Source: Actinomyces procaprae
GTDB taxonomy: Bacteria; Actinomycetota; Actinomycetes; Actinomycetales; Actinomycetaceae
NCBI RefSeq assembly: GCF_004798665.1
Contig: NZ_CP039292.1
Coordinates: forward strand, 558,001-622,000
Reading direction: 5' to 3'
Length of the DNA: 64,000 nucleotides
Shown: in pieces, positions 1 through 64,000 of the stretch
How the letters are laid out: the number at the start of each line of letters is the position of its first letter
How positions within the stretch are numbered: the first letter of the stretch is position 1
Program-made: the position numbers and the translations under genes
Notes under the pieces: generated by a model
Databases searched by the model: none
What the model was told of the DNA's origin: nothing
What the model saw: only the letters and a program-made list of their open reading frames with translations

Positions 1-612
1 CCTCCCTACCGCACGCTCAAGGCCCGCGCCCACGACCTGTGCCGCCGCTACAACGCGCTGGACGAGCTGGACCCCGCCCGCGCCGAAATCCTGCCGCAGC
101 TCTTCGCCGGCCTCGGCCCGGAGGCGTACGTGCGCGGTCCGCTGTACGTCAACTGCGGTTTCCACACGACCATCGGCGCGCGCTTCTTCGCCAACTTCAA
201 CCTCACCCTGCTCGACGACGTGCCCGTGACCATCGGCGACGACGTTCAGCTCGGCCCCGGCGTCACCATCGTCGCCGGCACCCACCCCCTGATCGCCTCC
301 GAGCGCCGGCACCTGACCTACCCCGACGGGCACAGCGGCGGCGCCGAGTACGGCGACCCCGTCGTCATTGAGGACCGCGTCTGGCTCGGCGCCAATGTCA
401 CCGTCATGCCGGGCGTCACCATCGGACACGACGCCGTCGTCGGTGCCGGCAGCCTGGTCACCCACGACGTGCCCGCAGGCTGGCTCGCCTTCGGCACTCC
501 GGCCCGACCGGTCCGCGAGATCACCGACGCCGACTCCGTGCACAGCCCCACCTCCGCCGTCTATGGGCGCCTGAGCTCGCAGCGCCGCCCGGCCGGAGCC
601 GACGGGCATTGA
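1..612 (+). CDS. Sugar O-acetyltransferase (maltose/galactoside acetyltransferase type), 5' truncated
   Basis: The frame is open from base 1, so the N-terminus lies outside the window. The first ~40 visible residues (RTLKARAHDLCRRYNALDE) match the short helical N-terminal domain of maltose/galactoside acetyltransferases. A left-handed beta-helix of hexapeptide repeats follows (IGDDVQLGPGVTI, PVVIEDRVWLGANVTVMPGV, IGHDAVVGAGSLVTHDVP). The family transfers acetyl from acetyl-CoA to a sugar hydroxyl in the cytoplasm; the HPL in AGTHPL is the usual position of the catalytic His. The ~20-residue tail after PVREI is low complexity. The stop overlaps a possible TTG start of the next frame, but the real start of that gene is probably 130 bp further on. 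The sugar acceptor cannot be told from sequence. Confidence 0.85.
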   Translation, partial: PPYRTLKARAHDLCRRYNALDELDPARAEILPQLFAGLGPEAYVRGPLYVNCGFHTTIGARFFANFNLTLLDDVPVTIGDDVQLGPGVTIVAGTHPLIASERRHLTYPDGHSGGAEYGDPVVIEDRVWLGANVTVMPGVTIGHDAVVGAGSLVTHDVPAGWLAFGTPARPVREITDADSVHSPTSAVYGRLSSQRRPAGADGH

Positions 613-743
613 CCGCCGGGACGGTGCGCCTGCCCGGCCCGCCCGGCGTACCGCCCCTCAACGCGCACCACCCCTCCCACCCGGGCGGCTTCGTGCAGTG
701 CGCAGCTCGGACCTCAAAGCCCGCCGTGAAGAAAGCAGTACCC

Positions 744-2237
744 GTGTCCGCACAATCCCCAGTCGCCCCCGGCAAGACCATGCCCAGTCCTTACCGGGTC
801 GCCGCCGTCGTCATGATCGGCTCATTCATGTCCGTCCTGGACGGCACCATCATCAACGTCGCCATCCCCGCACTGCAACGCCACTTCGCCGCGCCCGACG
901 GCGTCCTGCCCGCATACTCGACGGTGGCCTGGACCGTGACCGGCTACGCGCTCGCGGTGGCGGCAATCATCCCGCTGACCGACTGGGGCCTGAAGCGCAT
1001 CGGCGCCCGGTGGATGTACATCGGCTCGATCACCCTGTTCACAATCGCCTCCGTGCTGTGCGCCCTCTCCCCGAGCCTCGCCTTCCTGATCGTCATGCGG
1101 GTGGTGCAGGGCCTGTGCGGCGGCTGCATCATGCCCGTGGGCACCACGCTGGTCGCTCGCGCCGCCGGCCCGAACAACCTCGGCCGCATGATGAGCCTGA
1201 TGGGCATCCCCATGTTGATCGCACCCGTGATGGGGCCGATCCTGGGAGGCTGGCTGGTGGAGGCGGCCTCTTGGCAGTGGGTGTTCCTCATCAACCTGCC
1301 CTTCGGGGCGGCGGCCGCCGGGCTTGGGCTGGTCCTGCTCCCGCGCGACGACGAGCGCGGCACCGTCCGCCTGGATGTCCCGGGCGTGGTGCTGATGTCC
1401 CCCGGCCTGGCCCTGACCCTGTGGGGCGTGTCGAATGCGGGCGGCGGCGCGGCCGTCACTGCACCGGTGGTATGGGTGCCGCTGGTGCTGGGCCTGGTGA
1501 TGGTGGCTGCATTCGTGCGCCGGAGCCTGCGCGCCGAGCATCCGCTGCTGGATCTGACCGTCCTGCGCCTTGGCGGATATCGCAATGCCATTGTCCTGGC
1601 GATCTTCTTCCAGGCGGGATTCACCGCGGACCTACTGCTTCTGCCCGCCTACTTCCAGCAGGTGCGTGGTCTGGGCGCCATGGCGGCCGGTTTCTTCATC
1701 GCCCCTACTGGTCTAGGGGCACTCATCTCGATGCCCATCGCCTCCAACCTTGTGGACCGGCTGCCCGCTGGGCGGGTGGTGCCCTTCGGTATGGCGGCCA
1801 TGTTCGCCTCCGTGCTTGCGTTGACTCAGGTTGGAGCGGACACGAGTCTGTGGTGGCTGGGGGTCGTGCTTTCGGTGCAGGGCTTGGGGATCGGCGGCAC
1901 CATGATGCCGGTGTCGACGGCGGCCCTGCAGGCGGTCGACCGCGAGGAGGTCGGCAACGCCACCACGCTGTTCAACATCGGGCAGCAGGTTTTCGGCGCC
2001 GTCGGCATCGCGATCGTGTCCGTGCTGCTAGCGCTGTTCCTGGCGGGGACGGATGCGGGCGCGGCGGCGGTGGCCGGCGAGCTGAGCGGGACGGAGTTGG
2101 CGGACGGCCTCGCCCAGGCCGCGGGGGCGTTCGGCCGAGCCTTCTGGATGCCGACCGTTTCCATGGGCCTGGCGCTGTTCATGGCCTTCCGCCTGCCCAT
2201 GCGTCGTGAGCGCGCCACCATCCCGGCCGAGTCCTGA
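744..2237 (+). CDS. MFS drug/proton antiporter, DHA2 (EmrB/QacA) type
   Basis: About 497 residues if started at GTG 744; a TTG at 609 is in frame but would add an unlikely 45-residue leader. The sequence opens with the classic first helix of DHA2 exporters, including SVLDGTIINVAIPAL (motif D1), followed by many hydrophobic segments consistent with 14 membrane spans. The stretch GLCGGCIMPVG followed by LIAPVMGPILGGWLVE matches motif C of antiporters. It should export a small hydrophobic compound in exchange for protons at the cytoplasmic membrane. No regulator is adjacent, so the substrate is unknown. It converges with the S9 hydrolase gene on the other strand, with 500 bp of repeats between. 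Confidence 0.88.
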   Translation: MSAQSPVAPGKTMPSPYRVAAVVMIGSFMSVLDGTIINVAIPALQRHFAAPDGVLPAYSTVAWTVTGYALAVAAIIPLTDWGLKRIGARWMYIGSITLFTIASVLCALSPSLAFLIVMRVVQGLCGGCIMPVGTTLVARAAGPNNLGRMMSLMGIPMLIAPVMGPILGGWLVEAASWQWVFLINLPFGAAAAGLGLVLLPRDDERGTVRLDVPGVVLMSPGLALTLWGVSNAGGGAAVTAPVVWVPLVLGLVMVAAFVRRSLRAEHPLLDLTVLRLGGYRNAIVLAIFFQAGFTADLLLLPAYFQQVRGLGAMAAGFFIAPTGLGALISMPIASNLVDRLPAGRVVPFGMAAMFASVLALTQVGADTSLWWLGVVLSVQGLGIGGTMMPVSTAALQAVDREEVGNATTLFNIGQQVFGAVGIAIVSVLLALFLAGTDAGAAAVAGELSGTELADGLAQAAGAFGRAFWMPTVSMGLALFMAFRLPMRRERATIPAES

Positions 2238-2262
2238 GTTTGTGAGCGCGTCCCGGCCGCGC

Positions 2263-2376
2263 CCTTCACCGTACGTGTTGGCTTTTCACGTACGCGTTTT
2301 GGAGGTTTCCCCGTGCCAGGACATCGAATAACTCTAGAACGCGTACGTGTGACGGAAAGTCGTATGCGAGGCAGCG
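2263..2376. repeat. Weak 20-bp-phased intergenic array with inverted arms
   Basis: Two adjacent 20-bp units start at 2263 and 2283 and share the core TCACSGTACGYGTT. A third, weaker unit starts at 2303. After a gap, the same core appears inverted (CGCGTACGTGTGA at 2340-2352), followed by a decayed unit containing GTCGTATGCG. The phasing and inversion resemble the clearer arrays at 34.6, 55.5, 61.3 and 62.8 kb. The rest of 2238-2652 shows no convincing gene on either strand. Confidence 0.45.
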
Positions 2377-2652
2377 TCCTCCGGTTGTCTGCGTCGGCAG
2401 ACGCCCGACTCCGGGTTCGCATCTGTAGGCCGTGACGGTGCGGGGCGTGGTGGCGTCCCCGACCCTCGGCCGACTGTGCTTCGCGCTTGAGGGTACGGCC
2501 GCTCGGAACAACAATGCGGAGGCCGTCCACGGGCGCCGCAGGCCACGTTCGGGTGTGGCAGGCTGCGCGCGGGTGCGGGAGAGGCCGTCCTCGGGCCGAC
2601 CAGAGCACGCCACCAGCCGCACCCCCCAAACACGAAGAGTCCGGAGAGCGCA

Positions 2653-2779
2653 ACCGACCTTGGCACGTAAGTTCTACCGACCTCGGTACGTAAGTTCTAC
2701 CGACCTCGGTACGTAAGATCTACCGACCTCGGTACGTAAGTTCTACCGACTTCGGTACGTAAGTTCTACCGACCTCGGC
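2653..2779. repeat. 23-bp tandem palindromic repeat, 5.5 copies
   Basis: Unit starts fall at 2653, 2676, 2699, 2722, 2745 and 2768. Each unit is the palindrome ACCGACCTCGGT (5-bp arms around CC) followed by ACGTAAGTTCT, with a few single-base changes. The same palindrome occurs as pairs at 26362 and 58064. In all three places it lies at the 3' end of a minus-strand gene. Here the minus-strand S9 hydrolase ends inside it: the TAG at 2768-2766 is made by two adjacent units. It may act as a transcript-end structure or a REP-type element. Confidence 0.9.
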
Positions 2780-5108
2780 GGGTGTGGCGGTGGGCGAAGG
2801 CGTGTACCAGGGCACTCACGAAGGCCCGCTGCGCGGGCGTGGCACCGCCACCGTGCCCGCCTGCGGCGCTCTCGAAGTATGTGACTGCCTGTCCCAGCTG
2901 CTCCAGGCGAAAGGCCATGGCGCGGGCATGCGCCGGATGCACGCGGTCGTCTGCGGCCGAGGTCACCAGCAGCACCGGCGGATACCGTCGCCCCGCCCGT
3001 AGAAGGTGCAGTGGCGAGTACTCCCGCATCCACGCCCACTGCTCCGGGTCATCCGGATCACCGAACTCCGCCGCCCACGCCGCCCCGGCCGACAGCTGGG
3101 TGTACCGGCGCAAGTCAGTCAGTGGCACCTCCAGTACGGCCGCCCCGATACGTTCGGGATGCCGGGTCAGTACCTCTCCCGCGAGCAGGCCCCCGGCCGA
3201 GGAGCCGTACAGGCAGATGTCCTCCGGGGCGGCGATCCCGCGCTCCACCAGCGCATCCAGCACCGCCACCAGGTCCTCAACCACCCGGTGTCGGCCCGCG
3301 GCGGTGCCCGCCAGGTGCCATCCCGGCCCGTACTCGCCGCCGCCGCGCGCGTTGACCACCACATAGGTGCCGCCCCGCTCCAACCACGCCTTCCCGGTGA
3401 CGGGCTCGTACCCCGGCGTGAGCGACTTCCCGAACGCCCCGTAGGCGTGCACCAGCACCGGCGCCGACGACGCCGTCGGCCGGCCGATCTGGAAGTAGGG
3501 CACCCGGGTGCCGTCCGCGCTGGTGGCCACATGTTGACTCACCCGTACGCCGCGCGCGTCGAACCGGGCGGGCGCCTGCCGCACCACCGTCATTCCGGTG
3601 AGCTCCCCCGACGCCGTCAACCGGGCGACGGCGAGCGTCGAGGGCGTGGTCCAACCGGACGCCGAGATCCACAGGTAGTCGGTGTCCGCCGGGCGCAACG
3701 GCGTGGCGGACACCGACAGCAGCGCCCGTCCCGGACGCAGTTCGGTGCCGTCGGTGGTGTGGGTCGTCGGCAGGTCGGCGGCGCCGGTCAGGTCGATCCA
3801 GTGGTGCCCCCAACCGCCCGCCGCTGCCCCCGTGCCGGAGACCCCGTCGCCACGCCCGGGCGGCGTGCACACCTCCAGGCGGTGGGCGACGTCGTCGAGC
3901 ACCGTGAGCACCAGGTGGCCCGCGGTCCAGGCGGCCGACAGCAGCGTGGATGAGGCGGAGGGCGCGAACAGGACCTCCGCCTTCCGGTGCCCGTCCAGGA
4001 AGCCCGCCAGGCCGGCGCCCAGCAGGGTGCCGGCCGGATGCGTGACACCGCCCGCCTCCCAGGGACTGCGCAGCTCGATGGTCAGCCAATCCCGGCCGAC
4101 GCCGGCAAGGCTGTCCTCCGGGACCTCAAGCCGGATCGCGTCCGCCGGGACGACATCGCCGTCAGCAGTGGTTACCGTGCCGACGCGCGCCCTTCCGTCC
4201 AGCGCGGCGCGGGCGGGCCCGGTGCCTGCCGGGCAGCCGGCCTCGTCGGGCAGCAGCCAGATGCGTGTTTGTTGGAAGCTGGGCATGGTGGTCAGCCAGG
4301 TCCGCCCCCACGGGTCGCGGGTGGCGAAGGCGGCGACGGCGTCGCCTCCCGCGGTCACCAGCACCTCCGCCTGGTCGGGTGCCTGCCCGCGCCGCAGGCG
4401 CCGCACCTGCCGGGGGTAGCCGGCCCGCGACACCGTCCCGGGCCCGAAGTCGGCGGAGACGATGACGGACTCGCCCGCGTCGTCACCCCAGGTCATCGTT
4501 CCCTTCGACGCCGGACGGTGGAAGCCCCCGTCGGCAGGTGCGATGAAGCGTCGTGCCTCCAGGTCGTACTCCAGGGTGAGGCTCGCGTCGCCGCCGCCCG
4601 GAGACAGCGTGACCAGGGCGCGGCGGCCGGCGCACGGGCCGGTGGTGAGCACCTGCGCCCCGCCCCACACCAAGTCGGCGTCGCCGGTGTACCCGATTTC
4701 TGGGGGCCGGGCACCGGGCGCATTCAGGGCGTCCAGGTCCAGTAGGACCTCCCACTGGGCGGGGGTTGGGGCGCGGTCGGCGCGGGAAGGGGCGCCGGCG
4801 GCATAGGAGTCCCAACTGGTGCGGCGCCAGAGGCCCCGGGGATGATCGGCGTCGGTCCAGAAGTTGTAGAGCATGCCGGCCCGGTCGGCGACGGCGGGAA
4901 TCCGGTCCGGGCAGTCCAGCACCGACTTCAGGTCGGCGGACAGGCCTACGAAGTCGGGGGAGGAGCTGTACTCCAGGCGGGTTTGCCGGTTATGGGCTTC
5001 CGCCCAGGCCGTCGCCCGCGTCCCGCCGGCCTCGTAGAGCCAGGCGGGGGCGACGCCGTCGCCGGGAGGAGAGTCGCTCGCGGCGCCGGCCGGGGCGAGG
5101 GTGCTCAC
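2766..5108 (-). CDS. Prolyl oligopeptidase family (S9) serine hydrolase, copy 1
   Basis: 780 residues, close to the usual size for a seven-bladed propeller plus alpha/beta-hydrolase peptidase of the oligopeptidase B / prolyl oligopeptidase group. The catalytic domain is C-terminal: nucleophile Ser in LYGSSAGG near residue 633, Asp in SAADDRVHP near 716, His in GGHGGG near 752. No signal peptide is seen, so it should be cytoplasmic and cleave short peptides or related esters. The start is a GTG with no good ribosome-binding site, 22 bp after the oxidoreductase stop, so it is probably co-transcribed or translationally coupled. It is paralogous to the gene at 6440-8959. The last residues (RRGR) and the stop codon come from the palindromic repeat. 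Confidence 0.88.
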   Translation of the reverse strand: MSTLAPAGAASDSPPGDGVAPAWLYEAGGTRATAWAEAHNRQTRLEYSSSPDFVGLSADLKSVLDCPDRIPAVADRAGMLYNFWTDADHPRGLWRRTSWDSYAAGAPSRADRAPTPAQWEVLLDLDALNAPGARPPEIGYTGDADLVWGGAQVLTTGPCAGRRALVTLSPGGGDASLTLEYDLEARRFIAPADGGFHRPASKGTMTWGDDAGESVIVSADFGPGTVSRAGYPRQVRRLRRGQAPDQAEVLVTAGGDAVAAFATRDPWGRTWLTTMPSFQQTRIWLLPDEAGCPAGTGPARAALDGRARVGTVTTADGDVVPADAIRLEVPEDSLAGVGRDWLTIELRSPWEAGGVTHPAGTLLGAGLAGFLDGHRKAEVLFAPSASSTLLSAAWTAGHLVLTVLDDVAHRLEVCTPPGRGDGVSGTGAAAGGWGHHWIDLTGAADLPTTHTTDGTELRPGRALLSVSATPLRPADTDYLWISASGWTTPSTLAVARLTASGELTGMTVVRQAPARFDARGVRVSQHVATSADGTRVPYFQIGRPTASSAPVLVHAYGAFGKSLTPGYEPVTGKAWLERGGTYVVVNARGGGEYGPGWHLAGTAAGRHRVVEDLVAVLDALVERGIAAPEDICLYGSSAGGLLAGEVLTRHPERIGAAVLEVPLTDLRRYTQLSAGAAWAAEFGDPDDPEQWAWMREYSPLHLLRAGRRYPPVLLVTSAADDRVHPAHARAMAFRLEQLGQAVTYFESAAGGHGGGATPAQRAFVSALVHAFAHRHTRRGR

Positions 5109-5130
5109 GGGAGTGCGGCGGGAAAGCCGG

Positions 5131-6246
5131 TCAGGCCTGCTCGGGGTGGATCACCTCGTGTGTGCGGGAGGACTCCACGATGGCCTCCAGGACCGTCAGG
5201 CAGCGGATCACCGACTCGTTGGTGATCACCGGCTCGGCGACGCCGTCGACCACGTCGCGGGCATTGCGGTAGAAGTCCATGACGTCCACGTCCACCTCGG
5301 GCAGCGGCAGCACCTCCACCGGCGGGGTAGTGCTCGCCAGGGCCTTGTAGTCGAGGATGCGCGGAGCCATCGTCTTGGTCAGGCCGACGCCCGCCTGCAC
5401 GGGGGTGGCGTCGTCCTCCTCGGCGCCGGTGCGGCGCACCATGCGGCCGTTCATCTCCCAGTCCTCGATGACCACGGTGCCCTCGGCGGACTGCATCCAG
5501 AACTTGGCCTCCGGCAGGAAGGAGGTGGTGGACACGTCCACCATCGCCCGGAAGCCGTTGGCGAAGGTCAGGTGCGCGCGGAAGCCGTCGTCCACCTCGT
5601 GGCCGAGCGCGAAGGACAGCTCTCCGTGGACGTCTACCACGGGGGAGTCCACCATGGTCAGCAGGCGGTCCACGGTGTGCACGCCCCAGTCCAGGATCAT
5701 GCCGCCGCCGTGCTCCGGCAGCTGCCGCCAGTCGCCGGGGATGCCGCGCGAGCCGTGGATGCGCTGCTCCAGGTAGGTGGGGGCGCCGATGAGCTGCTCG
5801 TCGTAGATCTTCTTGATGACGTTGAAGTCGGGGTCCCAGCGGCGGTTCTGGTGCACCATGAACAGCTTGCCGGCCTCATGGGCGACGGCGGCGACCTCAC
5901 GCATCTCGGCGGAGTTCATCATGGCGGGCTTCTCACACAGCACGTGCTTGCCTGCATGCAGGGCGGCAATGGCGTAGTCGCGGTGGGAGTCGTTGGGGGT
6001 GCAGATGAAGACGATGTCCACGTCCGCGTCGGCCAGGAGGTCGGCGGCGGAGGCGTACACGTGCAGGCCGTCGGCCTCGGCGTCCTGGTTGGCGCGCGGG
6101 TCGGTGTCGTAGATGCCGACGACGTCGATGGCGACGTCGTCCAGTGCCCGCAGGTTGCGGGTGTGGTAGACGCCCTGGGTGCCGTAGCCGATGACGGCGA
6201 GCTTGTGGGTGGGAGCGGGGCCTGAGTTCACGGCTTCCTCGGACAC
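5131..6246 (-). CDS. Gfo/Idh/MocA family NAD(P)-dependent oxidoreductase
   Basis: About 371 residues from a GTG start at 6246 preceded by GGAGG; the open frame extends further upstream, but that part is not protein-like. The N-terminal Rossmann fold is clear (LAVIGYGTQGVYH). It is followed by VFICTPNDSH and the family signature HAGKHVLCEKPAMM, whose EKP lysine is the usual catalytic residue. The C-terminal part has DWGVHTVDRLL, typical of the sugar-dehydrogenase fold. Members oxidise or reduce sugars, sugar acids or inositols in the cytoplasm. It lies between two S9 hydrolases on the same strand. The substrate is unknown; a role in sugar use would fit the region. Confidence 0.9.
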   Translation of the reverse strand: MSEEAVNSGPAPTHKLAVIGYGTQGVYHTRNLRALDDVAIDVVGIYDTDPRANQDAEADGLHVYASAADLLADADVDIVFICTPNDSHRDYAIAALHAGKHVLCEKPAMMNSAEMREVAAVAHEAGKLFMVHQNRRWDPDFNVIKKIYDEQLIGAPTYLEQRIHGSRGIPGDWRQLPEHGGGMILDWGVHTVDRLLTMVDSPVVDVHGELSFALGHEVDDGFRAHLTFANGFRAMVDVSTTSFLPEAKFWMQSAEGTVVIEDWEMNGRMVRRTGAEEDDATPVQAGVGLTKTMAPRILDYKALASTTPPVEVLPLPEVDVDVMDFYRNARDVVDGVAEPVITNESVIRCLTVLEAIVESSRTHEVIHPEQA

Positions 6247-6439
6247 GGTGACCTCCGAAAGTGTTTGTGCGGCGCAGTTGCGGCCGGCTGCGATCGGTTG
6301 CTCGCGGCGACTTCGTTGCCGCCGCCGCGTATACCGCGACAGTAGGCGGGGCACGGGCGCGTGCGGCAGGGCGCAGGGGGCCGCTTCCGCCCGGATCGGC
6401 AATAAGGGCGGGGGCTGCGGACGTGGCTCCTGGGCCCGA

Positions 6440-8959
6440 CTACGGCGCCGCGTGCCCGAACACGTCCGCGCCGGAGGCGGCCCGCCGGGCGAAGGCGTGG
6501 ATGAGGGCGGTCGTGGCGGCCCGCTGGGCGGAGATCGCCGTGCCTGCGTGCCCGCCCTCGGTCTGCTCCACGTAGCCGACCTCAAGGCCCAGTTCCCGCA
6601 TGCGGTAGGCCATGGCGCGGGCGTGCGCCGGGTGCACGCGGTCGTCGGCGGTGGAGGTGAGCAGCAGCAGCGGCGGATACTCCCGCCCCGGCACCAGGGC
6701 GTGGAAGGGGGACAGGGGTCGCATGGTCTTCCAATCGTCGGGATCGTCCGGGTCCCCGAACTCGGAGCGCCACATGGCGCCGGCCAGCAGGCGCGTGTAC
6801 CGCTCCAGGTCCAGCAGTGGCGCCTCCGCAATTGCCCCGCCAATCAACTCGGGGTGGCAGGTGAGCATCTCACCGACCAGCAGCCCACCCGCGCTGGCGC
6901 CGTGTACCACCAGCTGCCCTGCCGAGGTCACCCCGCGGTCGATCAGCGAGCGCGCCACCGCAGCGAAGTCCTCCACCACCCGGTGCCGTTCCCGGCCGGT
7001 GCCGGCCCGGTGCCAACCCGGCCCGTACTCGCCGCCGCCACGGGTGCACGCCACCACGTAGGTGCCGCCCCGTTCCAGCCAGGCCTTGCCGGTAAGCGGC
7101 TGGTAGCAGGGGATCTGGCTGGTGCCGAAGGCGCCATAGCCGTACAGCAGGGTTGGGCCGGGCGACGGCTCCCGCGCCGGGGACCCCGTCGCAGGCGCGC
7201 TCGCAGCCGGAACCGACGCCGTACCGCCGTCGCCGGTGCCTGCATTCGCACCGGTGTGTGGCCGACCGATCTGGAAGTAGGGGACGCGCGTGCCGTCCGC
7301 ACTGACCGCCACATGCTGGCTCACCCGCACCCCGCGGGCGTCGAAGCGGGCCGGCGCCTGCCGCAGCACCGACATGCCGGTCACCTCGCCCGCGTCGGTC
7401 AGGCGCGCGAGGGTCAGCGTGGGCGGGGTGGTCCAGCCCGAGGCGGAGATGAACAGGTAGTCGGTGTCCCGCTGCCGCACCGCCTGCGCGGTCACCTCCA
7501 GCAGTGGCCGACCCGGCCGCAGCTCGGTGTGATCCCGGACGGCGGCCGTGAGGCCCCGTCCTGCGCCGTCTCCGGCAGAGACCGGCTGTGCGACGCCGTC
7601 CCGTTCGTCCGGGCGGTAGGCGGCCCCGGTCAGGTCGATCCAGTGGTGGCCCCACTCGCGCCCGCCCATGCCCCGGGCCTGCTGCGACGGCGGGGTGCAC
7701 ACCTCCAGCCGGCCGGCGACGTCGTCCAGCACCGTGAGCACCAGGTGATTCGCGGTCCAGGCGGCGGCGGAGATGAAGGAGGACGGCGTCGGGGCGAACA
7801 GCACCTCCAGGCCGTCTCGTCTCCCGTGCAGCCACTCCTCCAGCGGCGCCGCCAGCAGCATGCCCGCCTCATAGCGGCGCCCCGCCACCTCCCAGGGCTC
7901 GCGCAGCTGGATCGTCACCCAGTCGCGCCCCACCCCGACGGAAGCCGACGGCGGGGCTTCAAGCAGGACCGCGTCCGTCGGCACGATCTCCTCGTCGGCC
8001 GCGAGCGCCCGCCGTGCCTCCGCCTCGCCGCCGGGCACGACGGCGTCGTCGGGCAGCCACCACACGCGCGTGCCGCCCAGGGCATCCATGCGCATCAGCC
8101 AGGTGCGGCCCCAGGCGTCGCAACTGGCCCGGGCGACGACGGCATGAGGGTCCGCGGTGATCAGTACCTCCGCATCCTGGGCCGCCTGTCCGCGGCGCAG
8201 CCGGAGCGCCTGCCGGGGCATGCCCGCCGGTGACAGTGATCCGGCGCCGAAGTCGGCGGCGAGCAGGCAGGTGTTGCCATCTGCGCCCCAGGTCAGGGTC
8301 CCCTTGGACAGGGCCTTGTTGAAGCCGCCCTCGGCGGTGGTTAGGAAGCGCCGCTCCTCCAGGTCGAACTCCTGGGTGGTGGTGGCGTCCGTCCCGCCGT
8401 CGGACAGGCTCACCAGGGCGCGGCGTCCGGCCAGCGGGCCGGTCTGTAGCACCTGCGCCCCCGCCCAGGCCAGGTCGCGGCCGCGCCGACGGCGCTCGGC
8501 GTCCAGGTCGAGCAGCACCTCCCACTCGGTGGCGGAGGCGTCGTCGGGGCGCGGTGGGCGGGAGGGGGCGCCGGCCGCGTACGACGCCCAGGTGGTGCGT
8601 CGCCACACTCCGCGTGGGTGGGCGGCATCGGTCCAGAAGTTGTAGACCATGCCCGCCGCCTCGGTGACCGCGGGGAGCCGGTCGGGAGCCTCCAGAATCT
8701 CCTGCAGGTCCCGGGTCAGGCGCAGGTAGTCCACGTCGTCGGTGAAGGCGGACATGGTCTCATCCGTGCGCGCCGCCGCCCAGGCCAGGGCGCGCTCGCC
8801 GGTGGGCTCGTCCAACCAGGCGGGCACCGGCGGCAGGCCGGGGCCGGCGGTGGCCTGCGACCAGTCCGCCTGCGACGGCGTGCTGCTCCGCTCTGGGGCG
8901 GCTGCGGCGTCGGGCGGAGGGGCGGCGTCGGTGCGGTCCACCGCTCCATTGCAGCACAT
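6440..8959 (-). CDS. Prolyl oligopeptidase family (S9) serine hydrolase, copy 2
   Basis: 839 residues, clearly homologous along its length to the S9 hydrolase at 2766-5108 (shared blocks such as YNFWTDA-HPRG-WRR and ARFDARGVRVSQHVA). Catalytic Ser is in HGASAGG near residue 689, Asp in TADDRVHPAHA near 770, His in EGGHAGT near 802. A Gly/Ala/Pro/Thr-rich insert (about residues 565-600) makes it longer than copy 1 and is probably a surface loop. The start is uncertain: ATG 8959 lacks a ribosome-binding site and a GTG six codons later is possible. It is probably the first gene of a three-gene unit with the oxidoreductase and copy 1. Confidence 0.87.
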   Translation of the reverse strand: MCCNGAVDRTDAAPPPDAAAAPERSSTPSQADWSQATAGPGLPPVPAWLDEPTGERALAWAAARTDETMSAFTDDVDYLRLTRDLQEILEAPDRLPAVTEAAGMVYNFWTDAAHPRGVWRRTTWASYAAGAPSRPPRPDDASATEWEVLLDLDAERRRRGRDLAWAGAQVLQTGPLAGRRALVSLSDGGTDATTTQEFDLEERRFLTTAEGGFNKALSKGTLTWGADGNTCLLAADFGAGSLSPAGMPRQALRLRRGQAAQDAEVLITADPHAVVARASCDAWGRTWLMRMDALGGTRVWWLPDDAVVPGGEAEARRALAADEEIVPTDAVLLEAPPSASVGVGRDWVTIQLREPWEVAGRRYEAGMLLAAPLEEWLHGRRDGLEVLFAPTPSSFISAAAWTANHLVLTVLDDVAGRLEVCTPPSQQARGMGGREWGHHWIDLTGAAYRPDERDGVAQPVSAGDGAGRGLTAAVRDHTELRPGRPLLEVTAQAVRQRDTDYLFISASGWTTPPTLTLARLTDAGEVTGMSVLRQAPARFDARGVRVSQHVAVSADGTRVPYFQIGRPHTGANAGTGDGGTASVPAASAPATGSPAREPSPGPTLLYGYGAFGTSQIPCYQPLTGKAWLERGGTYVVACTRGGGEYGPGWHRAGTGRERHRVVEDFAAVARSLIDRGVTSAGQLVVHGASAGGLLVGEMLTCHPELIGGAIAEAPLLDLERYTRLLAGAMWRSEFGDPDDPDDWKTMRPLSPFHALVPGREYPPLLLLTSTADDRVHPAHARAMAYRMRELGLEVGYVEQTEGGHAGTAISAQRAATTALIHAFARRAASGADVFGHAAP

Positions 8960-9446
8960 CCCGGGCGGACGCTAACCATCTCCCCGCGGGGTGTGGTGTT
9001 GGAATGCGCGGTGACCTCGGCGCACGGGCGGCGTGCCCGCCCGCGGCGGCTCTCCGTTGGCGCTCGTTCCCGTGCGTGGCGGCCCAAAGTGTCCAGGATC
9101 GGCACAAACGACGCCGACGTCGCCGACAGCGGTGGGCAGAACGTTGGAATCATGCGGTTTCAGAAACGGTCCCAGTGGTCATCGACGGCCTTTGTGCCGA
9201 ACTCGGACATTCTGCCCCGCGGCCAAGGCGCCCGGGCACACCACCCACCCACCAGCACCCAACCCACCCGGCCGGCAACACCCAGCACCGGCACACCCGA
9301 ACCGGAAGAGCCGGTTTACTGTCGAGGACGTCCTGCCGGGCAGCGCTCTGGAGGGCCGGGCCGCGTCGTCACGGGCTAACCCGCGTCTTCGAACTGAGAT
9401 GAGGCTCGTTTGCTTGTCAGGCGAGCGCGCGAGCGGGCACAATAGA
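8960..9446. other. Non-coding interval with a long imperfect inverted repeat
   Basis: No supported gene. The interval contains an imperfect inverted repeat: TGTCCAGGATCGGCACAAA near 9091-9109 pairs with the complement of TTTGTGCCGAACTCGGACA near 9191-9209 (16 of 19 positions), around a centre containing GTTTCAGAAAC. The arm length and style resemble the phased arrays elsewhere in the window. It lies upstream of the copy-2 S9 gene and downstream of the small-peptide terminator. Confidence 0.4.
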
Positions 9447-9480
9447 GGGGAGTCACCCGGAGGCAACCGGATGACTCCCC
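9447..9480 (-). terminator. Hairpin terminator of the 47-aa peptide gene (copy 1)
   Basis: The minus strand reads GGGGAGTCATCCGG, loop TTGCCT, CCGGGTGACTCCCC: a 14-bp stem with one mismatch, followed by a short T/A-containing stretch. It begins 12 bp after the stop of the small gene. Almost the same hairpin follows the paralogous gene at 54445-54479, which supports a real function in ending or stabilising that transcript. Confidence 0.75.
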
Positions 9481-9492
9481 GACGTAAGCGGC

Positions 9493-9636
9493 TCAGCCGA
9501 ACCACTTACTGAGGGCATCCACAAGGACACCAATGGCCCGGATCAGTTGAGCGAGTGATTCGAGTATTTCGCTCAGCTTCCGGGCCATTCCCTTGTCCTT
9601 GCGGACTTTGGCATGTCGGCCTTTCGGCTTGGACAC
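9493..9636 (-). CDS. Small cationic/amphipathic peptide, 47 aa, copy 1
   Basis: GTG start at 9636 with GGAGG seven bases upstream. The product has a basic N-terminal half (SKPKGRHAKVRKDK) and a C-terminal half that looks like a single amphipathic helix ending in an aromatic tail (LIRAIGVLVDALSKWFG). A paralogue of the same length is encoded at 54492-54635, with conserved ribosome-binding region, conserved residues (VRKDK/VRRDK, AIGVLVDAL/AVGVLADAL, KWFG/RWFN) and the same terminator. No signal peptide. I do not recognise a family; leaderless bacteriocin, phenol-soluble-modulin-like peptide or membrane-active toxin are possibilities by general character only. The frame continues upstream of the GTG and the upstream part is also similar between copies, so a longer product (81 aa) is not excluded. 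Confidence 0.6.
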   Translation of the reverse strand: MSKPKGRHAKVRKDKGMARKLSEILESLAQLIRAIGVLVDALSKWFG

Positions 9637-9833
9637 GGCCCCCACCTCCTCCCGTACCTCATCTTCTTCCCCGGCAAGGACACTGGGTGTTCCGGGAGAA
9701 GGTGCCGGAGAAGGCGGGTTCAGTGTAACTTCGAGCACAGACGCATATCGGTGCCGACAACCGCCGGGCGGCCTAATGAGTCGTTCAGACGCCGTCGCGC
9801 ACCATGCCCGCCCGCATGTGGCACGCTGGGGCC

Positions 9834-11393
9834 ATGCGCAAGGAAGCCTTCCCCCGGACCGACTGGCCCCGTGTCGTGGTCACCACCGACCCTGAGCTGG
9901 ATGACCTGAACTCCATGATCCGCCTGCTCACCCACTCCGCCGAGATCGACCTGTGCGGCCTGGTGTACGCGGGCAGCAAGTTCCACTACACCGGCGACCC
10001 CGCCCGCGGCATCGCATCTCACCGCTGGCCCGCGCCCGGCGCCAGGCTCCACATCGACGAGGCCATCGACGCCTACGCGCAGGTGGAGGACACCCTGCGC
10101 GTGCACGACCCCCGCTTCCCGACCGCCGCCTTCCTGCGCTCACTGGTGCGCATGGGCAATATCGCCGCCGAGGGGGAGATGGACGAGGTCACCCCCGGCT
10201 CCACGCTCATCGCGGACCTGCTGCGGGACATCGCGCTGACCCCGGACGGCGCCACCGGCGAGGGCGGCGCCCTCCAGGACGCCGCCCGCCCCCTGTTCAT
10301 CCAGGCCTGGGGCGGCATCTCCACCTTCGCCCGCGCCCTGCGCACCGTCGAGGAGGAGCTCGGCGGGCGGGAGGACTGGCCGGTACTCAAGCAGCGGGTA
10401 CTGGATCGGGTGGTGCTGTCATCCTTCGGGGAGCAGGACTCGACCCTGGAAGGCTATATCCGCCCGCACTGGCCCGGCCTGGAGCACCGCGAGGTCGCCA
10501 CCCTCACCTGGGGGTACACCACCCGGGACGTGCTGCTCCCCGCCGACCTCGAACTCGTCGGTGCGCAGTGGACGCGCGAGCACGTCAGTGCCCGGGGCCC
10601 GCTGGGGGCCGCCTACCGGGTGTGGGGCGACGGGCGGCGCATGGCCGCCGACTTCGACCCCGAGGACTACTTCGGCCAGACCGGCAAGACCGAGGCGCAG
10701 CTGCGCGAGGAGGGCTATCAGGTGTGGATCCCGGTGCAGGAGCCCGGCGCCTTCATCTCCGAGGGCGACACCTCCAACTTCACCCTGCTGATCCCCAACG
10801 GCCTGCACTCCTGGGAGGACGCCACCTTCGGCGGCTGGGGCGGCCGCCAGGTCCCCCACCCTCAGCTTCCCGACACGCTCACCTCGGATATGCGTTTCGA
10901 CCTGCCGGGCCTGCCGCAGCCCGACTACCCCCAGCAGGTGGTCGACCGCGCCGCCGACGGCACCACCCCGCCCGAGTACCACATGACCCGCTGGTGGCGG
11001 GCCCTGCAGCACGAGTTCGCCGCCCGCCTGGCCTGGTCGGTGACGCCCCGCTACGAGGACGCCAACCACCCGCCGGCCGTCGTCGTCGAGCACCCCGACG
11101 GCGGCAGCGGGCTGGTGCGGCACGTGCGCCCCGGCGAGGTGGTCACCCTGACCGCCACGGCCACCGACCCCGACGGCGATCACGTGCTGCTGCGCTGGTG
11201 GGCCTACCCCGAGGCCGGGCCCAACCCGTGCCCGACGCCGCCGCGCATCCGGGACGACGGCGCCGGCACCGCCGTCGTGACCGTGCCCGCCGAGGCGCGC
11301 CCCGGCCAGGCCATCCACCTGATAGTGGAGGGCACCGACACCGGTACGCCGCCGCTGACCCGCTACCAGCGCGTGGTGCTGGAGGTCGCCTGA
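9834..11393 (+). CDS. Sde182-like protein (nucleoside-hydrolase-like domain, DUF1593)
   Basis: About 519 residues from ATG 9834; an ATG at 9804 is also in frame but neither has a strong ribosome-binding site. The N-terminus RVVVTTDPELDDLNSMIRLL is the DxxxDD-type metal-binding entry of the nucleoside-hydrolase fold. The middle part continues this domain (AWGGISTFARAL). The last ~90 residues (VTLTATATDPDGDHVLLRWW) form an Ig/PKD-like beta domain, as in the Sde182 cellulose-binding family. No signal peptide is apparent. Homologues are usually found with plant-polysaccharide genes, but the substrate is not established. It converges with the GH2 gene with 55 bp between. Confidence 0.8.
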   Translation: MRKEAFPRTDWPRVVVTTDPELDDLNSMIRLLTHSAEIDLCGLVYAGSKFHYTGDPARGIASHRWPAPGARLHIDEAIDAYAQVEDTLRVHDPRFPTAAFLRSLVRMGNIAAEGEMDEVTPGSTLIADLLRDIALTPDGATGEGGALQDAARPLFIQAWGGISTFARALRTVEEELGGREDWPVLKQRVLDRVVLSSFGEQDSTLEGYIRPHWPGLEHREVATLTWGYTTRDVLLPADLELVGAQWTREHVSARGPLGAAYRVWGDGRRMAADFDPEDYFGQTGKTEAQLREEGYQVWIPVQEPGAFISEGDTSNFTLLIPNGLHSWEDATFGGWGGRQVPHPQLPDTLTSDMRFDLPGLPQPDYPQQVVDRAADGTTPPEYHMTRWWRALQHEFAARLAWSVTPRYEDANHPPAVVVEHPDGGSGLVRHVRPGEVVTLTATATDPDGDHVLLRWWAYPEAGPNPCPTPPRIRDDGAGTAVVTVPAEARPGQAIHLIVEGTDTGTPPLTRYQRVVLEVA

Positions 11394-11448
11394 GACCGGT
11401 GCGCGCCTCGACGCCCCAACCCGGCCGACGGCGTGGGCGTCCCGGCGC

Positions 11449-14001
11449 TCAGCGCCCGGTCGGCTCCACCACGAACGTCAAGCGCTGCTCACCCAGCTCC
11501 CCGGCACGGACACCGACCTGCACCGTCCCCGGCTCGGCGCCTGCGCGCACAATCGCCAGGGCCCTGCCGCGGTACAGCGGGGTGGTGGTCTCGTCATAGG
11601 AGGAGGCGGGTCGAGGGTCGGCCGAACCCAGGGCCGCCAGGCGTCCCGCGCCCGACACCTCCACACTCACCGGCGTGCCGCCGACCATGGCGACGTTCCC
11701 GCGCTCGTCCACCGCCTCCAGCTCCAGGAAGGCCAGGTCCTGGCCGCCGGCGCGGAGCCGACCGCGGTCGGCCCTCACCCGCAGGCGCAGCGCGCCGCGC
11801 TGAGCGGGCAGCGTGGCGCGGCCGACCTCGCGGTCGCCGACCCTGGCGACTGCGGTCAGGTCCTCCGGGCCGTAGGGGACGATGAAGCGGGCCACGCAGC
11901 CATGGGCGACGCCCGCCGGCCGCGTGCCCAGGGAGCGGTCACCCACGAACAGCTCCACCTGCGGCGCATAGGAGTACACCTCCACCTGCGCCCGCGTTCC
12001 GGCGGCGACCTCGGGCCACACCCACGACGGCACGGCGTCGGTTCCGCGCCAGGCCGCCTTATGCACCCGTCGGCCCGCCCTATCCAGGGGCCGCACGGCG
12101 ATCTCCGGGTTCTTGGCCCGAGTCCACACGGTGCGCGCCAGCGCCATCGACCCGTCCGGGTGTCCGGTGATGTCGATGGCGCCGACACCGGCCGTCACAT
12201 ACGGGTAGGGCTTGTCGAATCCACCGGGCTCCTCGCCGTAGGTCCACAGCCCGATGCCGACCTCGCCCAGATAGTCCCAGCCGGTCCACATGAAGTCCCC
12301 GATCACATGATCCAGCTCCTCCACCAGGCGCCAGTTGCGCACGATCTCGTGCGGCATGGTCTCGCTGCCCACGATCACCCGCCCCGGATGCAGGACGGCG
12401 TCCTTGCGGTAGCGGGAGGCGGCGTAGTTGTAGCCGGCCACGTCCAGGGCGTCGAGCACGCCCGCGCTGGCACGGTCGGCCGCGCGCGTCGCCGCCGCCC
12501 GGGACATCAGCGAACCCATCCGGGACACCAGCAGGTTGTAGGCGGTGGACCCGAAGACGGACTGCCGCTTCGGACCGCCGGACTCGCCGCGCGCCCGCTC
12601 CTCGTCCTGCTTGCGCCGCTGCCCGGCCGCGTTGTTGTCCGCGACGAGGTCCCGTCCCCGGGCGGTCATCAGGTTGATCATGAGGTTGATGCCCGCCGTC
12701 GTCGGCCGGGTGGGGTCCAGGCGGTGCAGCCGGGAGACGATGCGGCGGGCCGTGCGGATGCCGCGCGGGGTGGCGGACTCGCCCACCTCGTTGCCGATCG
12801 AGTACATGATCACGCAGGGGTGCAGGCGGTCCTTGCGCACCAGCGCCTCGGCGTCGCCCGCCCACGACTGCTCGAAGTGGGAGGCGTCGTCATGGGGGTT
12901 CTTGGCCTGGAACCACATGTCCCACAGCTCGTCCATCACGTACAGCCCCAGCTCGTCGCAGGCCGCCAGCAGGTCGCGTGAGGCGGGGTTGTGGGCGGAG
13001 CGGATGGCGTTGAAGCCCTGCTTCTTGAGTATGCGCACCCGCCGGCGCTCGGCGTCGGCGAAGGTCGCCGCCCCCAGAATGCCGGAGTCGTGGTGGATGC
13101 AGGCGCCCCGCAGCGCCGTCGGCCGACCGTTGACCAGCAGCCCGCGGTCGGCGTCGACCTCAATGGTGCGCAGGCCGGTGCGGGTGGTGGCCGCATCGAG
13201 TACGACGTCGTCACCGGCCTCATTCGCCCCGGTCAGGGTGACCGTCAGCTCGTACAGGTGCGGGTCGGTGTCGGACCAGGGGTGGGCCGCGGCCACCCGC
13301 AGCGGCAATTCGACGACGCCTCCGTTGGTGGACACCGAGCCGCGGGCGGCCTCACCGGAGTCGTCGGTGAGGACCGCCGTGACGGTGACGGCGGCGGCGT
13401 GGGGGTTGTCGATCTCGATGCGGGCGGTGGCCGTCGCGCTCGTGCCGGTGGGGGAGTGCTCCAGGCAGACCACCGGCAGGGAGGTGCCGCCACGCGTCAG
13501 GCGCACCGGGCCGGTGCGCCGCAGCCACACGTGCCGGTAAATGCCGGCGCCGGAGTACCAGCGGGTGGACGGCTGCCGCGAGTTGTCGACGAGGACTTCG
13601 ATGACTGCCTGTGTACCCGGGGCAGGCGACCCCAGGTCGACCTCGAACTCGGTGTAGCCGCCGCGGCACCCGCCGACGCGCACGCCGTCGAGGAGCACCG
13701 TGGAGTTCTTGTACACGCCCTCGAATACCAGGGATAGGCGGTCATCGCCCAGGTCGTCGGGCACGTGCAGTGACTTGCGGTAGCGGTAGGTGCCGCCGGG
13801 GAACCAGCCGGCGCCGGAGGTGGTGGCCGTGGCGGCGCTGCGGGGCTCATGGATCATGGCGTCGTGCGGCAGATCGACGGCGGTCCAGGGCCCAGGGGCA
13901 TCCGGGACGTCGGAGGCGGCGTCGGTCTGGCGGGCCGCGGCGTCGCCGTCGGGCTCACGGCGCAGCTGCCAGCCGGCGTCGAATAGAACGGTGGTGGACA
14001 T
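11449..14001 (-). CDS. Glycoside hydrolase family 2 (beta-galactosidase type)
   Basis: 850 residues. An N-terminal sugar-binding jelly roll (YRYRKSLHVP, VFEGVYKNSTVLLDGV), an Ig-like domain and a TIM barrel follow in order. The barrel begins at LRGACIHHDSGILG. The acid/base Glu is in SIGNEVGE near residue 402, and the nucleophile is probably the Glu of VGSETMPHEI near 546. C-terminal Ig-like domains (near 690-850) match the DUF4982-type tails of long GH2 enzymes. There is no signal peptide, so it acts on imported oligosaccharides. AGGAG lies 8 bp before the ATG. It is the last gene of the minus-strand run that starts with the TetR gene, 57 bp after the GH1 gene. The exact glycosidic specificity (galactosidase, glucuronidase or other) is not determined. 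Confidence 0.9.
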   Translation of the reverse strand: MSTTVLFDAGWQLRREPDGDAAARQTDAASDVPDAPGPWTAVDLPHDAMIHEPRSAATATTSGAGWFPGGTYRYRKSLHVPDDLGDDRLSLVFEGVYKNSTVLLDGVRVGGCRGGYTEFEVDLGSPAPGTQAVIEVLVDNSRQPSTRWYSGAGIYRHVWLRRTGPVRLTRGGTSLPVVCLEHSPTGTSATATARIEIDNPHAAAVTVTAVLTDDSGEAARGSVSTNGGVVELPLRVAAAHPWSDTDPHLYELTVTLTGANEAGDDVVLDAATTRTGLRTIEVDADRGLLVNGRPTALRGACIHHDSGILGAATFADAERRRVRILKKQGFNAIRSAHNPASRDLLAACDELGLYVMDELWDMWFQAKNPHDDASHFEQSWAGDAEALVRKDRLHPCVIMYSIGNEVGESATPRGIRTARRIVSRLHRLDPTRPTTAGINLMINLMTARGRDLVADNNAAGQRRKQDEERARGESGGPKRQSVFGSTAYNLLVSRMGSLMSRAAATRAADRASAGVLDALDVAGYNYAASRYRKDAVLHPGRVIVGSETMPHEIVRNWRLVEELDHVIGDFMWTGWDYLGEVGIGLWTYGEEPGGFDKPYPYVTAGVGAIDITGHPDGSMALARTVWTRAKNPEIAVRPLDRAGRRVHKAAWRGTDAVPSWVWPEVAAGTRAQVEVYSYAPQVELFVGDRSLGTRPAGVAHGCVARFIVPYGPEDLTAVARVGDREVGRATLPAQRGALRLRVRADRGRLRAGGQDLAFLELEAVDERGNVAMVGGTPVSVEVSGAGRLAALGSADPRPASSYDETTTPLYRGRALAIVRAGAEPGTVQVGVRAGELGEQRLTFVVEPTGR

Positions 14002-14058
14002 GACGGTGCTCCTTGAACAGTCGGACGGGGTGGGCGAGCGGCCGCGAGGTCGGCGGCA

Positions 14059-15282
14059 TCAGGCGCCGGGCTCCAGTGAGGCGGCGTTCTCGGCGGCGAT
14101 CCGCCCCAGCCAGGCCAGGGAGGGCTTCGGCGTGCGGGCGAAGTCGCGCTCGCGGTCCACGGCGATCAGCCCGAAGGTCGGCTCCCAGCGGCCCCACTCG
14201 TAGTTGTCCAGCAGCGACCAGTGGCAGTAGCCGCGCACATCCGCGCCGTCGGCCACGGCCGCGATCAGGCCGCGCAGTGCCTCGGTGGTGTAGGCGATGC
14301 GGCGGGCGTCGTCGGCGGTGGCGATGCCGTTCTCGGTGACCAGCAGGGGCTTGCCGCAGCGCTCCCAGTAGCGGCGCAGGTTGATGCCCAGCGCATCGGG
14401 ACGGTAGGCCCAGCCGGTCAGCGTGTTGTCGGGCGAGTCGGGGTGCGGGACGGGCCCGGAGGCGTCCACCGGCTGGGAGGTGTAGGCCTGCACGCCGATG
14501 AAGTCGTCCTCGGCGGTCGCGTCCAGGTACACGCCCTCCCACTGGTGGAAGACCTGCTCGAATACCTCCTCATTGCCCGGAGTAGGGGTGAAGGCCTGAG
14601 CCGCGAGCGCCCAGCCGACCTGCGCGTCCGGCACGCTCTGGCGCAGCACGGCACGGGCGGCGGCGTGCATGGCGATCAGCTTCGGCGCCAGCTCGAGCGA
14701 CGGGGCGGGCAGGGCGGCCCTCTGGTCGGTGGAGGCGAGGCCGGCCGCGCGCAGCTCCTCGGCGGACTTGCCGATGACGGCGGTCATGCCGCTCATCAGG
14801 TTCAGGATATTGGGCTCGTTGATCGTGACGATCCAGTGCACGTCGTGCAGGATCTCGGAGACGTAGCGCACATAGGCGGCGAAGCGGTCGGCGGCGTCCG
14901 CACGCTGGATGCCACCGCCGAGCGCGAACCACAGCGGGCAGGTGAAGTGGTGCAGGGTGATGATCGGTTCCAGGCCGTACTCGTGGCAGGCGTCGATCAT
15001 GTCCCGGTAATGCAGCAGGGCGGCGCGGGAGAACTCGCCGTCGGCCGGCTCAATGCGCGCCCACTCGATGGAGAAGCGGTAGGCCTTCAGACCGCCCGCG
15101 GCGGCCAGGCGGATGTCCTCCCGGTAGCGGTGGAAGGAGTCGCAGGCCGAGCCGGATTTCTCCGGCAGCAGGCGGGCGGGTGAGTGCTCCACGGCCCAGA
15201 AGTCTGAGGCGATGTTGTCGCCCTCCACCTGGTGGGCGGCGGTGGCGGCACCCCAAATGAAGTCGTCGCGTAGGACGGTCAT
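14059..15282 (-). CDS. Glycoside hydrolase family 1 (beta-glucosidase/beta-glycosidase)
   Basis: About 407 residues, starting at ATG 15282 with GAAAGGA upstream; a longer frame exists but lacks a site. The N-terminus FIWGAATAAHQVEG is the GH1 signature. The acid/base Glu lies in VTINEPN near residue 155 and the nucleophile in LLVTENG near 315. The length is slightly short for GH1 but all core blocks are present. It is cytoplasmic and retaining, releasing terminal beta-linked glucose or similar sugars from small glycosides. It sits between an esterase and a GH2 in an apparent operon. Confidence 0.92.
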   Translation of the reverse strand: MTVLRDDFIWGAATAAHQVEGDNIASDFWAVEHSPARLLPEKSGSACDSFHRYREDIRLAAAGGLKAYRFSIEWARIEPADGEFSRAALLHYRDMIDACHEYGLEPIITLHHFTCPLWFALGGGIQRADAADRFAAYVRYVSEILHDVHWIVTINEPNILNLMSGMTAVIGKSAEELRAAGLASTDQRAALPAPSLELAPKLIAMHAAARAVLRQSVPDAQVGWALAAQAFTPTPGNEEVFEQVFHQWEGVYLDATAEDDFIGVQAYTSQPVDASGPVPHPDSPDNTLTGWAYRPDALGINLRRYWERCGKPLLVTENGIATADDARRIAYTTEALRGLIAAVADGADVRGYCHWSLLDNYEWGRWEPTFGLIAVDRERDFARTPKPSLAWLGRIAAENAASLEPGA

Positions 15283-15363
15283 GGTGTTCCTTTCGTCTTT
15301 GAAAAGGTCCAATCGGGCGGTATAACGTGTTGAGGGAGTGCGTGTGTGAGGGATTCGTGCTGT

Positions 15364-16962
15364 CTAATGGATGTGGGTCACCCCTTCATTCGTGGTGAGT
15401 CTTCCAGGGCGCGCCGGTAGATCCGCGCTGTTGTAAAGATTGATCCGGAACCAGCCGCCGCGGCCGAGTTCCGCCGTAATGCGTCCCTTGCGTATCTCCG
15501 ACGAACGCAGGGTCACCGTGTCATTATCCGCTGTGGCGGGGATGCTGCTGCAATCCAACTCCTCATCGCCGAGGGCGAGTGTCAGACCTCCCAGCCGCGC
15601 CGGGTGGGTCTGTGCGCCATCGGGGGTGTGAGCGGCCAGATGCAGTCCCGTCCCGACGTTGCCGAACCGCAGACGCAGCTGTCCGTCCTTCACCTCCATG
15701 CCCAGTAGTGTGGGCGCCTCACATAACACGTCCTCGCCGTAAATGATCTTCTCCGCGAGCAGCGCCAGCCGCTCGCCCACGGGCTTTTTCTTCTTCGGGT
15801 GAATGTCCAGCTCCATGCCGATATCGGTGATCACCGCCATGCCGACGCCGGGAACGGTATCCGCAGTGTGCTGCTGCGCCTCACGGATGATGGCGTATGG
15901 CTCGCCGACGCACTGCATCCAACGGCCGAAGGGCGCGAGTTGGACGAAGAGGAAGGGGAGCTCGTCATTCCAAAGTCTACGAAAGCACCTGATCAGTGCG
16001 GGGAACAGTGTCGCATACAGTTCTGGGTGGGCATCGCCGTCGGACTCGCCCTGATAGTACAGAATGCCCCGCACCCCGTAGGGGGCCACCTGGCTGAGCA
16101 TGCTCTCGTACAGGCCGCAGGGACGCTTCTCATTCTTCGGTCCCATGGGTGGGGCCATGGCTGAGAAGTCGATCTGGGGAGGGGGCGTCATGTCCCCGTA
16201 CAGGTCTCTAAGAATTTCCTCCAGGCTCCTGCCCTCCATCAGCATTACGCTGGCGGCGTCGGCAAACGGTTCGGTGCGCCAAGAAGCGGGGTCGGTGCGG
16301 AAGCGATTCTCGTAGGTCTCCGGGTCAAGGTCCGCCAAGGCCTCCCGGTACTCCTCCAGATACAGTCCGCCTCCGCCCTCCTCGATGGCCTCCTCGCTCA
16401 TCCAGGCACATGCGGGAGTTCCACCCCAGTTACAGCCGACGATGCCTATCGGAACACCGTATCTCGCCTGTAGTGTCTTGGCGAAGTAGTATGCCGGTGC
16501 GGAGAACCACTGTAACTGGTCTGCTGTCGCCCTTCTCCAGAATCCGAAGTTTCTCCCGTAGTCGGCCTCGTTGATTTGATCCGGGTAAGACACCTCCGGG
16601 TAGTCGAAGAACCGGATGTCGTCATTGGTGCAGGTCTCCATCTCGTCGGCGAAATCCGCGTCGTACCGCATGTAGAACTCCATGTTGGACTGTCCGGCGG
16701 CGAGATACACGTCTCCGACCTGCACGTCGTGGAGGAAAACGGAGTCGTCTCCGGAAGCGATCTGGATCGTCTCCTGGAAGGAGGCCTCCAGCGGGCCGAT
16801 CTCGGCGCGCCAGCAGCCGTTCGTCGCTGCGCGGCAGCTGGCAGTCATGTTCTGTACGGTTATCGACACCTCGTCGCCGGCCCCGGCCGTGCCCCAGAAG
16901 GCGATCGGCTTGCCGCGTTGTAACGTCATGTGATCTTGAAATATCAGGGCGAGTTTCAACAA
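15364..16962 (-). CDS. Sialate O-acetylesterase-like SGNH hydrolase
   Basis: About 532 residues from a TTG at 16962 with GAGGAG seven bases upstream; the next codon is also TTG. The frame is open for 116 codons further upstream, but this overlaps the preceding gene and is not protein-like. The block LAAGQSNMEFYMR carries the catalytic Ser of the sialate O-acetylesterase family. YQGESDGDAHPELY carries the GES block and DIHPKKKKPVGERLALLA carries the Asp/His pair (DxxH). The enzyme should remove acetyl esters from sugars before glycosidases act. No signal peptide. It is 47 bp after the upstream glycosidase in the same apparent operon. Lower-GC codons appear more often than in neighbours, which may indicate separate acquisition. 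Confidence 0.85.
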   Translation of the reverse strand: MLKLALIFQDHMTLQRGKPIAFWGTAGAGDEVSITVQNMTASCRAATNGCWRAEIGPLEASFQETIQIASGDDSVFLHDVQVGDVYLAAGQSNMEFYMRYDADFADEMETCTNDDIRFFDYPEVSYPDQINEADYGRNFGFWRRATADQLQWFSAPAYYFAKTLQARYGVPIGIVGCNWGGTPACAWMSEEAIEEGGGGLYLEEYREALADLDPETYENRFRTDPASWRTEPFADAASVMLMEGRSLEEILRDLYGDMTPPPQIDFSAMAPPMGPKNEKRPCGLYESMLSQVAPYGVRGILYYQGESDGDAHPELYATLFPALIRCFRRLWNDELPFLFVQLAPFGRWMQCVGEPYAIIREAQQHTADTVPGVGMAVITDIGMELDIHPKKKKPVGERLALLAEKIIYGEDVLCEAPTLLGMEVKDGQLRLRFGNVGTGLHLAAHTPDGAQTHPARLGGLTLALGDEELDCSSIPATADNDTVTLRSSEIRKGRITAELGRGGWFRINLYNSADLPARPGRLTTNEGVTHIH

Positions 16963-17009
16963 TCTAGGGCTCCTCGTCTCTGGGATCTCGTGAAGGATGA
17001 TGGGTGGGA

Positions 17010-19187
17010 CTAAAGCGGCCAGGACGTAAAGCCCTCGGCACGGATGCGCCAGGTGCCGTCGTCGGGGAATCCCGGATGCTCCTGTGAGCCCTCCCAGCCG
17101 CCGACCATGAGGGCGACGGCGGCGAGCAGCCCGCCGTTCCCGGGCAGGTAGATGGGGATCATCGAACCCATGCCCGGGTTGTTTCCCACGGCGTCGTAGC
17201 GGTTCTTCGCCCCCTGTTGCAGGAGAAGGTCCACGGCGTCCCCGGGGTGGCCGAGCCGTGTGGCCGTCATTGCCATCACCGGGTAGTCCCAGCCCCAGGC
17301 GGAGTCCCACTGCCAGCCCTGCCGCACCCAGTCGAGGGTGGCTGACATGGCGGTCGCGTCGATGAGCGGCGTGGGCGGCAGGAATCCGAGGGCCTGCAGG
17401 AATGACGGGTGGTCGTCGGTGCGTACATCGGGGCTTCCCGCCACGGCGGTATAGCGGCCTGCGACCCGCTCCGGGGCGGGCAAGGCTGCCTGGATGGTGT
17501 CCCAGGACTCCTTACGTCCTAGGCCGCGTCGGAGCCGGAAGCGCTGGGCGATCTCCAGGCCGAACCACCAGTAGGCGAGCTCGAAGGTGGGGTCCCGGGT
17601 GGTGGCGGCGTCGTAGAACTCCTGGGCGGGCATCACCGGCGGGCCCAAGTGAGCGACTCCGCCGCTGACGCTGGGGAAGGACGCCATGAACTCGGCGGTC
17701 TCATCGAGCAGTTCGGCGACGGCGCCCAGCAGGCGGGCACGCCCGGTGGCGGCCTGCGCCTCGGGGCGGGTGCCGTAGGCGCTCCAGCACAGCTCGGCCA
17801 GGTACAGCAGGTGCGGCTGCTGCCAGATCAGGAAGGGTCCAATGTCGCCCGGGGCCTCGCGGGCGTCCGGACCTATTTCCTTGGGCCAGCGGGCGCCGCG
17901 GCAGCCCTGGGCGGCGGCGGTCTCCCGTGCTACAGGTAACGCACAGCGGTACCAGTCGAAAGATCGCTCCAGGAGTTCGGGGCGTCCCCAGGCGGCGAAC
18001 TGTGCGGCATGCCACCAGTGCATCTCCAGGTGGAACTTGCCGCGCCAGGTGTTGGTCACCAGGCCGCTCTCCTGCGGTGGGGTGAGGCCGCCGCCGCCGG
18101 CTCGCAGCAGGTACTGGGACAGGACGATGCGGCGTTCCAGTTCGGCGGCACGTGAGTCCGTGGAACCGGCCAGCTCCACGGCGGCGCCGGAGTTCCAGTA
18201 CTCCTCCCAGAAGGCGGCGGAGGAGGCGAGGACCGCGTCGACGTCGTCGGGCGGGGTGGCGGGTGCCGCATACAACTCACTGCCCGGGCCGGATACGGGC
18301 GCGAAGGCGGCAACGACACCGAGCGTCGCGGTCCCGCGGGCGGGAGCGAGTACCAGGGTGCGGGCGTCGGTCAGGGCTGCTGCCGCCGGGGCGTCCCAGG
18401 TGAGTGTGATTCGGTAGGCGGTGGTGTCGATGCGGCGCTCGACGACGGCACCCCACTGCCCGGCCTCGCGCAGGATCACCTCGCCTTCGGGCTCCTCCCC
18501 CCAGAGGGCCGCAGGGGAGAAGCCCGGGTTCGGATCGGGCAGGGACAGGCGCACAACGAGGCCGCCGTCGGCGAGCAGCGGGGAGGACACGCGGGTGCCT
18601 ACGATCGCGCCCGTTCCGGCGACGGCGGTGACCACCCGCACCGGGGCGCCCTCGTAGTTGAACTGGGAGGTAAGTATCCCGCGCCACAGGTCCAGGTGCG
18701 CAGTCAGTCCCGTCAGCGCGTCGTGCTCCAGCTCGGTTATGGCGGGCGCGGCCAGCCCCAGGCGTCCCAGGTCCAGCCGGTGCGGGTTGGAGCCGAGCCA
18801 CATGCCGGCCAGGTCCGGCGGCTCGGGCGCGACCTTCCCGGAGGCGATCGCCATCATCCGCTGCAGGGAGGGGCGGTCCGGGTAGTGCACCGGGCCGCGG
18901 GCGGTGCTGTAGGCGGTCATGGCGTCGGCGAGGGTGTGACCGGATGGGTTGGGCTGCTCGTGCCAGCCCCAGGTGGATTGGGTGGCGCTCTCGACGATCC
19001 TGGTGTTCAGGGAGTCGGGAGCGCGCGGGTCGAGTCGGGACGGGTCGTGGGCGGCGGTGAAGGTCTGCAGGCCGGTGGCGTCGGCGCTGAAGGCGAAGTC
19101 TCCGTTGCCCAGTGTGAGCACAAGCTCCGGGGAGTCGGCGTGCAGGTGGACATTGTGACGGGATACCAGGGCATGGCGGTCGATCAT
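17010..19187 (-). CDS. Putative (alpha/alpha)6-barrel glycosidase (GH65/GH95-like)
   Basis: 725 residues. The N-terminus LVLTLGNGDFAFSADATGLQTF resembles the entry of six-hairpin glycosidases. The middle has FHLEMHWWHAAQFAAWGRPELL, and the C-terminal part has WDSAWGWDYPVMAMTATRLG with repeated helical segments. This arrangement is typical of clan-L-like alpha/alpha barrels; I cannot assign a CAZy family with certainty. Candidate acidic catalytic residues are the Glu of FHLEMHWW and the Asp/Glu residues around WPKEIGP. No signal peptide. It is 63 bp downstream of the TetR regulator and 47 bp upstream of the esterase, so it is likely co-transcribed with both. Confidence 0.7.
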   Translation of the reverse strand: MIDRHALVSRHNVHLHADSPELVLTLGNGDFAFSADATGLQTFTAAHDPSRLDPRAPDSLNTRIVESATQSTWGWHEQPNPSGHTLADAMTAYSTARGPVHYPDRPSLQRMMAIASGKVAPEPPDLAGMWLGSNPHRLDLGRLGLAAPAITELEHDALTGLTAHLDLWRGILTSQFNYEGAPVRVVTAVAGTGAIVGTRVSSPLLADGGLVVRLSLPDPNPGFSPAALWGEEPEGEVILREAGQWGAVVERRIDTTAYRITLTWDAPAAAALTDARTLVLAPARGTATLGVVAAFAPVSGPGSELYAAPATPPDDVDAVLASSAAFWEEYWNSGAAVELAGSTDSRAAELERRIVLSQYLLRAGGGGLTPPQESGLVTNTWRGKFHLEMHWWHAAQFAAWGRPELLERSFDWYRCALPVARETAAAQGCRGARWPKEIGPDAREAPGDIGPFLIWQQPHLLYLAELCWSAYGTRPEAQAATGRARLLGAVAELLDETAEFMASFPSVSGGVAHLGPPVMPAQEFYDAATTRDPTFELAYWWFGLEIAQRFRLRRGLGRKESWDTIQAALPAPERVAGRYTAVAGSPDVRTDDHPSFLQALGFLPPTPLIDATAMSATLDWVRQGWQWDSAWGWDYPVMAMTATRLGHPGDAVDLLLQQGAKNRYDAVGNNPGMGSMIPIYLPGNGGLLAAVALMVGGWEGSQEHPGFPDDGTWRIRAEGFTSWPL

Positions 19188-19250
19188 CTTTGATCCGGGT
19201 CCTGTTCTACGGGGTCGTATCGTCGCGTTGATGGCAGCGTGGGCGAGGTG

Positions 19251-19928
19251 TCAGATGCCGCGAATCACCTCTGCCATGGCGTCCCGGGCGCGCAGCAGGT
19301 CCCGACCGGTTATGTCCGCGAATGCCTGCAGGGTCTCCGCCTCCAGGTCGAAGTCCGGGGCTACCACCCACAACTGCTGCAACCCGTCCCAGGCCGCCAG
19401 GAACCGCCGCGCCATCGCTTCGGCGGGCTGATCGGTGCGCGCCAGGCCGTGCTGCTGCAGGGCGCCGATGATGATGCCGATGCCGTCGATGGCCTCCGCG
19501 TAGTGAGCGGTGAAGTGCTCATGCGCCGCGGATCCCGGAATCTGCGCCTGTCCGGCGAGGTAGGAGTACAGGCGGAGCCGGGCGTCGTCGCAGGCGGTGC
19601 CTCGGACCAGGCGAGCGATGATCGCCTCCGCGTCCCGGGCGGTGAGCGCCTGCTCGCCGGCGGTCTTGCCCTCCCGGAAGTCGACGAGTGCGCCCCGTCC
19701 TTGGATCACCTCGTCGAAGTAGGCGAGGGCAGCGACCAGCAGGTGGTCGCGGCTGGGGAAGTGGTAGAGCATGGTGCGCTCGGCCATGCCGGCCCTGCGC
19801 GCCACGGCCGCGGTGGTGAGGCGTTCGTGACCGACCTCCTGGACCACCTCGTAGGCGGCCCGGGCGATCGCCTCCCGCTTGACGGCCGTCTTGGCGTACG
19901 GGCCGCGGGAGCGTTGCGCGGTTGGCAT
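19251..19928 (-). CDS. TetR family transcriptional regulator
   Basis: 225 residues from ATG 19928, with GGAGGAGAA immediately upstream. The N-terminal helix-turn-helix is plain (REAIARAAYEVVQEVGHERL then TTAAVARRAGMAERTMLYHF). The all-alpha C-terminal ligand domain is divergent as usual. It is divergent from a GPH sugar symporter with only 145 bp between, and is the first gene of a run of carbohydrate-active genes. The likely role is repression of both sides until a sugar or glycoside ligand binds. Confidence 0.92.
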   Translation of the reverse strand: MPTAQRSRGPYAKTAVKREAIARAAYEVVQEVGHERLTTAAVARRAGMAERTMLYHFPSRDHLLVAALAYFDEVIQGRGALVDFREGKTAGEQALTARDAEAIIARLVRGTACDDARLRLYSYLAGQAQIPGSAAHEHFTAHYAEAIDGIGIIIGALQQHGLARTDQPAEAMARRFLAAWDGLQQLWVVAPDFDLEAETLQAFADITGRDLLRARDAMAEVIRGI

Positions 19929-20073
19929 GCTTCTCCTCCAAAGTTGATGCAGACCCAAGTTTCGAAGGTTCCCGCTCTTGCGTCAACCCCCTTGACACCG
20001 TTTCAATTTCATACTTCACTTCAGTTTCATTGATCCGTCTTCGTCAATGACGACCGAAGTCAGAAGGAATCTC
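19929..20073. promoter_or_regulatory. Divergent promoter region between TetR and GPH symporter
   Basis: The plus strand has TTGACA at 19992-19997, with a weak -10 TTCACT 17 bp later (20015-20020). The minus strand has TTGACG (19986-19981) with GAAACT 17 bp later. The two -35 boxes lie almost back to back. The plus promoter is followed by repeated TTTCA elements (near 20001, 20008 and 20025), possible operator half-sites. The sequence around 19960 contains TTCGAA, a short palindrome. The region is AT-richer than its surroundings. Confidence 0.6.
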
Positions 20074-21567
20074 ATGACCGCATCCGCAACCGGAGGGGCC
20101 GTTCCCTCCACCGCCGTCGAACCGGGCCGCGAGGAGGCCCGGAAGCCGAGCAACGGCCGGAGGGCCGATCCCGACTACGTCTCCTGGCCCGTCAGGCTCG
20201 GCTGGTCCGCCCGCGCGCTGTCGCTCGCCGCCAACGTCATCATCCTGGGGTACTTCAGCCTCTACGCCACCGACACCCTCGGCATGAGTCCCGCCCTGCT
20301 GGGCACGCTCATGCTGGCCTCCAAGCTCTTCGACGGCTTCACCGATCTGTTCGCCGGATGGGTTATCGACCGCACCCACACGCGCTGGGGGAGGGCCCGC
20401 CCCTACGAGTTCGCCATGCTCGGCCTGTGGATCTCCATCTGGGCGCTGTTCTCCATCCCGGCCGGGTTGCCGACCGGCGCCAAGGCCGCCCTGCTGTTCG
20501 TGCTGTACACACTCGTCAACTCCGTCTTTGCCACGCTCGCCCAGGCGAACCAGACTCTATACACTGCGCTCGCCTTCCCCACCCGCGTGGCCATCGGCAA
20601 GGTCTCGGCCTTCGCCGGCCTGTTCATCTCCGTGGGTGCCGTCGTCATCTCCGTGATCATCCCGCAGGGACTGGCCTGGGCGGGAAAGGAACCCGGCCGC
20701 TGGTCCGTGCTTATCCTCGCCCTGGCGGCGCCAATGGCCGTCCTGGGGATGATGCGCTTCGTCTTCGTCAAGGAGACCGTCGTCCAGCCCGCAGACACCA
20801 CGGAGAAGGTCACCTTCCGGGAGATCTTCGCCGCCCTGCGCGACAACAAGTGGATCTGGATCATCTTCGTACTGGGCGTACTGCAGAATCTGCTGTTGAA
20901 CGTCGGCGCCGCCGCCTACTACTTCCGCTACATCGTCGGAGACATCGGCATGCAGTCCTGGATCTCGCTCGCATCCCTGGTGGCGATCCCGGCAGTGATG
21001 GCTATTCCGCCCCTGATGAAGCGCTTCAAACTCAGCTCGATCATTATCGCGGGCCAGCTGTTATGCGTCCTGGGCAACTGTGTGCTGTTCCTGGCGGACA
21101 CCAACATCGCCCTACTCCTGATCGGCACCCTCATCATCGGCATAGGCACACTGCCGCTGTCCTACATGATCGGAATCCTCATCATCGACTGCGCTACCTA
21201 CAACGAGTGGAGAGGCCACCGGCGCCTGGAATCGATCATGGGTGCGGTCCAGTCCTTCTCCGCCAAGATCGGTACCGGTCTGGGCCTGGCCGCCGCCGGA
21301 GCCTTCCTCGGCGCCTTCGGCTATGACGGCAGCCTTGACGCGCAACCGGATTCCGCCGTCTTCGCCATACGCGCGCTGTTCACCTGGATTCCGGCACTGA
21401 TTGCCCTCCTGATGGTGATCACTCTGCGCTTCTACAAGCTGGAGGACCTGCTGCCACAGATCAATCAGGACCTGGCTGCCCGCCGCGCCGCGGAGGCTAC
21501 TGCCGCGGGACGTATCGCCGACAGCGACTCCGTCAACTCCACCGACACCCCCACCGACAGACCGTGA
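20074..21567 (+). CDS. GPH family sugar:cation symporter
   Basis: About 497 residues from ATG 20074 (AGAAGGAA upstream); an ATG nine codons earlier has no site. About 12 membrane segments. The blocks SKLFDGFTDLFAGWVIDRTHTRWGRARP match the glycoside-pentoside-hexuronide symporter signature (Asp-rich loop 2-3). It should import a glycoside with Na+ or H+. It is followed 13 bp later by a GH3 enzyme and then a GH78 rhamnosidase (both frameshifted here), so a beta-glycoside or rhamnoside is the probable substrate. Confidence 0.9.
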   Translation: MTASATGGAVPSTAVEPGREEARKPSNGRRADPDYVSWPVRLGWSARALSLAANVIILGYFSLYATDTLGMSPALLGTLMLASKLFDGFTDLFAGWVIDRTHTRWGRARPYEFAMLGLWISIWALFSIPAGLPTGAKAALLFVLYTLVNSVFATLAQANQTLYTALAFPTRVAIGKVSAFAGLFISVGAVVISVIIPQGLAWAGKEPGRWSVLILALAAPMAVLGMMRFVFVKETVVQPADTTEKVTFREIFAALRDNKWIWIIFVLGVLQNLLLNVGAAAYYFRYIVGDIGMQSWISLASLVAIPAVMAIPPLMKRFKLSSIIIAGQLLCVLGNCVLFLADTNIALLLIGTLIIGIGTLPLSYMIGILIIDCATYNEWRGHRRLESIMGAVQSFSAKIGTGLGLAAAGAFLGAFGYDGSLDAQPDSAVFAIRALFTWIPALIALLMVITLRFYKLEDLLPQINQDLAARRAAEATAAGRIADSDSVNSTDTPTDRP

Positions 21568-21580
21568 AAGGAACGACGCC

Positions 21581-23916
21581 ATGTCCGCCAACAAATACCC
21601 CTACCAGGACCCCGCCCTGCCCGTCTCCCAGCGCGTCGAGGAGCTGCTGGGACGCATGTCGACGTCCGAGAAGATCGGCCAGCTGCGGCAGTACTTCTAC
21701 TTCGCCCCCACCGACGAGGATGTGCTCGAGGAACTGATCGCCGCCCTGCCGTCCGAGCATCAGGAGTACGCCCGCCAGCCCGCGCGCATCCGTGCCGCCC
21801 TCGACCGGGGCGAAGTGGGATCCCTGCTGTTCCTCACGGACCCGAGGCTGATCAGGCGGTTGCAGGAGCGCGCGATCGCCGGAAGCCGCTGGGGGATTCC
21901 GCTGCTGTTCGGATTCGACGTCATCCACGGTCTGCGCACCATCTTCCCGGTGCCGATCGCCTCTGCGGCCTCCTGGAACCCGGCGGGCGTTGAGGCCGCA
22001 CAGCGCATCGCCGCCAGGGAGGCCGCCGCCGTCGGCATCCGCTGGACCTTCGCCCCGATGATCGACATCGCCCGCGACCCCCGCTGGGGCCGCATCGTCG
22101 AGGGCGCCGGGGAGGACCCCTGCCTGGGGGCCGCCATGGCCGCCGCCCAGGTGCGCGGCTTCCAAGGCGGAGCCGAGGGAACCGCGGATGCGGAGCATCC
22201 GGCCTCCGGCACCTCCGCCTTCCCCGCCGACGCCATCCTGGCCGGTCCCAAGCACTTCGCCGGTTACGGTGCGGCCGACGGCGGGCGCGACTACGAGGAC
22301 GTCGACCTGTCCGACGACGCCCTGCACAACGTCTACTACCCGCCCTTCCACGCGGCCATCGAGGCCGGTGCGGGCAACATCATGGCCGCCTACATGGACC
22401 TCAACGGCGTTCCCGCCGCCGCCAACCGCCACCTGCTGACCGATGTGCTGCGCGGCGAGCTCGGTTTCAACGGCTTCGTCGTCTCCGACGCCAATGGCGT
22501 CAACAACCTGACCACCCAGCGGCTCGTCCCCGACACCGCGGAGGGCGCCGCCCGCGCCCTCACCGCCGGACTGGACATGGAGATGGCCAACGGCCCGGCC
22601 GCATTTGAGCACCTCCAGGCCGGTCTCGATACCGGTCGTGTAGACGAGGCCGCGCTGGACACGGCGGTCCGCCGGGTGCTGGCCGCCAAATTCCGCCTCG
22701 GTCTGTTCGAGCACCCCTATGCCGACGCCGACGCGTCCGCCGTCCTGAATGACCCTGCGCACCGGGAGGCCGCCCGGCGGGCGGCGGAGGAGACCCTGGT
22801 GCTGCTGGAAAATGACGGTACTCTGCCGCTGACCGCCGGTGATGGTGCCGTGCACCGGATCGCCGTACTCGGGGACCTGGCGGACTCCAAGCGCGATGTG
22901 CTCGGCCCGTGGGTGTTCGACAAGGACGTGGAGGAGTCCGTCTCCATCCTCGATGGAATCCGGGCGCGCGCCGGCGAAGGCGTCGCTGTCGAGTACGCCC
23001 GTGCGCTGGCGACCGCCGAACGCACCCAGCCCTCCATATTCGACCATTTGGATACCGGCCGCCTGCCCGCCACCCCGGAGGGCTTCGACGCGGATGCGGA
23101 ACTCGACCACGCCGTAGGCCTGGCCGCAGCCAGTGAGGTGGCGATCGTCGTCGTCGGCCAGAACCAGAACATGATCGGCGAGAAGTCCTCCGCCTCCACC
23201 CTCGACCTGCCCGGCCGCCAGGCCGAGCTGCTGCGGCGCGTCATCGCCACCGGCACCCCCACCGTGGTGCTGGTGATGAGCGGTCGTCCTCTGGACCTGT
23301 GCCCGGCCGACGGCGCCGCCGCCATCCTCCAGGTCTGGTACCCGGGTACCCGGGGAGGGGAGGCCGTAGCCGCCGCTCTCTTCGGGGACGTCTCCCCGGC
23401 GGGACGCCTGCCCTTCACCTGGCCCCGGCACGTGGGGCAGCTGCCGACTTATTACGCACACCGCACCACCTTCGCCCCCGAGGGCGCAGATACCCGTTAC
23501 TGGAATGATGCCTCAACCGCACCCCGTTACGTCTTCGGGCACGGCCTTAGCTATGCGGCCTTCGCCTACGGGCCGGTGCGCGTGCCCGAGTGCATGGTGG
23601 TGGGTGAGACCGTGACGGTGAGCGTGGACGTCACCAACACCTCCCGCATCGACGCCGATGAGGTGGTCCAGCTGTACATTCACCAGCGCTACGGTACGGC
23701 CACCCGTCCGGTGCGCGAACTCAAGGGATTCCGGCGCGTGCATGTGCCCGCGGGGGGGAGACGGTGACGGTGAAGTTCCCTCTCGGACCGGATCAGTTGC
23801 GCTACTGGTCCACGGCGACGTGCGAATGGGTGCAAAGTGAGACCACCCTTGATGTCGCCGTCGGGGGCAGCTCCGCGGTGCCGTTCAGCGATCGAATAAA
23901 GGTAACCGCCCGATGA
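21581..23916 (+). pseudogene. GH3 beta-glycosidase with a single frameshift near the 3' end
   Basis: The intact frame runs to 23767 (728 aa) and ends abruptly in the C-terminal fibronectin-like domain, right after HVPAG. A run of seven G (23752-23758) lies at the break. One extra or two fewer bases restore the frame (ETVTVKFPLGPDQLRYW...) to a TGA at 23914-23916, which overlaps the next ATG by four bases. The GH3 core is intact: KHFAGYGA, nucleophile Asp in FVVSDANG near residue 303. The missing ~50 residues complete the Fn3 domain. It may still be active, phase-variable, or a sequencing artefact. The restored product would be about 777 aa and cytoplasmic, downstream of the GPH symporter. Confidence 0.82.
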
Positions 23917-26328
23917 TCAGTAACCCCGCACCACTCGTTGGTCCCGTCCTGACCGACCTGGACGATGCCGCCTGGCTCGCCACACCCACGCCGACCCCTG
24001 TGGCCGGAAACCGACCCGCCTATGAACTGCGCACCCACCTGACCGTCTCCGCCGCCGAGGCCGCCGGGCCGGCCCGACTCACGGCCACCGCCCACGGCAT
24101 CTACGAGGCGTTCATCAACGGCGCGCGTGTCGGCGACGTCGAACTCGCCGCCCCCGGGGCCACCAGCTACCGCAAGACCCTGTACGTGCAGACCTGGGAT
24201 GTCGCCGGAATGCTGTGCGAGGGGGAGAACGAGTTGCGGCTGGTGGTCTCCGACGGCTGGTTCCGGGGCCGCTGCGGCCCCAGTCGAGTTCCGGACAACT
24301 ATGGCGAGGTCACCGCCGTAATCGCCGCTCTCACGGTCGGCGGCTCGCCGCTGGCCGGGGATGAAGCCGGGACCCCGGCCCCCGCGCCGGGTGGTCACCG
24401 GGCCCGGCTGGGAGGTCGCCGTCGGCGCCATTACGGCCGCGGATCTCATGGACGGACAGACCACCGATCTGCCCCGAATCGGGCGGGAGAAGTGGGAGCC
24501 CGCCGCCATCGCCGACACCCCGCTGACCCGCGACCGCACGCGACTGGCAGCATCACCCGCCCCGCCCGTACGGCGGGGGGAGCCGCTGCCCGCGCGGCAC
24601 ATCTCCCGTCTGCCCTCGGGACGACAGATCGTCGACTTCGGGCGAATGCTTAGCGGCTGGGTGCGTCTGAGCGATCTAGGCCCCTGTGGCACGCGCCTGA
24701 AACTCACTCACTTCGAGGTGCTCGACGCCAACGGTACATGACGACGAGGCACTTACGGTACGCTCCGCCCTTCCGAAAGGAGCCCTACCCGTTGGGTCAG
24801 GTGGACACGATTATTTCGCGGGGAGTCGCCGAGGACGTCGTCGAGCCCCGGCACACCACTCACGGCTTCCGCTACGTCGCCATCGACGGCGCCGATTGGC
24901 CCTTGGATCCGGGCAGGATAACCGCGATCGAGGTCCGTAGCGACCTGATGCAGCGCGGTGGCTTCACCTGCTCCAACCGGGACATCAATCGACTGCACGC
25001 CAACACGGTGCGGGCCTGGCGGTCCAACTCCTGTGACCTGCCCACCGACTGTCCGCAGCGGGAGCGCTGGGGCTACACCGGCGACTTTCAGGTCTTCGCC
25101 CGCACCGCCGCCTTCCTCGACGACGTCGGCGGTTTTGCCCGCAAGTGGCTGCGCTCCCTCGCTGACGAGCAGCGGGAGGACGGCACCATCCCCAACGCCG
25201 CACCGGACACGGGAACCGATGACTCCAGCCCGCTGCCGGATCTGTCCGGTGCCGCCGGCTGGGGTGATGCGGCCACCATTGTTCCCCTGGGAGATGTACC
25301 GTGCCTACGGCGATGTCGAGGCACTCGCCGAGGCCTATCCGATGATGCGGCGGTGGGTGGAGCGCGTCGAGCGGGTGGCCGCCTCCGACCGTCATCCCAC
25401 ACGGGCCAAGAAGCACGCCGAGTGGCGCGAGCACGACCGCTACCTGTGGGACACCGGTTTCCAATGGGGGGAGTGGACTGAGCCGGGTGTCCAATGGGAT
25501 CCCCGAGGAGACTTCGGCATTGTGGCCACCGCCTACTTCGCCCGCTCGGCGCGCATACTCGCCGATACCGCCGAGATCCTCGGCAAGCGGGACGACGCCG
25601 TGCGATTCGGCGAGTTGTCGGATCGGGTGGCGGCCGCCTGGCGCGCCGAGTTCGTCGATGCGACCCCGAAGTCGGCTCAGTCGGGTATGCGGCTGACCCA
25701 GCCGACCCAGGCGAATTACGTGCGTGCTCTCGCCTTCGACCTGGTTGAGCCCGCACAGCGGGAGGACGCCGCCGCGCGCTTGGCCGAATTGATCCGCAAG
25801 AACGGCTGCCGACTGTCGACCGGTTTCCTGTCCACCGGCCTGCTCCTGCCCACGCTGGCCGACGCCGGCTACCTGGACCTGGCCTACCAGGTGCTGCTTC
25901 AGCCCAAGGAGCCGGGCTGGTTGGTCATGGTCGAGCGCGGTGCCACCTCCATCTGGGAGGAGTGGGATGGCATTGACGCCGAAGGGCGGCCGCACAACTC
26001 CCAGAACCACTACGCCAAGGGCGCGGTCAGTACCTTCCTGCACGAGTACGTGGCTGGCATTCGTCCTGCCGCGCCCGGTTACACGGCGGTGGAGATCGCG
26101 CCCAGTCCCGGAGGCGGCCTGTCCAACTGCCAGGCGATCCTTAAGACGGCCGCCGGTCTGATTGACATTGCCTGGACGATCACCGACGGCGTCTTCCGGA
26201 TGCGGGGAGAGACACCGCAGGGAACGCCGACCACGCTGCGTCTTCCCGACGGGGGTGTGGTGGAGACCGTCGGCGGGAGGTTCTCGGAGTCCTGCCCGCT
26301 TCCCGAAGCGACTGACATTTCAAAGTAA
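23913..26328 (+). pseudogene. GH78 alpha-L-rhamnosidase with three frameshifts
   Basis: Four consecutive frames together make one ~800-residue rhamnosidase. Breaks are near 24350-24400, 24735 and 25283. Conserved pieces occur in the right order: YEAFINGARVGDVEL and VSDGWFRGRCG (N-terminal beta domains), DGQTTDLP, IVDFGRMLSGWVRL, then PTDCPQRERWGYTGD and ATSIWEEWDG, the two acidic motifs of the GH78 active site. The third break is an extra C in a run of four. Compared with the three intact GH78 genes here, the first motif reads RERWGYTGD instead of RDERLGWTGD, so it belongs to a more divergent subgroup. Its ATG overlaps the restored GH3 stop. It is either decayed or affected by sequencing errors. 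Confidence 0.85.
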
Positions 26329-26361
26329 TGCAGCCCGCCCGGTCCGGCCCGAACCGTTTCG

Positions 26362-26395
26362 ACCGACCTCGGCGGTTATATCGACCGACCTCGGT
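26362..26395. repeat. Palindromic repeat pair (ACCGACCTCGG type)
   Basis: Two copies of ACCGACCTCGGY begin at 26362 and 26384 (22-bp spacing). They are separated by GGTTATATCG instead of the usual spacer. The element lies between the convergent GH78 pseudogene and the CocE-type gene. The minus-strand stop codon (26378-26376) falls between the two copies, so the last residues of that protein (RGRSI) are encoded by the repeat. Confidence 0.85.
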
Positions 26396-28319
26396 GAGGG
26401 GGAGCGGCGGGGTGGGCCGCCAGGTCGACGGCGGTGACGACGACGGCGCTGGGGTGGGCGGCGTCGTGCAGCACCCGCATGGTCACCGGGGCCCCGCCCG
26501 CCGGGTCGGCCACGCTGTAGCGCGGCCAGTTGGAGCCCGCCAGGTCTACGCGCAGGCGGTGCCCGGCGGGCAGGTGCACGCCGGTGGACCACATGTCCAC
26601 ATCCACCTCCACGGGTTCGCCGGGGGTGAGCGGGTCGCGGCGCTCGGCCCCGGCGCGGGCGCTGAGCCGCAGCACGCCGTCGGTCAGCAGGGTGGAGGTG
26701 CCGTCCGGGCTCACCTCGGTCAGGGCCGCGTGCAGGTGGGCGTCGACGGCGTCCGCCGCCACCCAGGCGCGCAGCCGCACCGGGCCGAGCAGCGTCACCG
26801 GCTCGGTCAGCGGCGCGCTGGTGAACACCGCTACGTCGTCGCGCGCCTCGATACTGCGCTGGTCGTGCGGGCCGGCGTTCTCCGGCGGACCCATGAGCAT
26901 CTGGCCGCCCGCGGTGGGCACCGGCTCGGCCGGGTCGTGCACCCAGGCGGTCCAGCCCGTTGAGGCGTCGTCCCGCTCCGCCTGGCCGTCGGGAGTGTGC
27001 AGCACCCCGCCCGCGCCCAGGCGCCAGGCCTGCTCGACGGCGTCGGGGGCGGGCCAGGCGGGCAGGTCGATCCACCGATCCGCCCCCATGACATAGACGC
27101 GCACGGGGTCCTCCGGCAGGCGCGCCGCCGCCTGCTCATCCCCGAGGGCCGCCTTCCAGAAGTCCAGGCTCAGTTCCCCCAGGCCGACGTCGTCGGTGCC
27201 GCCGCCGGGGAAGTCACGCCCGGCCAGATGCCCGTCAAAGGTCAGGTGCGTCCAGGGGCCGACCACCAGGCGCACGTCTCCGGGACGGCCCCGCGCGGCG
27301 GCGCCTGCGGCCATGGCCGTGAAGTTGCGCAGGGTGCCGCCCTGGAACAGGTCGTACCAGCCGGACACGTGCAGCGTCGGCACCGCCAGGTCCGCCAGCC
27401 CGTCCACCGGGTAGACGAGCCGCTCCCAGTAGGCGTCGTGCAGCGGGTGGCGCACCCAGTCGACCACGTGCCCGCCGGCCCGGTGCGCCGTAGCCAGGTC
27501 CTGCGCGGCCTGTGCGATCCCGACCCGTTCCAGGTAGGGCGTGAAGGCCTCAACCGGTTCGGGCAGCGTCTCCTGTGGGGCGTCCGGGCGCCCGTCGCGC
27601 CAAAGCCCGGTGCGCACCTGCTGGCGCGCCCACTCGTACGACGGCCCCTCCAGCAGTACGCCGCCGCGCATGGCCAGGTCGTCGTCATAGGTGGAGGGGG
27701 ACACCCAGGCGGTCATGGCGGCCAGGTGCTCGGTGTCGGCCAGGGCGGCGGTGAACTGGGTGGTGGTCAGGTAGGAGTTGCCGAAAGTGAGTATCCGCCC
27801 GTCGCACCAGGGCAGGGCGGACAGCGCCGCGCGCGTGGCGGTGCCGTCCGCGGCCTCGTCGACGTAGAAGCGGAAGTCGCCGTCGGAGATGTCCGTGCCG
27901 CGGCAGGCCTGGGCGACCACCGCGAAGCCCTCGGCGATGGCCCGGTCCAGGCTGACAGCCGCCTGCATGCCCAGCACTCCCGCCATGAGGCCGGGCGTGG
28001 CCGGGTCGACGCCGGACACCTCGGACACCATGGGCCGCCAGGCCCCGAAGTAGGGGCAGCGGGTCAGCAGCACCGGGTGGGTGCCGTCGTCGGCGGGGCG
28101 TACGACGTCGGCGCGCAGCACGGTCCCGTCCGGCATGGGGAGCTCCAGCACCTCATGGATGGCGTGGGAGGCGGGGCCGTCTGCCTCAGGCAGCTTCAGG
28201 GCGGCGCGCACGGAGGCGGGGATGTTGCCGGCCGGTTCGGGCGCCGGGCCACCGGGCGACGGCGATGGCCGTACCGGGGTCCGGTCCGGCTGCGCGGCGG
28301 CTTGACTGTTGTCGGACAT
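26376..28319 (-). CDS. CocE/NonD family hydrolase (X-Pro dipeptidyl-peptidase-like)
   Basis: 647 residues from ATG 28319 (AGGAG upstream); the frame is open beyond but overlaps the esterase gene. The N-terminal alpha/beta hydrolase has ADVVRPADDGTHPVLLTRCPY and the nucleophile region ILTFGNSYLTTTQF (GxSY block). The C-terminal jelly roll has LRAWVAADAVDAHLHAALTEV and HRLRVDLAGSNWPRY, as in cocaine esterase and PepX. It hydrolyses esters or amides in the cytoplasm. It is the last gene of a four-gene run, 11 bp after the carboxylesterase. Having two esterases beside a rhamnosidase and a transporter suggests removal of acyl groups from glycosides. Confidence 0.87.
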   Translation of the reverse strand: MSDNSQAAAQPDRTPVRPSPSPGGPAPEPAGNIPASVRAALKLPEADGPASHAIHEVLELPMPDGTVLRADVVRPADDGTHPVLLTRCPYFGAWRPMVSEVSGVDPATPGLMAGVLGMQAAVSLDRAIAEGFAVVAQACRGTDISDGDFRFYVDEAADGTATRAALSALPWCDGRILTFGNSYLTTTQFTAALADTEHLAAMTAWVSPSTYDDDLAMRGGVLLEGPSYEWARQQVRTGLWRDGRPDAPQETLPEPVEAFTPYLERVGIAQAAQDLATAHRAGGHVVDWVRHPLHDAYWERLVYPVDGLADLAVPTLHVSGWYDLFQGGTLRNFTAMAAGAAARGRPGDVRLVVGPWTHLTFDGHLAGRDFPGGGTDDVGLGELSLDFWKAALGDEQAAARLPEDPVRVYVMGADRWIDLPAWPAPDAVEQAWRLGAGGVLHTPDGQAERDDASTGWTAWVHDPAEPVPTAGGQMLMGPPENAGPHDQRSIEARDDVAVFTSAPLTEPVTLLGPVRLRAWVAADAVDAHLHAALTEVSPDGTSTLLTDGVLRLSARAGAERRDPLTPGEPVEVDVDMWSTGVHLPAGHRLRVDLAGSNWPRYSVADPAGGAPVTMRVLHDAAHPSAVVVTAVDLAAHPAAPPHRGRSI

Positions 28320-28330
28320 GATGCGGGCTC

Positions 28331-29974
28331 CTATTGCGCGGATTCGGCGTCGGCCAGCATGGCCAGCTCCAGGGGATAAACGATCTCGTCGACGGCGCCG
28401 GCGGGGGCGGCCGGGCCGCCGTAGCGGCGTCCGGTGCCGGCCCGTGCCCAGGGCGCCCAGCCCGGTGCGCCGTCGCGGATGAAGCGCACCCAGTCGGCGT
28501 GCATGACATCGGCCAGTGACTGCGGGCGTGGTGAACCCTGGACGCCGTCGGCGTGCGGGTGGGCCAGGCAGTCGAAGACGAAGGGCACCTCCATGCAGTG
28601 GGTGGACAGGCCGCCCGCCGGCGCGGGCAGGGCCGAGCACCAGGAGAAGTCGTACAGCCAGGTGCGGTCGGCCGCGACCGGGTCGGCGCCGCGCCGCCGC
28701 ACCCACTGAAGTACCGGCAGGCGGAACAGGCCGTTGGAGACCACCTGGCCCACCAGCAGCTCCTCGTCGCCGGCCAGTTCCGGGTAGGTGGCGGCCAGCT
28801 GCGTGATCCGCTCCGGGCGCATGCCGGCCTCGGCCAGCAGCTCCGCGGCGCCGCGCCCGGCCATCTCTCCGGCGAGCGCCCGGCCAATGGGGGTGAGCTC
28901 GTGGCGCACTCCGCCGCACAGGACCGGCACATTCGCCGCCGCGGTCGCCGCGTCCAGGGTGGCGGCGGGGATGATGTCCCCGTCCACCACCGGCATGAAG
29001 GTGCGGGAGATGGCCCGGGGCGGGCGGATGAAGCGCGACAGGTCGGCGGAGACGTCGAACAGCGGGAACTCCCGGCCGAGCTGCTCCGAGACGTCCAGCA
29101 CCCGTTCCTCCGACACGGAGCGCCAGCCCGCCAGCTCCGGGGTGATGCCGGCGATCTGGGCGGCCCGCTCCCCGATCACGCGGGCGTCGGCAGTGGTCGC
29201 CGCCGTCGTACCGCCCGACTCGCAGATCACCCCGTGCAGCAGGCCGCGGGCGCGCGGGGACACCAGCAGCACCAGGGCGGATGCGCCCCCGGCGCTCTGC
29301 CCGCCGACGGTGATCCGCTCCGGGTCCCCGCCGAAGGCGGCGATATTGTCCCGCACCCACTCCAGGGCGAGGATCTGGTCCAGCACGCCGCGGTTGACCG
29401 GGGCGTCGGAGTCGGGGATCCAGCCGAAGCCGTCGAAGCCCAGCCGGTAGGAGATGGACACGGTGACCACGCCGTCGCGGTTGAAGGCGGCCCCGTCGTA
29501 GAAGGGGCTGGCCGGGCTGCCCGCGTAGAAGCCGCCGCCGTGAATCCACACGAGCACCGGCAGGCGGGCGTCCGCGTCCCCGGGTGCGGAGGTGAAGACG
29601 CTCACCGCGAGGACGTCGTCCCCGGGGATAGACGGCTCGGGGATGGCGGTGGTCTCCCCGAAGGGACGCCGCTGCGGGGTGGGACCGGGGCGGGAGGCGT
29701 CCCGCACGCCCTCCCAGCGTCCGCGGCGCACCGGCGCCAGGAAGCGGCGTGGGCCGGTCGGCGGCTCGGCGAAGGGAATCCCGTAGAAGACGGCGGAGCG
29801 GCTGAAGCGGGCGGGGGAGCCGGTGGCCGAGATGATCCGCCGCCAGACCCCGCGCACCGCCCCGCAGGGGGCCGTGACCACCGGGCCAGGGCCGGGCTCG
29901 GGGACGGCCACCGGCGTGGAAGCGGGGTGGGCGACGGGACTGGGCGCGTCGGGAGTCGGCTGGTCGGCGGGCAT
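28331..29974 (-). CDS. Type-B carboxylesterase/lipase family protein
   Basis: About 547 residues, ATG at 29974, one base after the transporter stop, so translation is probably coupled. The oxyanion block [16 protein letters not shown] and the nucleophile elbow [14 protein letters not shown] (GxSxG) are typical. [12 protein letters not shown] is the family signature. The catalytic His is probably in the [14 protein letters not shown] block near the C-terminus. No signal peptide. Substrate unknown; aromatic or acetyl esters of imported glycosides would fit the operon. Confidence 0.9.
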
Positions 29975-29975
29975 G

Positions 29976-31409
29976 TCACTTGACCTTCTTGACCGGGTAG
30001 ATGGCAAGTGCCGCCAGCAGCAGCATGACCATGGCGAAGACGTAGATCATGCGGTACCCGGCGGCGCCGGCGATGCGGGCTACCAGCTGGCCGGCGATCA
30101 CGGGGGCCAGCATCTGCCCGATGTTCGTGGCCGCGTTGGCCACACCCAGGTCGCGGCCCGCGGCCTCCGGGTCCGGCAGGACATCGATGAACAGGGCCTG
30201 GTCCACGGTCATGAAGGCGCCGAAGGCGAAGCCGGACAGGGCCGACATGATCAGCAGGCTCGCAACCGTGGGCCAGACGGCGGGCAGCGCATACAGTGCC
30301 ATGAGCGCGAAGGAGGAGTAGATGACAAAGGGCTTGCGGCGCCCCAGCTTGTCCGACAGCCGTCCGGAGACGAGCATCATGATGATCATGCCGGGCATGG
30401 CCACCAGGCTCAGGATGGGGACCATGGCATTTGCCTCTGCCTGGGTCAGGGCCGGGCGCACATAGGACTGGAGGACGTACAGGTTGAAGGTGGTGGAGGA
30501 GGTGTAGCCGAGGAACATGAGCAGCCGGGCGAACCACACCCAGCGGTAGTCGCGGTCGCGCAGGGCGATGGTGAAGCCGATGATGAAGGTCTTGACGTCA
30601 AAGCGCGGCAGTTCCAGGTCCTTGGAGGAGCGGTCCTTGGCCAGCAGTACGAAGCAGGCGGCGCCGAAGGCCACCAGAATCGCGAAGATGTAGTAGGCGT
30701 CCAGGCCCATCGCGTTGAAGGCGTTGCCAGCGACCAGTGAACCCGCCAGGCCGCCGATCATGGTGCCGATTCCGGAGAAGGCGGAGACCGTCGCCAGACG
30801 GTTCTCCGGAGTACGGTCGGCGATGGTGGTGACCAGCGGCGCCTGCATGAAGTTCAGGGCCACCTGGGCCACCACCCAGAATATGGTGATCAGTAGGATG
30901 GTGCTGGAGTAGCGCAGTCCGATCATGAGCAGGGCGCCCACGAACCCGCCGGCGCAGATCCAGAAGGAGCGCCGTCCCCAGCGCGAGCGCCACCGGTCGG
31001 AGATGACCCCGACGATCGGCTGGGCGAACATGGTGAAGAGGGAGCCGATGGCGCTGACCACGGACATGGCACTCGCGCGGGCGCCGTCGTAATGGTTGTA
31101 GATGTCCGTCAGCTCGGCGGCGTCCGCCCCGGTGTAGGTGCCGGAGGCGAGCTGCTGGAGCACCTCTGAGGTGACGTGCGGATAGTCGCCGAAGAACGCC
31201 TGGAACTCCACCATCTGCACCTGGTTGGGCAGCAGAATGCCGGGAATGGCGGAGTAGCACGAGAACAGGAACATGCCCGCGATCGTGTAGGCGAACAGGT
31301 ACTGGTAGAACGGGCGCCCGCCCAGGTACTTCATGGAGGTGCCGGGGCGGGTGGGCTCCTGGATATTGGGGTCCTTGCCCACCTGCGGGACCGTGGATGG
31401 TTGGGACAT
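29976..31409 (-). CDS. MFS transporter (12 TM), glycoside uptake candidate
   Basis: 477 residues, GGAG upstream of ATG 31409. Motif A is present in both halves ([17 protein letters not shown] and [17 protein letters not shown]). About 12 hydrophobic segments, with an extended first periplasmic loop containing many polar residues. Located 32 bp after a GH78 rhamnosidase and directly before two esterases, it is best read as the importer for a rhamnosylated substrate. The similarity to MFS_1/GPH-type sugar porters is general, so the substrate is inferred from context. Confidence 0.85.
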
Positions 31410-31441
31410 GGGAACTCCTTTGTTCTCGTGTGGATGTTTGC

Positions 31442-34432
31442 TCAGGCCACCAGGTGGTGGCGGCCGTGAGACAGCTCGAGGGGCGGCTCCCCCTCGCGTC
31501 CCGGCAGGGTCACCCGCGCCCGCGCCCCGACCGGGACGACGACGTCGAGTTCCAGGCGGCCCTCGCCGGCGGCGGCCGCCTGCGCGGACACCTCACGGCC
31601 GGCCTCGTCCACCAGCCGCCAGGAGGAGGCCGCCCAGCCGTAGGGGGTGCGGTGCACGGCCTCTGCGCGGGTCAGGCCCCCGCCCGGCGTCGGGGCCACC
31701 TCGATCACCCGGTAGCCGGGCTCGGCCGGCGCCAGGCCCGCGACGCTGCGCTCCAGCCAGGCCGCCACCGCTCCCAGGGCGTAGTGGTTGAAACTGGTCA
31801 TGTCGCCGGGGTTGATGCTCCCGTCCGGCAGCATGGAGTCCCAACGCTCCCAGGTGGTGGTGGCCCCCATGGTGACCGTGTACAGCCAGCTCGGGCAGGA
31901 GGTCGTCAGCAGCAGCCGGTAGGCGGCGTCGGCGTGACCGGTCGCCGTCAGCGCCCCGGTGAGCACGGGCGTGCCCGCGAAGCCCGTGGACACGTGCCCG
32001 CCGGAGGCATCCACCAGCTCGGCCAGCCGGTCCCCGGCCACCTGGCGTTGCTCCTCCGAACCGGTCAGGTCGAAGGTGATCGCCAGGGCGTAGGCGGTCT
32101 GCGTGTCGGAGGTCATGTGCCCGGCTCCGTCGGTGAAGCGGGCGCGGAAGCCCTCCCCGATCGCGTCCGCCAGGGCGGTGTAGTGAGCGGCGTCGTCGTT
32201 CTTGCCGAGGACGCCCGCCCAGCGGGCGACGATCCGGGCCGACTGGGCGAAGAAGGCGGTGGCCACCAGGTAGGGGTCGGTCATCGCCTGCATGGGGTTG
32301 TCCGGCGGGGCGGAGGGGTCCAACCAGTCGCCCAGCTGCATGCCGGAGTCCCACACGTGGTCGGCGGCGGCCAGGGAGTCCACCAGATCCACCCAGGCCC
32401 TGGCGGAGTCGTACTGCTGGGCCAGCAGGCCGCGGTCGCCGGTGGCCCGGAACAGCTCCCACGGCACCACGGTGGCGGCGTCGCCCCACACGGCCGCCGG
32501 CCGCGGCGGGGTCCAGAGCCCGCCCGGAATCACGGGCACGTACCAGGTGACGGTGCCGTGCGCGGCCTGCTCGATCGCCAGGTCCGCCAGCCATGAGGAC
32601 AGCAGCCCGGTGCAGCCGTAGTGGAAGGCCGCGGTGGGGGCGAAGGCCTGGATGTCGCCGGTCCAGCCCAGGCGCTCGTCGCGCTGCGGGCAGTCGGTGG
32701 GCAGAGCGACGAAGTTGTCCCGCATGGACCACCGCGAGTTCTCATGCAGGCGGTTCACGCGCTCGTCCGAGCAGTCGAAGGCGCCCAGCCGCTCCATGGA
32801 GGTGTGCACGACGACGGCGGTGATCGCCCCGGCCTCAATGTCCCGCTTGGCGGCCGCCGCCCCACCCGGCCAGCCGGCCACGTCCGCGTAGCGGAAGCCG
32901 TGGATGGTGAAGGCGGGCTCCCACTCCTCCACGCCGTCGCCGGCCAGCGTGAAGCGGTCGGTGGCGGCGGCACCGCGCAGCGGGCGCGTACCCAGTCGGC
33001 CGTCCTCCAGCACCTCGGCGTGCCGCAGTGTGATGGTGGTGCCTGCCGGGCCGGCCACGCGGATGCGCAGGCGGCCGGACATGTTCTGCCCGAAGTCGAT
33101 CAGTACGCGCTCCGGGGCGGTCTCGATCTCCGCCTCCCCGATCGACATCGCCTGCCGCTCCTGCACCGTGACCGCTACCGGAAGCAGCGTCTCCTGCGCG
33201 CGCACCGGGGCATCCAGCGGCATGATCAGCTGCTCGGCGTCCGAGGCGCCCACGGCCACCGGCGACCATTCGGCGTCGTCGAACCCGGGCGCCGACCAGC
33301 CGGGAGTGAGCAGGCGGGCGTCCACCGTCTCACCCTCATACAGGCCGGTGAACAGGATCTCGCCGGCGCCCGCCCGCCAGCCCGGGCCGGTGGCGACCGT
33401 GGTGCGGGTGCCGTCGGCGTGGGTGAGCTCGAGCTGGATGATGGCGGCGACGTCGTCGCCATACAGGTTGCGGTAGCCGCCGTCGAAGCCGATGTGTCCG
33501 CGGTACCAGCCGTCGGCCAGCTGCGCGCCGAGCGCGTGGCGGCCGACGCCGTCGCCGGCGGGGGAGGAGTCCAGCAGTTGAGCGGTGACGTCGTAGGCGC
33601 GGGCCACCAGGCGCTGCCCGTATACGGTCCAGCCGGGCACCAGCTCGTCGGCGCCGACGCGGCCGCCGTCGAGCTCGGCGCGGATCAGGCCGTGGGCGCT
33701 GACATAGACGCGGGCGGCCACCACCGGGCGGTCGACCGTGAACTCGTGGCGCACGCGCGGCGGACGGCGATCGCTCTCGGGGTTCTCCGGCCAGGCGGGG
33801 CCGACGGGCAGCGCCTCCCAGTCGGCGGCATCCAGCAGGCCGGCCTCGTAGACGACCGGCTCGGACCATTCGGTGGTGGCGGGTGCCGAGGCCGACGGCG
33901 CGGTGGCGGAGGCGGCCACGGCGACGGAGCCGGTCACGCGCACCCGCACCACCGCGCGCTCGCGGGAGGCGAGTGCGGGGGCGGGCCAGTCCACCAGGAC
34001 GCCGTCGGCGGAGGGAAGCGTGAGTGTTTGCGGGTTACCGAGCGGGTTTCCGGCGGCGTCGGTGCGGGTCAGCTCGAGCTCGGCGTCGGTGCGGGTCAGC
34101 TCGAGCTCGGCGTCGGTGGGGGTCCAGCCGGCGGGGGCGGTGGGGATCTCCCAGGACAGGCGCGGTGTGGGGGAGGCGCCGCCCAGGATGTCGCCGGGGA
34201 GGTATTGATCGAACTTGAGGTGAGTGGGGGCCGCCAGGTCGCCGACGGGGTCGGGCAGGGCGGCAGCGGTGATGGCGGGCTCGGGGACGGCGGGCCGGGC
34301 GGTCGGGAGGACGCCGTCGGGCTTGGAGGCTGCGACCTCGGGGAGTGAGCCCGGCGCCGCGGCTGACGGGAGCTCGGACGCGGTGGCGGGCTGCTGCGGT
34401 GCGTGAGGTGCTGGTGTTGTCTGCGTTGACAC
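31442..34432 (-). CDS. GH78 alpha-L-rhamnosidase (copy A)
   Basis: 996 residues from a GTG with GGAG seven bases upstream. Domain order as in bacterial GH78: N-terminal beta domains (LDGGRVGADELVPGW, LADGWYRGHIGF), the DFGQNMSGRLRIRV segment, then the (alpha/alpha)6 domain with PTDCPQRDERLGWTGD near residues 575-590 and TTTWERWDSMLPDG near 865, and a C-terminal beta sandwich. These motifs carry the acidic residues of the inverting mechanism. No secretion signal. The first ~65 residues are Ala/Pro/Ser rich, and there is a perfect 27-bp duplication at 34055-34108 (ELTRTDAEL repeated). First gene of a four-gene run with MFS, carboxylesterase and CocE hydrolase. The Asp-rich acid motif is complete, so it should be active. 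Confidence 0.93.
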   Translation of the reverse strand: MSTQTTPAPHAPQQPATASELPSAAAPGSLPEVAASKPDGVLPTARPAVPEPAITAAALPDPVGDLAAPTHLKFDQYLPGDILGGASPTPRLSWEIPTAPAGWTPTDAELELTRTDAELELTRTDAAGNPLGNPQTLTLPSADGVLVDWPAPALASRERAVVRVRVTGSVAVAASATAPSASAPATTEWSEPVVYEAGLLDAADWEALPVGPAWPENPESDRRPPRVRHEFTVDRPVVAARVYVSAHGLIRAELDGGRVGADELVPGWTVYGQRLVARAYDVTAQLLDSSPAGDGVGRHALGAQLADGWYRGHIGFDGGYRNLYGDDVAAIIQLELTHADGTRTTVATGPGWRAGAGEILFTGLYEGETVDARLLTPGWSAPGFDDAEWSPVAVGASDAEQLIMPLDAPVRAQETLLPVAVTVQERQAMSIGEAEIETAPERVLIDFGQNMSGRLRIRVAGPAGTTITLRHAEVLEDGRLGTRPLRGAAATDRFTLAGDGVEEWEPAFTIHGFRYADVAGWPGGAAAAKRDIEAGAITAVVVHTSMERLGAFDCSDERVNRLHENSRWSMRDNFVALPTDCPQRDERLGWTGDIQAFAPTAAFHYGCTGLLSSWLADLAIEQAAHGTVTWYVPVIPGGLWTPPRPAAVWGDAATVVPWELFRATGDRGLLAQQYDSARAWVDLVDSLAAADHVWDSGMQLGDWLDPSAPPDNPMQAMTDPYLVATAFFAQSARIVARWAGVLGKNDDAAHYTALADAIGEGFRARFTDGAGHMTSDTQTAYALAITFDLTGSEEQRQVAGDRLAELVDASGGHVSTGFAGTPVLTGALTATGHADAAYRLLLTTSCPSWLYTVTMGATTTWERWDSMLPDGSINPGDMTSFNHYALGAVAAWLERSVAGLAPAEPGYRVIEVAPTPGGGLTRAEAVHRTPYGWAASSWRLVDEAGREVSAQAAAAGEGRLELDVVVPVGARARVTLPGREGEPPLELSHGRHHLVA

Positions 34433-34467
34433 GATGTGGCTCCGTCTGCGGTGACAAGGGGCGGGCG

Positions 34468-34511
34468 TTGAAACGACTCAAAGGTTAATTGTAGGGGTGG
34501 GGCCGAGTCAA
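34468..34511 (-). promoter_or_regulatory. Putative promoter and operator of the GH78-MFS-esterase operon
   Basis: On the minus strand, TTGACT (34511-34506) and TAACCT (34487-34482) are 18 bp apart; TACAAT (34493-34488) lies between. Just downstream is the near-palindrome TTGAAACGACTCAA (34468-34481), in the position expected for a repressor operator. No regulator gene is adjacent. Predicted by eye. Confidence 0.45.
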
Positions 34512-34622
34512 TGGGCGAGTGAGCGAAAGGGGGTGAGGAGGTCAAGGGACGCGCGGTCGACTTCCGGGTTGGCGGCAGCCCGGCAGGCGGTGTCCGAAGC
34601 GCGCGTTGAAGTCCCCGCAGAC

Positions 34623-35010
34623 CTGAGTGCGACCCTGAGCGGGCGAGCACGTCCTGTTCATCCCGGATACGACCTCCTCACCCCGAATACGACCACGGCC
34701 GCCCGAGTACGACCTCCTCGTCCCGAATGCGACCCCGGGCGGGCGAACACGTCCTTTTCAGCCCTAAACCCTCCCGAATGTGGAGGGTATCGGGCGGATG
34801 AGGTCGTATTCGACCGGCGTGGGGTACTCGAATACGACCTCGTCGGACCGAAGACGTCCTCGCAAGCCTCAGAACGACCCCGCCCGACCGCCCGAGTACG
34901 ACCACGTGCGCTCGAGTACGACCTCGCCGCCCCGAGTACGACCTTGGGTGGGCGAACACGTCCTCGTCGGCCCGAGAACGTCCTGCGTGTCGTTCGGACA
35001 TGTTCGCCCA
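34623..35010. repeat. 20-bp-phased degenerate motif array (type CCGARTACGACC), copy 1
   Basis: About 15 units with consensus CCGARTACGACCTCSTCGSC, mostly 19-21 bp apart, fill the gap between the GH78 start and the DUF559-type gene. Most units point the same way. Near the middle (34761-34830), a hairpin-like core and one inverted unit (GAGGTCGTATTCG) interrupt the array. Units vary at many positions, so this is not a simple tandem repeat. A related array with the same unit and core lies at 55544-55833. The interval has no supported gene. Confidence 0.85.
34767..34795. other. Hairpin core of the phased array, copy 1
   Basis: CCCTCC (34769-34774) and GGAGGG (34782-34787) can pair around a 7-base loop. 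Alternatively CCCGA and TCGGG pair around the GGAGGG. The order CCCT-CCGAATG-GAGGG-TCGGGC is conserved in the array at 55.6 kb, where the sequence otherwise differs. Confidence 0.55.
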
Positions 35011-35030
35011 CCCGCGCAAATGGACCCGCA

Positions 35031-36060
35031 CTACTCCCACAGGCCGGGAACGCGGCGGGCGTGCAGCGTCACGCTTGGCGGCATGTGCTCCATGACTCTC
35101 GACGTCAGTCGGGCCTCGTCATTGAGGTCTGCGTACGTCACTCGCATGAACGACCAGCCCATGGCGCCGATGGCGTCTTGTCGGAGCTTCTCCTCCCAGA
35201 GGTCGTCATTCACGCTGTACTTGCTGCGGCCGTCGAACTCGATCGCCAGCCGCAGATCCGACCAGGCGAGGTCGAGGAAGCGCTGGCCGCCGGCTTCGAG
35301 CAGGATTTCGTATTGCAGCTCCGGTGGCGGCAGCCCGAGTGCCACAACCAGCCGCCGGGTCAGGCTTTTCACCGGGTGACTCCGAGAAGGGGCTCGCCAT
35401 GGCGACGATGGCGCGGGCGCGCACCGCTCCCCGCCGTGGTCCTTCGGCCTCCACCGCCGCCAGCAACTGGGGGCGAACGTGCTCCCACCGGGACTGGGCC
35501 TGCTGCGGGTTGAAGCGGTCGGGGCGGCACAGCGCCCGCATGGCCGAATCGACGATCGTGATCGACTCGCGCGCAGGCAGGTCGAAGGCACAGTCGACCG
35601 CCGTTCTCAGCAGGGTCGTGACCGGTAGCCCGTTGACCACCTCCACATCTTCGGGCTGCAGGCGGGAGCGACGGCGTCTCAGACTGACGGCACGACCCGC
35701 CCCGGAAGGGTGTGGAAGGCTCGCATCCGCGAAGTCGATGGGAGCCAAGGGCTGCCGTGCGCGCTTGGGGTTTGTGGGCACTGCGATGCGAATGTCGGTT
35801 TCGCCGCGGCGCAGCCACAGGCCGTGTACGAGTGCCCCGGCCTCATGGGTGAGTACGACCGCGGATCTGGCTGAGTGAACGGCAGCGACGCAGCGGGCCA
35901 GGCCAACCTCGCGCTGCTGTGCCCACACTGCCTGCCCGGGAGTCGGAAGCAGGCTGACGCCGGGAGAGATCTGCACGCGGGCGTCCACGGTCCGAGCTCT
36001 GCTGGGGCGCCCGGCGTAGGCGAACTCGATGGTTGGTAGCGGAGGCGGTGCGGGTGCGCT
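35031..36060 (-). pseudogene. AbiEi-like / DUF559 (Vsr-like nuclease fold) protein, frameshifted
   Basis: Two frames form one protein. The N-terminal part has a region typical of AbiEi-type regulators (LTHEAGALVHGLW, then VNGLPVTTLLRTAVDCAFDL). The C-terminal part, in another frame from about 35380, has the DUF559 endonuclease-like core ELQYEILLEAGGQRF-LDLAW and RLAIEFDGRSKYS, with D, E-x-D and K in nuclease-like spacing. The break lies near 35360-35400, after VAMASPFSES. No clear start codon with a ribosome-binding site is visible; the frame runs upstream into the 120-bp repeat, so the boundary at 36060 is approximate. Such orphan proteins are common in actinobacteria with unknown role. It lies between a phased array and the 120-bp repeat. 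Confidence 0.7.
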
Positions 36061-36176
36061 GCGACTGAATTGGAGGGTGTTCTTGCACGCAATAGTCGTT
36101 GGGGTGAACCCGTCCGATCTTGAGTTTTTGTTGGTACTATGCGGAATTGTCGGTTGGGTTGGAGTTGGGTGGTGCG

Positions 36177-36296
36177 GCTCCAGTGTGCAACGGGCGCCTC
36201 GTTGCACGCTGGAGGCGGCTCATGGCTGCTGGCGGTCTCAGTAGAACCGCGGAATCGTGCGGATTGTGGGATTGGGCTCCGAGGAGAAGTGTGCAA
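36177..36296. repeat. 120-bp perfect direct repeat with strong hairpin, copy 1 (candidate structured RNA)
   Basis: Identical over all 120 bases to 56247-56366 and in the same orientation. It begins with CTCCAGTGTGCAACG, loop GGCGCCT, CGTTGCACGCTGGAG: a 15-bp stem with one G-U pair, then a ~80-bp conserved tail ending GAAGTGTGCAA. About 100 bp upstream is partly conserved too (TTGCACGCAA, TTTGTTGGTA), so the full unit is about 220 bp. No coding logic is shared beyond incidental frames. The transcribed strand is not clear; neither has a U-run terminator directly after the repeat. Confidence 0.75.
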
Positions 36297-36536
36297 TGCG
36301 GCGGGCTACGGCGCGAGCGCGCACTGTTCCCCGTCACGGCCATCACCGCATAACCAGGTCTACGCCACATCAAGAGACTTGACTCGAGGAGATCGCAGCT
36401 TGTCCACGGGCGGCCGGTCGGTCCTGTGGCGAAGAATCGATGCGGGCGGCAGATAGTAAGCAGGTGGCGCCGGAGATGAATCGGGACCGCTAGCGAGGGT
36501 GCTCCCATCACTTGCGGTTGACGCATGCCCTAGGTG
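36297..36536. other. Non-coding interval between repeat and esterase promoter
   Basis: I see no supported gene, repeat or RNA here. Short open frames on both strands have no ribosome-binding sites and show no protein-like composition. Confidence 0.5.
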
Positions 36537-36585
36537 TTGACAGCATCGCACGGACGGTCTACCTTTCGTATGTAGAACGGTCTAC
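36537..36585 (+). promoter_or_regulatory. Promoter with LacI-type operator for the secreted hydrolase
   Basis: TTGACA (36537-36542), 17-bp spacer, TACCTT (36560-36565). The palindrome GTAGAACGGTCTAC (36572-36585) covers the expected start of transcription, and a further half-site GGTCTACC overlaps the -10. The same element occurs at 40316-40329 and 40468-40481, around the LacI-family gene. Repression by that LacI protein is the likely control. Confidence 0.8.
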
Positions 36586-36700
36586 GAACAACTGAAGGGG
36601 CGCTGGCGCCTCCTCCGGGTCGACCGTTCGCGGTTCGCGCCGTCGATGACGGTGTGCGCGTCTAGGGCCCCCGGCGGGGTGATTGCATGAAGGAAGACCA

Positions 36701-39130
36701 ATGACAGAGAAGCCAATGCCGCCCTCTCAACTACGACCGACATCGTCGCGACGGCGTCGCCCGCTCTGGGGTGGCTGGCGTAGAGGGATACGCCGCATGA
36801 TTACGCCAACGGGGCGTCTGCTGTGGCTGGGGGCATTCCTGTGTTGCGCATTGTCGTTGATGGCCGGCGGTATGCCGGTCGCCCGCGCCGCCGCGGCGCC
36901 TCTGGGGAGTGGTGAGTCGTGTGCTACTTCGACTACGGGTGCGGTTATTGTCACTGCCGAGTGCCTCGACGCTACCTACGCCGATGCCGTCATCGAATCG
37001 GAGGAGGATGTTACCTCGCCGACAACGTTGCACATTGTGCGGGGCTACTTCGAGGGGACGTCATCGCGGTTCGCCGTTTACCTGCCTCCCGCTGGGCGGT
37101 GGCAGGGCCGCTTCTTCCAATACACCTACCCGCTCACCGATGAGAACGCCGCGGATGAGACGATCCTGTTCGGTGTTAACTCCGGCGGATACACCGTCCA
37201 AGCCTCCGGCTCAAGCGGCTACAGGCACGCGGCGGCGGCCGCCAAAGTGTCCCGTGAGATCGCCGCCTCCTACTACGGCGACGATGGGCGCCATATATAC
37301 GGCTACTTGTATGGGCCCTCTGGTGGTTCCTTCCAGACCGTCGGTGCCGTCGAAAACACCACCGGCGTCTGGGACGGCTTTGTCCCCACGGTAATGGGCA
37401 CGCCCGTGTCCATCCCCAATAACTTCTTCATCCGCGCGATGGGACGATTGGTTCTCGGTGACGTGCGCCAGCAGATTTCCGGCGCCGTACTCAACGGCTC
37501 CGATCCGTACGCCGGTCTGAACGATGCGCAGACCCTGATGCTGGAGGAGATGACTGCCCTGGGCGTCCAGCTCGAGGGCTGGGAGGACCCCGACTACCTT
37601 CTTGGCTACAGCTTCGATGACGGTCTGCTCGGTTATGTCGCAATGGTGAAGAGGATGGACCCGACCTACGCCGACGATTTCTGGAATGAGTCCGGCTACC
37701 TCGGCACCGAAGACTCCCCGTTGGGTGAAGTCGTCAGAGCGGCACTGGTGGATACGACTCTTTCCGTCACTGCTGTGGAGCGCGACGGTGCCGGGTCCCC
37801 GGCCGCGCTCATGACGGAGGGTTTTCCCGCTGGTGCCTTGGATGAAGGCCTCGACATGCAGGTACTGGATAACGATGGCGCCCCCGTGGGAGAGCTTGTC
37901 GGCACGCTCGACGCTACAACCGGACGCATTCACCTGGATGAGGGGAGCGATGCGGCGGCGTTGGCGGCGCTGGCGGAAGGTACACAGATCGCTGCCGACA
38001 ACCGCTGGTCGATAGCGGCGCGCTCTTATTACCGCCACCAACTTCCGCCCCAGGAGGAGGGCTTCACGGTATACAACCGCTTTTACGACGACGCCGGTGA
38101 GCCGCTCTATCCGCAGCGGCAGTCGCGCATTGCAGGCATGATGGCGAGTTCGATCTCGGGTGGTGCCACCTACTCGGGCCTGTTCCAGGGGAAAGTCATT
38201 CTGGTGTCGAACTTGCAGGACGTCGACGCCTACACCTGGCACGCTCCCTGGTATGTCGAGCGCGTGCGTTCAGCCCAGGGCGATGCCGGGGTGGATGAAC
38301 GGTTGCGGATCTACGTAAACGAGAACGCCGATCACCTTGAAGGCTCGGTAACCGGCGAGAAGTCGACCCGGATCGTCTCCTACGATCCCATGGTGCAACG
38401 AGCCCTGCGTGAACTGGTGGCGTGGGTGGAGGAAGACGTCGAGCCGGCGTCTTCCACCTCATACACCGTTGCCGGTGGTCAGGTCGTCCTGCCGTCCACA
38501 GCGGCGGAGCGGGCGGGTGTGCAGCCCGTGGTGACTCTTGCTGCCGACACCACCACTGCTGAAGTCGGGCAACCGGTCCGATTCGAGGTGAGTGCCGATA
38601 TGCCGGCGTCCGCAGGAGAGGTGGTCCGTATCGACTGGGAGTTCACCGGAACCGGTGATTACGTCGAGGCCATGCAGACGTCCGAGGAAAACGTACGTGC
38701 GAGTGTCGAGCACGTATTTTCTGAGCCGGGTGCCTACTGGGTCACCGTGCGGGCGACGTCGGCTGCCGCAGAAAACTCCGATTCTTTCGCCCAGGTGCAG
38801 AACCTCGCCCGGGTCCGCGTGGTCGTGCGGGAAACCGGGAGCCAGTCGGACCCGACTCCGATGTCGACACCCTCGGCCACCGATGCGGCGCCTACGCCGC
38901 TCGCGACCCGCCCCGCAGTGCAGTCGGCCTCCACCATCGCGCCGAGTACCGCAGTGACTGCGAGCGCGACAGTGCCCGGCGCCGCGGTGTCGGCGACCAC
39001 GACGCCATCTGCGACGAGTGACTTGGCGAAGACATTGGCCCGGACCGGTGTACCGGCAGTAGCGCTGATGGCAGGTGCTGTATCCGTTCTCGCGCTCGGC
39101 GCGCTATTGGTGGCTCGACGACGCGCCTGA
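36701..39130 (+). CDS. Secreted, sortase-anchored alpha/beta-hydrolase-like protein with PKD domain
   Basis: About 809 residues from ATG 36701 (GGAAGA upstream). The N-terminus is a long signal peptide: Arg-rich stretch, hydrophobic core (LLWLGAFLCCALSLMAGG) and cleavage near ARA-AAAP. The main domain has an alpha/beta-hydrolase-like elbow YGPSGGS near residue 207; VSNLQDVDAYTWHAPWYVE and NENADHLEG could carry the Asp and His. A PKD-like domain follows (WEFTGTGDY, FSEPGAYWVTVRATS, about 610-700), then a Thr/Ser/Ala/Pro-rich wall stalk. An LARTG sorting motif (779-783), membrane helix and RRRA tail complete it. It is a surface hydrolase, perhaps an esterase of plant or host glycans. Its promoter carries the LacI-type operator. 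Confidence 0.8.
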   Translation: MTEKPMPPSQLRPTSSRRRRPLWGGWRRGIRRMITPTGRLLWLGAFLCCALSLMAGGMPVARAAAAPLGSGESCATSTTGAVIVTAECLDATYADAVIESEEDVTSPTTLHIVRGYFEGTSSRFAVYLPPAGRWQGRFFQYTYPLTDENAADETILFGVNSGGYTVQASGSSGYRHAAAAAKVSREIAASYYGDDGRHIYGYLYGPSGGSFQTVGAVENTTGVWDGFVPTVMGTPVSIPNNFFIRAMGRLVLGDVRQQISGAVLNGSDPYAGLNDAQTLMLEEMTALGVQLEGWEDPDYLLGYSFDDGLLGYVAMVKRMDPTYADDFWNESGYLGTEDSPLGEVVRAALVDTTLSVTAVERDGAGSPAALMTEGFPAGALDEGLDMQVLDNDGAPVGELVGTLDATTGRIHLDEGSDAAALAALAEGTQIAADNRWSIAARSYYRHQLPPQEEGFTVYNRFYDDAGEPLYPQRQSRIAGMMASSISGGATYSGLFQGKVILVSNLQDVDAYTWHAPWYVERVRSAQGDAGVDERLRIYVNENADHLEGSVTGEKSTRIVSYDPMVQRALRELVAWVEEDVEPASSTSYTVAGGQVVLPSTAAERAGVQPVVTLAADTTTAEVGQPVRFEVSADMPASAGEVVRIDWEFTGTGDYVEAMQTSEENVRASVEHVFSEPGAYWVTVRATSAAAENSDSFAQVQNLARVRVVVRETGSQSDPTPMSTPSATDAAPTPLATRPAVQSASTIAPSTAVTASATVPGAAVSATTTPSATSDLAKTLARTGVPAVALMAGAVSVLALGALLVARRRA

Positions 39131-39137
39131 CTGCGTC

Positions 39138-39180
39138 CGGTCCGGAGGCGTGCAGAGGTCGTTCGCACGCCTCCGGACCG
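39138..39180. terminator. Bidirectional hairpin terminator
   Basis: CGGTCCGGAGGCGTGC (39138-39153) pairs perfectly with GCACGCCTCCGGACCG (39165-39180): a 16-bp stem with an 11-base loop. It lies between the convergent hydrolase and LacI genes. There is no U-run, as is usual in high-GC actinobacteria. Confidence 0.85.
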
Positions 39181-39241
39181 TGCTGTGGGAGTCACAGGTC
39201 GGGGCTGCCGCGCGCGAGAACAGGATGGCCCCGGCGAGGCG

Positions 39242-40297
39242 TCACCGGCGGGCAGGGGGAGGCGCGGTTGTGCTACGAGTCACCAACGTGGGCTCGATGA
39301 TGCGCCGGGTCGGCTCAGCGCGCCCGTTGATCCGTTCCAACAGTAGGTCGATCGCTGCTTTGCCGGTCTGCTCCCCCGATTGGTCGATGGTGGTCAATGA
39401 GACGCGCCGCAAGGCCGTGGCGTGGACATTGTCGTAGCCACTCACGCTCATGTCCCCGGGGACGGTCAGGCCTTGTTCTTCGATATAATCAAGTACTCCG
39501 AAGGCGACGGCGTCGGTTCCGGCGAATATGGCGGTAGGGCGATGCCGTCGTGTGAGTGCACGTTCGGCGGCGTCACGTCCCCCGGCTTCCGAGTAGTAGG
39601 TCTCAATTACGTCCGGGGTGAGCCCGTGGTTTTCCATCGCTCGGACGAATCCTCGGCGCCTCATCGTTTGCGACAGTAGATAACCGTTCTCAACGCTGGA
39701 GAGCGGCATGGCGGTGTGAGCGATCCACTCATGTCCCAGCGACACCAAGTGGTCGACCATGAGCTGTGCGCCATGATGCTCGTCGGTGACGACGGTGTCG
39801 AAGAGTTCCGGCTCCCCGTGGAGCGCCACCGTGGTCAGGGGCATGGTCTTGGCCAGTCGATTGAGAGACGCCATGTCGAGCCTGGGGGAGATCAGAATGA
39901 TGCCGTCGACTTGCAGATCCACAAGCGAATCGATACGTCTGCGGTAGCCTTCAGGTGAAGTGCCGGCGATGGTGAGGATGTCCTGGTAGGGGGTGTCGGC
40001 GAGGCGGGAGGCAACGGCTTCGGCCACCTCGAACTGGAAGGGCGATTGGAAGTCCGTGAGTACCAGGCCGATGGTCTGCGAGCTGCCGCGCATGGTGCGC
40101 GCCCCGGTGCGGGGGCGATAGTTCAGTTTCTCGATGGCGGCCTCGACCCGCTGCCGCATCTGATCGGAGACCCCGTAGGCGTTGCGGAGCACTTTTGAGA
40201 CGGCGGCGACCGAAACCCCGGCCTCGGCCGCAACATCCTTGATGGTGGCGCGCTTGCGGGGCTTCGACTGGCCTGATGGTACGGGAGATGCGGACAC
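39242..40297 (-). CDS. LacI family transcriptional regulator
   Basis: 351 residues. N-terminal helix-turn-helix TIKDVAAEAGVSVAAVSKVL, hinge region, then the periplasmic-binding-protein-like sugar domain (IGLVLTDFQSPFQFEVAEAV, TAIFAGTDAVAFGVLDYI, VSGYDNVHATAL). The start is a GTG with no ribosome-binding site. TAGAAT seven bases upstream is a good -10, so the mRNA may be leaderless. Operators matching GTAGAACGNTSYAC lie over its own promoter, before the ABC operon and before the secreted hydrolase. It probably represses all three until a sugar (perhaps a rhamnoside-derived oligosaccharide) binds. Confidence 0.93.
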   Translation of the reverse strand: MSASPVPSGQSKPRKRATIKDVAAEAGVSVAAVSKVLRNAYGVSDQMRQRVEAAIEKLNYRPRTGARTMRGSSQTIGLVLTDFQSPFQFEVAEAVASRLADTPYQDILTIAGTSPEGYRRRIDSLVDLQVDGIILISPRLDMASLNRLAKTMPLTTVALHGEPELFDTVVTDEHHGAQLMVDHLVSLGHEWIAHTAMPLSSVENGYLLSQTMRRRGFVRAMENHGLTPDVIETYYSEAGGRDAAERALTRRHRPTAIFAGTDAVAFGVLDYIEEQGLTVPGDMSVSGYDNVHATALRRVSLTTIDQSGEQTGKAAIDLLLERINGRAEPTRRIIEPTLVTRSTTAPPPARR

Positions 40298-40303
40298 GTG
40301 GGC

Positions 40304-40329
40304 ATTCTAGATGTAGTGCACCGTTCTAC
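40304..40329 (-). promoter_or_regulatory. LacI gene promoter with operator (autoregulation)
   Basis: The minus strand has a -10 TAGAAT (40309-40304) ending seven bases before the GTG start. The operator GTAGAACGGTGCAC (complement of 40316-40329) sits in the -10/-35 spacer. This suggests that the regulator controls its own leaderless transcript. Confidence 0.7.
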
Positions 40330-40434
40330 ATAGCGTGAGATGGTGGCGTGGCTGTCGCGGTCGTTGCGCGAGATGGCAGGTCTGGGGGCTTGAGTGGCCG
40401 ACTCTCGTGTATGTTGCGTCGCGAGACCATCTCC

Positions 40435-40481
40435 TTGACAACCGTCTTCGGAGGTTCTATCGTCGTCGTAGAACGTTGCAC
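40435..40481 (+). promoter_or_regulatory. Promoter and LacI-type operator of the ABC-glycosidase operon
   Basis: TTGACA (40435-40440), 17-bp spacer, TATCGT (40458-40463), then operator GTAGAACGTTGCAC (40468-40481) over the expected +1. The leader to the first ATG is about 90 bases. The half-site GTAGAAC is shared with the two other operators of the regulon. Confidence 0.8.
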
Positions 40482-40564
40482 AGTCCGGTTGTGCAAGGTT
40501 CCGGCCGACAGTCGACGCCGACTCGGCCAGGAGTTCGTATCCCATCCGTCCAAGGGAGGACATC

Positions 40565-42100
40565 ATGCGACTCGTCACCCGTCGCTCCATGCTCACCGGC
40601 TCCGCTGCTGTAACTATCGGTGCGATACTCGCCGCCTGCACCGGAGGAGCCAACAATACCGGCGGCGGTGCGGCCTCCGGAGGCGCCAAGGACACTCTCA
40701 CCCTTGGCATGACCGCCGATATCGAAGGCTGGGATCCCAACAATCAACCCGGCTATCAGGGCTGGCCGGGAGAGGCGATTTGGGGGCTGGTGTGCCGTCC
40801 GAACGAGTTCGGCGAGCTCGAGCCCAGCCTGGCCGAATCCTGGGAGATCAGCGACGACCGCAGGAGCTTCACGGCGCACCTGCGCCAGGGCACCACCTTC
40901 TCCGACGGTGCTACGGCTGACGCCGAGGCCGTCAGAGCGAACTTCGAGTTCGCCGCTACCAATGAGGCCACGCGCAGCCTGTACGAGGGCATCACCTTCG
41001 ATGTTCCTGATGCCCAGACCATCACGCTCACCTGGCCCGAGCCGCAGCCCCTCATGAATGACCGAATCTCCCGGGTCAAACTCACCTCGCCCGATTTGAT
41101 CGACTCCGGCAACCTGAACGACAAGCCCGTGGGATTCGGCCCCTATCTGCTTGATGAGGCAGGAACCACCCGCGGATCCGTGTACTCCTTCACCAAGAAC
41201 GAGGAGTACTGGGAAGCCGACGCCTACCCCTACGCCAAGCTCGTCTGCAAGGTGTACGCCTCCGAGACCGCCGCGCTGAACGCCCTCAAGACCGGCCAGA
41301 TCGACGGCACCCTGGTTAACGCCCAGTCCTACGACGAGGTGACCGGCTCCGGGTTCGAGGTCAAGGAGATGAACGGTCAGACCACCCGGCTGCTGCTCAC
41401 CGACCACAAGGGCGAGATCATCCCAGCTCTGGGTGATGTCCGCGTGCGCCAGGCCATCAACATGGTCTTCGACAAGCAGGCCATGGTCGACAACCTGTAC
41501 GCAGGCCACGGTGAGGTCTCGCACCAGATCTTCCGCCCCGGTTCCACTGCATACCTAGATGACCTCGCCGACCCGTACCCCTTCGACGTAGACAAGGCCA
41601 AGTCCCTCATGGTCGAGGCGGGCTACGCCGAGGGTTTCGAGCTCGAGCTGCCCACCATGGATGGCCAGAACCACGACGTGCTCATGCCCTACGTAACCCA
41701 GCAGCTCGCCGAACTGAACATCACCGTCAAACAGGTGCCGCTAACCGGAGCCAACGCCATCGGCGACCTGCTCTCGGGTACTTACCCGGTGGTGCTGTGG
41801 CAGTTGGGCAATATCGGCGACTCTGTCCAGGACATCGACATCGTGGTACGCGACACCGGCTACTGGAATCTTGAGCATCAGAAGGACGAGTACGTCGACG
41901 AACAGTGGGACATCATCTGCACCGGCACCGACGAGGAAGCCGAGGCCGCGCAGAAGGCTATCAACCAGTACGTCATCGACCAGGCCTGGTTCGCCCCCAT
42001 GGTCAACCCCACCTCCTTCTACGCCCATACCGCCAACGTCGTCATTGACAACGTCTCCGACCTTGAGGGCCTGGCCCCCAAGCTCCGCGACTTCCAGTGA
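40565..42100 (+). CDS. ABC transporter substrate-binding lipoprotein (family 5 SBP)
   Basis: 511 residues, GGGAGGA before the ATG. The N-terminus has a twin-arginine-like TRRSML, a hydrophobic stretch and the lipobox ILAACTGG with lipidated Cys at residue 25, so it is membrane-tethered outside the cell. The mature part is a family-5 solute-binding protein (LAESWEISDDRRSFTAHLRQ, VRQAINMVFDKQAMV). Family-5 proteins bind peptides, nickel or oligosaccharides; the adjoining glycosidases favour an oligosaccharide. It is the first gene of the operon and is repressed by LacI on the evidence of the operator. Confidence 0.93.
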   Translation: MRLVTRRSMLTGSAAVTIGAILAACTGGANNTGGGAASGGAKDTLTLGMTADIEGWDPNNQPGYQGWPGEAIWGLVCRPNEFGELEPSLAESWEISDDRRSFTAHLRQGTTFSDGATADAEAVRANFEFAATNEATRSLYEGITFDVPDAQTITLTWPEPQPLMNDRISRVKLTSPDLIDSGNLNDKPVGFGPYLLDEAGTTRGSVYSFTKNEEYWEADAYPYAKLVCKVYASETAALNALKTGQIDGTLVNAQSYDEVTGSGFEVKEMNGQTTRLLLTDHKGEIIPALGDVRVRQAINMVFDKQAMVDNLYAGHGEVSHQIFRPGSTAYLDDLADPYPFDVDKAKSLMVEAGYAEGFELELPTMDGQNHDVLMPYVTQQLAELNITVKQVPLTGANAIGDLLSGTYPVVLWQLGNIGDSVQDIDIVVRDTGYWNLEHQKDEYVDEQWDIICTGTDEEAEAAQKAINQYVIDQAWFAPMVNPTSFYAHTANVVIDNVSDLEGLAPKLRDFQ

Positions 42101-42140
42101 ATCGCCGCACAGGCTGAAAACCAGACAGGAAGTATTGATC

Positions 42141-43088
42141 ATGCTTACCTCGGTATGGAGGAACCTGCTGCGATCGGTGGTCGTGCTCGCGGTCGTCACC
42201 TTCGTGGTCTTCTTCCTCATGTACGGCAACGGCCCGGGCATCGCCCGCGCCGTCATGGGGATGCAGGCCGAAGTCACCGAAGAGAATGTGGCCGCCAAGA
42301 TGGTCGAACTAGGGCTCGACCAACCCCTCCTGGTTCAGTACGGGCATTGGGTGCAGGGGCTGTTCACCGGAGACCTCGGCCGCTCCTTCTACACCGGTCA
42401 GTCCGTGACCGAGGCCCTGGCCACGCGCGTGCCCGTCACCCTGGCCATCACCGCTGTCGCGCTCGTCCTCACGGCGCTGCTCAGCGTACTGCTGGGAGTC
42501 ACCGCGGCGGTCAAGGGCGGTCGGATCGACAGGGTCCTCCAATTCCTTTCAATCCTCGGAACTGCGGTGCCCTCATTCATCACCTCGATCGTCTTGGTAT
42601 TCCTGTTCGCGATCTTCTGGCGGGTGCTGCCCGCCACCGGCTATGTATCCCCGGACGTTTCTCTGGGAGGGTGGGCCGCGTCCATCACCCTGCCCGTGCT
42701 TGCCCTGCTCATCGGTGCCGTCTCCAGCGCTGCTCAGCAGTTCCGAACCGCCACCCTCGATCAGCTCGGTAAGGACTACGTGCGCACGTTGCGCGCCCGC
42801 GGCGTGAGCGAGCGAGCCGTCATCTTCCGCCACGTGCTGCGCAACGCCGCCGCACCGGGGCTGACCGTCCTCAGCCTCACCGTCTTCTCCCTCCTGGGCG
42901 GGGCGGTATTCATCGAGCAGGTCTTCGCCCTCCCGGGTCTGGGACAGCTCGCCAACTCCTCGGCGCAGATATTCGACGTACCCATGGTCATGGGGACCGT
43001 CCTGGTCACCGCTGTCATCGTACTGGTCGTCAACTTCCTGGGCGACCTGGCGATCACCCTCCTCAACCCGAAGGCGAGAACACGATGA
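42141..43088 (+). CDS. ABC transporter permease (DppB type)
   Basis: 315 residues from ATG 42141 (GGAAG upstream). Six membrane segments. The N-terminal DppB/OppB motif includes LGLDQPLLVQYGHWVQGLFTGDLGRSF. The cytoplasmic EAA loop reads KDYVRTLRARGVSERAVIFRH. It forms the channel together with the permease half of the next gene. The stop overlaps the next ATG by four bases (ATGA). Confidence 0.94.
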   Translation: MLTSVWRNLLRSVVVLAVVTFVVFFLMYGNGPGIARAVMGMQAEVTEENVAAKMVELGLDQPLLVQYGHWVQGLFTGDLGRSFYTGQSVTEALATRVPVTLAITAVALVLTALLSVLLGVTAAVKGGRIDRVLQFLSILGTAVPSFITSIVLVFLFAIFWRVLPATGYVSPDVSLGGWAASITLPVLALLIGAVSSAAQQFRTATLDQLGKDYVRTLRARGVSERAVIFRHVLRNAAAPGLTVLSLTVFSLLGGAVFIEQVFALPGLGQLANSSAQIFDVPMVMGTVLVTAVIVLVVNFLGDLAITLLNPKARTR

Positions 43089-44887
43089 GCACGCCAACCA
43101 CTCCCACAACCGAAACAAACGTCTCAGATACTGTTACAGACACGTCCGGCGGCGATGGCAGAGAGAGCGCGGATAGCAGCGTATTACTCCGACTCCTGCG
43201 CAACCCCCTCGCGGACATTTGTCTACTCATTGTGGCAGCGGTCGTCCTCACCGCCGTCTTCGCCCCGCTGCTGGCTCGGTACGGTCCGAACGTCACCGAC
43301 CTCGCAGCCACCAACGCCGCGCCAGGTACCCCCGGGCACCCGCTCGGCGGTGACGGCTCGGGACGTGACATCCTCTCCCGCCTCATCTGGGGGTCCCGGC
43401 AGACCGTCATCTCCTGCCTGCTGATGCTCGGCGTCTCCCTACTGGTGGGCGTGAGCAGCGGACTCGTGGCCGGCTTCTACCGCGGCCGCTTCGAAACCGT
43501 GGCCGGCTTTGTCACCGACGTGCTGATGTCGTTGCCCTCCATCATCCTGCTCATCGCCTTGTACGCGGTCACCGGCCCGAACATCCCGGTCATGATGGCC
43601 GTCTTCGGCCTGCTGACCGCGCCGACCTACTACCGCCTGGTGCGCTCTGTGGTCGTCTCGGTACGCAACGAGCTCTACGTCGACGCGGCCCGCGTTGTCG
43701 GGCTGTCCGACGCCCGCATCATCGGTCGCCACATCCTGTGGGCCGTGCGCGCCCCCATCGTCATCCAGGGCGCCTTCATCCTCGCCTCCGGCATCGGCAC
43801 CGAGGCGGGAATGTCGTTCCTCGGGCTCGGCGATTCGGCCGGCGTCTCCTGGGGCGTCATGCTCCAGGTCTCCTTCAACGGCATCTACAACAACCCCGTC
43901 GCCGTCCTCTGGCCGGCTCTGGTCATTTCGGTGACCATCCTCGCCCTCATCCTCCTGGGTAATGCCCTGTCCGATGCGCTTCAGGCCTCCGCCCGGGCGC
44001 GCGTCGTCACCCGCCGCCAGCGCCGCGATGCGCTGGAGGTCACCATCGCCGCTCACCGGGACGACGTCGTCGCCGCCCCGGACCCGCAGGCCGCCGTTTC
44101 CATCCGCGGTCTGCGCGTCGGCTACACCACCGACAGTGGTTTCCGGGAGGTCGTCCACGGTATCGATTTGGATGTGCACAAGGGAGAGATTCACGGGCTC
44201 GTCGGGGAATCTGGATCCGGCAAGTCACAGATCGCCTTCTCTGTGCTGGGCATCCTCCCCAAGGAGGCGCTCAAACTGGGCGGCACGATCATGATCGACG
44301 GCGTCGACGTACTTGCCGACGAGGGCGCCATGCAGGCCACCCGCGGACACAAGGTCGCCTACGTGCCTCAGGAGCCCATGAGCAACCTCGACCCGTCCTT
44401 CACCATCGGGAAGCAACTCGCCTACGGCATGCGTGCCGTTACCGATCTGTCGAAGGATCAGATACGGGAGCGGACCATCTCCCTGCTGCACTCCGTCGGC
44501 ATCGACGACGCCGAACGCGTCATGGGCCTGTATCCGCACGAGATCTCCGGTGGCATGGCCCAGCGGGTGCTCATCTGTGGTGCACTCGCATGCGAGCCGG
44601 ATGTCATCGTCGCCGACGAGCCGACCACCGCCCTGGACGTCACCGTACAGGCCGAGGTCCTGGATCTGCTGCGCGAGTTTGCCCGCGAGGGCGGCCTAGC
44701 CCTCATCTTCGTCACCCACAACCTCGGTGTCGTCGCCGACCTGTGCGACACCGTCTCGGTCATGAAGGACGGGGAGATCATCGAGACCCAGGACGTCGAG
44801 TCCCTGTTCGCCCACCCCCGCGAGGAGTACACGCGCGACCTGCTGTCCTCCTCCCTCAGCGTCGAGCTCATGGAGGTCGAGTCATGA
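43085..44887 (+). CDS. ABC permease (DppC type) fused to ATPase (DppD type)
   Basis: 600 residues. Residues ~30-300 are a DppC-type permease (GTPGHPLGGDGSGRDILSRL, EAA loop NELYVDAARVVGLSDARIIG). Residues ~340-600 are a complete ATPase: Walker A GESGSGKS (~374-381), signature ISGGMAQRV, Walker B VIVADEPTTALD, switch His in FVTHN. A charged linker (~305-340) joins them, and there is no stop or start between. Such fusions are known in some actinobacterial peptide/sugar transporters but are less common than separate genes. It overlaps its neighbours by four bases at each end. Confidence 0.92.
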   Translation: MSTPTTPTTETNVSDTVTDTSGGDGRESADSSVLLRLLRNPLADICLLIVAAVVLTAVFAPLLARYGPNVTDLAATNAAPGTPGHPLGGDGSGRDILSRLIWGSRQTVISCLLMLGVSLLVGVSSGLVAGFYRGRFETVAGFVTDVLMSLPSIILLIALYAVTGPNIPVMMAVFGLLTAPTYYRLVRSVVVSVRNELYVDAARVVGLSDARIIGRHILWAVRAPIVIQGAFILASGIGTEAGMSFLGLGDSAGVSWGVMLQVSFNGIYNNPVAVLWPALVISVTILALILLGNALSDALQASARARVVTRRQRRDALEVTIAAHRDDVVAAPDPQAAVSIRGLRVGYTTDSGFREVVHGIDLDVHKGEIHGLVGESGSGKSQIAFSVLGILPKEALKLGGTIMIDGVDVLADEGAMQATRGHKVAYVPQEPMSNLDPSFTIGKQLAYGMRAVTDLSKDQIRERTISLLHSVGIDDAERVMGLYPHEISGGMAQRVLICGALACEPDVIVADEPTTALDVTVQAEVLDLLREFAREGGLALIFVTHNLGVVADLCDTVSVMKDGEIIETQDVESLFAHPREEYTRDLLSSSLSVELMEVES

Positions 44888-45735
44888 CCAGTACGAAGGC
44901 CCAAGCCAAGTCCACCGGCACTCCACTCCTGGAAGTCGATGAACTCGTCGTCACCTTCCCGGGTGCCAGGCGCGGGCAGGGCACCACCGTGATCCACGGC
45001 GTCAGCCTTGACCTGCACGCAGGCGAGACCCTTTCCGTGGTCGGCGAGTCTGGCTCCGGTAAGACCACCATTGGTCGCGCCATCCTTGGCCTGGCCCCCG
45101 TCTCCGGCGGGGAAATCCGCTTCCGCGGCAGACGCATCTCCAATGTCTCCCGTGCCGAGCGCCGCGCCATCGCCAGAGACATTCAGGTCGTCTTCCAGGA
45201 CCCGTACACCTCACTGAACCCCGCCATGCGAATCGGCGACATTCTCACCGAGCCCCTGCAGGCCGCCGGCATTGAGAACTCCCGGAAACGAGTCCTGGAG
45301 CTGCTCGACGCCGTCAACATGCCTGCGGACACCGCGGGGCGTTACCCCCGCGAGTTCTCCGGCGGCCAGCGCCAACGCATCGCCATCGCGCGGGCGCTCG
45401 CGCTGGACCCCGCCGTGATCATCTGTGACGAGCCCACTTCCGCCCTGGACGTCACCACCCAGGCGCGAGTGCTAACACTCTTCGAGGACATCCAGCAGGC
45501 CACCGGCGTCGCCTACCTGTTCATCAGCCACGACCTGGGCGTGGTCAACCGGGTCAGCGACCGCATCGCCGTGCTGCTGAAGGGGCGGGTCGTCGAGCTC
45601 GGTGACGCGCACCAGGTCGCCACCGCCCCGGCGCACGAGTACACGCACCGCCTGCAGATGGCCGCGCCCGTCGCCGACCCGGTCAAACAGCGCGCCCGGC
45701 GCGAGGCGCGCCTGGCACTCGCCCGCACCGCCTGA
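44884..45735 (+). CDS. ABC transporter ATPase (DppF type)
   Basis: 283 residues. Walker A GESGSGKTT near 53, Q-loop VFQDPYTSLNP, signature FSGGQRQR near 157, Walker B VIICDEPTSALD near 178, His in FISHDLG. The C-terminal oligopeptide-transporter extension is short. It pairs with the ATPase half of the upstream fusion to make the asymmetric dimer. Starts at ATG 44884 inside the previous stop (ATGA). Confidence 0.94.
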   Translation: MTSTKAQAKSTGTPLLEVDELVVTFPGARRGQGTTVIHGVSLDLHAGETLSVVGESGSGKTTIGRAILGLAPVSGGEIRFRGRRISNVSRAERRAIARDIQVVFQDPYTSLNPAMRIGDILTEPLQAAGIENSRKRVLELLDAVNMPADTAGRYPREFSGGQRQRIAIARALALDPAVIICDEPTSALDVTTQARVLTLFEDIQQATGVAYLFISHDLGVVNRVSDRIAVLLKGRVVELGDAHQVATAPAHEYTHRLQMAAPVADPVKQRARREARLALARTA

Positions 45736-45829
45736 ACGTTGCCGCGCCCGGCGGCCGGTCCTCGTCGCCACCGCCGGGCACGGTACCCCTACCGCTCACA
45801 CCGCCCACTTCGCCACCGGAGACCCCGCA

Positions 45830-48769
45830 ATGTCCGTACCCGCCGCCCCGTCCGTCGTCGCCCTGCGCTTCGAGCACCACCGCGCCACCAGCCGGCTCCT
45901 GGCCGTAGAAACCGCAGCCCCACGACTGTCCTGGCGCGTGATCGGTGCGCCGGCCGGCTGGCGGCAGGACGCCTACGAGGTCGAGGTGACCAGCACCGAC
46001 GGAAACAGCACGCGCGTCACGGTCGAATCCGCCGAGCAGATCCTCGTGCCCTGGCCGACTGCGCCGCTCGCCTCTCGCCAGGCGGCAACCCTCCGCGTCC
46101 GCGTGCGCGGGGGAGCGGGTGACGTCGCCTCCACCCCCACCGGCGGCGACGCGGCGCGTCCCGACTCGCCCGAGCCCGCCGAAGTCGCGGCCTGGTCGCC
46201 CTGGTCGGCCCCGGCGGAGGTAGAGGCCGCCCTCTTCGACGACGCCGAATGGGAGGGTGCCTTCATCTCCCCGGTCGGCATTGGCGGCGTCGGCGAGCGG
46301 GCGCCCGTAATCTCCCGGACGGTCGAGGTACCGGAAGGTCTGCTCGCAGCCCGTCTACGGGCCACTGCCCACGGGATCTGCGAGCCCCGCATCAACGGCG
46401 TCCGCGTGGACGACTCTCTCCTGAACCCCGGCTGGACCTCCTACACCCATCGCCTCCAGGTGGTCACCTGGGATGTCACCGACATGCTGCACCCTGGCAC
46501 TAACACCCTCGACGTCCTCCTTGGCAATGGCTGGTGGCGCGGTCGTTTGGGCTATTTGGGAGACTCGGCCGTGTACGGCGACCGACTCGCCCTAGCCGCT
46601 CAACTCGAACTTATTCACGACGATCGATCTCGAACCGTCTTCGCCACCGACGAGTCCTGGACCGCCCGCGAGTCCGCCGTCGTCGCCGACGACCTCTACG
46701 ACGGGCAGACCACGGACCTGCGCCTGACAGACGGGTCCATCAATGCAGAAGAGACTGCTGAGCACCGTGTTGAGATAGTTCCTGCCACCCCGTCCGGCAC
46801 CACCCGCGGAGCCACAGCCCCACAGCTCATCCCCCATGCCGCACCCCGCATTCGTCCCACCGGCGCTCTGCCCGCCCAGCGGGTCTGGAACTCGCCGAGC
46901 GGCAAGACTCTGGTCGACTTCGGACAGAACGCCGTCGGCGTCGTCCGCCTGACCGTACGCGGACTGGAATCCGGCACCGAGATCACCATCCGCCATGCTG
47001 AGGTCCTCGAGGACGGTGAACTCGGTATCCGCCCCCTGCGAGCGGCACGCGCCACCGACACCTGGATCCTGCCCGACGCTGGAGAACATGTTCTCCAGCC
47101 CACGCTCACCCTCCACGGTCTGCGCTACGCCGAGGTCTCCGGTATTCCGGACTTGGCCGCCCAGGATGTCGAACTGGTAATCATCGGCTCCGACCTGGAA
47201 CCGGCCGGCGCCTTCCGCTGCTCCCATCCGCTCCTGAACCAACTGCATGACAACGTCGTGTGGTCGACACGCGGCAACTTCGTCTCCATCCCCACCGACT
47301 GCCCCCAGCGCGACGAACGGCTCGGCTGGACCGGAGACATTCAGGTCTTCGCACCCACCGCCGCCTACCTGTTCGACACCACCTCGTTCCTGCAGTCCTG
47401 GCTGATCGACCTCGCAGCCGAGCAGTACGAGGACGGAGGCGTGCGGCACTTCACCCCCACCTTCGAGCCGACCGTGAAGCATGCTCCCGCCGCCGCCTGG
47501 GGAGACGCCGCCACCCTGGTGCCCTGGGCCGTCTACGAGGCCACGGGCGACCCTGAGGTGCTGCGTGCCCAGCTGCCCTCTATGCGCGCCTGGGTGGACC
47601 GCGTGGCCACGCTGGCCGGGGAGGACCGCATCTGGTCTGGTGGATTCCAGTTCGGCGACTGGCTGGATCCCACCGCCCCGCCGGACCGTCCGGCCGATGC
47701 CAAGGCCGACCCCGACGTGGTCGCCACCGCCTATTTCATCCGCTCAGCCCGCGTCGTCGCCGACACGGCAGACAGACTTAACGAGGCCGTCGTCGCAGCG
47801 CATTACCGGCGTCTGGCCGATGAAGCACGTGCCGCCTTCAACCGCGCCTTCGTCACCCCTGCCGGGCGGATCCACTCCGACGCCCAGACCGTCTACGCGC
47901 TCGCCATCTGCTGGGACCTGCTTCCGACCGCGCAGCAGCGGGCCTTCGCCGGGGAGCGCCTGGCTGATCTGGTGCGCCTGTCAGGATTCCACATCGCCAC
48001 CGGCTTCGTCGGCACCCCACTGGTCATCCCGGCCCTGGTCGCCACCGGGCACGCCGACGTAGCCGGTCGTCTGCTGCTCCAGACCGAGTGCCCATCATGG
48101 CTGTACCCGGTGACCATGGGGGCCACCACCATCTGGGAGCGCTGGGACTCCATGTTGCCCAACGGGGACATCAACCCCGGGGAGATGACCAGCTTCAACC
48201 ACTACGCGCTGGGCGCCGTCGCCGACTGGCTGCACCGGGGCCTGGCGGGACTGTCGCCCGCAGTACCGGGGTGGGGGCACGTTGAGATCGCGCCTGCGCC
48301 CATCGACGGCGTCACCTCCGCCGCCACCAGCCACCTGAGTCCCTACGGTCGGATCGCCGTGAGTTGGGAGGTTCACAACGGCGTCCTGGAGCTCACGGCG
48401 GACCTGCCCGTTGGCGTGACCGGTACGGTCCGCCTGCCCGACGACTCACCGGACACTGCGGCCGTGGACATCGGCCCCGGCCATCATGCCTTCGCGGCGC
48501 CGCTGCCCGCCCGCGAGCGGCCGCGCCCCCGGACCGTGCGCGAACTCATGGACGACCCCGCCGCCTGGGAGGCGCTCATCGCAGTAATGGCGGACGCCGG
48601 GGACCTCACCGTCGACTCCGCCGGTCTGGCTCGTCGCATGCGACCGCTGCTCGACCGGCCGCCGTCGACCATCGCCCCCGAGTTGACGCCTGACCCCCGT
48701 TTCGCCCCACCTGGCCTGCGGGAGCGGATCGAGACCGTGATAGGTGCTGCCATCAAGGAGCTGCGATGA
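45830..48769 (+). CDS. GH78 alpha-L-rhamnosidase (copy B)
   Basis: 979 residues from ATG 45830 (GGAG upstream). Same architecture as copy A: ATAHGICEPRINGVRVDD, LGNGWWRGRLGY, LVDFGQNAVGVVRL, PTDCPQRDERLGWTGD near residues 488-503, ATTIWERWDSMLPNGDI near 765-780. It has an extra C-terminal ~100 residues (RTVRELMDDPAAWEAL), also present in copy C. Cytoplasmic; it cleaves terminal alpha-L-rhamnose from material brought in by the ABC transporter. 94 bp follow the ATPase gene; the stop overlaps the next ATG. Confidence 0.93.
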   Translation: MSVPAAPSVVALRFEHHRATSRLLAVETAAPRLSWRVIGAPAGWRQDAYEVEVTSTDGNSTRVTVESAEQILVPWPTAPLASRQAATLRVRVRGGAGDVASTPTGGDAARPDSPEPAEVAAWSPWSAPAEVEAALFDDAEWEGAFISPVGIGGVGERAPVISRTVEVPEGLLAARLRATAHGICEPRINGVRVDDSLLNPGWTSYTHRLQVVTWDVTDMLHPGTNTLDVLLGNGWWRGRLGYLGDSAVYGDRLALAAQLELIHDDRSRTVFATDESWTARESAVVADDLYDGQTTDLRLTDGSINAEETAEHRVEIVPATPSGTTRGATAPQLIPHAAPRIRPTGALPAQRVWNSPSGKTLVDFGQNAVGVVRLTVRGLESGTEITIRHAEVLEDGELGIRPLRAARATDTWILPDAGEHVLQPTLTLHGLRYAEVSGIPDLAAQDVELVIIGSDLEPAGAFRCSHPLLNQLHDNVVWSTRGNFVSIPTDCPQRDERLGWTGDIQVFAPTAAYLFDTTSFLQSWLIDLAAEQYEDGGVRHFTPTFEPTVKHAPAAAWGDAATLVPWAVYEATGDPEVLRAQLPSMRAWVDRVATLAGEDRIWSGGFQFGDWLDPTAPPDRPADAKADPDVVATAYFIRSARVVADTADRLNEAVVAAHYRRLADEARAAFNRAFVTPAGRIHSDAQTVYALAICWDLLPTAQQRAFAGERLADLVRLSGFHIATGFVGTPLVIPALVATGHADVAGRLLLQTECPSWLYPVTMGATTIWERWDSMLPNGDINPGEMTSFNHYALGAVADWLHRGLAGLSPAVPGWGHVEIAPAPIDGVTSAATSHLSPYGRIAVSWEVHNGVLELTADLPVGVTGTVRLPDDSPDTAAVDIGPGHHAFAAPLPARERPRPRTVRELMDDPAAWEALIAVMADAGDLTVDSAGLARRMRPLLDRPPSTIAPELTPDPRFAPPGLRERIETVIGAAIKELR

Positions 48770-49974
48770 GCATGAACGTTCCGAACCACCCGCCAGTGGC
48801 CGGCACGAATGATGCGGATGCGTCACCTTTCCACGTCGCAGCATTTCCGCCCATTCACCCGGAGTCCCTACCGGATGCGGGGCGTGTGTGTCGCCGCACC
48901 TGCTTCACTCCCGGACGTCCCTGGTACGACACCGAGGGCAAACGCATCCAGGCCCATGGCGGATCAATCATCGTCGTCGACGGCGTCTACTACTGGTACG
49001 GCGAGAACAAGGAGCGCACCACCCCCGACGGTTCCACCTGGCACTGGGGTGTGCGCGCCTACCGCTCCACCGATCTGTACAACTGGGAGGACTGTGGGCT
49101 GATCATCCCGCCGGAGCCGGACGATCCCTCCTCCCCGCTCCACCCGGCCGCGAAGCTGGACCGTCCACACATCGTCTTCAATGCGGAGACGGGATTGTTC
49201 GTATGCTGGGTCAAGGTCATGAGCCGACACGGGCAGCGCTCCAGCGTGCTGGTTGCGGACAATCTGCTCGGCCCCTACCGGATGGCACACCGAGACTTCA
49301 AGCCGTTGGGCATGAACGCCGGCGACTTCGACCTGGTCGTGGACCCCACCGACGCCAAGGGCTACTACTACTACGAACGGGTCCACTCCGAACTGATCTG
49401 CGCCGACCTCACCACCGACTACACCGACGTCACCGGCTACTACTCCACCCACTTCCCCCGGCTGCAACCTCCCTACGTGCGTGAGGCCCCCGCATACTTC
49501 GAGCGGGGAGGGCGCCACTATTTGATCACCTCTGGGACCACCGGCTACCTGCCCAACCCATCCATGGTCGCAACCGCTCCCAGCTACCACGGGCCGTGGA
49601 GTGAGCAGGGCGATCCACACGCCGGTGATATCACCGGAACCTCTTACCGTTCGCAGATCTCGTCGGTCTTCCGGCATCCGGGCAAACAGGACCTGTACAT
49701 CGCGTTGGCCGACCGTTGGCTGCCCGCCTGGAACGGTGACGCCCGCCTGGTGCAGCAGGGCTTCGCCGAGCGGTTCAGGCCCATGGGCGGGCAGCGCGCC
49801 GACGCCGAGACAATCCTGGACCCCGCGCCCAGCCCCGCCGTCGAGGCCTCTCTCTATGAACTGAATGGCGCCGACACCGCCGTGGCCGACTATGTCTGGC
49901 TCCCGATTCGCTTTGACGACGACCGCGTCCGGATCGACTGGCACGACGAGTGGCGCGTCGAGGACTTCGACTGA
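48766..49974 (+). CDS. GH43 family glycosidase (galactosidase/arabinofuranosidase group)
   Basis: 402 residues, five-bladed propeller type. The entry IQAHGGSIIVVDGVYYWYGENK resembles exo-beta-1,3-galactanase-like GH43 enzymes (subfamily 24 style), in which the usual catalytic Asp near the N-terminus is replaced. Other blocks: HFPRLQPPYVREAPAYFERGG, with the Glu in REAP as probable acid, and HPGKQDLYIALADRW. No signal peptide. Cys residues are few. It is the seventh gene in the operon and its start overlaps the rhamnosidase stop (ATGA). Galactan or arabinogalactan side chains would be a plausible substrate, but this is inference. Confidence 0.82.
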   Translation: MSMNVPNHPPVAGTNDADASPFHVAAFPPIHPESLPDAGRVCRRTCFTPGRPWYDTEGKRIQAHGGSIIVVDGVYYWYGENKERTTPDGSTWHWGVRAYRSTDLYNWEDCGLIIPPEPDDPSSPLHPAAKLDRPHIVFNAETGLFVCWVKVMSRHGQRSSVLVADNLLGPYRMAHRDFKPLGMNAGDFDLVVDPTDAKGYYYYERVHSELICADLTTDYTDVTGYYSTHFPRLQPPYVREAPAYFERGGRHYLITSGTTGYLPNPSMVATAPSYHGPWSEQGDPHAGDITGTSYRSQISSVFRHPGKQDLYIALADRWLPAWNGDARLVQQGFAERFRPMGGQRADAETILDPAPSPAVEASLYELNGADTAVADYVWLPIRFDDDRVRIDWHDEWRVEDFD

Positions 49975-50034
49975 CCGCCGACTGCGGCCGCAACAGATTG
50001 CCTGCAAATACACGACCCGATAAGGAGACCCCGA

Positions 50035-52479
50035 ATGCACAGCGCACCCTGGTTGGACACCAGCCTCAGTCCGGCGCAACGCGCCGACCGTCTACTCGCA
50101 GACATGCCAACGGCCGAGAAGCTCAGCCAGCTGCAATGCGTGTTCCCCCGCAGCTGCGACGCCGACACGGACATCCAGGCCGTTGTCGCGGGGACGCCGC
50201 TCGGAGTCGGTCACGTCACCACCCTGGAAATGCGACGAGTCACCGATATTGCCGAGGTAGCGGCGTTCCAGCGCCGCCTCCAGGCCGAGATCATTGCCCG
50301 TCAGCCCCACGGCATCCCCGCGGCCTTCCACATGGAGGCCGTTTGCGGCGCGTATCTGCCCGGTGCCGTCTCCCTCCCCAACGGAATCGGTCGCGGCGCC
50401 TCCTTCGACCCGGAGCTGGAGGAGGAACTCGGACGGATCGTCGGCGCTCAGGAACGGGCTGTCGGCATCACCTATTCCCTTGCCCCAGTACTCGACATCG
50501 CCCGAGACCCCCGCATGGGACGTTTCGGCGAGGCCTACGGCGAGGACCCCACGTTGGCCGGTGCCCTGGGTGCCGCCTTCACCCGTGGCCTTCAGGCCGA
50601 CGACGGCACCGGCCGGCGCACCGAGGCGGTTGCCAAGCACTTCGTCGGCTTCCACGGCTCAGAGGGGGGTATCCATGGTGCTCACGCACCCGTGACCGCC
50701 CGCCTCCTGCGCGAGGTCTACGCCAAGCCCTTCCAGGCTGCTATTAATGCCGGGCTCGGGGGCGTCATGCCCTGCTACAACTCGATCAATGGCGAAGTCG
50801 CATCCGGCTCCCGCAGCCTGCTCACCGGCCTGCTCCGCGAGGAGATGGGATTCACGGGTGTGGTCGTCTCCGACTACGGCGCCATCGGCAACATGCACGC
50901 ATTCCAGAAGGTCGCCGCGACCTTCGCCGACGCGGGGCAACGCGCCCTTACCGCCGGCATGGATGCCGAATGGCATGAAATCCAGGGGTTCAACGATGAG
51001 CTTGCCGCCCGCTTCGACTCCGGCCGGGCGGACATGGCCGCGCTGGATCGTGCAGTGCGCCGAGTGTTGGAGGCCAAGTTCCGCATGGGACTGTTCGAGG
51101 ATCCCTACGCCCGCGAGGGGGCCGGACTGACGGTCCCCTTCACCGGAGTCGCTCGCGAGCGGGCCCGTGAGACCGCCCTGCGCAGCGCCCGCGAGTCCAT
51201 CGTGCTGCTGCGCAACGACGGTATCCTGCCGCTCCCCGCGACGGGCGACCGCGCCCCCGGACGCGTGCTCGTCGTCGGCCCCCAGGCCGTGAATGCCCGC
51301 TTCCACTTCGCCGGTTACACGCACGAGTCCATGGCCGAGGGCGTGCTGGCCGCGCGTGCCTCCATGGCCGGCACCATCGATGCCGAGGCCGAGACAACCA
51401 CCGGATACGACACGATTCCCGGAACGCCCGTCCAGTCCGACGAACGGGAGGAATTCGACGCCATCCTGGGCGCCTTCCACCCCGATGCCCGCTGTATCCT
51501 CGATGAGTTGCGTGAGCGCCTGGCCAACAGCGAGATCGATTGGGTACGTGGATACGAAGTCGCGGGAGACTCCGACGCCGGGTATGAGGAAGCGCTTACG
51601 GCGGCAACGGATACAGACCTCGTCATTCTCATGCTCGGCGGCAAGAACGGGACGGGTTCCATTGCCACAATGGGTGAGGGAATCGATTCGACGGAGGTGG
51701 GTCTGCCCGCCTCGCAGGAGGGGCTGCTGCGACGGATCGAAGCGCTCGGCGTTCCCGCCATCGGCATTCACATGGATGGTCGGCCCGTCTCCTCCGATGC
51801 CGCCGATGGGCTCAGCGCCCTACTTGAGGTGTGGAACCCGGCCGAGGTCGGGGGACAAGCCATCGTTGACGTCCTGACCGGCGCCGTCGACGCTACCGGG
51901 CGCCTGCCCGTGTCCGTCGCCCGCAGCGCCGGACAAGTGCCGGTCTACTACAACCACCCCAACGGTTCCCAGTGGCATCAGGGCGAGTCGGTGGGTTTTC
52001 CCGAGTACGTCGACATGCCTCACACTCCGCGTTATGCGTTCGGACACGGCCTGTCCTACACGTCTTTCGCATACTCCGAACTTGAGTTGGACGCTGATTC
52101 CATCGCGCCCGACGGCACTGTGTCGGCACGCGTCACGGTGACCAATACCGGGGAACGGACCGGCACCGAGATAGTCCAGCTCTACGCCACCGACCGCTAC
52201 GCCACGACGACTCGTCCCGTTCAGGAACTAATCGGCTTCCAGCACATCGAACTTGCGGCCGGTGAGTCTGCCATCGTTGTTTTCGAGGTGGCTCCGAGCC
52301 TGCTGGCCCTGCTGGACGGGGACATGCACTGGATGGTCGAGGCCGGAGATGTGGATCTGCGGGTGGGCTCCTCCAGCGATAATGTGCGTGCAGAGGCATC
52401 CTTCCGAGTCACCGGGTCCGACGCCGTCGTTGGGCGCCACCGCACTCTGCGCGCACCCGCTCGCATCGAGCAGCCGTGA
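50035..52479 (+). CDS. GH3 beta-glycosidase
   Basis: 814 residues, AGGAGA before the ATG. GH3 N-terminal barrel (SLAPVLDIARDPRMGRFGEAYGED written in pieces as SLAPVLDIARDP and GRFGEAYGED), KHFVGFHGSEGG, nucleophile Asp in VVVSDYGAIG near residue 280. The C-terminal sandwich domain (SIVLLRNDGILPLP) and the terminal Fn3 domain (VTVTNTGERTGTEIVQLY) are complete, unlike the frameshifted GH3 at 21.6 kb. No signal peptide. Probably a beta-glucosidase or beta-xylosidase; 60 bp after the GH43 gene. Confidence 0.93.
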   Translation: MHSAPWLDTSLSPAQRADRLLADMPTAEKLSQLQCVFPRSCDADTDIQAVVAGTPLGVGHVTTLEMRRVTDIAEVAAFQRRLQAEIIARQPHGIPAAFHMEAVCGAYLPGAVSLPNGIGRGASFDPELEEELGRIVGAQERAVGITYSLAPVLDIARDPRMGRFGEAYGEDPTLAGALGAAFTRGLQADDGTGRRTEAVAKHFVGFHGSEGGIHGAHAPVTARLLREVYAKPFQAAINAGLGGVMPCYNSINGEVASGSRSLLTGLLREEMGFTGVVVSDYGAIGNMHAFQKVAATFADAGQRALTAGMDAEWHEIQGFNDELAARFDSGRADMAALDRAVRRVLEAKFRMGLFEDPYAREGAGLTVPFTGVARERARETALRSARESIVLLRNDGILPLPATGDRAPGRVLVVGPQAVNARFHFAGYTHESMAEGVLAARASMAGTIDAEAETTTGYDTIPGTPVQSDEREEFDAILGAFHPDARCILDELRERLANSEIDWVRGYEVAGDSDAGYEEALTAATDTDLVILMLGGKNGTGSIATMGEGIDSTEVGLPASQEGLLRRIEALGVPAIGIHMDGRPVSSDAADGLSALLEVWNPAEVGGQAIVDVLTGAVDATGRLPVSVARSAGQVPVYYNHPNGSQWHQGESVGFPEYVDMPHTPRYAFGHGLSYTSFAYSELELDADSIAPDGTVSARVTVTNTGERTGTEIVQLYATDRYATTTRPVQELIGFQHIELAAGESAIVVFEVAPSLLALLDGDMHWMVEAGDVDLRVGSSSDNVRAEASFRVTGSDAVVGRHRTLRAPARIEQP

Positions 52480-52524
52480 CGGATGCGGCTGTCATCCTCA
52501 TTCACATCGTCGGAGGCGATTGCT

Positions 52525-54360
52525 ATGAACCACTTCAGCCCGCAATCCACCCTGGGGGCGGTCCTCAGCGTGCCGCAGGCACGCGCTCTCCTTCAACACG
52601 GCATCCCGTGGCTTACCGACCTCCAGGTCGCCGTCGAACACCCCGAGTTTCCCATCGGCGGGCTGCTGGGGATCACGCTCGGCTGGGACAACCCCGCGCG
52701 TGCCGAGCTCCTCGCCGAGCTCGCCGAACTCGAGGATCCCACTGTGCTGCCCGTGCGCCGCGCGGCCCGCCCGCTCGCCGCGCCAACGCTAGAACAGCAG
52801 GCGCGAGCACGATTGAGCGCCCCGGTGTCGGCCCGCTGCTACGTGCCGGTCGAGGTGACTGTCACCGTCCCCGGTGCGGCCGCCATACTGCGCGACGTCG
52901 AGGCCGCCGGAAGCGTCAGTCTCACGGCGACGCTCACCCGGGGTGAGGGTGCGAGCCTCGCCGTCGTCGCCAACGACGCCGGGACTGCGGCGGGTGGGGA
53001 CGCAGCCGGGAGTCACCCAGAAGGCGGGTCCCACACCGAGGTGACCTCTCGCGCCTTCTACCGCCGCGGGGAAGAACTGGTGATGCGTTTCCTGCCCGAG
53101 CATCCCGGCAACTGGCACCTGTGCGTCGACGGCATCGCCGCAGCCGACCCGCTTGAAACGGATGTCTCCGTCGAGCCGGCGGCCGCTGGCGAACACGGTC
53201 CCGTGCGCGTCGTCGACGGGCAGTTCACCCATGCCGACGGCGCCCCCTTCACACCGCTGGGTACCACCGCTTACGCCTGGATTCATCAGGGTGCCGACAT
53301 GCGCCGCCGCACCGTGGAGACGCTGGAGTCCAGCGGCTTCAACAAGCTCCGCATGTGCATCTTCCCTAAGCATTACGACTACAACCACGCCGATCCGGAG
53401 TCCGTCCCCTTTCGCTCGGCCGGAGCGGGGGCGCGCGAGTGGGACTGGGACGCGTTCGATGCAGACTTCTTCGACAAGCTTGAGCAGTGCGTGCGGGAAC
53501 TGGGGCACCTCGGGATCATCGCCGATCTCATCCTCTTTCACCCCTACGACCGTTGGGGCTTCGCGGAGATGACTCCGGACGTCGACGACGCCTACCTGAG
53601 GCACGTGGTCCGGCGTTTGGCCGCCTTCCCCAACGTGTGGTGGTCCATGGCCAACGAGTACGAGCTGCTGACAACTAAGCGCCTCTCGGATTGGGACCGT
53701 CTGGGGCGGATTGTGGTGGAGGAGGACCCGGTGGGGCACCCCATCGGCGTACACAACATCTTCGAGCCCTTCGACGCCTCCGCCGACTGGGTCAGTCACG
53801 TGTCCTTCCAGGGCGGCGGTTACGAGATGGGACGCAAGGTGGACGAGCTGCGCGACCGCTTCGGCAAGTCGGTCGTCATCGACGAATACGGTTATGAGGG
53901 CAACCTGGAGCACGAGTGGGGAAACCTCACCGCTGAGGAGGAGCTGCGCCGCTTCTGGGAGGGCATTATTCGCGGTGCCGGCATGACCCACGGTGAGACC
54001 TACTTCCATGAGGAGGGGATCTGGTGGGCCCACGGCGGTGTCCTGCGGGGTGAGAGCTGGAAACGCATTGCCTTCCTGCGCCGGCTCATTCAGGAGGCGC
54101 CGCGTGGGCGGCTGCTGCCTGCGCCTCCCGGCCTGGGCACGAAGACTGCCGTCGATGGGGATGACTACATGTTGACCTACTTCGGCGGTGCTCAGCCCTA
54201 CCGGAGCGCCGTGACGGTTCCCCAGGGCCGCACCGCGGCGATCGATGTGATCGACACCTGGAACATGACAATCGAACAAGTCGCCACCGGCGCGAGCGGA
54301 AGCGTGGAGGTGGCACTGCCCAGCCGCCCCTGGATGGCCGTGCGCGTGCGCTGCGACTGA
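52525..54360 (+). CDS. Glycoside hydrolase-like protein with DUF5060/DUF4038-type TIM barrel
   Basis: About 611 residues from ATG 52525 with GGAGG eight bases upstream. N-terminal helical segment, then a beta domain like DUF5060 (VEVTVTVPG, FYRRGEELVMRFLPEHPGNW). A TIM barrel follows, with VRVVDGQFTHADGAPFTPLG, LRMCIFPKHYDYN, WWSMANEYELL (probable acid/base Glu) and VVIDEYGYEGN (probable nucleophile Glu). The C-terminal beta domain matches DUF5605-type tails. The family includes enzymes acting on plant side chains such as apiose or rhamnose units. It is the last gene of the LacI-controlled operon and is followed by a hairpin terminator. Confidence 0.82.
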   Translation: MNHFSPQSTLGAVLSVPQARALLQHGIPWLTDLQVAVEHPEFPIGGLLGITLGWDNPARAELLAELAELEDPTVLPVRRAARPLAAPTLEQQARARLSAPVSARCYVPVEVTVTVPGAAAILRDVEAAGSVSLTATLTRGEGASLAVVANDAGTAAGGDAAGSHPEGGSHTEVTSRAFYRRGEELVMRFLPEHPGNWHLCVDGIAAADPLETDVSVEPAAAGEHGPVRVVDGQFTHADGAPFTPLGTTAYAWIHQGADMRRRTVETLESSGFNKLRMCIFPKHYDYNHADPESVPFRSAGAGAREWDWDAFDADFFDKLEQCVRELGHLGIIADLILFHPYDRWGFAEMTPDVDDAYLRHVVRRLAAFPNVWWSMANEYELLTTKRLSDWDRLGRIVVEEDPVGHPIGVHNIFEPFDASADWVSHVSFQGGGYEMGRKVDELRDRFGKSVVIDEYGYEGNLEHEWGNLTAEEELRRFWEGIIRGAGMTHGETYFHEEGIWWAHGGVLRGESWKRIAFLRRLIQEAPRGRLLPAPPGLGTKTAVDGDDYMLTYFGGAQPYRSAVTVPQGRTAAIDVIDTWNMTIEQVATGASGSVEVALPSRPWMAVRVRCD

Positions 54361-54444
54361 TCCAGCGGTCATTCGGAGTCGCCGTGGACGTTGATGCTCT
54401 GATGATTCACCTTGCCCACCGGAAGACCGCGGACGCATAATGGT

Positions 54445-54479
54445 GGGGAGCCACCCGGATGCAACCCGGATGACTCCCC
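54445..54479. terminator. Hairpin terminator shared by the GH operon and 47-aa gene (copy 2)
   Basis: GGGGAGCCACCCGG, loop ATGCAA, CCCGGATGACTCCCC: nearly the same hairpin as at 9447-9480. It lies between the convergent DUF5060-type gene and the small-peptide gene (stop 54492). Confidence 0.8.
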
Positions 54480-54491
54480 GAGGCAGATAGT

Positions 54492-54635
54492 TCAGTTGAA
54501 CCACCTGCCGAGGGCGTCGGCAAGGACACCGACGGCCCGGACTAGACGAGCGACAGCACTGATCAGCTCGCTCGTCTGCCGGGCCGTTTCCTTGTCCCTG
54601 CGGACCTTGCGACGCTTGTCCTTCGACTTGGCCAC
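54492..54635 (-). CDS. Small cationic/amphipathic peptide, 47 aa, copy 2
   Basis: GTG start at 54635 with AAGGAGG seven bases upstream. Basic first half (AKSKDKRRKVRRDK) and amphipathic second half (VARLVRAVGVLADALGRWFN). Same length as copy 1 at 9.5 kb, with about half of the residues identical and conserved flanking hairpin and leader. The frame continues 26 codons upstream to an ATG, and this part is also similar in copy 1 (PPPGTLHVLAG / PSPGTPSVLAG), so a longer form is possible. Function unknown; its composition fits a membrane-active peptide. Confidence 0.62.
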   Translation of the reverse strand: MAKSKDKRRKVRRDKETARQTSELISAVARLVRAVGVLADALGRWFN

Positions 54636-55039
54636 AGCCCCCACCTCCTTCCTGGCTCCTACCTTCCCGGCAAGGACATGAAGCGTTCCGGGAGGAGGTG
54701 CCGAAGAAGGCATCTCAAGCGTATATGACCGGTGTGGCAGTAATCGGAGGGGTATCGGCTATGACCGCAACGTTCATAGCGCGACGAGTTGGGCCGCCAT
54801 CACTTATCTGGACGTCCCGGCGTGTATCAGGGGCTGCACTGGCTGTCTCTTTTTTTTCTTCAGTTACGCCACTTCGCTGTTGGGTACGCTGGTTAGCGGT
54901 TTGCTGAAGGTTCCGGAGGCATACAACCGACGGCGAACCCGCGTAGTAGACGTCCGATCAGCGCAGTAGACGCACTGGGGCCTTATGCCCTGGACGGCTC
55001 GCGGCAATCGAACTCGGGCTCGGTTAGGAGGAACCGGTG
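54636..55039. other. Non-coding interval upstream of both small gene and RHH gene
   Basis: The first ~80 bp are the conserved leader of the 47-aa gene. The rest has no supported gene. It is AT-richer than the neighbourhood and contains a run of eight T (54850-54857), unusual here. TATACG near the leader may be a -10 for the minus-strand small gene. Confidence 0.5.
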
Positions 55040-55312
55040 ATGAAGTACACGACCAAGAGCGGCAGGACGCTCACAGACGATGACATTGAGGCACTCGCGC
55101 GGGCGGCCGAACGCGGCGACTTTCCGGGCGAGCCGGGCGCCTTCGTCGTGGGCCCGCCCGGGCGCCCGCGGCTGTCTGAGGAGGAACTCGTAACGGTCGC
55201 CTTCAAGGTGCCGCGTTCCCGACGCGATGCGCTGGACCGCAGGGCGCAGGCGCGTGGGGAGACCCGAAGCCAACTGCTGCGCGAGATCCTCGAACGCGAA
55301 CTCGCGTCCTGA
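55040..55312 (+). CDS. Ribbon-helix-helix antitoxin-like protein, orphan
   Basis: 90 residues from ATG 55040 (AGGAGG upstream). The N-terminus KYTTKSGRTLTDDDIEALA resembles CopG/BrnA-type antitoxins. The C-terminal RHH is clear: VTVAFKVPRSRRDALDRRA then RGETRSQLLREILEREL. No toxin-like frame precedes or follows; downstream is a GH43 gene remnant. It may have lost its toxin, act on a toxin elsewhere, or be a stand-alone regulator. Confidence 0.75.
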   Translation: MKYTTKSGRTLTDDDIEALARAAERGDFPGEPGAFVVGPPGRPRLSEEELVTVAFKVPRSRRDALDRRAQARGETRSQLLREILERELAS

Positions 55313-55389
55313 ATGGCGACGCTCCAATCCGCATCTTCCCTCCAGCGAGCAAACGGTCGAGGCGCTCCTTCCGGCCGCCTCCCGTGCAC

Positions 55390-55531
55390 CTAAAGCGGTC
55401 GGTAGGCGAAGCGCTCCACCGTCGCGGTGCCGCTGATGGCGCGCACGCCCACGACCCGGCCGGTGAAGCCGCCGGCCACCTCGGTGGACAGGTAGCGGCC
55501 GTCCAACCGCCCCAGCTCTACGTCTCGCCCG
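55390..55531 (-). pseudogene. Duplicated 3' end of the GH43 gene (remnant)
   Basis: About 140 bp almost identical to the last codons of the GH43 gene at 56405 (only about two mismatches over the best 110 bases), including the ending RFAY-PL and the stop codon (TAG, 55392-55390). Similarity stops at about 55531, just before the phased array. It is a recent partial duplication with no start. Confidence 0.88.
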
Positions 55532-55543
55532 TCCAGGCTCGCC

Positions 55544-55833
55544 CCGAGTGCGACCTACACGGGCCGAGTACGACCTGGTACGCCCGAAAACGTCCCGCAC
55601 GCGCCGAGTACGACCTCGTGTACCCCAATCCCTACCGAATGATGAGGGGTTCGGGCTTACGAGGACGTTCTCGGCCGATGGGCGATGGTCGAATACGTCC
55701 TCACCGACCCCACAACCCCCTTCTTGCGTCCGAGGACGACCCCGTCCATGGTCACCGACAACGTCCCCTTACACCCGAGGACGACCCCCACCCACCGAAT
55801 ACGACCTTCCATGCCCGAACACGACCCCTGGCA
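55544..55833. repeat. 20-bp-phased degenerate motif array (type CCGARTACGACC), copy 2
   Basis: The first four units (55544, 55564, 55584, 55604) are exactly 20 bp apart: CCGAGTGCGACCTACACGGG and similar. A central core follows (CCCTACCGAATG, GAGGGG, TTCGGGC, near 55629-55656) with an inverted unit (GAGGACGTTCTCGG), then six or seven further units to CCGAACACGACCCC. Unit and core match the array at 34.6-35.0 kb. Confidence 0.85.
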
Positions 55834-56246
55834 ACTCCGCGGCAGTCAGGCAGCCCGCCCCACAGCCACCTGCCGCAGTCGCGAGGCCAACCGAGGAGCG
55901 GCAAACAGTAGTGATGGCGCCGTTACGGATCATCCCGGAGCCGTGTACCACATACCGCGGCCTGTTAGTGCCAGGCGTACCGGATCACGCCCCACCCTTG
56001 ACTGGCCCCGACCTTTACCTGCCACTTCAACGAAAAACCCCGATCCAACACACATCCACGCCGACAACACTTTCCTTGTCCCTGCGGACCCTGGGCTGAT
56101 AATCCAGAACTGCAGGGTGTTCGCCGAGGAACCCCGAGCTCAGGTGGCGGGGTTGCACGCAACGACTGTTGGCATGACCCGGACTGACCCGTAGTATTTG
56201 TTGGTATTACGCGAAAAACGTGGTTGAGTTTGAAATGGATGATGAT
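55834..56246. other. Non-coding interval with partly conserved lead to the 120-bp repeat
   Basis: No supported gene. TTTCCTTGTCCCTGCGGACC at 56071-56090 is identical to 20 bases inside the 47-aa peptide gene (54587-54606) and may be a remnant of a third copy. From about 56151 the sequence resembles the region before the first 120-bp repeat (TTGCACGCAA, TTTGTTGGTA). Confidence 0.5.
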
Positions 56247-56366
56247 GCTCCAGTGTGCAACGGGCGCCTCGTTGCACGCTGGAGGCGGCTCATGGCTGCT
56301 GGCGGTCTCAGTAGAACCGCGGAATCGTGCGGATTGTGGGATTGGGCTCCGAGGAGAAGTGTGCAA
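56247..56366. repeat. 120-bp perfect direct repeat with strong hairpin, copy 2 (candidate structured RNA)
   Basis: Base-for-base identical to 36177-36296, with a 15-bp stem at its left end. It lies 38 bp beyond the 3' end of the GH43 gene. Perfect identity over 120 bp, with a diverged upstream part, suggests a conserved functional core or recent conversion. Confidence 0.75.
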
Positions 56367-56404
56367 CCGGTCAATCGGGCTCATTCTGTCCGAGCCTGAT
56401 GTGT

Positions 56405-57994
56405 CTACAGCGGCTGGTAGGCGAAGCGCTCCACCGTCGCGGTGCCGCTGATGGCGCGCACACCCACGACCCGACCGGTGAAGCCGCCGGCCACCTCGGT
56501 GGACAGGTAGCGGCCGTCCAACCGCCCCAACTCGACGCCGCGCCCGCCTCCTCCGCCCGGGCCAGCGGCATCCTCGCTGCGGGCCACGCCGAGCACTAGT
56601 TCGTCAGGAAGCTGCTGCCCGAAGAACCCCGACTCTGGCAGCTGCGCGCTCGCCCACAGACGCACCGTGGAGCCCTCCGGCACCTTTAACTCGCCCAACT
56701 GCTGCTCGAAGGGCGCCACGGTCGCGACGGCGATGACACGTTCCCCATCCCAGCGCACCGCGGCGCGGTGGTCGGGATCCAGGTACACGCACAGCTCGAC
56801 CACGGCACCCGGCCCACACTCCAACTTCACCTCGGCCCGCCAGCCGACGTCGCGGCACCGGGTCGCCAGCAGCGGACGCGGCGCGGCGTCGTCGGCGGGC
56901 GCGGTGATGGTGAGCCGACCGGCGTCGTCCCGGGCAAGGGCGGCGCGGGCGAGCCCACCGGGGGAGATCCACCGATCGGGCAGATCCCAGGGCGCGTCGC
57001 CGTCGGCCACCGGGCCCGGTCGCCCCCGCAGCACATCGGTGAAGGCACGACTGTCGGCGCCGTCGTGCGCGGCGATCGCCTCTGCATAGCGGTCCTCGAC
57101 GACGACCGGCCAGTCCCCCTCCCAGTCGACGCCGACCAGGAAGGTCTCCCGGCCATTGACGTGGTAGCCGGGGAAGGGCTCCAACTGGCGGATGCCCAGG
57201 TGCACCATGGCGAAGCGAACTCCGTCCCAGCCGGCGTCGTCGAGCGGGACGAGGTCGGCGTGCCCGGTGGCCTGCACCGGATGGTCGGTGGAGCGGTGGG
57301 TGAGGATCGGGTTGCCGGGGTGCTGCTCCCACGGGCCGGTCAGCTCGCGGGCGCGCGCCATGGTCACGCAGTGGCCGACGCCGGTGCCGCCCTCGGCCAG
57401 CAGCAGGTACCACCAGCCTCGGCGCCGGTACAGGTGCGGCCCTTCGGCGTCGCGCATGCCCGTGCCCTGCCAGAGATCCACCACTTCGCCCAGGCGTTTG
57501 CCGGTGTCCGGGTCGATCGGCACCGAGCGCAGCGTGGAGACCGCGGTGCCGGTCTCGAAGGACACCCCGCGCCAGCTCAGGTGGCAGATGCCCTCCTCGT
57601 CCCAGCACAGGTCTGGGTCGATGCCCGGGGTGTCGGGCACTTCCACCGGGTCGGACCAGCCGGCGGCCGGGTCGGTGGTGCGCACGATGCGTTGGCTCAG
57701 CGGGTCCTGACCCATATTGGTGACGATCACGTAGAAGGTGCCGTCGTGGTGGCGGATGGTGGGCGCGAAGGTGCCCTGGGAACCGGCGTCGCCGCCGGGC
57801 AGCGGCAGGGCGGTCGGACGCGTGTAGGCGTGGCCGACCTGCTCCCAGTGCACCAGGTCGGTGGAGCGGTGCACCGGCACGCCGGGCAGGTACTCGAAGC
57901 TGGAGTTGACCAGCCAGCACGTATCCCCGACGCGGCAGATGGATGGGTCCGGGTAGTAACCCGGCAGGATCGGGCGAGTGGAGCGGATGGGCAT
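56405..57994 (-). CDS. GH43 beta-xylosidase/arabinofuranosidase-like glycosidase
   Basis: 529 residues, AAGGAAAG before the ATG. The entry PILPGYYPDPSICRVGDTCW contains the general-base Asp of YPDPS. FAPTIRHHDGTFYVIVTN and IDPDLCWDEEG (pKa-modulating Asp) follow. GTGMRDAEGPHLYRR provides the acid Glu. A C-terminal beta-sandwich (about 330-529) is typical of two-domain GH43 xylosidases. Cytoplasmic. It lies 143 bp downstream of a GH78 gene on the same strand, so the two may work together on rhamnose/xylose-bearing glycans. Its 3' end is duplicated at 55390-55531. Confidence 0.92.
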   Translation of the reverse strand: MPIRSTRPILPGYYPDPSICRVGDTCWLVNSSFEYLPGVPVHRSTDLVHWEQVGHAYTRPTALPLPGGDAGSQGTFAPTIRHHDGTFYVIVTNMGQDPLSQRIVRTTDPAAGWSDPVEVPDTPGIDPDLCWDEEGICHLSWRGVSFETGTAVSTLRSVPIDPDTGKRLGEVVDLWQGTGMRDAEGPHLYRRRGWWYLLLAEGGTGVGHCVTMARARELTGPWEQHPGNPILTHRSTDHPVQATGHADLVPLDDAGWDGVRFAMVHLGIRQLEPFPGYHVNGRETFLVGVDWEGDWPVVVEDRYAEAIAAHDGADSRAFTDVLRGRPGPVADGDAPWDLPDRWISPGGLARAALARDDAGRLTITAPADDAAPRPLLATRCRDVGWRAEVKLECGPGAVVELCVYLDPDHRAAVRWDGERVIAVATVAPFEQQLGELKVPEGSTVRLWASAQLPESGFFGQQLPDELVLGVARSEDAAGPGGGGGRGVELGRLDGRYLSTEVAGGFTGRVVGVRAISGTATVERFAYQPL

Positions 57995-58063
57995 GGCGCT
58001 TTCCTTCTGGGGCTGGGGCGGTGGCCCGTGAGCGCGGGGCGCCCACCGGCCACCGCCATAACG

Positions 58064-58098
58064 ACCGACCTCGGTACGTAAGATCTACCGACCTCGGT
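58064..58098. repeat. Palindromic repeat pair (ACCGACCTCGGT type)
   Basis: Two copies of ACCGACCTCGGT (58064 and 58087), 23 bp apart, with spacer ACGTAAGATCT, the same as in the tandem array at 2653-2779. Located between the GH78 stop and the GH43 start. Confidence 0.9.
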
Positions 58099-58101
58099 GG
58101 A

Positions 58102-58122
58102 GGGGAGGGGGAGGGGGAGGGG
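58102..58122 (+). other. Predicted G-quadruplex tract
   Basis: Four runs of 4, 5, 5 and 4 G separated by single A bases (58102-05, 58107-11, 58113-17, 58119-22). This pattern forms a very stable parallel quadruplex on the plus strand. On the minus (coding) strand it is a C-rich tract between the GH78 stop codon and the palindromic repeat. Confidence 0.7.
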
Positions 58123-58137
58123 AGGACGAGGCGGGGG

Positions 58138-61100
58138 TCAGCCGCGCTGGGCGGCGGGGACCTCGGCTGCCTCCGGCGCCACCTCCGCGATCACTGCATC
58201 CAGTGCCTCCTTGACCGCCTCCATGCCGGGGATGAAGCCGTACATGGTGGCCGCGCCCGGGATCACCTTCACGGTCGAGCCGAGCTCGTGGGTGAGGAAG
58301 CCGGTGAGCGTGGACGCCGGATCGGCCATGTAGGCGCCGTGCTTGCCGGCCACCGCCTCCACCACGCGCGCCCAGGCCGCGTCATCGTCCATGAGGTCCC
58401 GCACCGTGCGGATCGTCCGGCCGCCGTCGCGCAGCTGCGCGGGCAGGCTTACCGTGCGCTCGTGCACGCCGTGCCCGAGCGTCTCCGGCGCGGCACCGGG
58501 CAGCACCAGCTCCGCGGAGGAGCCGACCGGCACCTGTACGCGTACATGCAGCGCCTCGCCGTCGAGCTCCCAGGCGACCCGGGCCGTGCCCAGCGGCAGC
58601 CGCCGCACCACGCTCGCGGAGGTGAAGCCGTGGCCGACCTGCGGCGCCACTCGCAGTGCGCGCCCGCCGGCACCGACGACGTCCAGGCCCGCCAGGTCGG
58701 TGATCAGCCACTGGGTGACGGCACCCAGCGCGTAGTGGTTGAAGCTGGTCATCTCCCCGGGGTTGATGTCCCCGTTCGGAAGCATGGAGTCCCAGCGCTC
58801 CCAGATGGTGGTGGCGCCCATGGTCACCGGATACAGCCAGCTGGGGCACTCCCGCTCCAGAACGAGCCGGGCCGCCGTCGCCGCCTGCCCGCCCCTGACC
58901 AGGGCGGCGGGCACCAGCGGGGTGCCGACGAAGCCGGTGGAGATCCGGAAGGAGCGCAGCCGCACCAGGTCCGCCAGGCGCTGCCCCGCCCCGGTCACGC
59001 GCCGCGGCGTGTCCAGCAGGTCCCAGGCCAGCGCCTGGGCGTACACGGTGGCGCAGTCGGACAGGATCAGCCCGTCGGCGGTGACGTAGGCGTCCAGGTA
59101 CGCCTCCCGCACGCTCGCGGCCAGTGCCTCGTAGTGGGCGGCGCGCTCGGCGTCGCCGAGGATCGCCCAGGCGCGGGCGGTGATGCCGGCGCTGCGGGCG
59201 AAGTAGGCGGTGGCCACCACGTCCGGGTCGGCCTTGGCGGCGGCCGGCTCCTCCGGCGGCGCGTCGGGGTCCAGCCAGTCGCCGAACTGGAAGCCGCCCC
59301 GCCACAGGTGGGAGGCCCCGGCCACGGCGTCGACGCCGTCGACGAAGCAGCTCATCGCCTCCACGCTTGCCGCCAGCACGGCTGGATTGCCGGTGGCCTC
59401 GTAGACCGCCCAGGGCACCAGGGTAATGGCGTCGCCCCAGGCGCAGGTCAGCTTGTTGCCCTCCAGCACGTCGGGGGAGACCACCGGCAGGGCGCCGTCG
59501 GGCGTCTGGGCGGCGGCCAGGTCCTTCGTCCAGGAGTTCAGGAAGGCGGCGGCGTCGTACAGGCTCAGGGAGGTGGGGGCGAAGGCGCCGATGTCGCCGG
59601 TCCAGCCCAGGCGTTCGTCGCGCTGCGGGCAGTCGGTGGGCACGGTGATGAAGTTGTCGATGGTGGACCAGCGGGTGTTCTCCACCAGTCGGTCCACGAG
59701 CGGCTGGGAGCTGGTGAACCAGGCCGCCCGTTCCATCCCGGCCGAGACCACGCGGGCGGTGACGGAGGCGAGCAGGGCGTCGTCGTCGCCGGGGAAGCCG
59801 TCGACCTCCACGTAGCGGAAGCCGTGCTGGGTGAGGGTGGGGGTGAAGACCTCGGGCCGGTCGGCGGTGCCGGTGCCCGCCAGGGTGACGCGGTCGGTGC
59901 ACTCGGCGTTTCGCAGTGGGCGCGTGCCCAGCTCGCCGTGCTCGAGGACCTCGGCGTGACGCAGGGTGACCACGTCCCCGGCCCGGCCGCCGGGGACGGT
60001 CAGGTGCAGGTGCCCGGTGAGGTTCTGCCCCAGGTCCACCACGCGCCTGCCCGACGGCGTGGTGATGACCTCCGCGGGCCGCACCTCGCCGATGACGGTG
60101 GGCAGCGGCAGCGTGGTCGGTTCCAGCGCCGCCTGGGGCAGGTCGAGGGTGGCGACCGGGGACTCGGCCTCCGCCTCGCCCAGCGCCGGCAGGCGCAGGT
60201 CCGTGGACTGGCCGTTGTACAGGTCGTTGGCGGTGACGTTGGAGGGGCGCCAGGTCCACGCCTCATCCGTGCCGATGACGGTGGTGTCCTGCCCGTCGCT
60301 AAGCTCCACCTGCGCCAGCAGCCACAGGTCCTTCCCGTAGACGGCCTCGCGCATCGCCCAGGTCAGGTGGCCGCGGTACCAGCCATTGCCCAGGACGACG
60401 GCGAGTTCGTGCTCGCCCGGCGTCAGCGCGGTGGTGACGTCGTGTGTCTGCACGAGGACGCGCCGGGAGTACTCGGTCCAGCCCGGGGCGAGTTCGTCCG
60501 CGCCGACCTTGACGCCGTCGATGAAGACCTCGTAGATGCCGCCGGCGGTCAGGTGCAGGCGGGCGGCGGTGGTGCCGGCGGGGACGGTGAGGCGGCGGAC
60601 CATGACCGGCGCCGGATCGGCGCGCCGGTTGCCGGGGGCCGTGATGGGGCGGGCGGGCCAGTCGTCGTGTTCCAGCAGCCCGGTCTCGACGACGGCGGGC
60701 GCCGACCAGGGCGACCAGGTTCCGTCCTCCCCGGCAACACGCACCCGCCAGGCGGCGCCCTCGCGTGAGCTCAGCGGCGGGGCGGGCCAGGGGACGAACA
60801 GGGAGTTGGCCCCCTCCAGGGTGAATGTCTGCGGGGCGGCGGGGAGCGCGCCGACGGGCCCGCGGACCACCTCGACCTCGGCGCGGGCCTGGGTCCAGCC
60901 GACGGGCGCGCTCGGCACCTCCCACGACAGCGCGGGAGTGGGGCCGGTGCCGCCGAGGACGGGCTTATCGGGGCGGTGGTGGTCCACGCGCAGCCGCTCC
61001 GGGGCGGCGAGCGGGCCGACCGGGTCGGCGGCGTCGGGTGCGGCGGCGGTGAGCAGGCTGGTGTTGGGCGCGCCGGGCGTGGCTGTGAGTGGGGCGTCTG

Positions 61101-61155
61101 AGCCCGAGCTCCCGGTAGCGGCGGTGTTGGGCAGGCCGGGGTGGTGTGTGGTCAC
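58138..61155 (-). CDS. GH78 alpha-L-rhamnosidase (copy C)
   Basis: About 1005 residues from GTG 61155 with GGAGG five bases upstream; an ATG 11 codons earlier is possible. Domains as in the other GH78 genes: LTAGGIYEVFIDGVKVGADE, LGNGWYRGHLTW, VVDLGQNLTGHLHL, PTDCPQRDERLGWTGD near residues 504-520, TTIWERWDSMLPNGDI near 780-795. The C-terminal extension RTVRDLMDDDAAWARV is shared with copy B. No signal peptide. Followed by GH43 on the same strand. A phased array lies upstream. Confidence 0.93.
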   Translation of the reverse strand: MTTHHPGLPNTAATGSSGSDAPLTATPGAPNTSLLTAAAPDAADPVGPLAAPERLRVDHHRPDKPVLGGTGPTPALSWEVPSAPVGWTQARAEVEVVRGPVGALPAAPQTFTLEGANSLFVPWPAPPLSSREGAAWRVRVAGEDGTWSPWSAPAVVETGLLEHDDWPARPITAPGNRRADPAPVMVRRLTVPAGTTAARLHLTAGGIYEVFIDGVKVGADELAPGWTEYSRRVLVQTHDVTTALTPGEHELAVVLGNGWYRGHLTWAMREAVYGKDLWLLAQVELSDGQDTTVIGTDEAWTWRPSNVTANDLYNGQSTDLRLPALGEAEAESPVATLDLPQAALEPTTLPLPTVIGEVRPAEVITTPSGRRVVDLGQNLTGHLHLTVPGGRAGDVVTLRHAEVLEHGELGTRPLRNAECTDRVTLAGTGTADRPEVFTPTLTQHGFRYVEVDGFPGDDDALLASVTARVVSAGMERAAWFTSSQPLVDRLVENTRWSTIDNFITVPTDCPQRDERLGWTGDIGAFAPTSLSLYDAAAFLNSWTKDLAAAQTPDGALPVVSPDVLEGNKLTCAWGDAITLVPWAVYEATGNPAVLAASVEAMSCFVDGVDAVAGASHLWRGGFQFGDWLDPDAPPEEPAAAKADPDVVATAYFARSAGITARAWAILGDAERAAHYEALAASVREAYLDAYVTADGLILSDCATVYAQALAWDLLDTPRRVTGAGQRLADLVRLRSFRISTGFVGTPLVPAALVRGGQAATAARLVLERECPSWLYPVTMGATTIWERWDSMLPNGDINPGEMTSFNHYALGAVTQWLITDLAGLDVVGAGGRALRVAPQVGHGFTSASVVRRLPLGTARVAWELDGEALHVRVQVPVGSSAELVLPGAAPETLGHGVHERTVSLPAQLRDGGRTIRTVRDLMDDDAAWARVVEAVAGKHGAYMADPASTLTGFLTHELGSTVKVIPGAATMYGFIPGMEAVKEALDAVIAEVAPEAAEVPAAQRG

Positions 61156-61282
61156 GAGTTCCTCCGGATCTTCGTTGAACCGTTTCATGGATGGGTGTGA
61201 GCGTATTCGGTCCGCGGTGGATCCGTCAACCTTTGCGGTCTCTTCGCGTTTGAGGGTGTGTTGGCCCGGGGGCTTGTGTGCT

Positions 61283-61485
61283 GACGCGACGGTTCGTACC
61301 TTCGCGTGAGGGTTCGTATGTTCTGGTCGGCGATTCGTACTTTCTTGCGACGGTTCGTACGGTAGGGGTACGTAGCGTCGCCGGAAGTGCCGAATCGTTG
61401 GCGCAAAGTGTCGAACCGTCAGGCGAAGTGCCGAACCGTCACGCGAAGTGCCGAACCGTCACGCGAAGTGCCGAACCGTCATCCG
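61283..61485. repeat. 20-bp-phased array, inverted halves (unit AAGTGCCGAACCGTCACGCG)
   Basis: The right half has five units at 61385, 61406, 61426, 61446 and 61466; two are identical. The left half has four units of the reverse complement type (CGCGTGAGGGTTCGTATGTT and similar) ending at 61302, 61322, 61342 and 61362. They meet around GGGGTACGTAGCG. It is the clearest example of the 20-bp phase, 130 bp upstream of the GH78 start. Confidence 0.88.
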
Positions 61486-61839
61486 GTGCGCGCGGGCGAA
61501 CACGCCTGGTCCGCACCCCGAGCGCTCATGTCTGCGCCCGGGGCCTGTCGAGTGGGGCACCAAGACCGCTGCCGTGCGTCGTCAATGGCGGCAGTCCCGG
61601 TCCAGCACCCAGATACTCCCAACGGCCCCGACGACTCAGCGCAAGCCAGCACCACCCACCGACAACGACGACGACCTCGCCAACCCGACAACGACCACCC
61701 CCACCGCAGCCCCGACCCCAACCACCACACCCACAAACCGGAAGATCCCCTTTGCGCAGCTGCGGTCGGGATGGACCGCGAGGACGGCGCGGCGAAGCGC
61801 GTGGGGCGAGTCCAGCTCGCTCCACGCGCTTCGGGCCGG
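61486..61839. other. Non-coding interval, Pro/Thr-type low-complexity DNA
   Basis: No supported gene. 61640-61740 is rich in CCACC/CAACC, giving meaningless Pro/Thr frames. Nothing else is recognised. Confidence 0.5.
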
Positions 61840-62643
61840 CTAGTGCTCCGCCGTGGAGCCCTCGGCCTTGGAGGGGTCGGCGGCGTCGGCGGGATCTGCG
61901 GGGCCGCCGCAGATGAGGCGCGCAACGGCGACTCCCCACTGCGCGTCCGGGTTCGTGCCGGCACCGAGCCAGCTCGAGAACACCTTGACCACCAGGTCGC
62001 GCCGCTCCGGGGCGCGCTCGGCGTCGGCGCGCCCGAGCGCTGCGGGGAGCGAGTCGAGCGTCAGGTCCGTGCCGTATGCGGGCGTTCCGGGCTGCTGGCG
62101 CCACGACTCGGCCAAGGAGCCCGCGTCGAAGGCGTCGAAGCCCGTCTCCTCGACCAGTGCCATGGCCCGCTGCTTGTCGATGCTCCGGTCTGCGGCCACG
62201 GGCAGGGCGATGCGTCCGGGGGTTCCCGCGGGGGTGCCCTTGGTGGCCAGTGACGCCGAGCCGATGGCGTTCCACGCCTTGGCGACGGGGCGACCCAGCT
62301 GCTCGGACACCCACAGGCTTTCGACCATGCCGGCGGGCAGTAGGTCTGTGCCGTCGCGGCCCGGGTAGTAGTTCGAGGTGTCGATGACGGTCGCGTCCTC
62401 GGGGAGGTCGGTCAGGAGCGGTGCCAGTGTGGGGATCGCGCTCAGCGGCACCGAGAGGATGACCACCTCGGCGCCTTCGACCGCCTGCGCGGGCGTGACG
62501 GGACGGGCGCCGTCAACGAGCAGCTCGGCCGGGATGGTCTGCGGGCCGCGGGAGTTGGCGACGGCGACGTCGTGCCCGGCGGCGCTCAATGCGCGCACGA
62601 TGCTGGCGCCGATATTGCCGGTTCCGATAATGCCGATCCGCAT
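61840..62643 (-). CDS. F420-dependent NADP oxidoreductase-like NAD(P)-binding protein
   Basis: 267 residues from ATG 62643 (GAGGA upstream). N-terminal MRIGIIGTGNIGASIVRAL is a Rossmann dinucleotide fold. VANSRGPQTI fits the position that prefers NADP. VIDTSNYYPGRDG and AKAWNAIGS are typical of the NADP oxidoreductase (F420-dependent type) family. Many members do not use F420, so the cofactor is open. It lies between two phased arrays, on the same strand as the TetR gene but 385 bp from it. Possibly a TetR target. Confidence 0.88.
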   Translation of the reverse strand: MRIGIIGTGNIGASIVRALSAAGHDVAVANSRGPQTIPAELLVDGARPVTPAQAVEGAEVVILSVPLSAIPTLAPLLTDLPEDATVIDTSNYYPGRDGTDLLPAGMVESLWVSEQLGRPVAKAWNAIGSASLATKGTPAGTPGRIALPVAADRSIDKQRAMALVEETGFDAFDAGSLAESWRQQPGTPAYGTDLTLDSLPAALGRADAERAPERRDLVVKVFSSWLGAGTNPDAQWGVAVARLICGGPADPADAADPSKAEGSTAEH

Positions 62644-62840
62644 GGGTGTTCCTCTCGTCGGTTGATTCGGGCACGTGGTGCGGCAGTGCTGCCCGCTACG
62701 GTATTCAGAGACTCGTGACGCCTCAAGGGGTGTGGTTCTCCTCCAGGTGCTGACCTTGGAGCGGCCGATGTCGCGGAGCCCGGACCGTCCCGTACCGCCG
62801 TCGCTGCCCCAGAAGTCCGCGGTGCTTGCGTCGTCCCGTG

Positions 62841-62975
62841 TACTGCACGACCCCGGGCGGCGTTTTACGACCTTGGTGCCTGTTGCACGACCCCGGGGTG
62901 GTCGTGGAATGTACCCCAAGGTCGTGAAGTGTCACCAAGGTCGTGGAATGCACTCCAGGATCGTGGTGGAGACCG
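62841..62975. repeat. 20-bp-phased array, inverted halves (unit TGTTGCACGACCCCGGGGTG)
   Basis: Three units start at 62841, 62861 and 62881 (core GCACGACCCCGG or TTACGACCTTGG). Three to four units of inverted type follow from 62901, 62921, 62940 and 62960 (GTCGTGGAATGYACYCCARG). Periods are 20, 20, 20, 20, 19 and 20 bp. It lies between the TetR stop and the oxidoreductase start. The rest of 62644-63027 shows nothing. Confidence 0.85.
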
Positions 62976-63027
62976 CCGCCAGGACTGCGGAAACTCGGCA
63001 GCGGGTGGCGGCTCCGGGGGCCGGCGG

Positions 63028-63636
63028 CTAGGCCCTGCGCAGGTGTTCGGCGAAGTCGCGTACGACGTCGGCCATGTCGACGTCGCGGTCCAGCAGCCAC
63101 TCCGCTTGCACACCCTCAATTAGTGCAGTCAGTTGCATGGCGGCCAGGTCCAGGTCGACGTCGGTGCGCAGCCGCCCCGCGTTGCGCTCGCGCTCCAGGT
63201 CGGTGCGCACTGCGGCCCGGAAGCGTTGGGCGAGGCCCACGATGTAGTCATGTGCGGGATGGTCTGGATTGACCGCCTCGGCGCGCATGACGGCGTCGAG
63301 CTGGATGAGGCCCGGAATCGAGGCGTTGTGCTCCATGATCAGGGGGAGCGCTTCAAGCAGGCCGTGCTCGGCGAACAGGGCGGCCCGCCACTCCGACTCG
63401 GCCTCCTCGCGCCGCTTCAGAACCGCCTCAAGCAGCTTCTCCTTCTTGCCGAAGTGGTGGCGCAGCAGAGTGTGGCTCACTCCGACGGCGTCGGCGATCT
63501 GACGCAGCGAGAGGTTGTTGTAGCCCTGCTCGGCGAAGACCTCCATGGCCGCGTCGGTGATGGCGGCGCGGCGACGCTCCCCGTTGGCGTAGCGCGTGCG
63601 CCCGTCCGGAGGGGCGACGGCGTCGGAAGCGGACAC
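63028..63636 (-). CDS. TetR family transcriptional regulator (BetI-like N-terminus)
   Basis: About 202 residues from GTG 63636 (AGG upstream); TTG 63642 is an alternative. Helix-turn-helix: ITDAAMEVFAEQGYNNLSLR and QIADAVGVSHTLLRHHFGKK. The C-terminal ligand domain is TetR_C-like. Divergent from the gene that begins at 63943, with a 306-bp regulatory region containing direct repeats. It probably represses that gene, which could be an exporter or enzyme lying outside the window. Confidence 0.92.
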   Translation of the reverse strand: MSASDAVAPPDGRTRYANGERRRAAITDAAMEVFAEQGYNNLSLRQIADAVGVSHTLLRHHFGKKEKLLEAVLKRREEAESEWRAALFAEHGLLEALPLIMEHNASIPGLIQLDAVMRAEAVNPDHPAHDYIVGLAQRFRAAVRTDLERERNAGRLRTDVDLDLAAMQLTALIEGVQAEWLLDRDVDMADVVRDFAEHLRRA

Positions 63637-63802
63637 TGTCAACCTCGTCTCTGGCCGGTCGTGTGTGCGGGGGGCGGGCCTGTGCGGTAACGGTCGGCCC
63701 GGGTGGCGATCCTAGTTGATCGTCGTGCGGGGCGGTCCGGTGTGGCGGAGCCGTCCGGTGTGGCGCAGGGTGCGGGTGGTCGGGCGGGCGCGCCGAAGAA
63801 AG

Positions 63803-63866
63803 GTGATGTAGACCGAATTGGAAGTGATGTAGATCTTGACCAAGGTGGTGCAACTTGAGCTATGGT
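63803..63866 (+). promoter_or_regulatory. Promoter with direct-repeat operator before the last gene
   Basis: GTGATGTAGA occurs twice (63803-63812 and 63824-63833), 21 bp apart, two helical turns. TTGACC (63836-63841) and TATGGT (63861-63866) follow as a possible -35/-10 pair with a long 19-bp spacer. It is likely the target of the divergent TetR protein. The remainder of 63637-63942 has no gene. Confidence 0.55.
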
Positions 63867-63942
63867 GGTACGGACAGGCGCTGCGGCTCCCGTGAGCGCG
63901 TCGTAGCCGGCACTGCCGCCGGCCGCATATCAAGGACGATCA

Positions 63943-64000
63943 ATGACCACCCCACCCAGCACCAGGCACGAAGGTGCCGAAGACGCCTACACCTCCGCCG
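63943..64000 (+). CDS. Start of a protein-coding gene, truncated by the window end
   Basis: ATG 63943 with AAGGA upstream opens a frame of 19 visible residues (MTTPPSTRHEGAEDAYTSA), hydrophilic so far. Such a leader often precedes the first helix of an MFS exporter, but nothing in the visible part proves it. Divergent from the TetR gene. Confidence 0.6.
   Translation, partial: MTTPPSTRHEGAEDAYTSA

Follow-up and report, generated by a model that had tools for sequence, protein, structure and literature searches.

What is the array of short repeats at 61.3 kb of the window, that is, of the whole 64,000-nucleotide stretch analysed here, and does it belong to a wider class of intergenic element? 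The source DNA is a genome in one contig of 3,600,355 bases, the window being G000:C1:558001-622000. An earlier note on this stretch had read positions 61283-61485 as a 20-bp array with inverted halves, and this was borne out, TRF giving period 20 at 61285-61360 and at 61384-61481. The nine units then claimed became ten cores in a phase-aware scan with the 9-bp core of family B, with up to 2 mismatches per core: four on the left and six on the right (starts at 61371, 61391, 61412, 61432, 61452 and 61472), the halves being inverted and the steps being 20, 21 and 20 bp, then 22 bp across the dyad, then 20, 21, 20, 20 and 20 bp. The cores of the array occupy a fixed, dyad-symmetric frame; the array is borne by a transposon and is one of a class. 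The features are collected in Table 1.

Table 1. Positions of the features in the window
Feature	Position	Strand	Basis or remark
Family J array, direct repeat of 23 bp reaching over the 3' end of gene 2766-5108 (minus strand)	2653..2778	+	
Dispersed ~150-bp repeat, not a 20-bp array	9087..9237		partial copies in L045, L064
Family A array, direct repeats CGARNACGACC-N9 at 20 bp, one inverted unit	34644..34983		
Family A array, diverged	55540..55826		BLAST and core chains
Target-site duplication, left copy (CCTTTGCG)	61230..61237		identical to 61749-61756
ISL3-type MITE, 511 bp, array inside	61238..61748		TIRs, TSD, empty site, copies
Left terminal inverted repeat	61238..61260	+	1 mismatch to GGCTCTTCNNGTTTGNGGGTGTG
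Family B array, left half, 4 cores (GACGGTTCG sense): 61288, 61308, 61329, 61349	61288..61357	-	phase-aware scan
Dyad centre of the family B array (TACGGTAGGGGTA)	61358..61370		
Family B array, right half, 6 cores (CGAACCGTC sense)	61371..61480	+	phase-aware scan
Right terminal inverted repeat	61726..61748	-	1 mismatch to GGCTCTTCNNGTTTGNGGGTGTG
Target-site duplication, right copy (CCTTTGCG)	61749..61756		
Family C dyad array, 3 + 3 cores CACGACC / GGTCGTG, 14 bp over the dyad	62846..62945		

The array does not stand free: terminal inverted repeats (TIRs), a target-site duplication (TSD) and an empty site place it inside a mobile element, a non-autonomous ISL3-type transposon (MITE) of 511 bp whose interior it forms and which was inserted just upstream of an alpha-L-rhamnosidase gene. 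ISL3-family elements have a TIR of GGCTCTTCCGG type and an 8-bp TSD. The window element resembles ISL3 insertion sequences and MITEs in its TIR of this type, in its TSD, which is a perfect 8 bp with CCTTTGCG on both flanks, and in the presence of PF01610 transposase loci in the genome, one of them with a long open frame; it differs in carrying a phased array and in having no transposase, with no Pfam match at E 0.01 in the 5 ORFs that overlap it. In the genomes G159 and G149 (loci L288 and L289), the site upstream of the orthologous rhamnosidase is empty, with neither the element nor a second TSD copy, and the two MITE flanks overlap there by 8 bp. Furthermore, BLAST of the intergenic region against the sampled stretches of the genome yielded 4 more near full-length copies of ~500 bp (82-90%), which share both ends (start 61237-61240, stop 61748-61751).

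The type 1 TIR (GGCTCTTCCGGTTTGNGGGTGTG, two positions relaxed) is found 99 times in 864 kb at up to 4 mismatches, compared with once in shuffled sequence, and an 8-bp TSD with at most 1 mismatch accompanies 16 of the 43 type 1 TIR pairs in the sample compared with 0.4% of mixed pairs. This TIR is found in 12 of 49 genomes of the genus, in some with a single match. The window MITE shares its TIRs with a TIR-bounded 1.45-kb ISL3 copy in L055, itself without a matching TSD. The transposase match falls in two pieces in the ISL3 copies at L055 5325-6774 and G000:C1:2799357-2799993. A promoter-like pair, TTGACG...TACGCT, was seen by eye directly 3' of the MITE and is kept in relatives; a strict promoter scan found no promoter.

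The periodicity was compared with chance on 304 intergenic segments (179 kb) taken from the window and from 40 stretches, each of 20 kb, of its genome, a segment being counted when a 60-bp stretch had at least 36 matches at a given lag. At lags 20, 19 and 23, 36, 16 and 17 segments were counted, for block-shuffled means of 0.1, 0.1 and 0.3 respectively, and none of 566 coding segments at any of these lags; intergenic DNA displays peaks at 19, 20 and 23 plus multiples, where coding DNA has none. Part of the 40 stretches had been picked for matches to one family. In the 18 picked regardless of matches, lags 20, 19 and 23 gave 4, 6 and 6 of 123 intergenic segments and 0 of 237 coding ones, with lag 24 nearly as high (5 intergenic, 5 coding). 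In related genomes, where the lack of any excess was to count against the reading of the earlier note, some samples do lack it: G038 (120 kb) and G160 (40 kb) have no segment at lag 19 or 20. Coding matches at these two lags in relatives were 0 save for 1 of 39 in G211, where the stretches contain N runs, and for 1 of 68 in the g22/g13/g3 sample.

A dyad finder blind to sequence, with periods of 12-34 allowed, returned periods of 18-20 only, with 0 arrays in coding DNA and 0 in shuffles. It found 12 arrays in 864 kb of the own genome, 2 of them within the 360 kb picked regardless of matches. From other genomes, 80 kb of G159 yielded one array, 40 kb of G155 two and 120 kb of G174 five, a simple 18-bp repeat being among these five. 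None was returned from G169 (120 kb), G160 (40 kb), G038 (120 kb), other genera (86 kb) or G154 (140 kb), where the finder misses two arrays visible by lag. With cores and spacing kept, these results support an intergenic array class that keeps its geometry while its sequence changes, and the wider claim of such a class holds in part. A strict 20-bp phase as its defining feature was too strong, because the families differ (19, 20, 20/21 and 22/23 bp), and these family-wise periods also rule out period 20 as a universal constant. Genes were called with a simple codon-usage caller, which misses genes, so that intergenic lengths and contexts are approximate.

Four other regions of the window had been said to follow the same plan. 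The one at 62.8 kb does so, with cores in the order +++--- at steps of 20, 20, 14, 20 and 19 bp, and it stands free, 82 bp downstream of the 3' end of a TetR gene. Those at 34.6 and 55.5 kb have the 20-bp spacing but consist mostly of direct repeats with a single inverted unit, and at 2.3 kb two weak units can be seen by eye, the clear array being the one of family J, with period 23 and one orientation. The weaker 20-bp candidate at 9.1 kb is a dispersed repeat, whose two partial copies match at 69-70%. No TIRs were found when sought around the C array at 62.8 kb and the A arrays at 34.6 and 55.5 kb. By eye, the first of these A arrays has a hairpin in its middle. Across the second, 55390-55531 repeats 56405-56546 (142 bp, 94%), the 3' end of the GH43 gene 56405-57994, from which it is separated by the array, as would result from insertion or duplication of the array-bearing stretch beside that gene.

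Each family has a core and a period of its own: CGARNACGACC-N9 at 20 bp in A, CGAACCGTC at 20/21 bp in B, CACGACC at 20 bp, some 19, in C, a AACGCCACTTCG-type core at 20 bp in D, GTTGGACC-N11 at 19 bp, some 20, in E/F, and CCGACCTCGG at 22-23 bp in J. Family B keeps one frame, with steps of 20, 21, 20, then 22 over the dyad, then 20, 21, 20, extra outer units adding mostly 20 bp; with a finder that accepted intervals of 19-22 and 39-42 bp, 26 of the 27 dyad-crossing intervals were 22 bp and one was 21. The B dyad arrays come from the own genome, G159, G169, G171, G172 and G149, the two chains of G176 being one-way only, and the pattern is present in 7 of 49 genomes of the genus (reversed control 0).

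In E/F, all 50 arrays with at least 4 cores run all-plus then all-minus with exactly 29 bp over the dyad, in a finder that allowed gaps up to 45 bp; this number counts one array twice (L095, L107) and includes two near-identical copies (L057), and 35 of the 50 come from loci fetched by three cores at 19 bp, a search that did not demand the 29-bp centre. Centre and spacer sequences differ among species. Among 18 further distinct E-type chains from several genomes, 11 extend over a dyad, all at 29 bp, and 7 are short and one-way, some of them likely chance. In family C, 9 arrays have 14 bp over the dyad; they were picked from the 32 chains listed, the remainder being chance or other families.

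In terms of spread, exact GTTGGACC pairs at 19 bp number 185 in the own genome. Among genomes representing 84,980 species, one each, the three-core E/F pattern occurs in 33 stretches, all from Actinomyces (A. glycerinitolerans, ruminicola, succiniciruminis, dentalis and ruminis). With 1 mismatch, it is found in 16 of 49 genomes of the genus, some with single matches, and the reversed control matches in 6 genomes; an exact-match count of 2 in 151 genomes of the family was too narrow because it allowed no mismatch and included only 12 members of the genus. Family K hairpins, searched with a 21-base centre at up to 3 mismatches, number 84 in G155 and 69 in G174 (reversed control 0), with one match each to the centre pattern in 2 other of the 49 genomes. 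G155 shares array sequence with an A. dentalis record, and further dyad arrays, again different in sequence, are present in G154, G174, G175 and G155.

Beyond single families, AAGTG-N-CG is common to the units of B, D and K. At 20-bp spacing it occurs in 13 of 200 genomes of the family, 6 with a single match, while the reversed control occurs in three, two once each and G114 nine times compared with 2 forward. Two members of another genus, G211 and G114, have 20-bp arrays as judged by lag. With three units and 1 mismatch, the motif was found in 3 of 297 genomes of the order, namely the own genome, G415 of another family (11 matches, unit AAGTGCCGACCTCGGGCGCG) and G220 (2 matches), and the reversed control gave 3 matches in all in 2 other genomes. 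The AAGTGCCGACCTCGGGCGCG-type 20-bp arrays of G415, some with one inverted unit, are at L269, L272, L280, L282 and L286, and the array loci inspected in that genome, 5 of 5 distinct ones, lie downstream of a gene end (rough gene calls). A viral origin was considered and dropped, viral contigs having no three-core E/F array. Three viral contigs (L264, L265, L266) have AAGTGNCG three times at 20 bp; by eye these are direct arrays, possibly iteron-like.

We read the 61.3-kb array as the interior of a MITE whose dyad-symmetric core sites form a putative protein docking platform captured by such elements, a reading whose chances we put at about half. A sequence-specific DNA-binding protein would bind the cores and assemble outward from the dyad on both sides; such platforms would also occur free-standing and would have been captured by MITEs with different ends. 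Their least unlikely use would be to fold the DNA locally into a nucleoprotein structure, or to insulate the element from what surrounds it. Given that 19 bp (E/F) and 22-23 bp (J) are not whole helical turns, no one model of in-phase wrapping suits every family. More tentatively, and with doubt about the whole of it, the arrays could constitute a new class of site array: dyad-symmetric, with ~20-bp units in a family-specific frame without indels, read by a conserved actinobacterial protein whose specificity would shift between lineages, and either free-standing or spread by unrelated MITEs.

The conservation of cores and spacers bears on this reading and on a rival one, in which the array is a passive minisatellite: a short inverted repeat trapped in MITEs would expand and contract by slippage on either side of its centre, and symmetry and spacing would be inherited without function. 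Unit number indeed varies among copies and among apparently orthologous arrays, as in L130 and L131, with 2+3 units vs 4+4 between flanks at 98%. There is also a precedent in BrickBuilt of Porphyromonas gingivalis, a MITE with trapped, spacer-free direct 23-nt repeats, a leader and a tail (PMC4596501). As the accessible text describes it, BrickBuilt is, like the present elements, a MITE whose interior contains a tandem repeat of some two dozen bases, and its many copies all lie between genes, but here the halves are inverted round a dyad, the cores are separated by spacers, and the units fall into several families, the TIRs into more than one. A minisatellite MITE of exactly that type was rejected for the 61.3-kb element, which has inverted halves and variable spacers where BrickBuilt has a spacer-free direct repeat.

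Against slippage alone, cores change less than spacers. In 11 E/F arrays found by their centre alone, the comparison took the first unit outward from it on either side; changes were seen at 3 of 176 core positions vs 27 of 242 spacer positions (p 1.6e-4), a test that favours cores somewhat because the step of 19 or 20 was picked by the better core fit. The C array at 62.8 kb, located via rhamnosidase orthologues, is syntenic in G159, G149 and G176, with no match in the loci of G169, G171, G172 and G180, and its 111 bp align without an indel in 4 species. The own array and that of G176 differ at 1 of 42 core positions and at 11 of the 69 others (p 0.029); the differences from G159 (1 of 42 and 3 of 69, p 1.0) and from G149 (0 of 42 and 4 of 69, p 0.30) are not significant. 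BLAST of the intergenic regions of the own genome and G176 aligned the array, at 89% over 133 bp, along with a single piece of 41 bp; the DNA flanking the array hardly aligns, and the TetR gene matches at 86%. In L290 of G176, the syntenic array precedes the rhamnosidase promoter region, and in the window it adjoins an oxidoreductase gene, for which no match was found in L290.

Cores and spacing are therefore more conserved than the DNA between cores, both in the genome and between species, and for this reason the site array with co-varying specificity, one of the earlier suggestions, fits. A passive minisatellite is possible but rather unlikely in our view, considering also that the frame is kept between species despite unrelated spacers and centres, that an array stays in place in 4 species without indels, and that 19-20-bp spacing recurs in many unit families. 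Some results weigh on the docking platform as well: the fixed frame may come in part from common descent of recently moved copies, the core differences of the C array rest on few substitutions, and not every E-type chain is a dyad, 7 of 18 being one-way.

The carriers of the arrays speak to another alternative, that the cores are transposase-binding or regulatory sites of the MITEs themselves. Type 1 TIRs lie on both sides within 700 bp of 11 of 15 A and 9 of 15 B arrays, as such sites would suggest, but of 0 of 9 C and 0 of 22 J arrays, and of 3 of 50 E/F arrays. At least 26 of these 50 have instead a quite different type 2 TIR, on both sides in 12 and on one side in at least 14, while 12 have no TIR at all. 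Moreover, the ISL3 copy in L055 has no B core at up to 1 mismatch, and we consider this alternative very improbable. The type 2 ends read CTAGGTC...GACCTAG, and the elements that bear them look like candidate IS630-type MITEs with a TA target. In G155 and G174, a third flank sequence was seen by eye beside some of the K and E arrays. Given the varied TIR types and the arrays without any, the array module has different carriers, or none findable.

Inverted halves could also form hairpins, in RNA or in extruded DNA, and the arrays might work in that form, for instance by terminating transcription in two directions or by serving as targets of RNase III. Compared with dinucleotide shuffles, folding on the two strands is strong for families B (z -4.7/-4.6), C (-5.7/-7.6), E/F (-9.8/-11.2) and K (-9.6/-8.4), and weak for A34 (-2.1/-2.6) and J (-1.4/-1.5). 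Strong folding on two strands follows from the arrays being inverted. As for pairing of variable columns over the dyad, in family B it was 0.421 vs 0.450 when permuted (z -1.9; 21 arrays, one frame), that is, without covariation of the spacers, and in E/F z was 4.4 for all 47 arrays and 0.0 for the 6 with other centres. Family K has mostly perfect 22-bp inner stems with some two-sided changes, as the hairpin model would predict along with the E/F excess, which counts against the docking platform. However, mismatches at stem positions 1-22 of 27 K copies (5 G-T, 8 A-C, 18 other) show no G-U bias. The pattern that found these copies fixes the loop and the innermost stem, so that their loop is uninformative on conservation; three K hairpins found without the loop pattern have a common loop, TGCTAGAGG, in favour of hairpins. 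In contrast, the perfect 26-bp stem of the C array in G176 is interrupted in the other three orthologues. To us, the folding and covariation data indicate that sites and frame are conserved, and not pairing.

No intrinsic terminator (GC-rich hairpin and T run) was found in 61150-61840, and Rfam gave 0 matches above the gathering score in the whole window, so that an RNA family reading was dropped. The nearest gene end was a 3' end for 9 of 13 A, 6 of 11 B and 4 of 8 C arrays, compared with a fraction of 0.53 under random placement; families A, B and C thus have no preference for gene 3' ends, which led us to reject a terminator reading for these three, weakens the earlier idea of a transcription barrier and, together with the above, makes the hairpin explanation improbable to us. 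For E/F, the proportion was 10 of 12 (p 0.03, weak). Family J stands apart, with 20 of 22 arrays nearest a 3' end and likewise 20 of 22 within 100 bp of one (p 7e-16). This 22-23-bp direct repeat, with 21 further arrays in L031-L068 besides the one in the window, lies against gene 3' ends or runs into them, for the most part in a single orientation relative to the gene, and looks like a separate kind of tandem element at gene ends. One family J array, in L066, has an ISL3-type MITE next to it.

In plasmid iterons and partition sites, one protein binds sites set in tandem about 20-22 bp apart. The present arrays differ from them in having dozens of chromosomal copies, inverted halves and several sequence families, and no replication or partition protein was found among the 20 window proteins put to Pfam. 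In comparison with REP/BIME elements (palindromic unit, conserved tetranucleotide, RAYT gene), the array units are not palindromic by eye. We know of no dyad-symmetric 20-bp site array in BOX, RUP or SPRITE. As far as the accessible text goes, these pneumococcal elements are alike in being small, mobile and intergenic, and they cluster and nest (PMC10969869). SIRC of Arabidopsis is alike in its short repeats, varied spacers and proposed MITE-interior origin and differs in being eukaryotic; dyad geometry is not mentioned in the accessible part of that paper (PMC10342631). A MITE with a trapped tandem repeat is known from BrickBuilt, within what its available text covers (PMC4596501), and no description of the mirror-image design was found in the open-licence PubMed Central literature searched.

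If a protein reads the arrays, annotation has missed a large network of sites, with more than 100 core pairs in one family alone, and the variety of unit families would show how DNA-binding specificity changes. If none does, the arrays are an unusually regular class of minisatellite, whose fixed spacing needs a mutational explanation. Either way, the MITEs here carry structured cargo.

Other repeats were seen in the window. A 214-bp repeat at 85% identity is found at 36083-36296 and 56153-56366. Two related small ORFs on the minus strand, 9493-9636 and 54492-54635, each encode 47 residues of basic character from a GTG start within repeats of ~280 bp, of which a third DNA copy lies at L064 12929-13205; they are possibly an unannotated family of small peptides.
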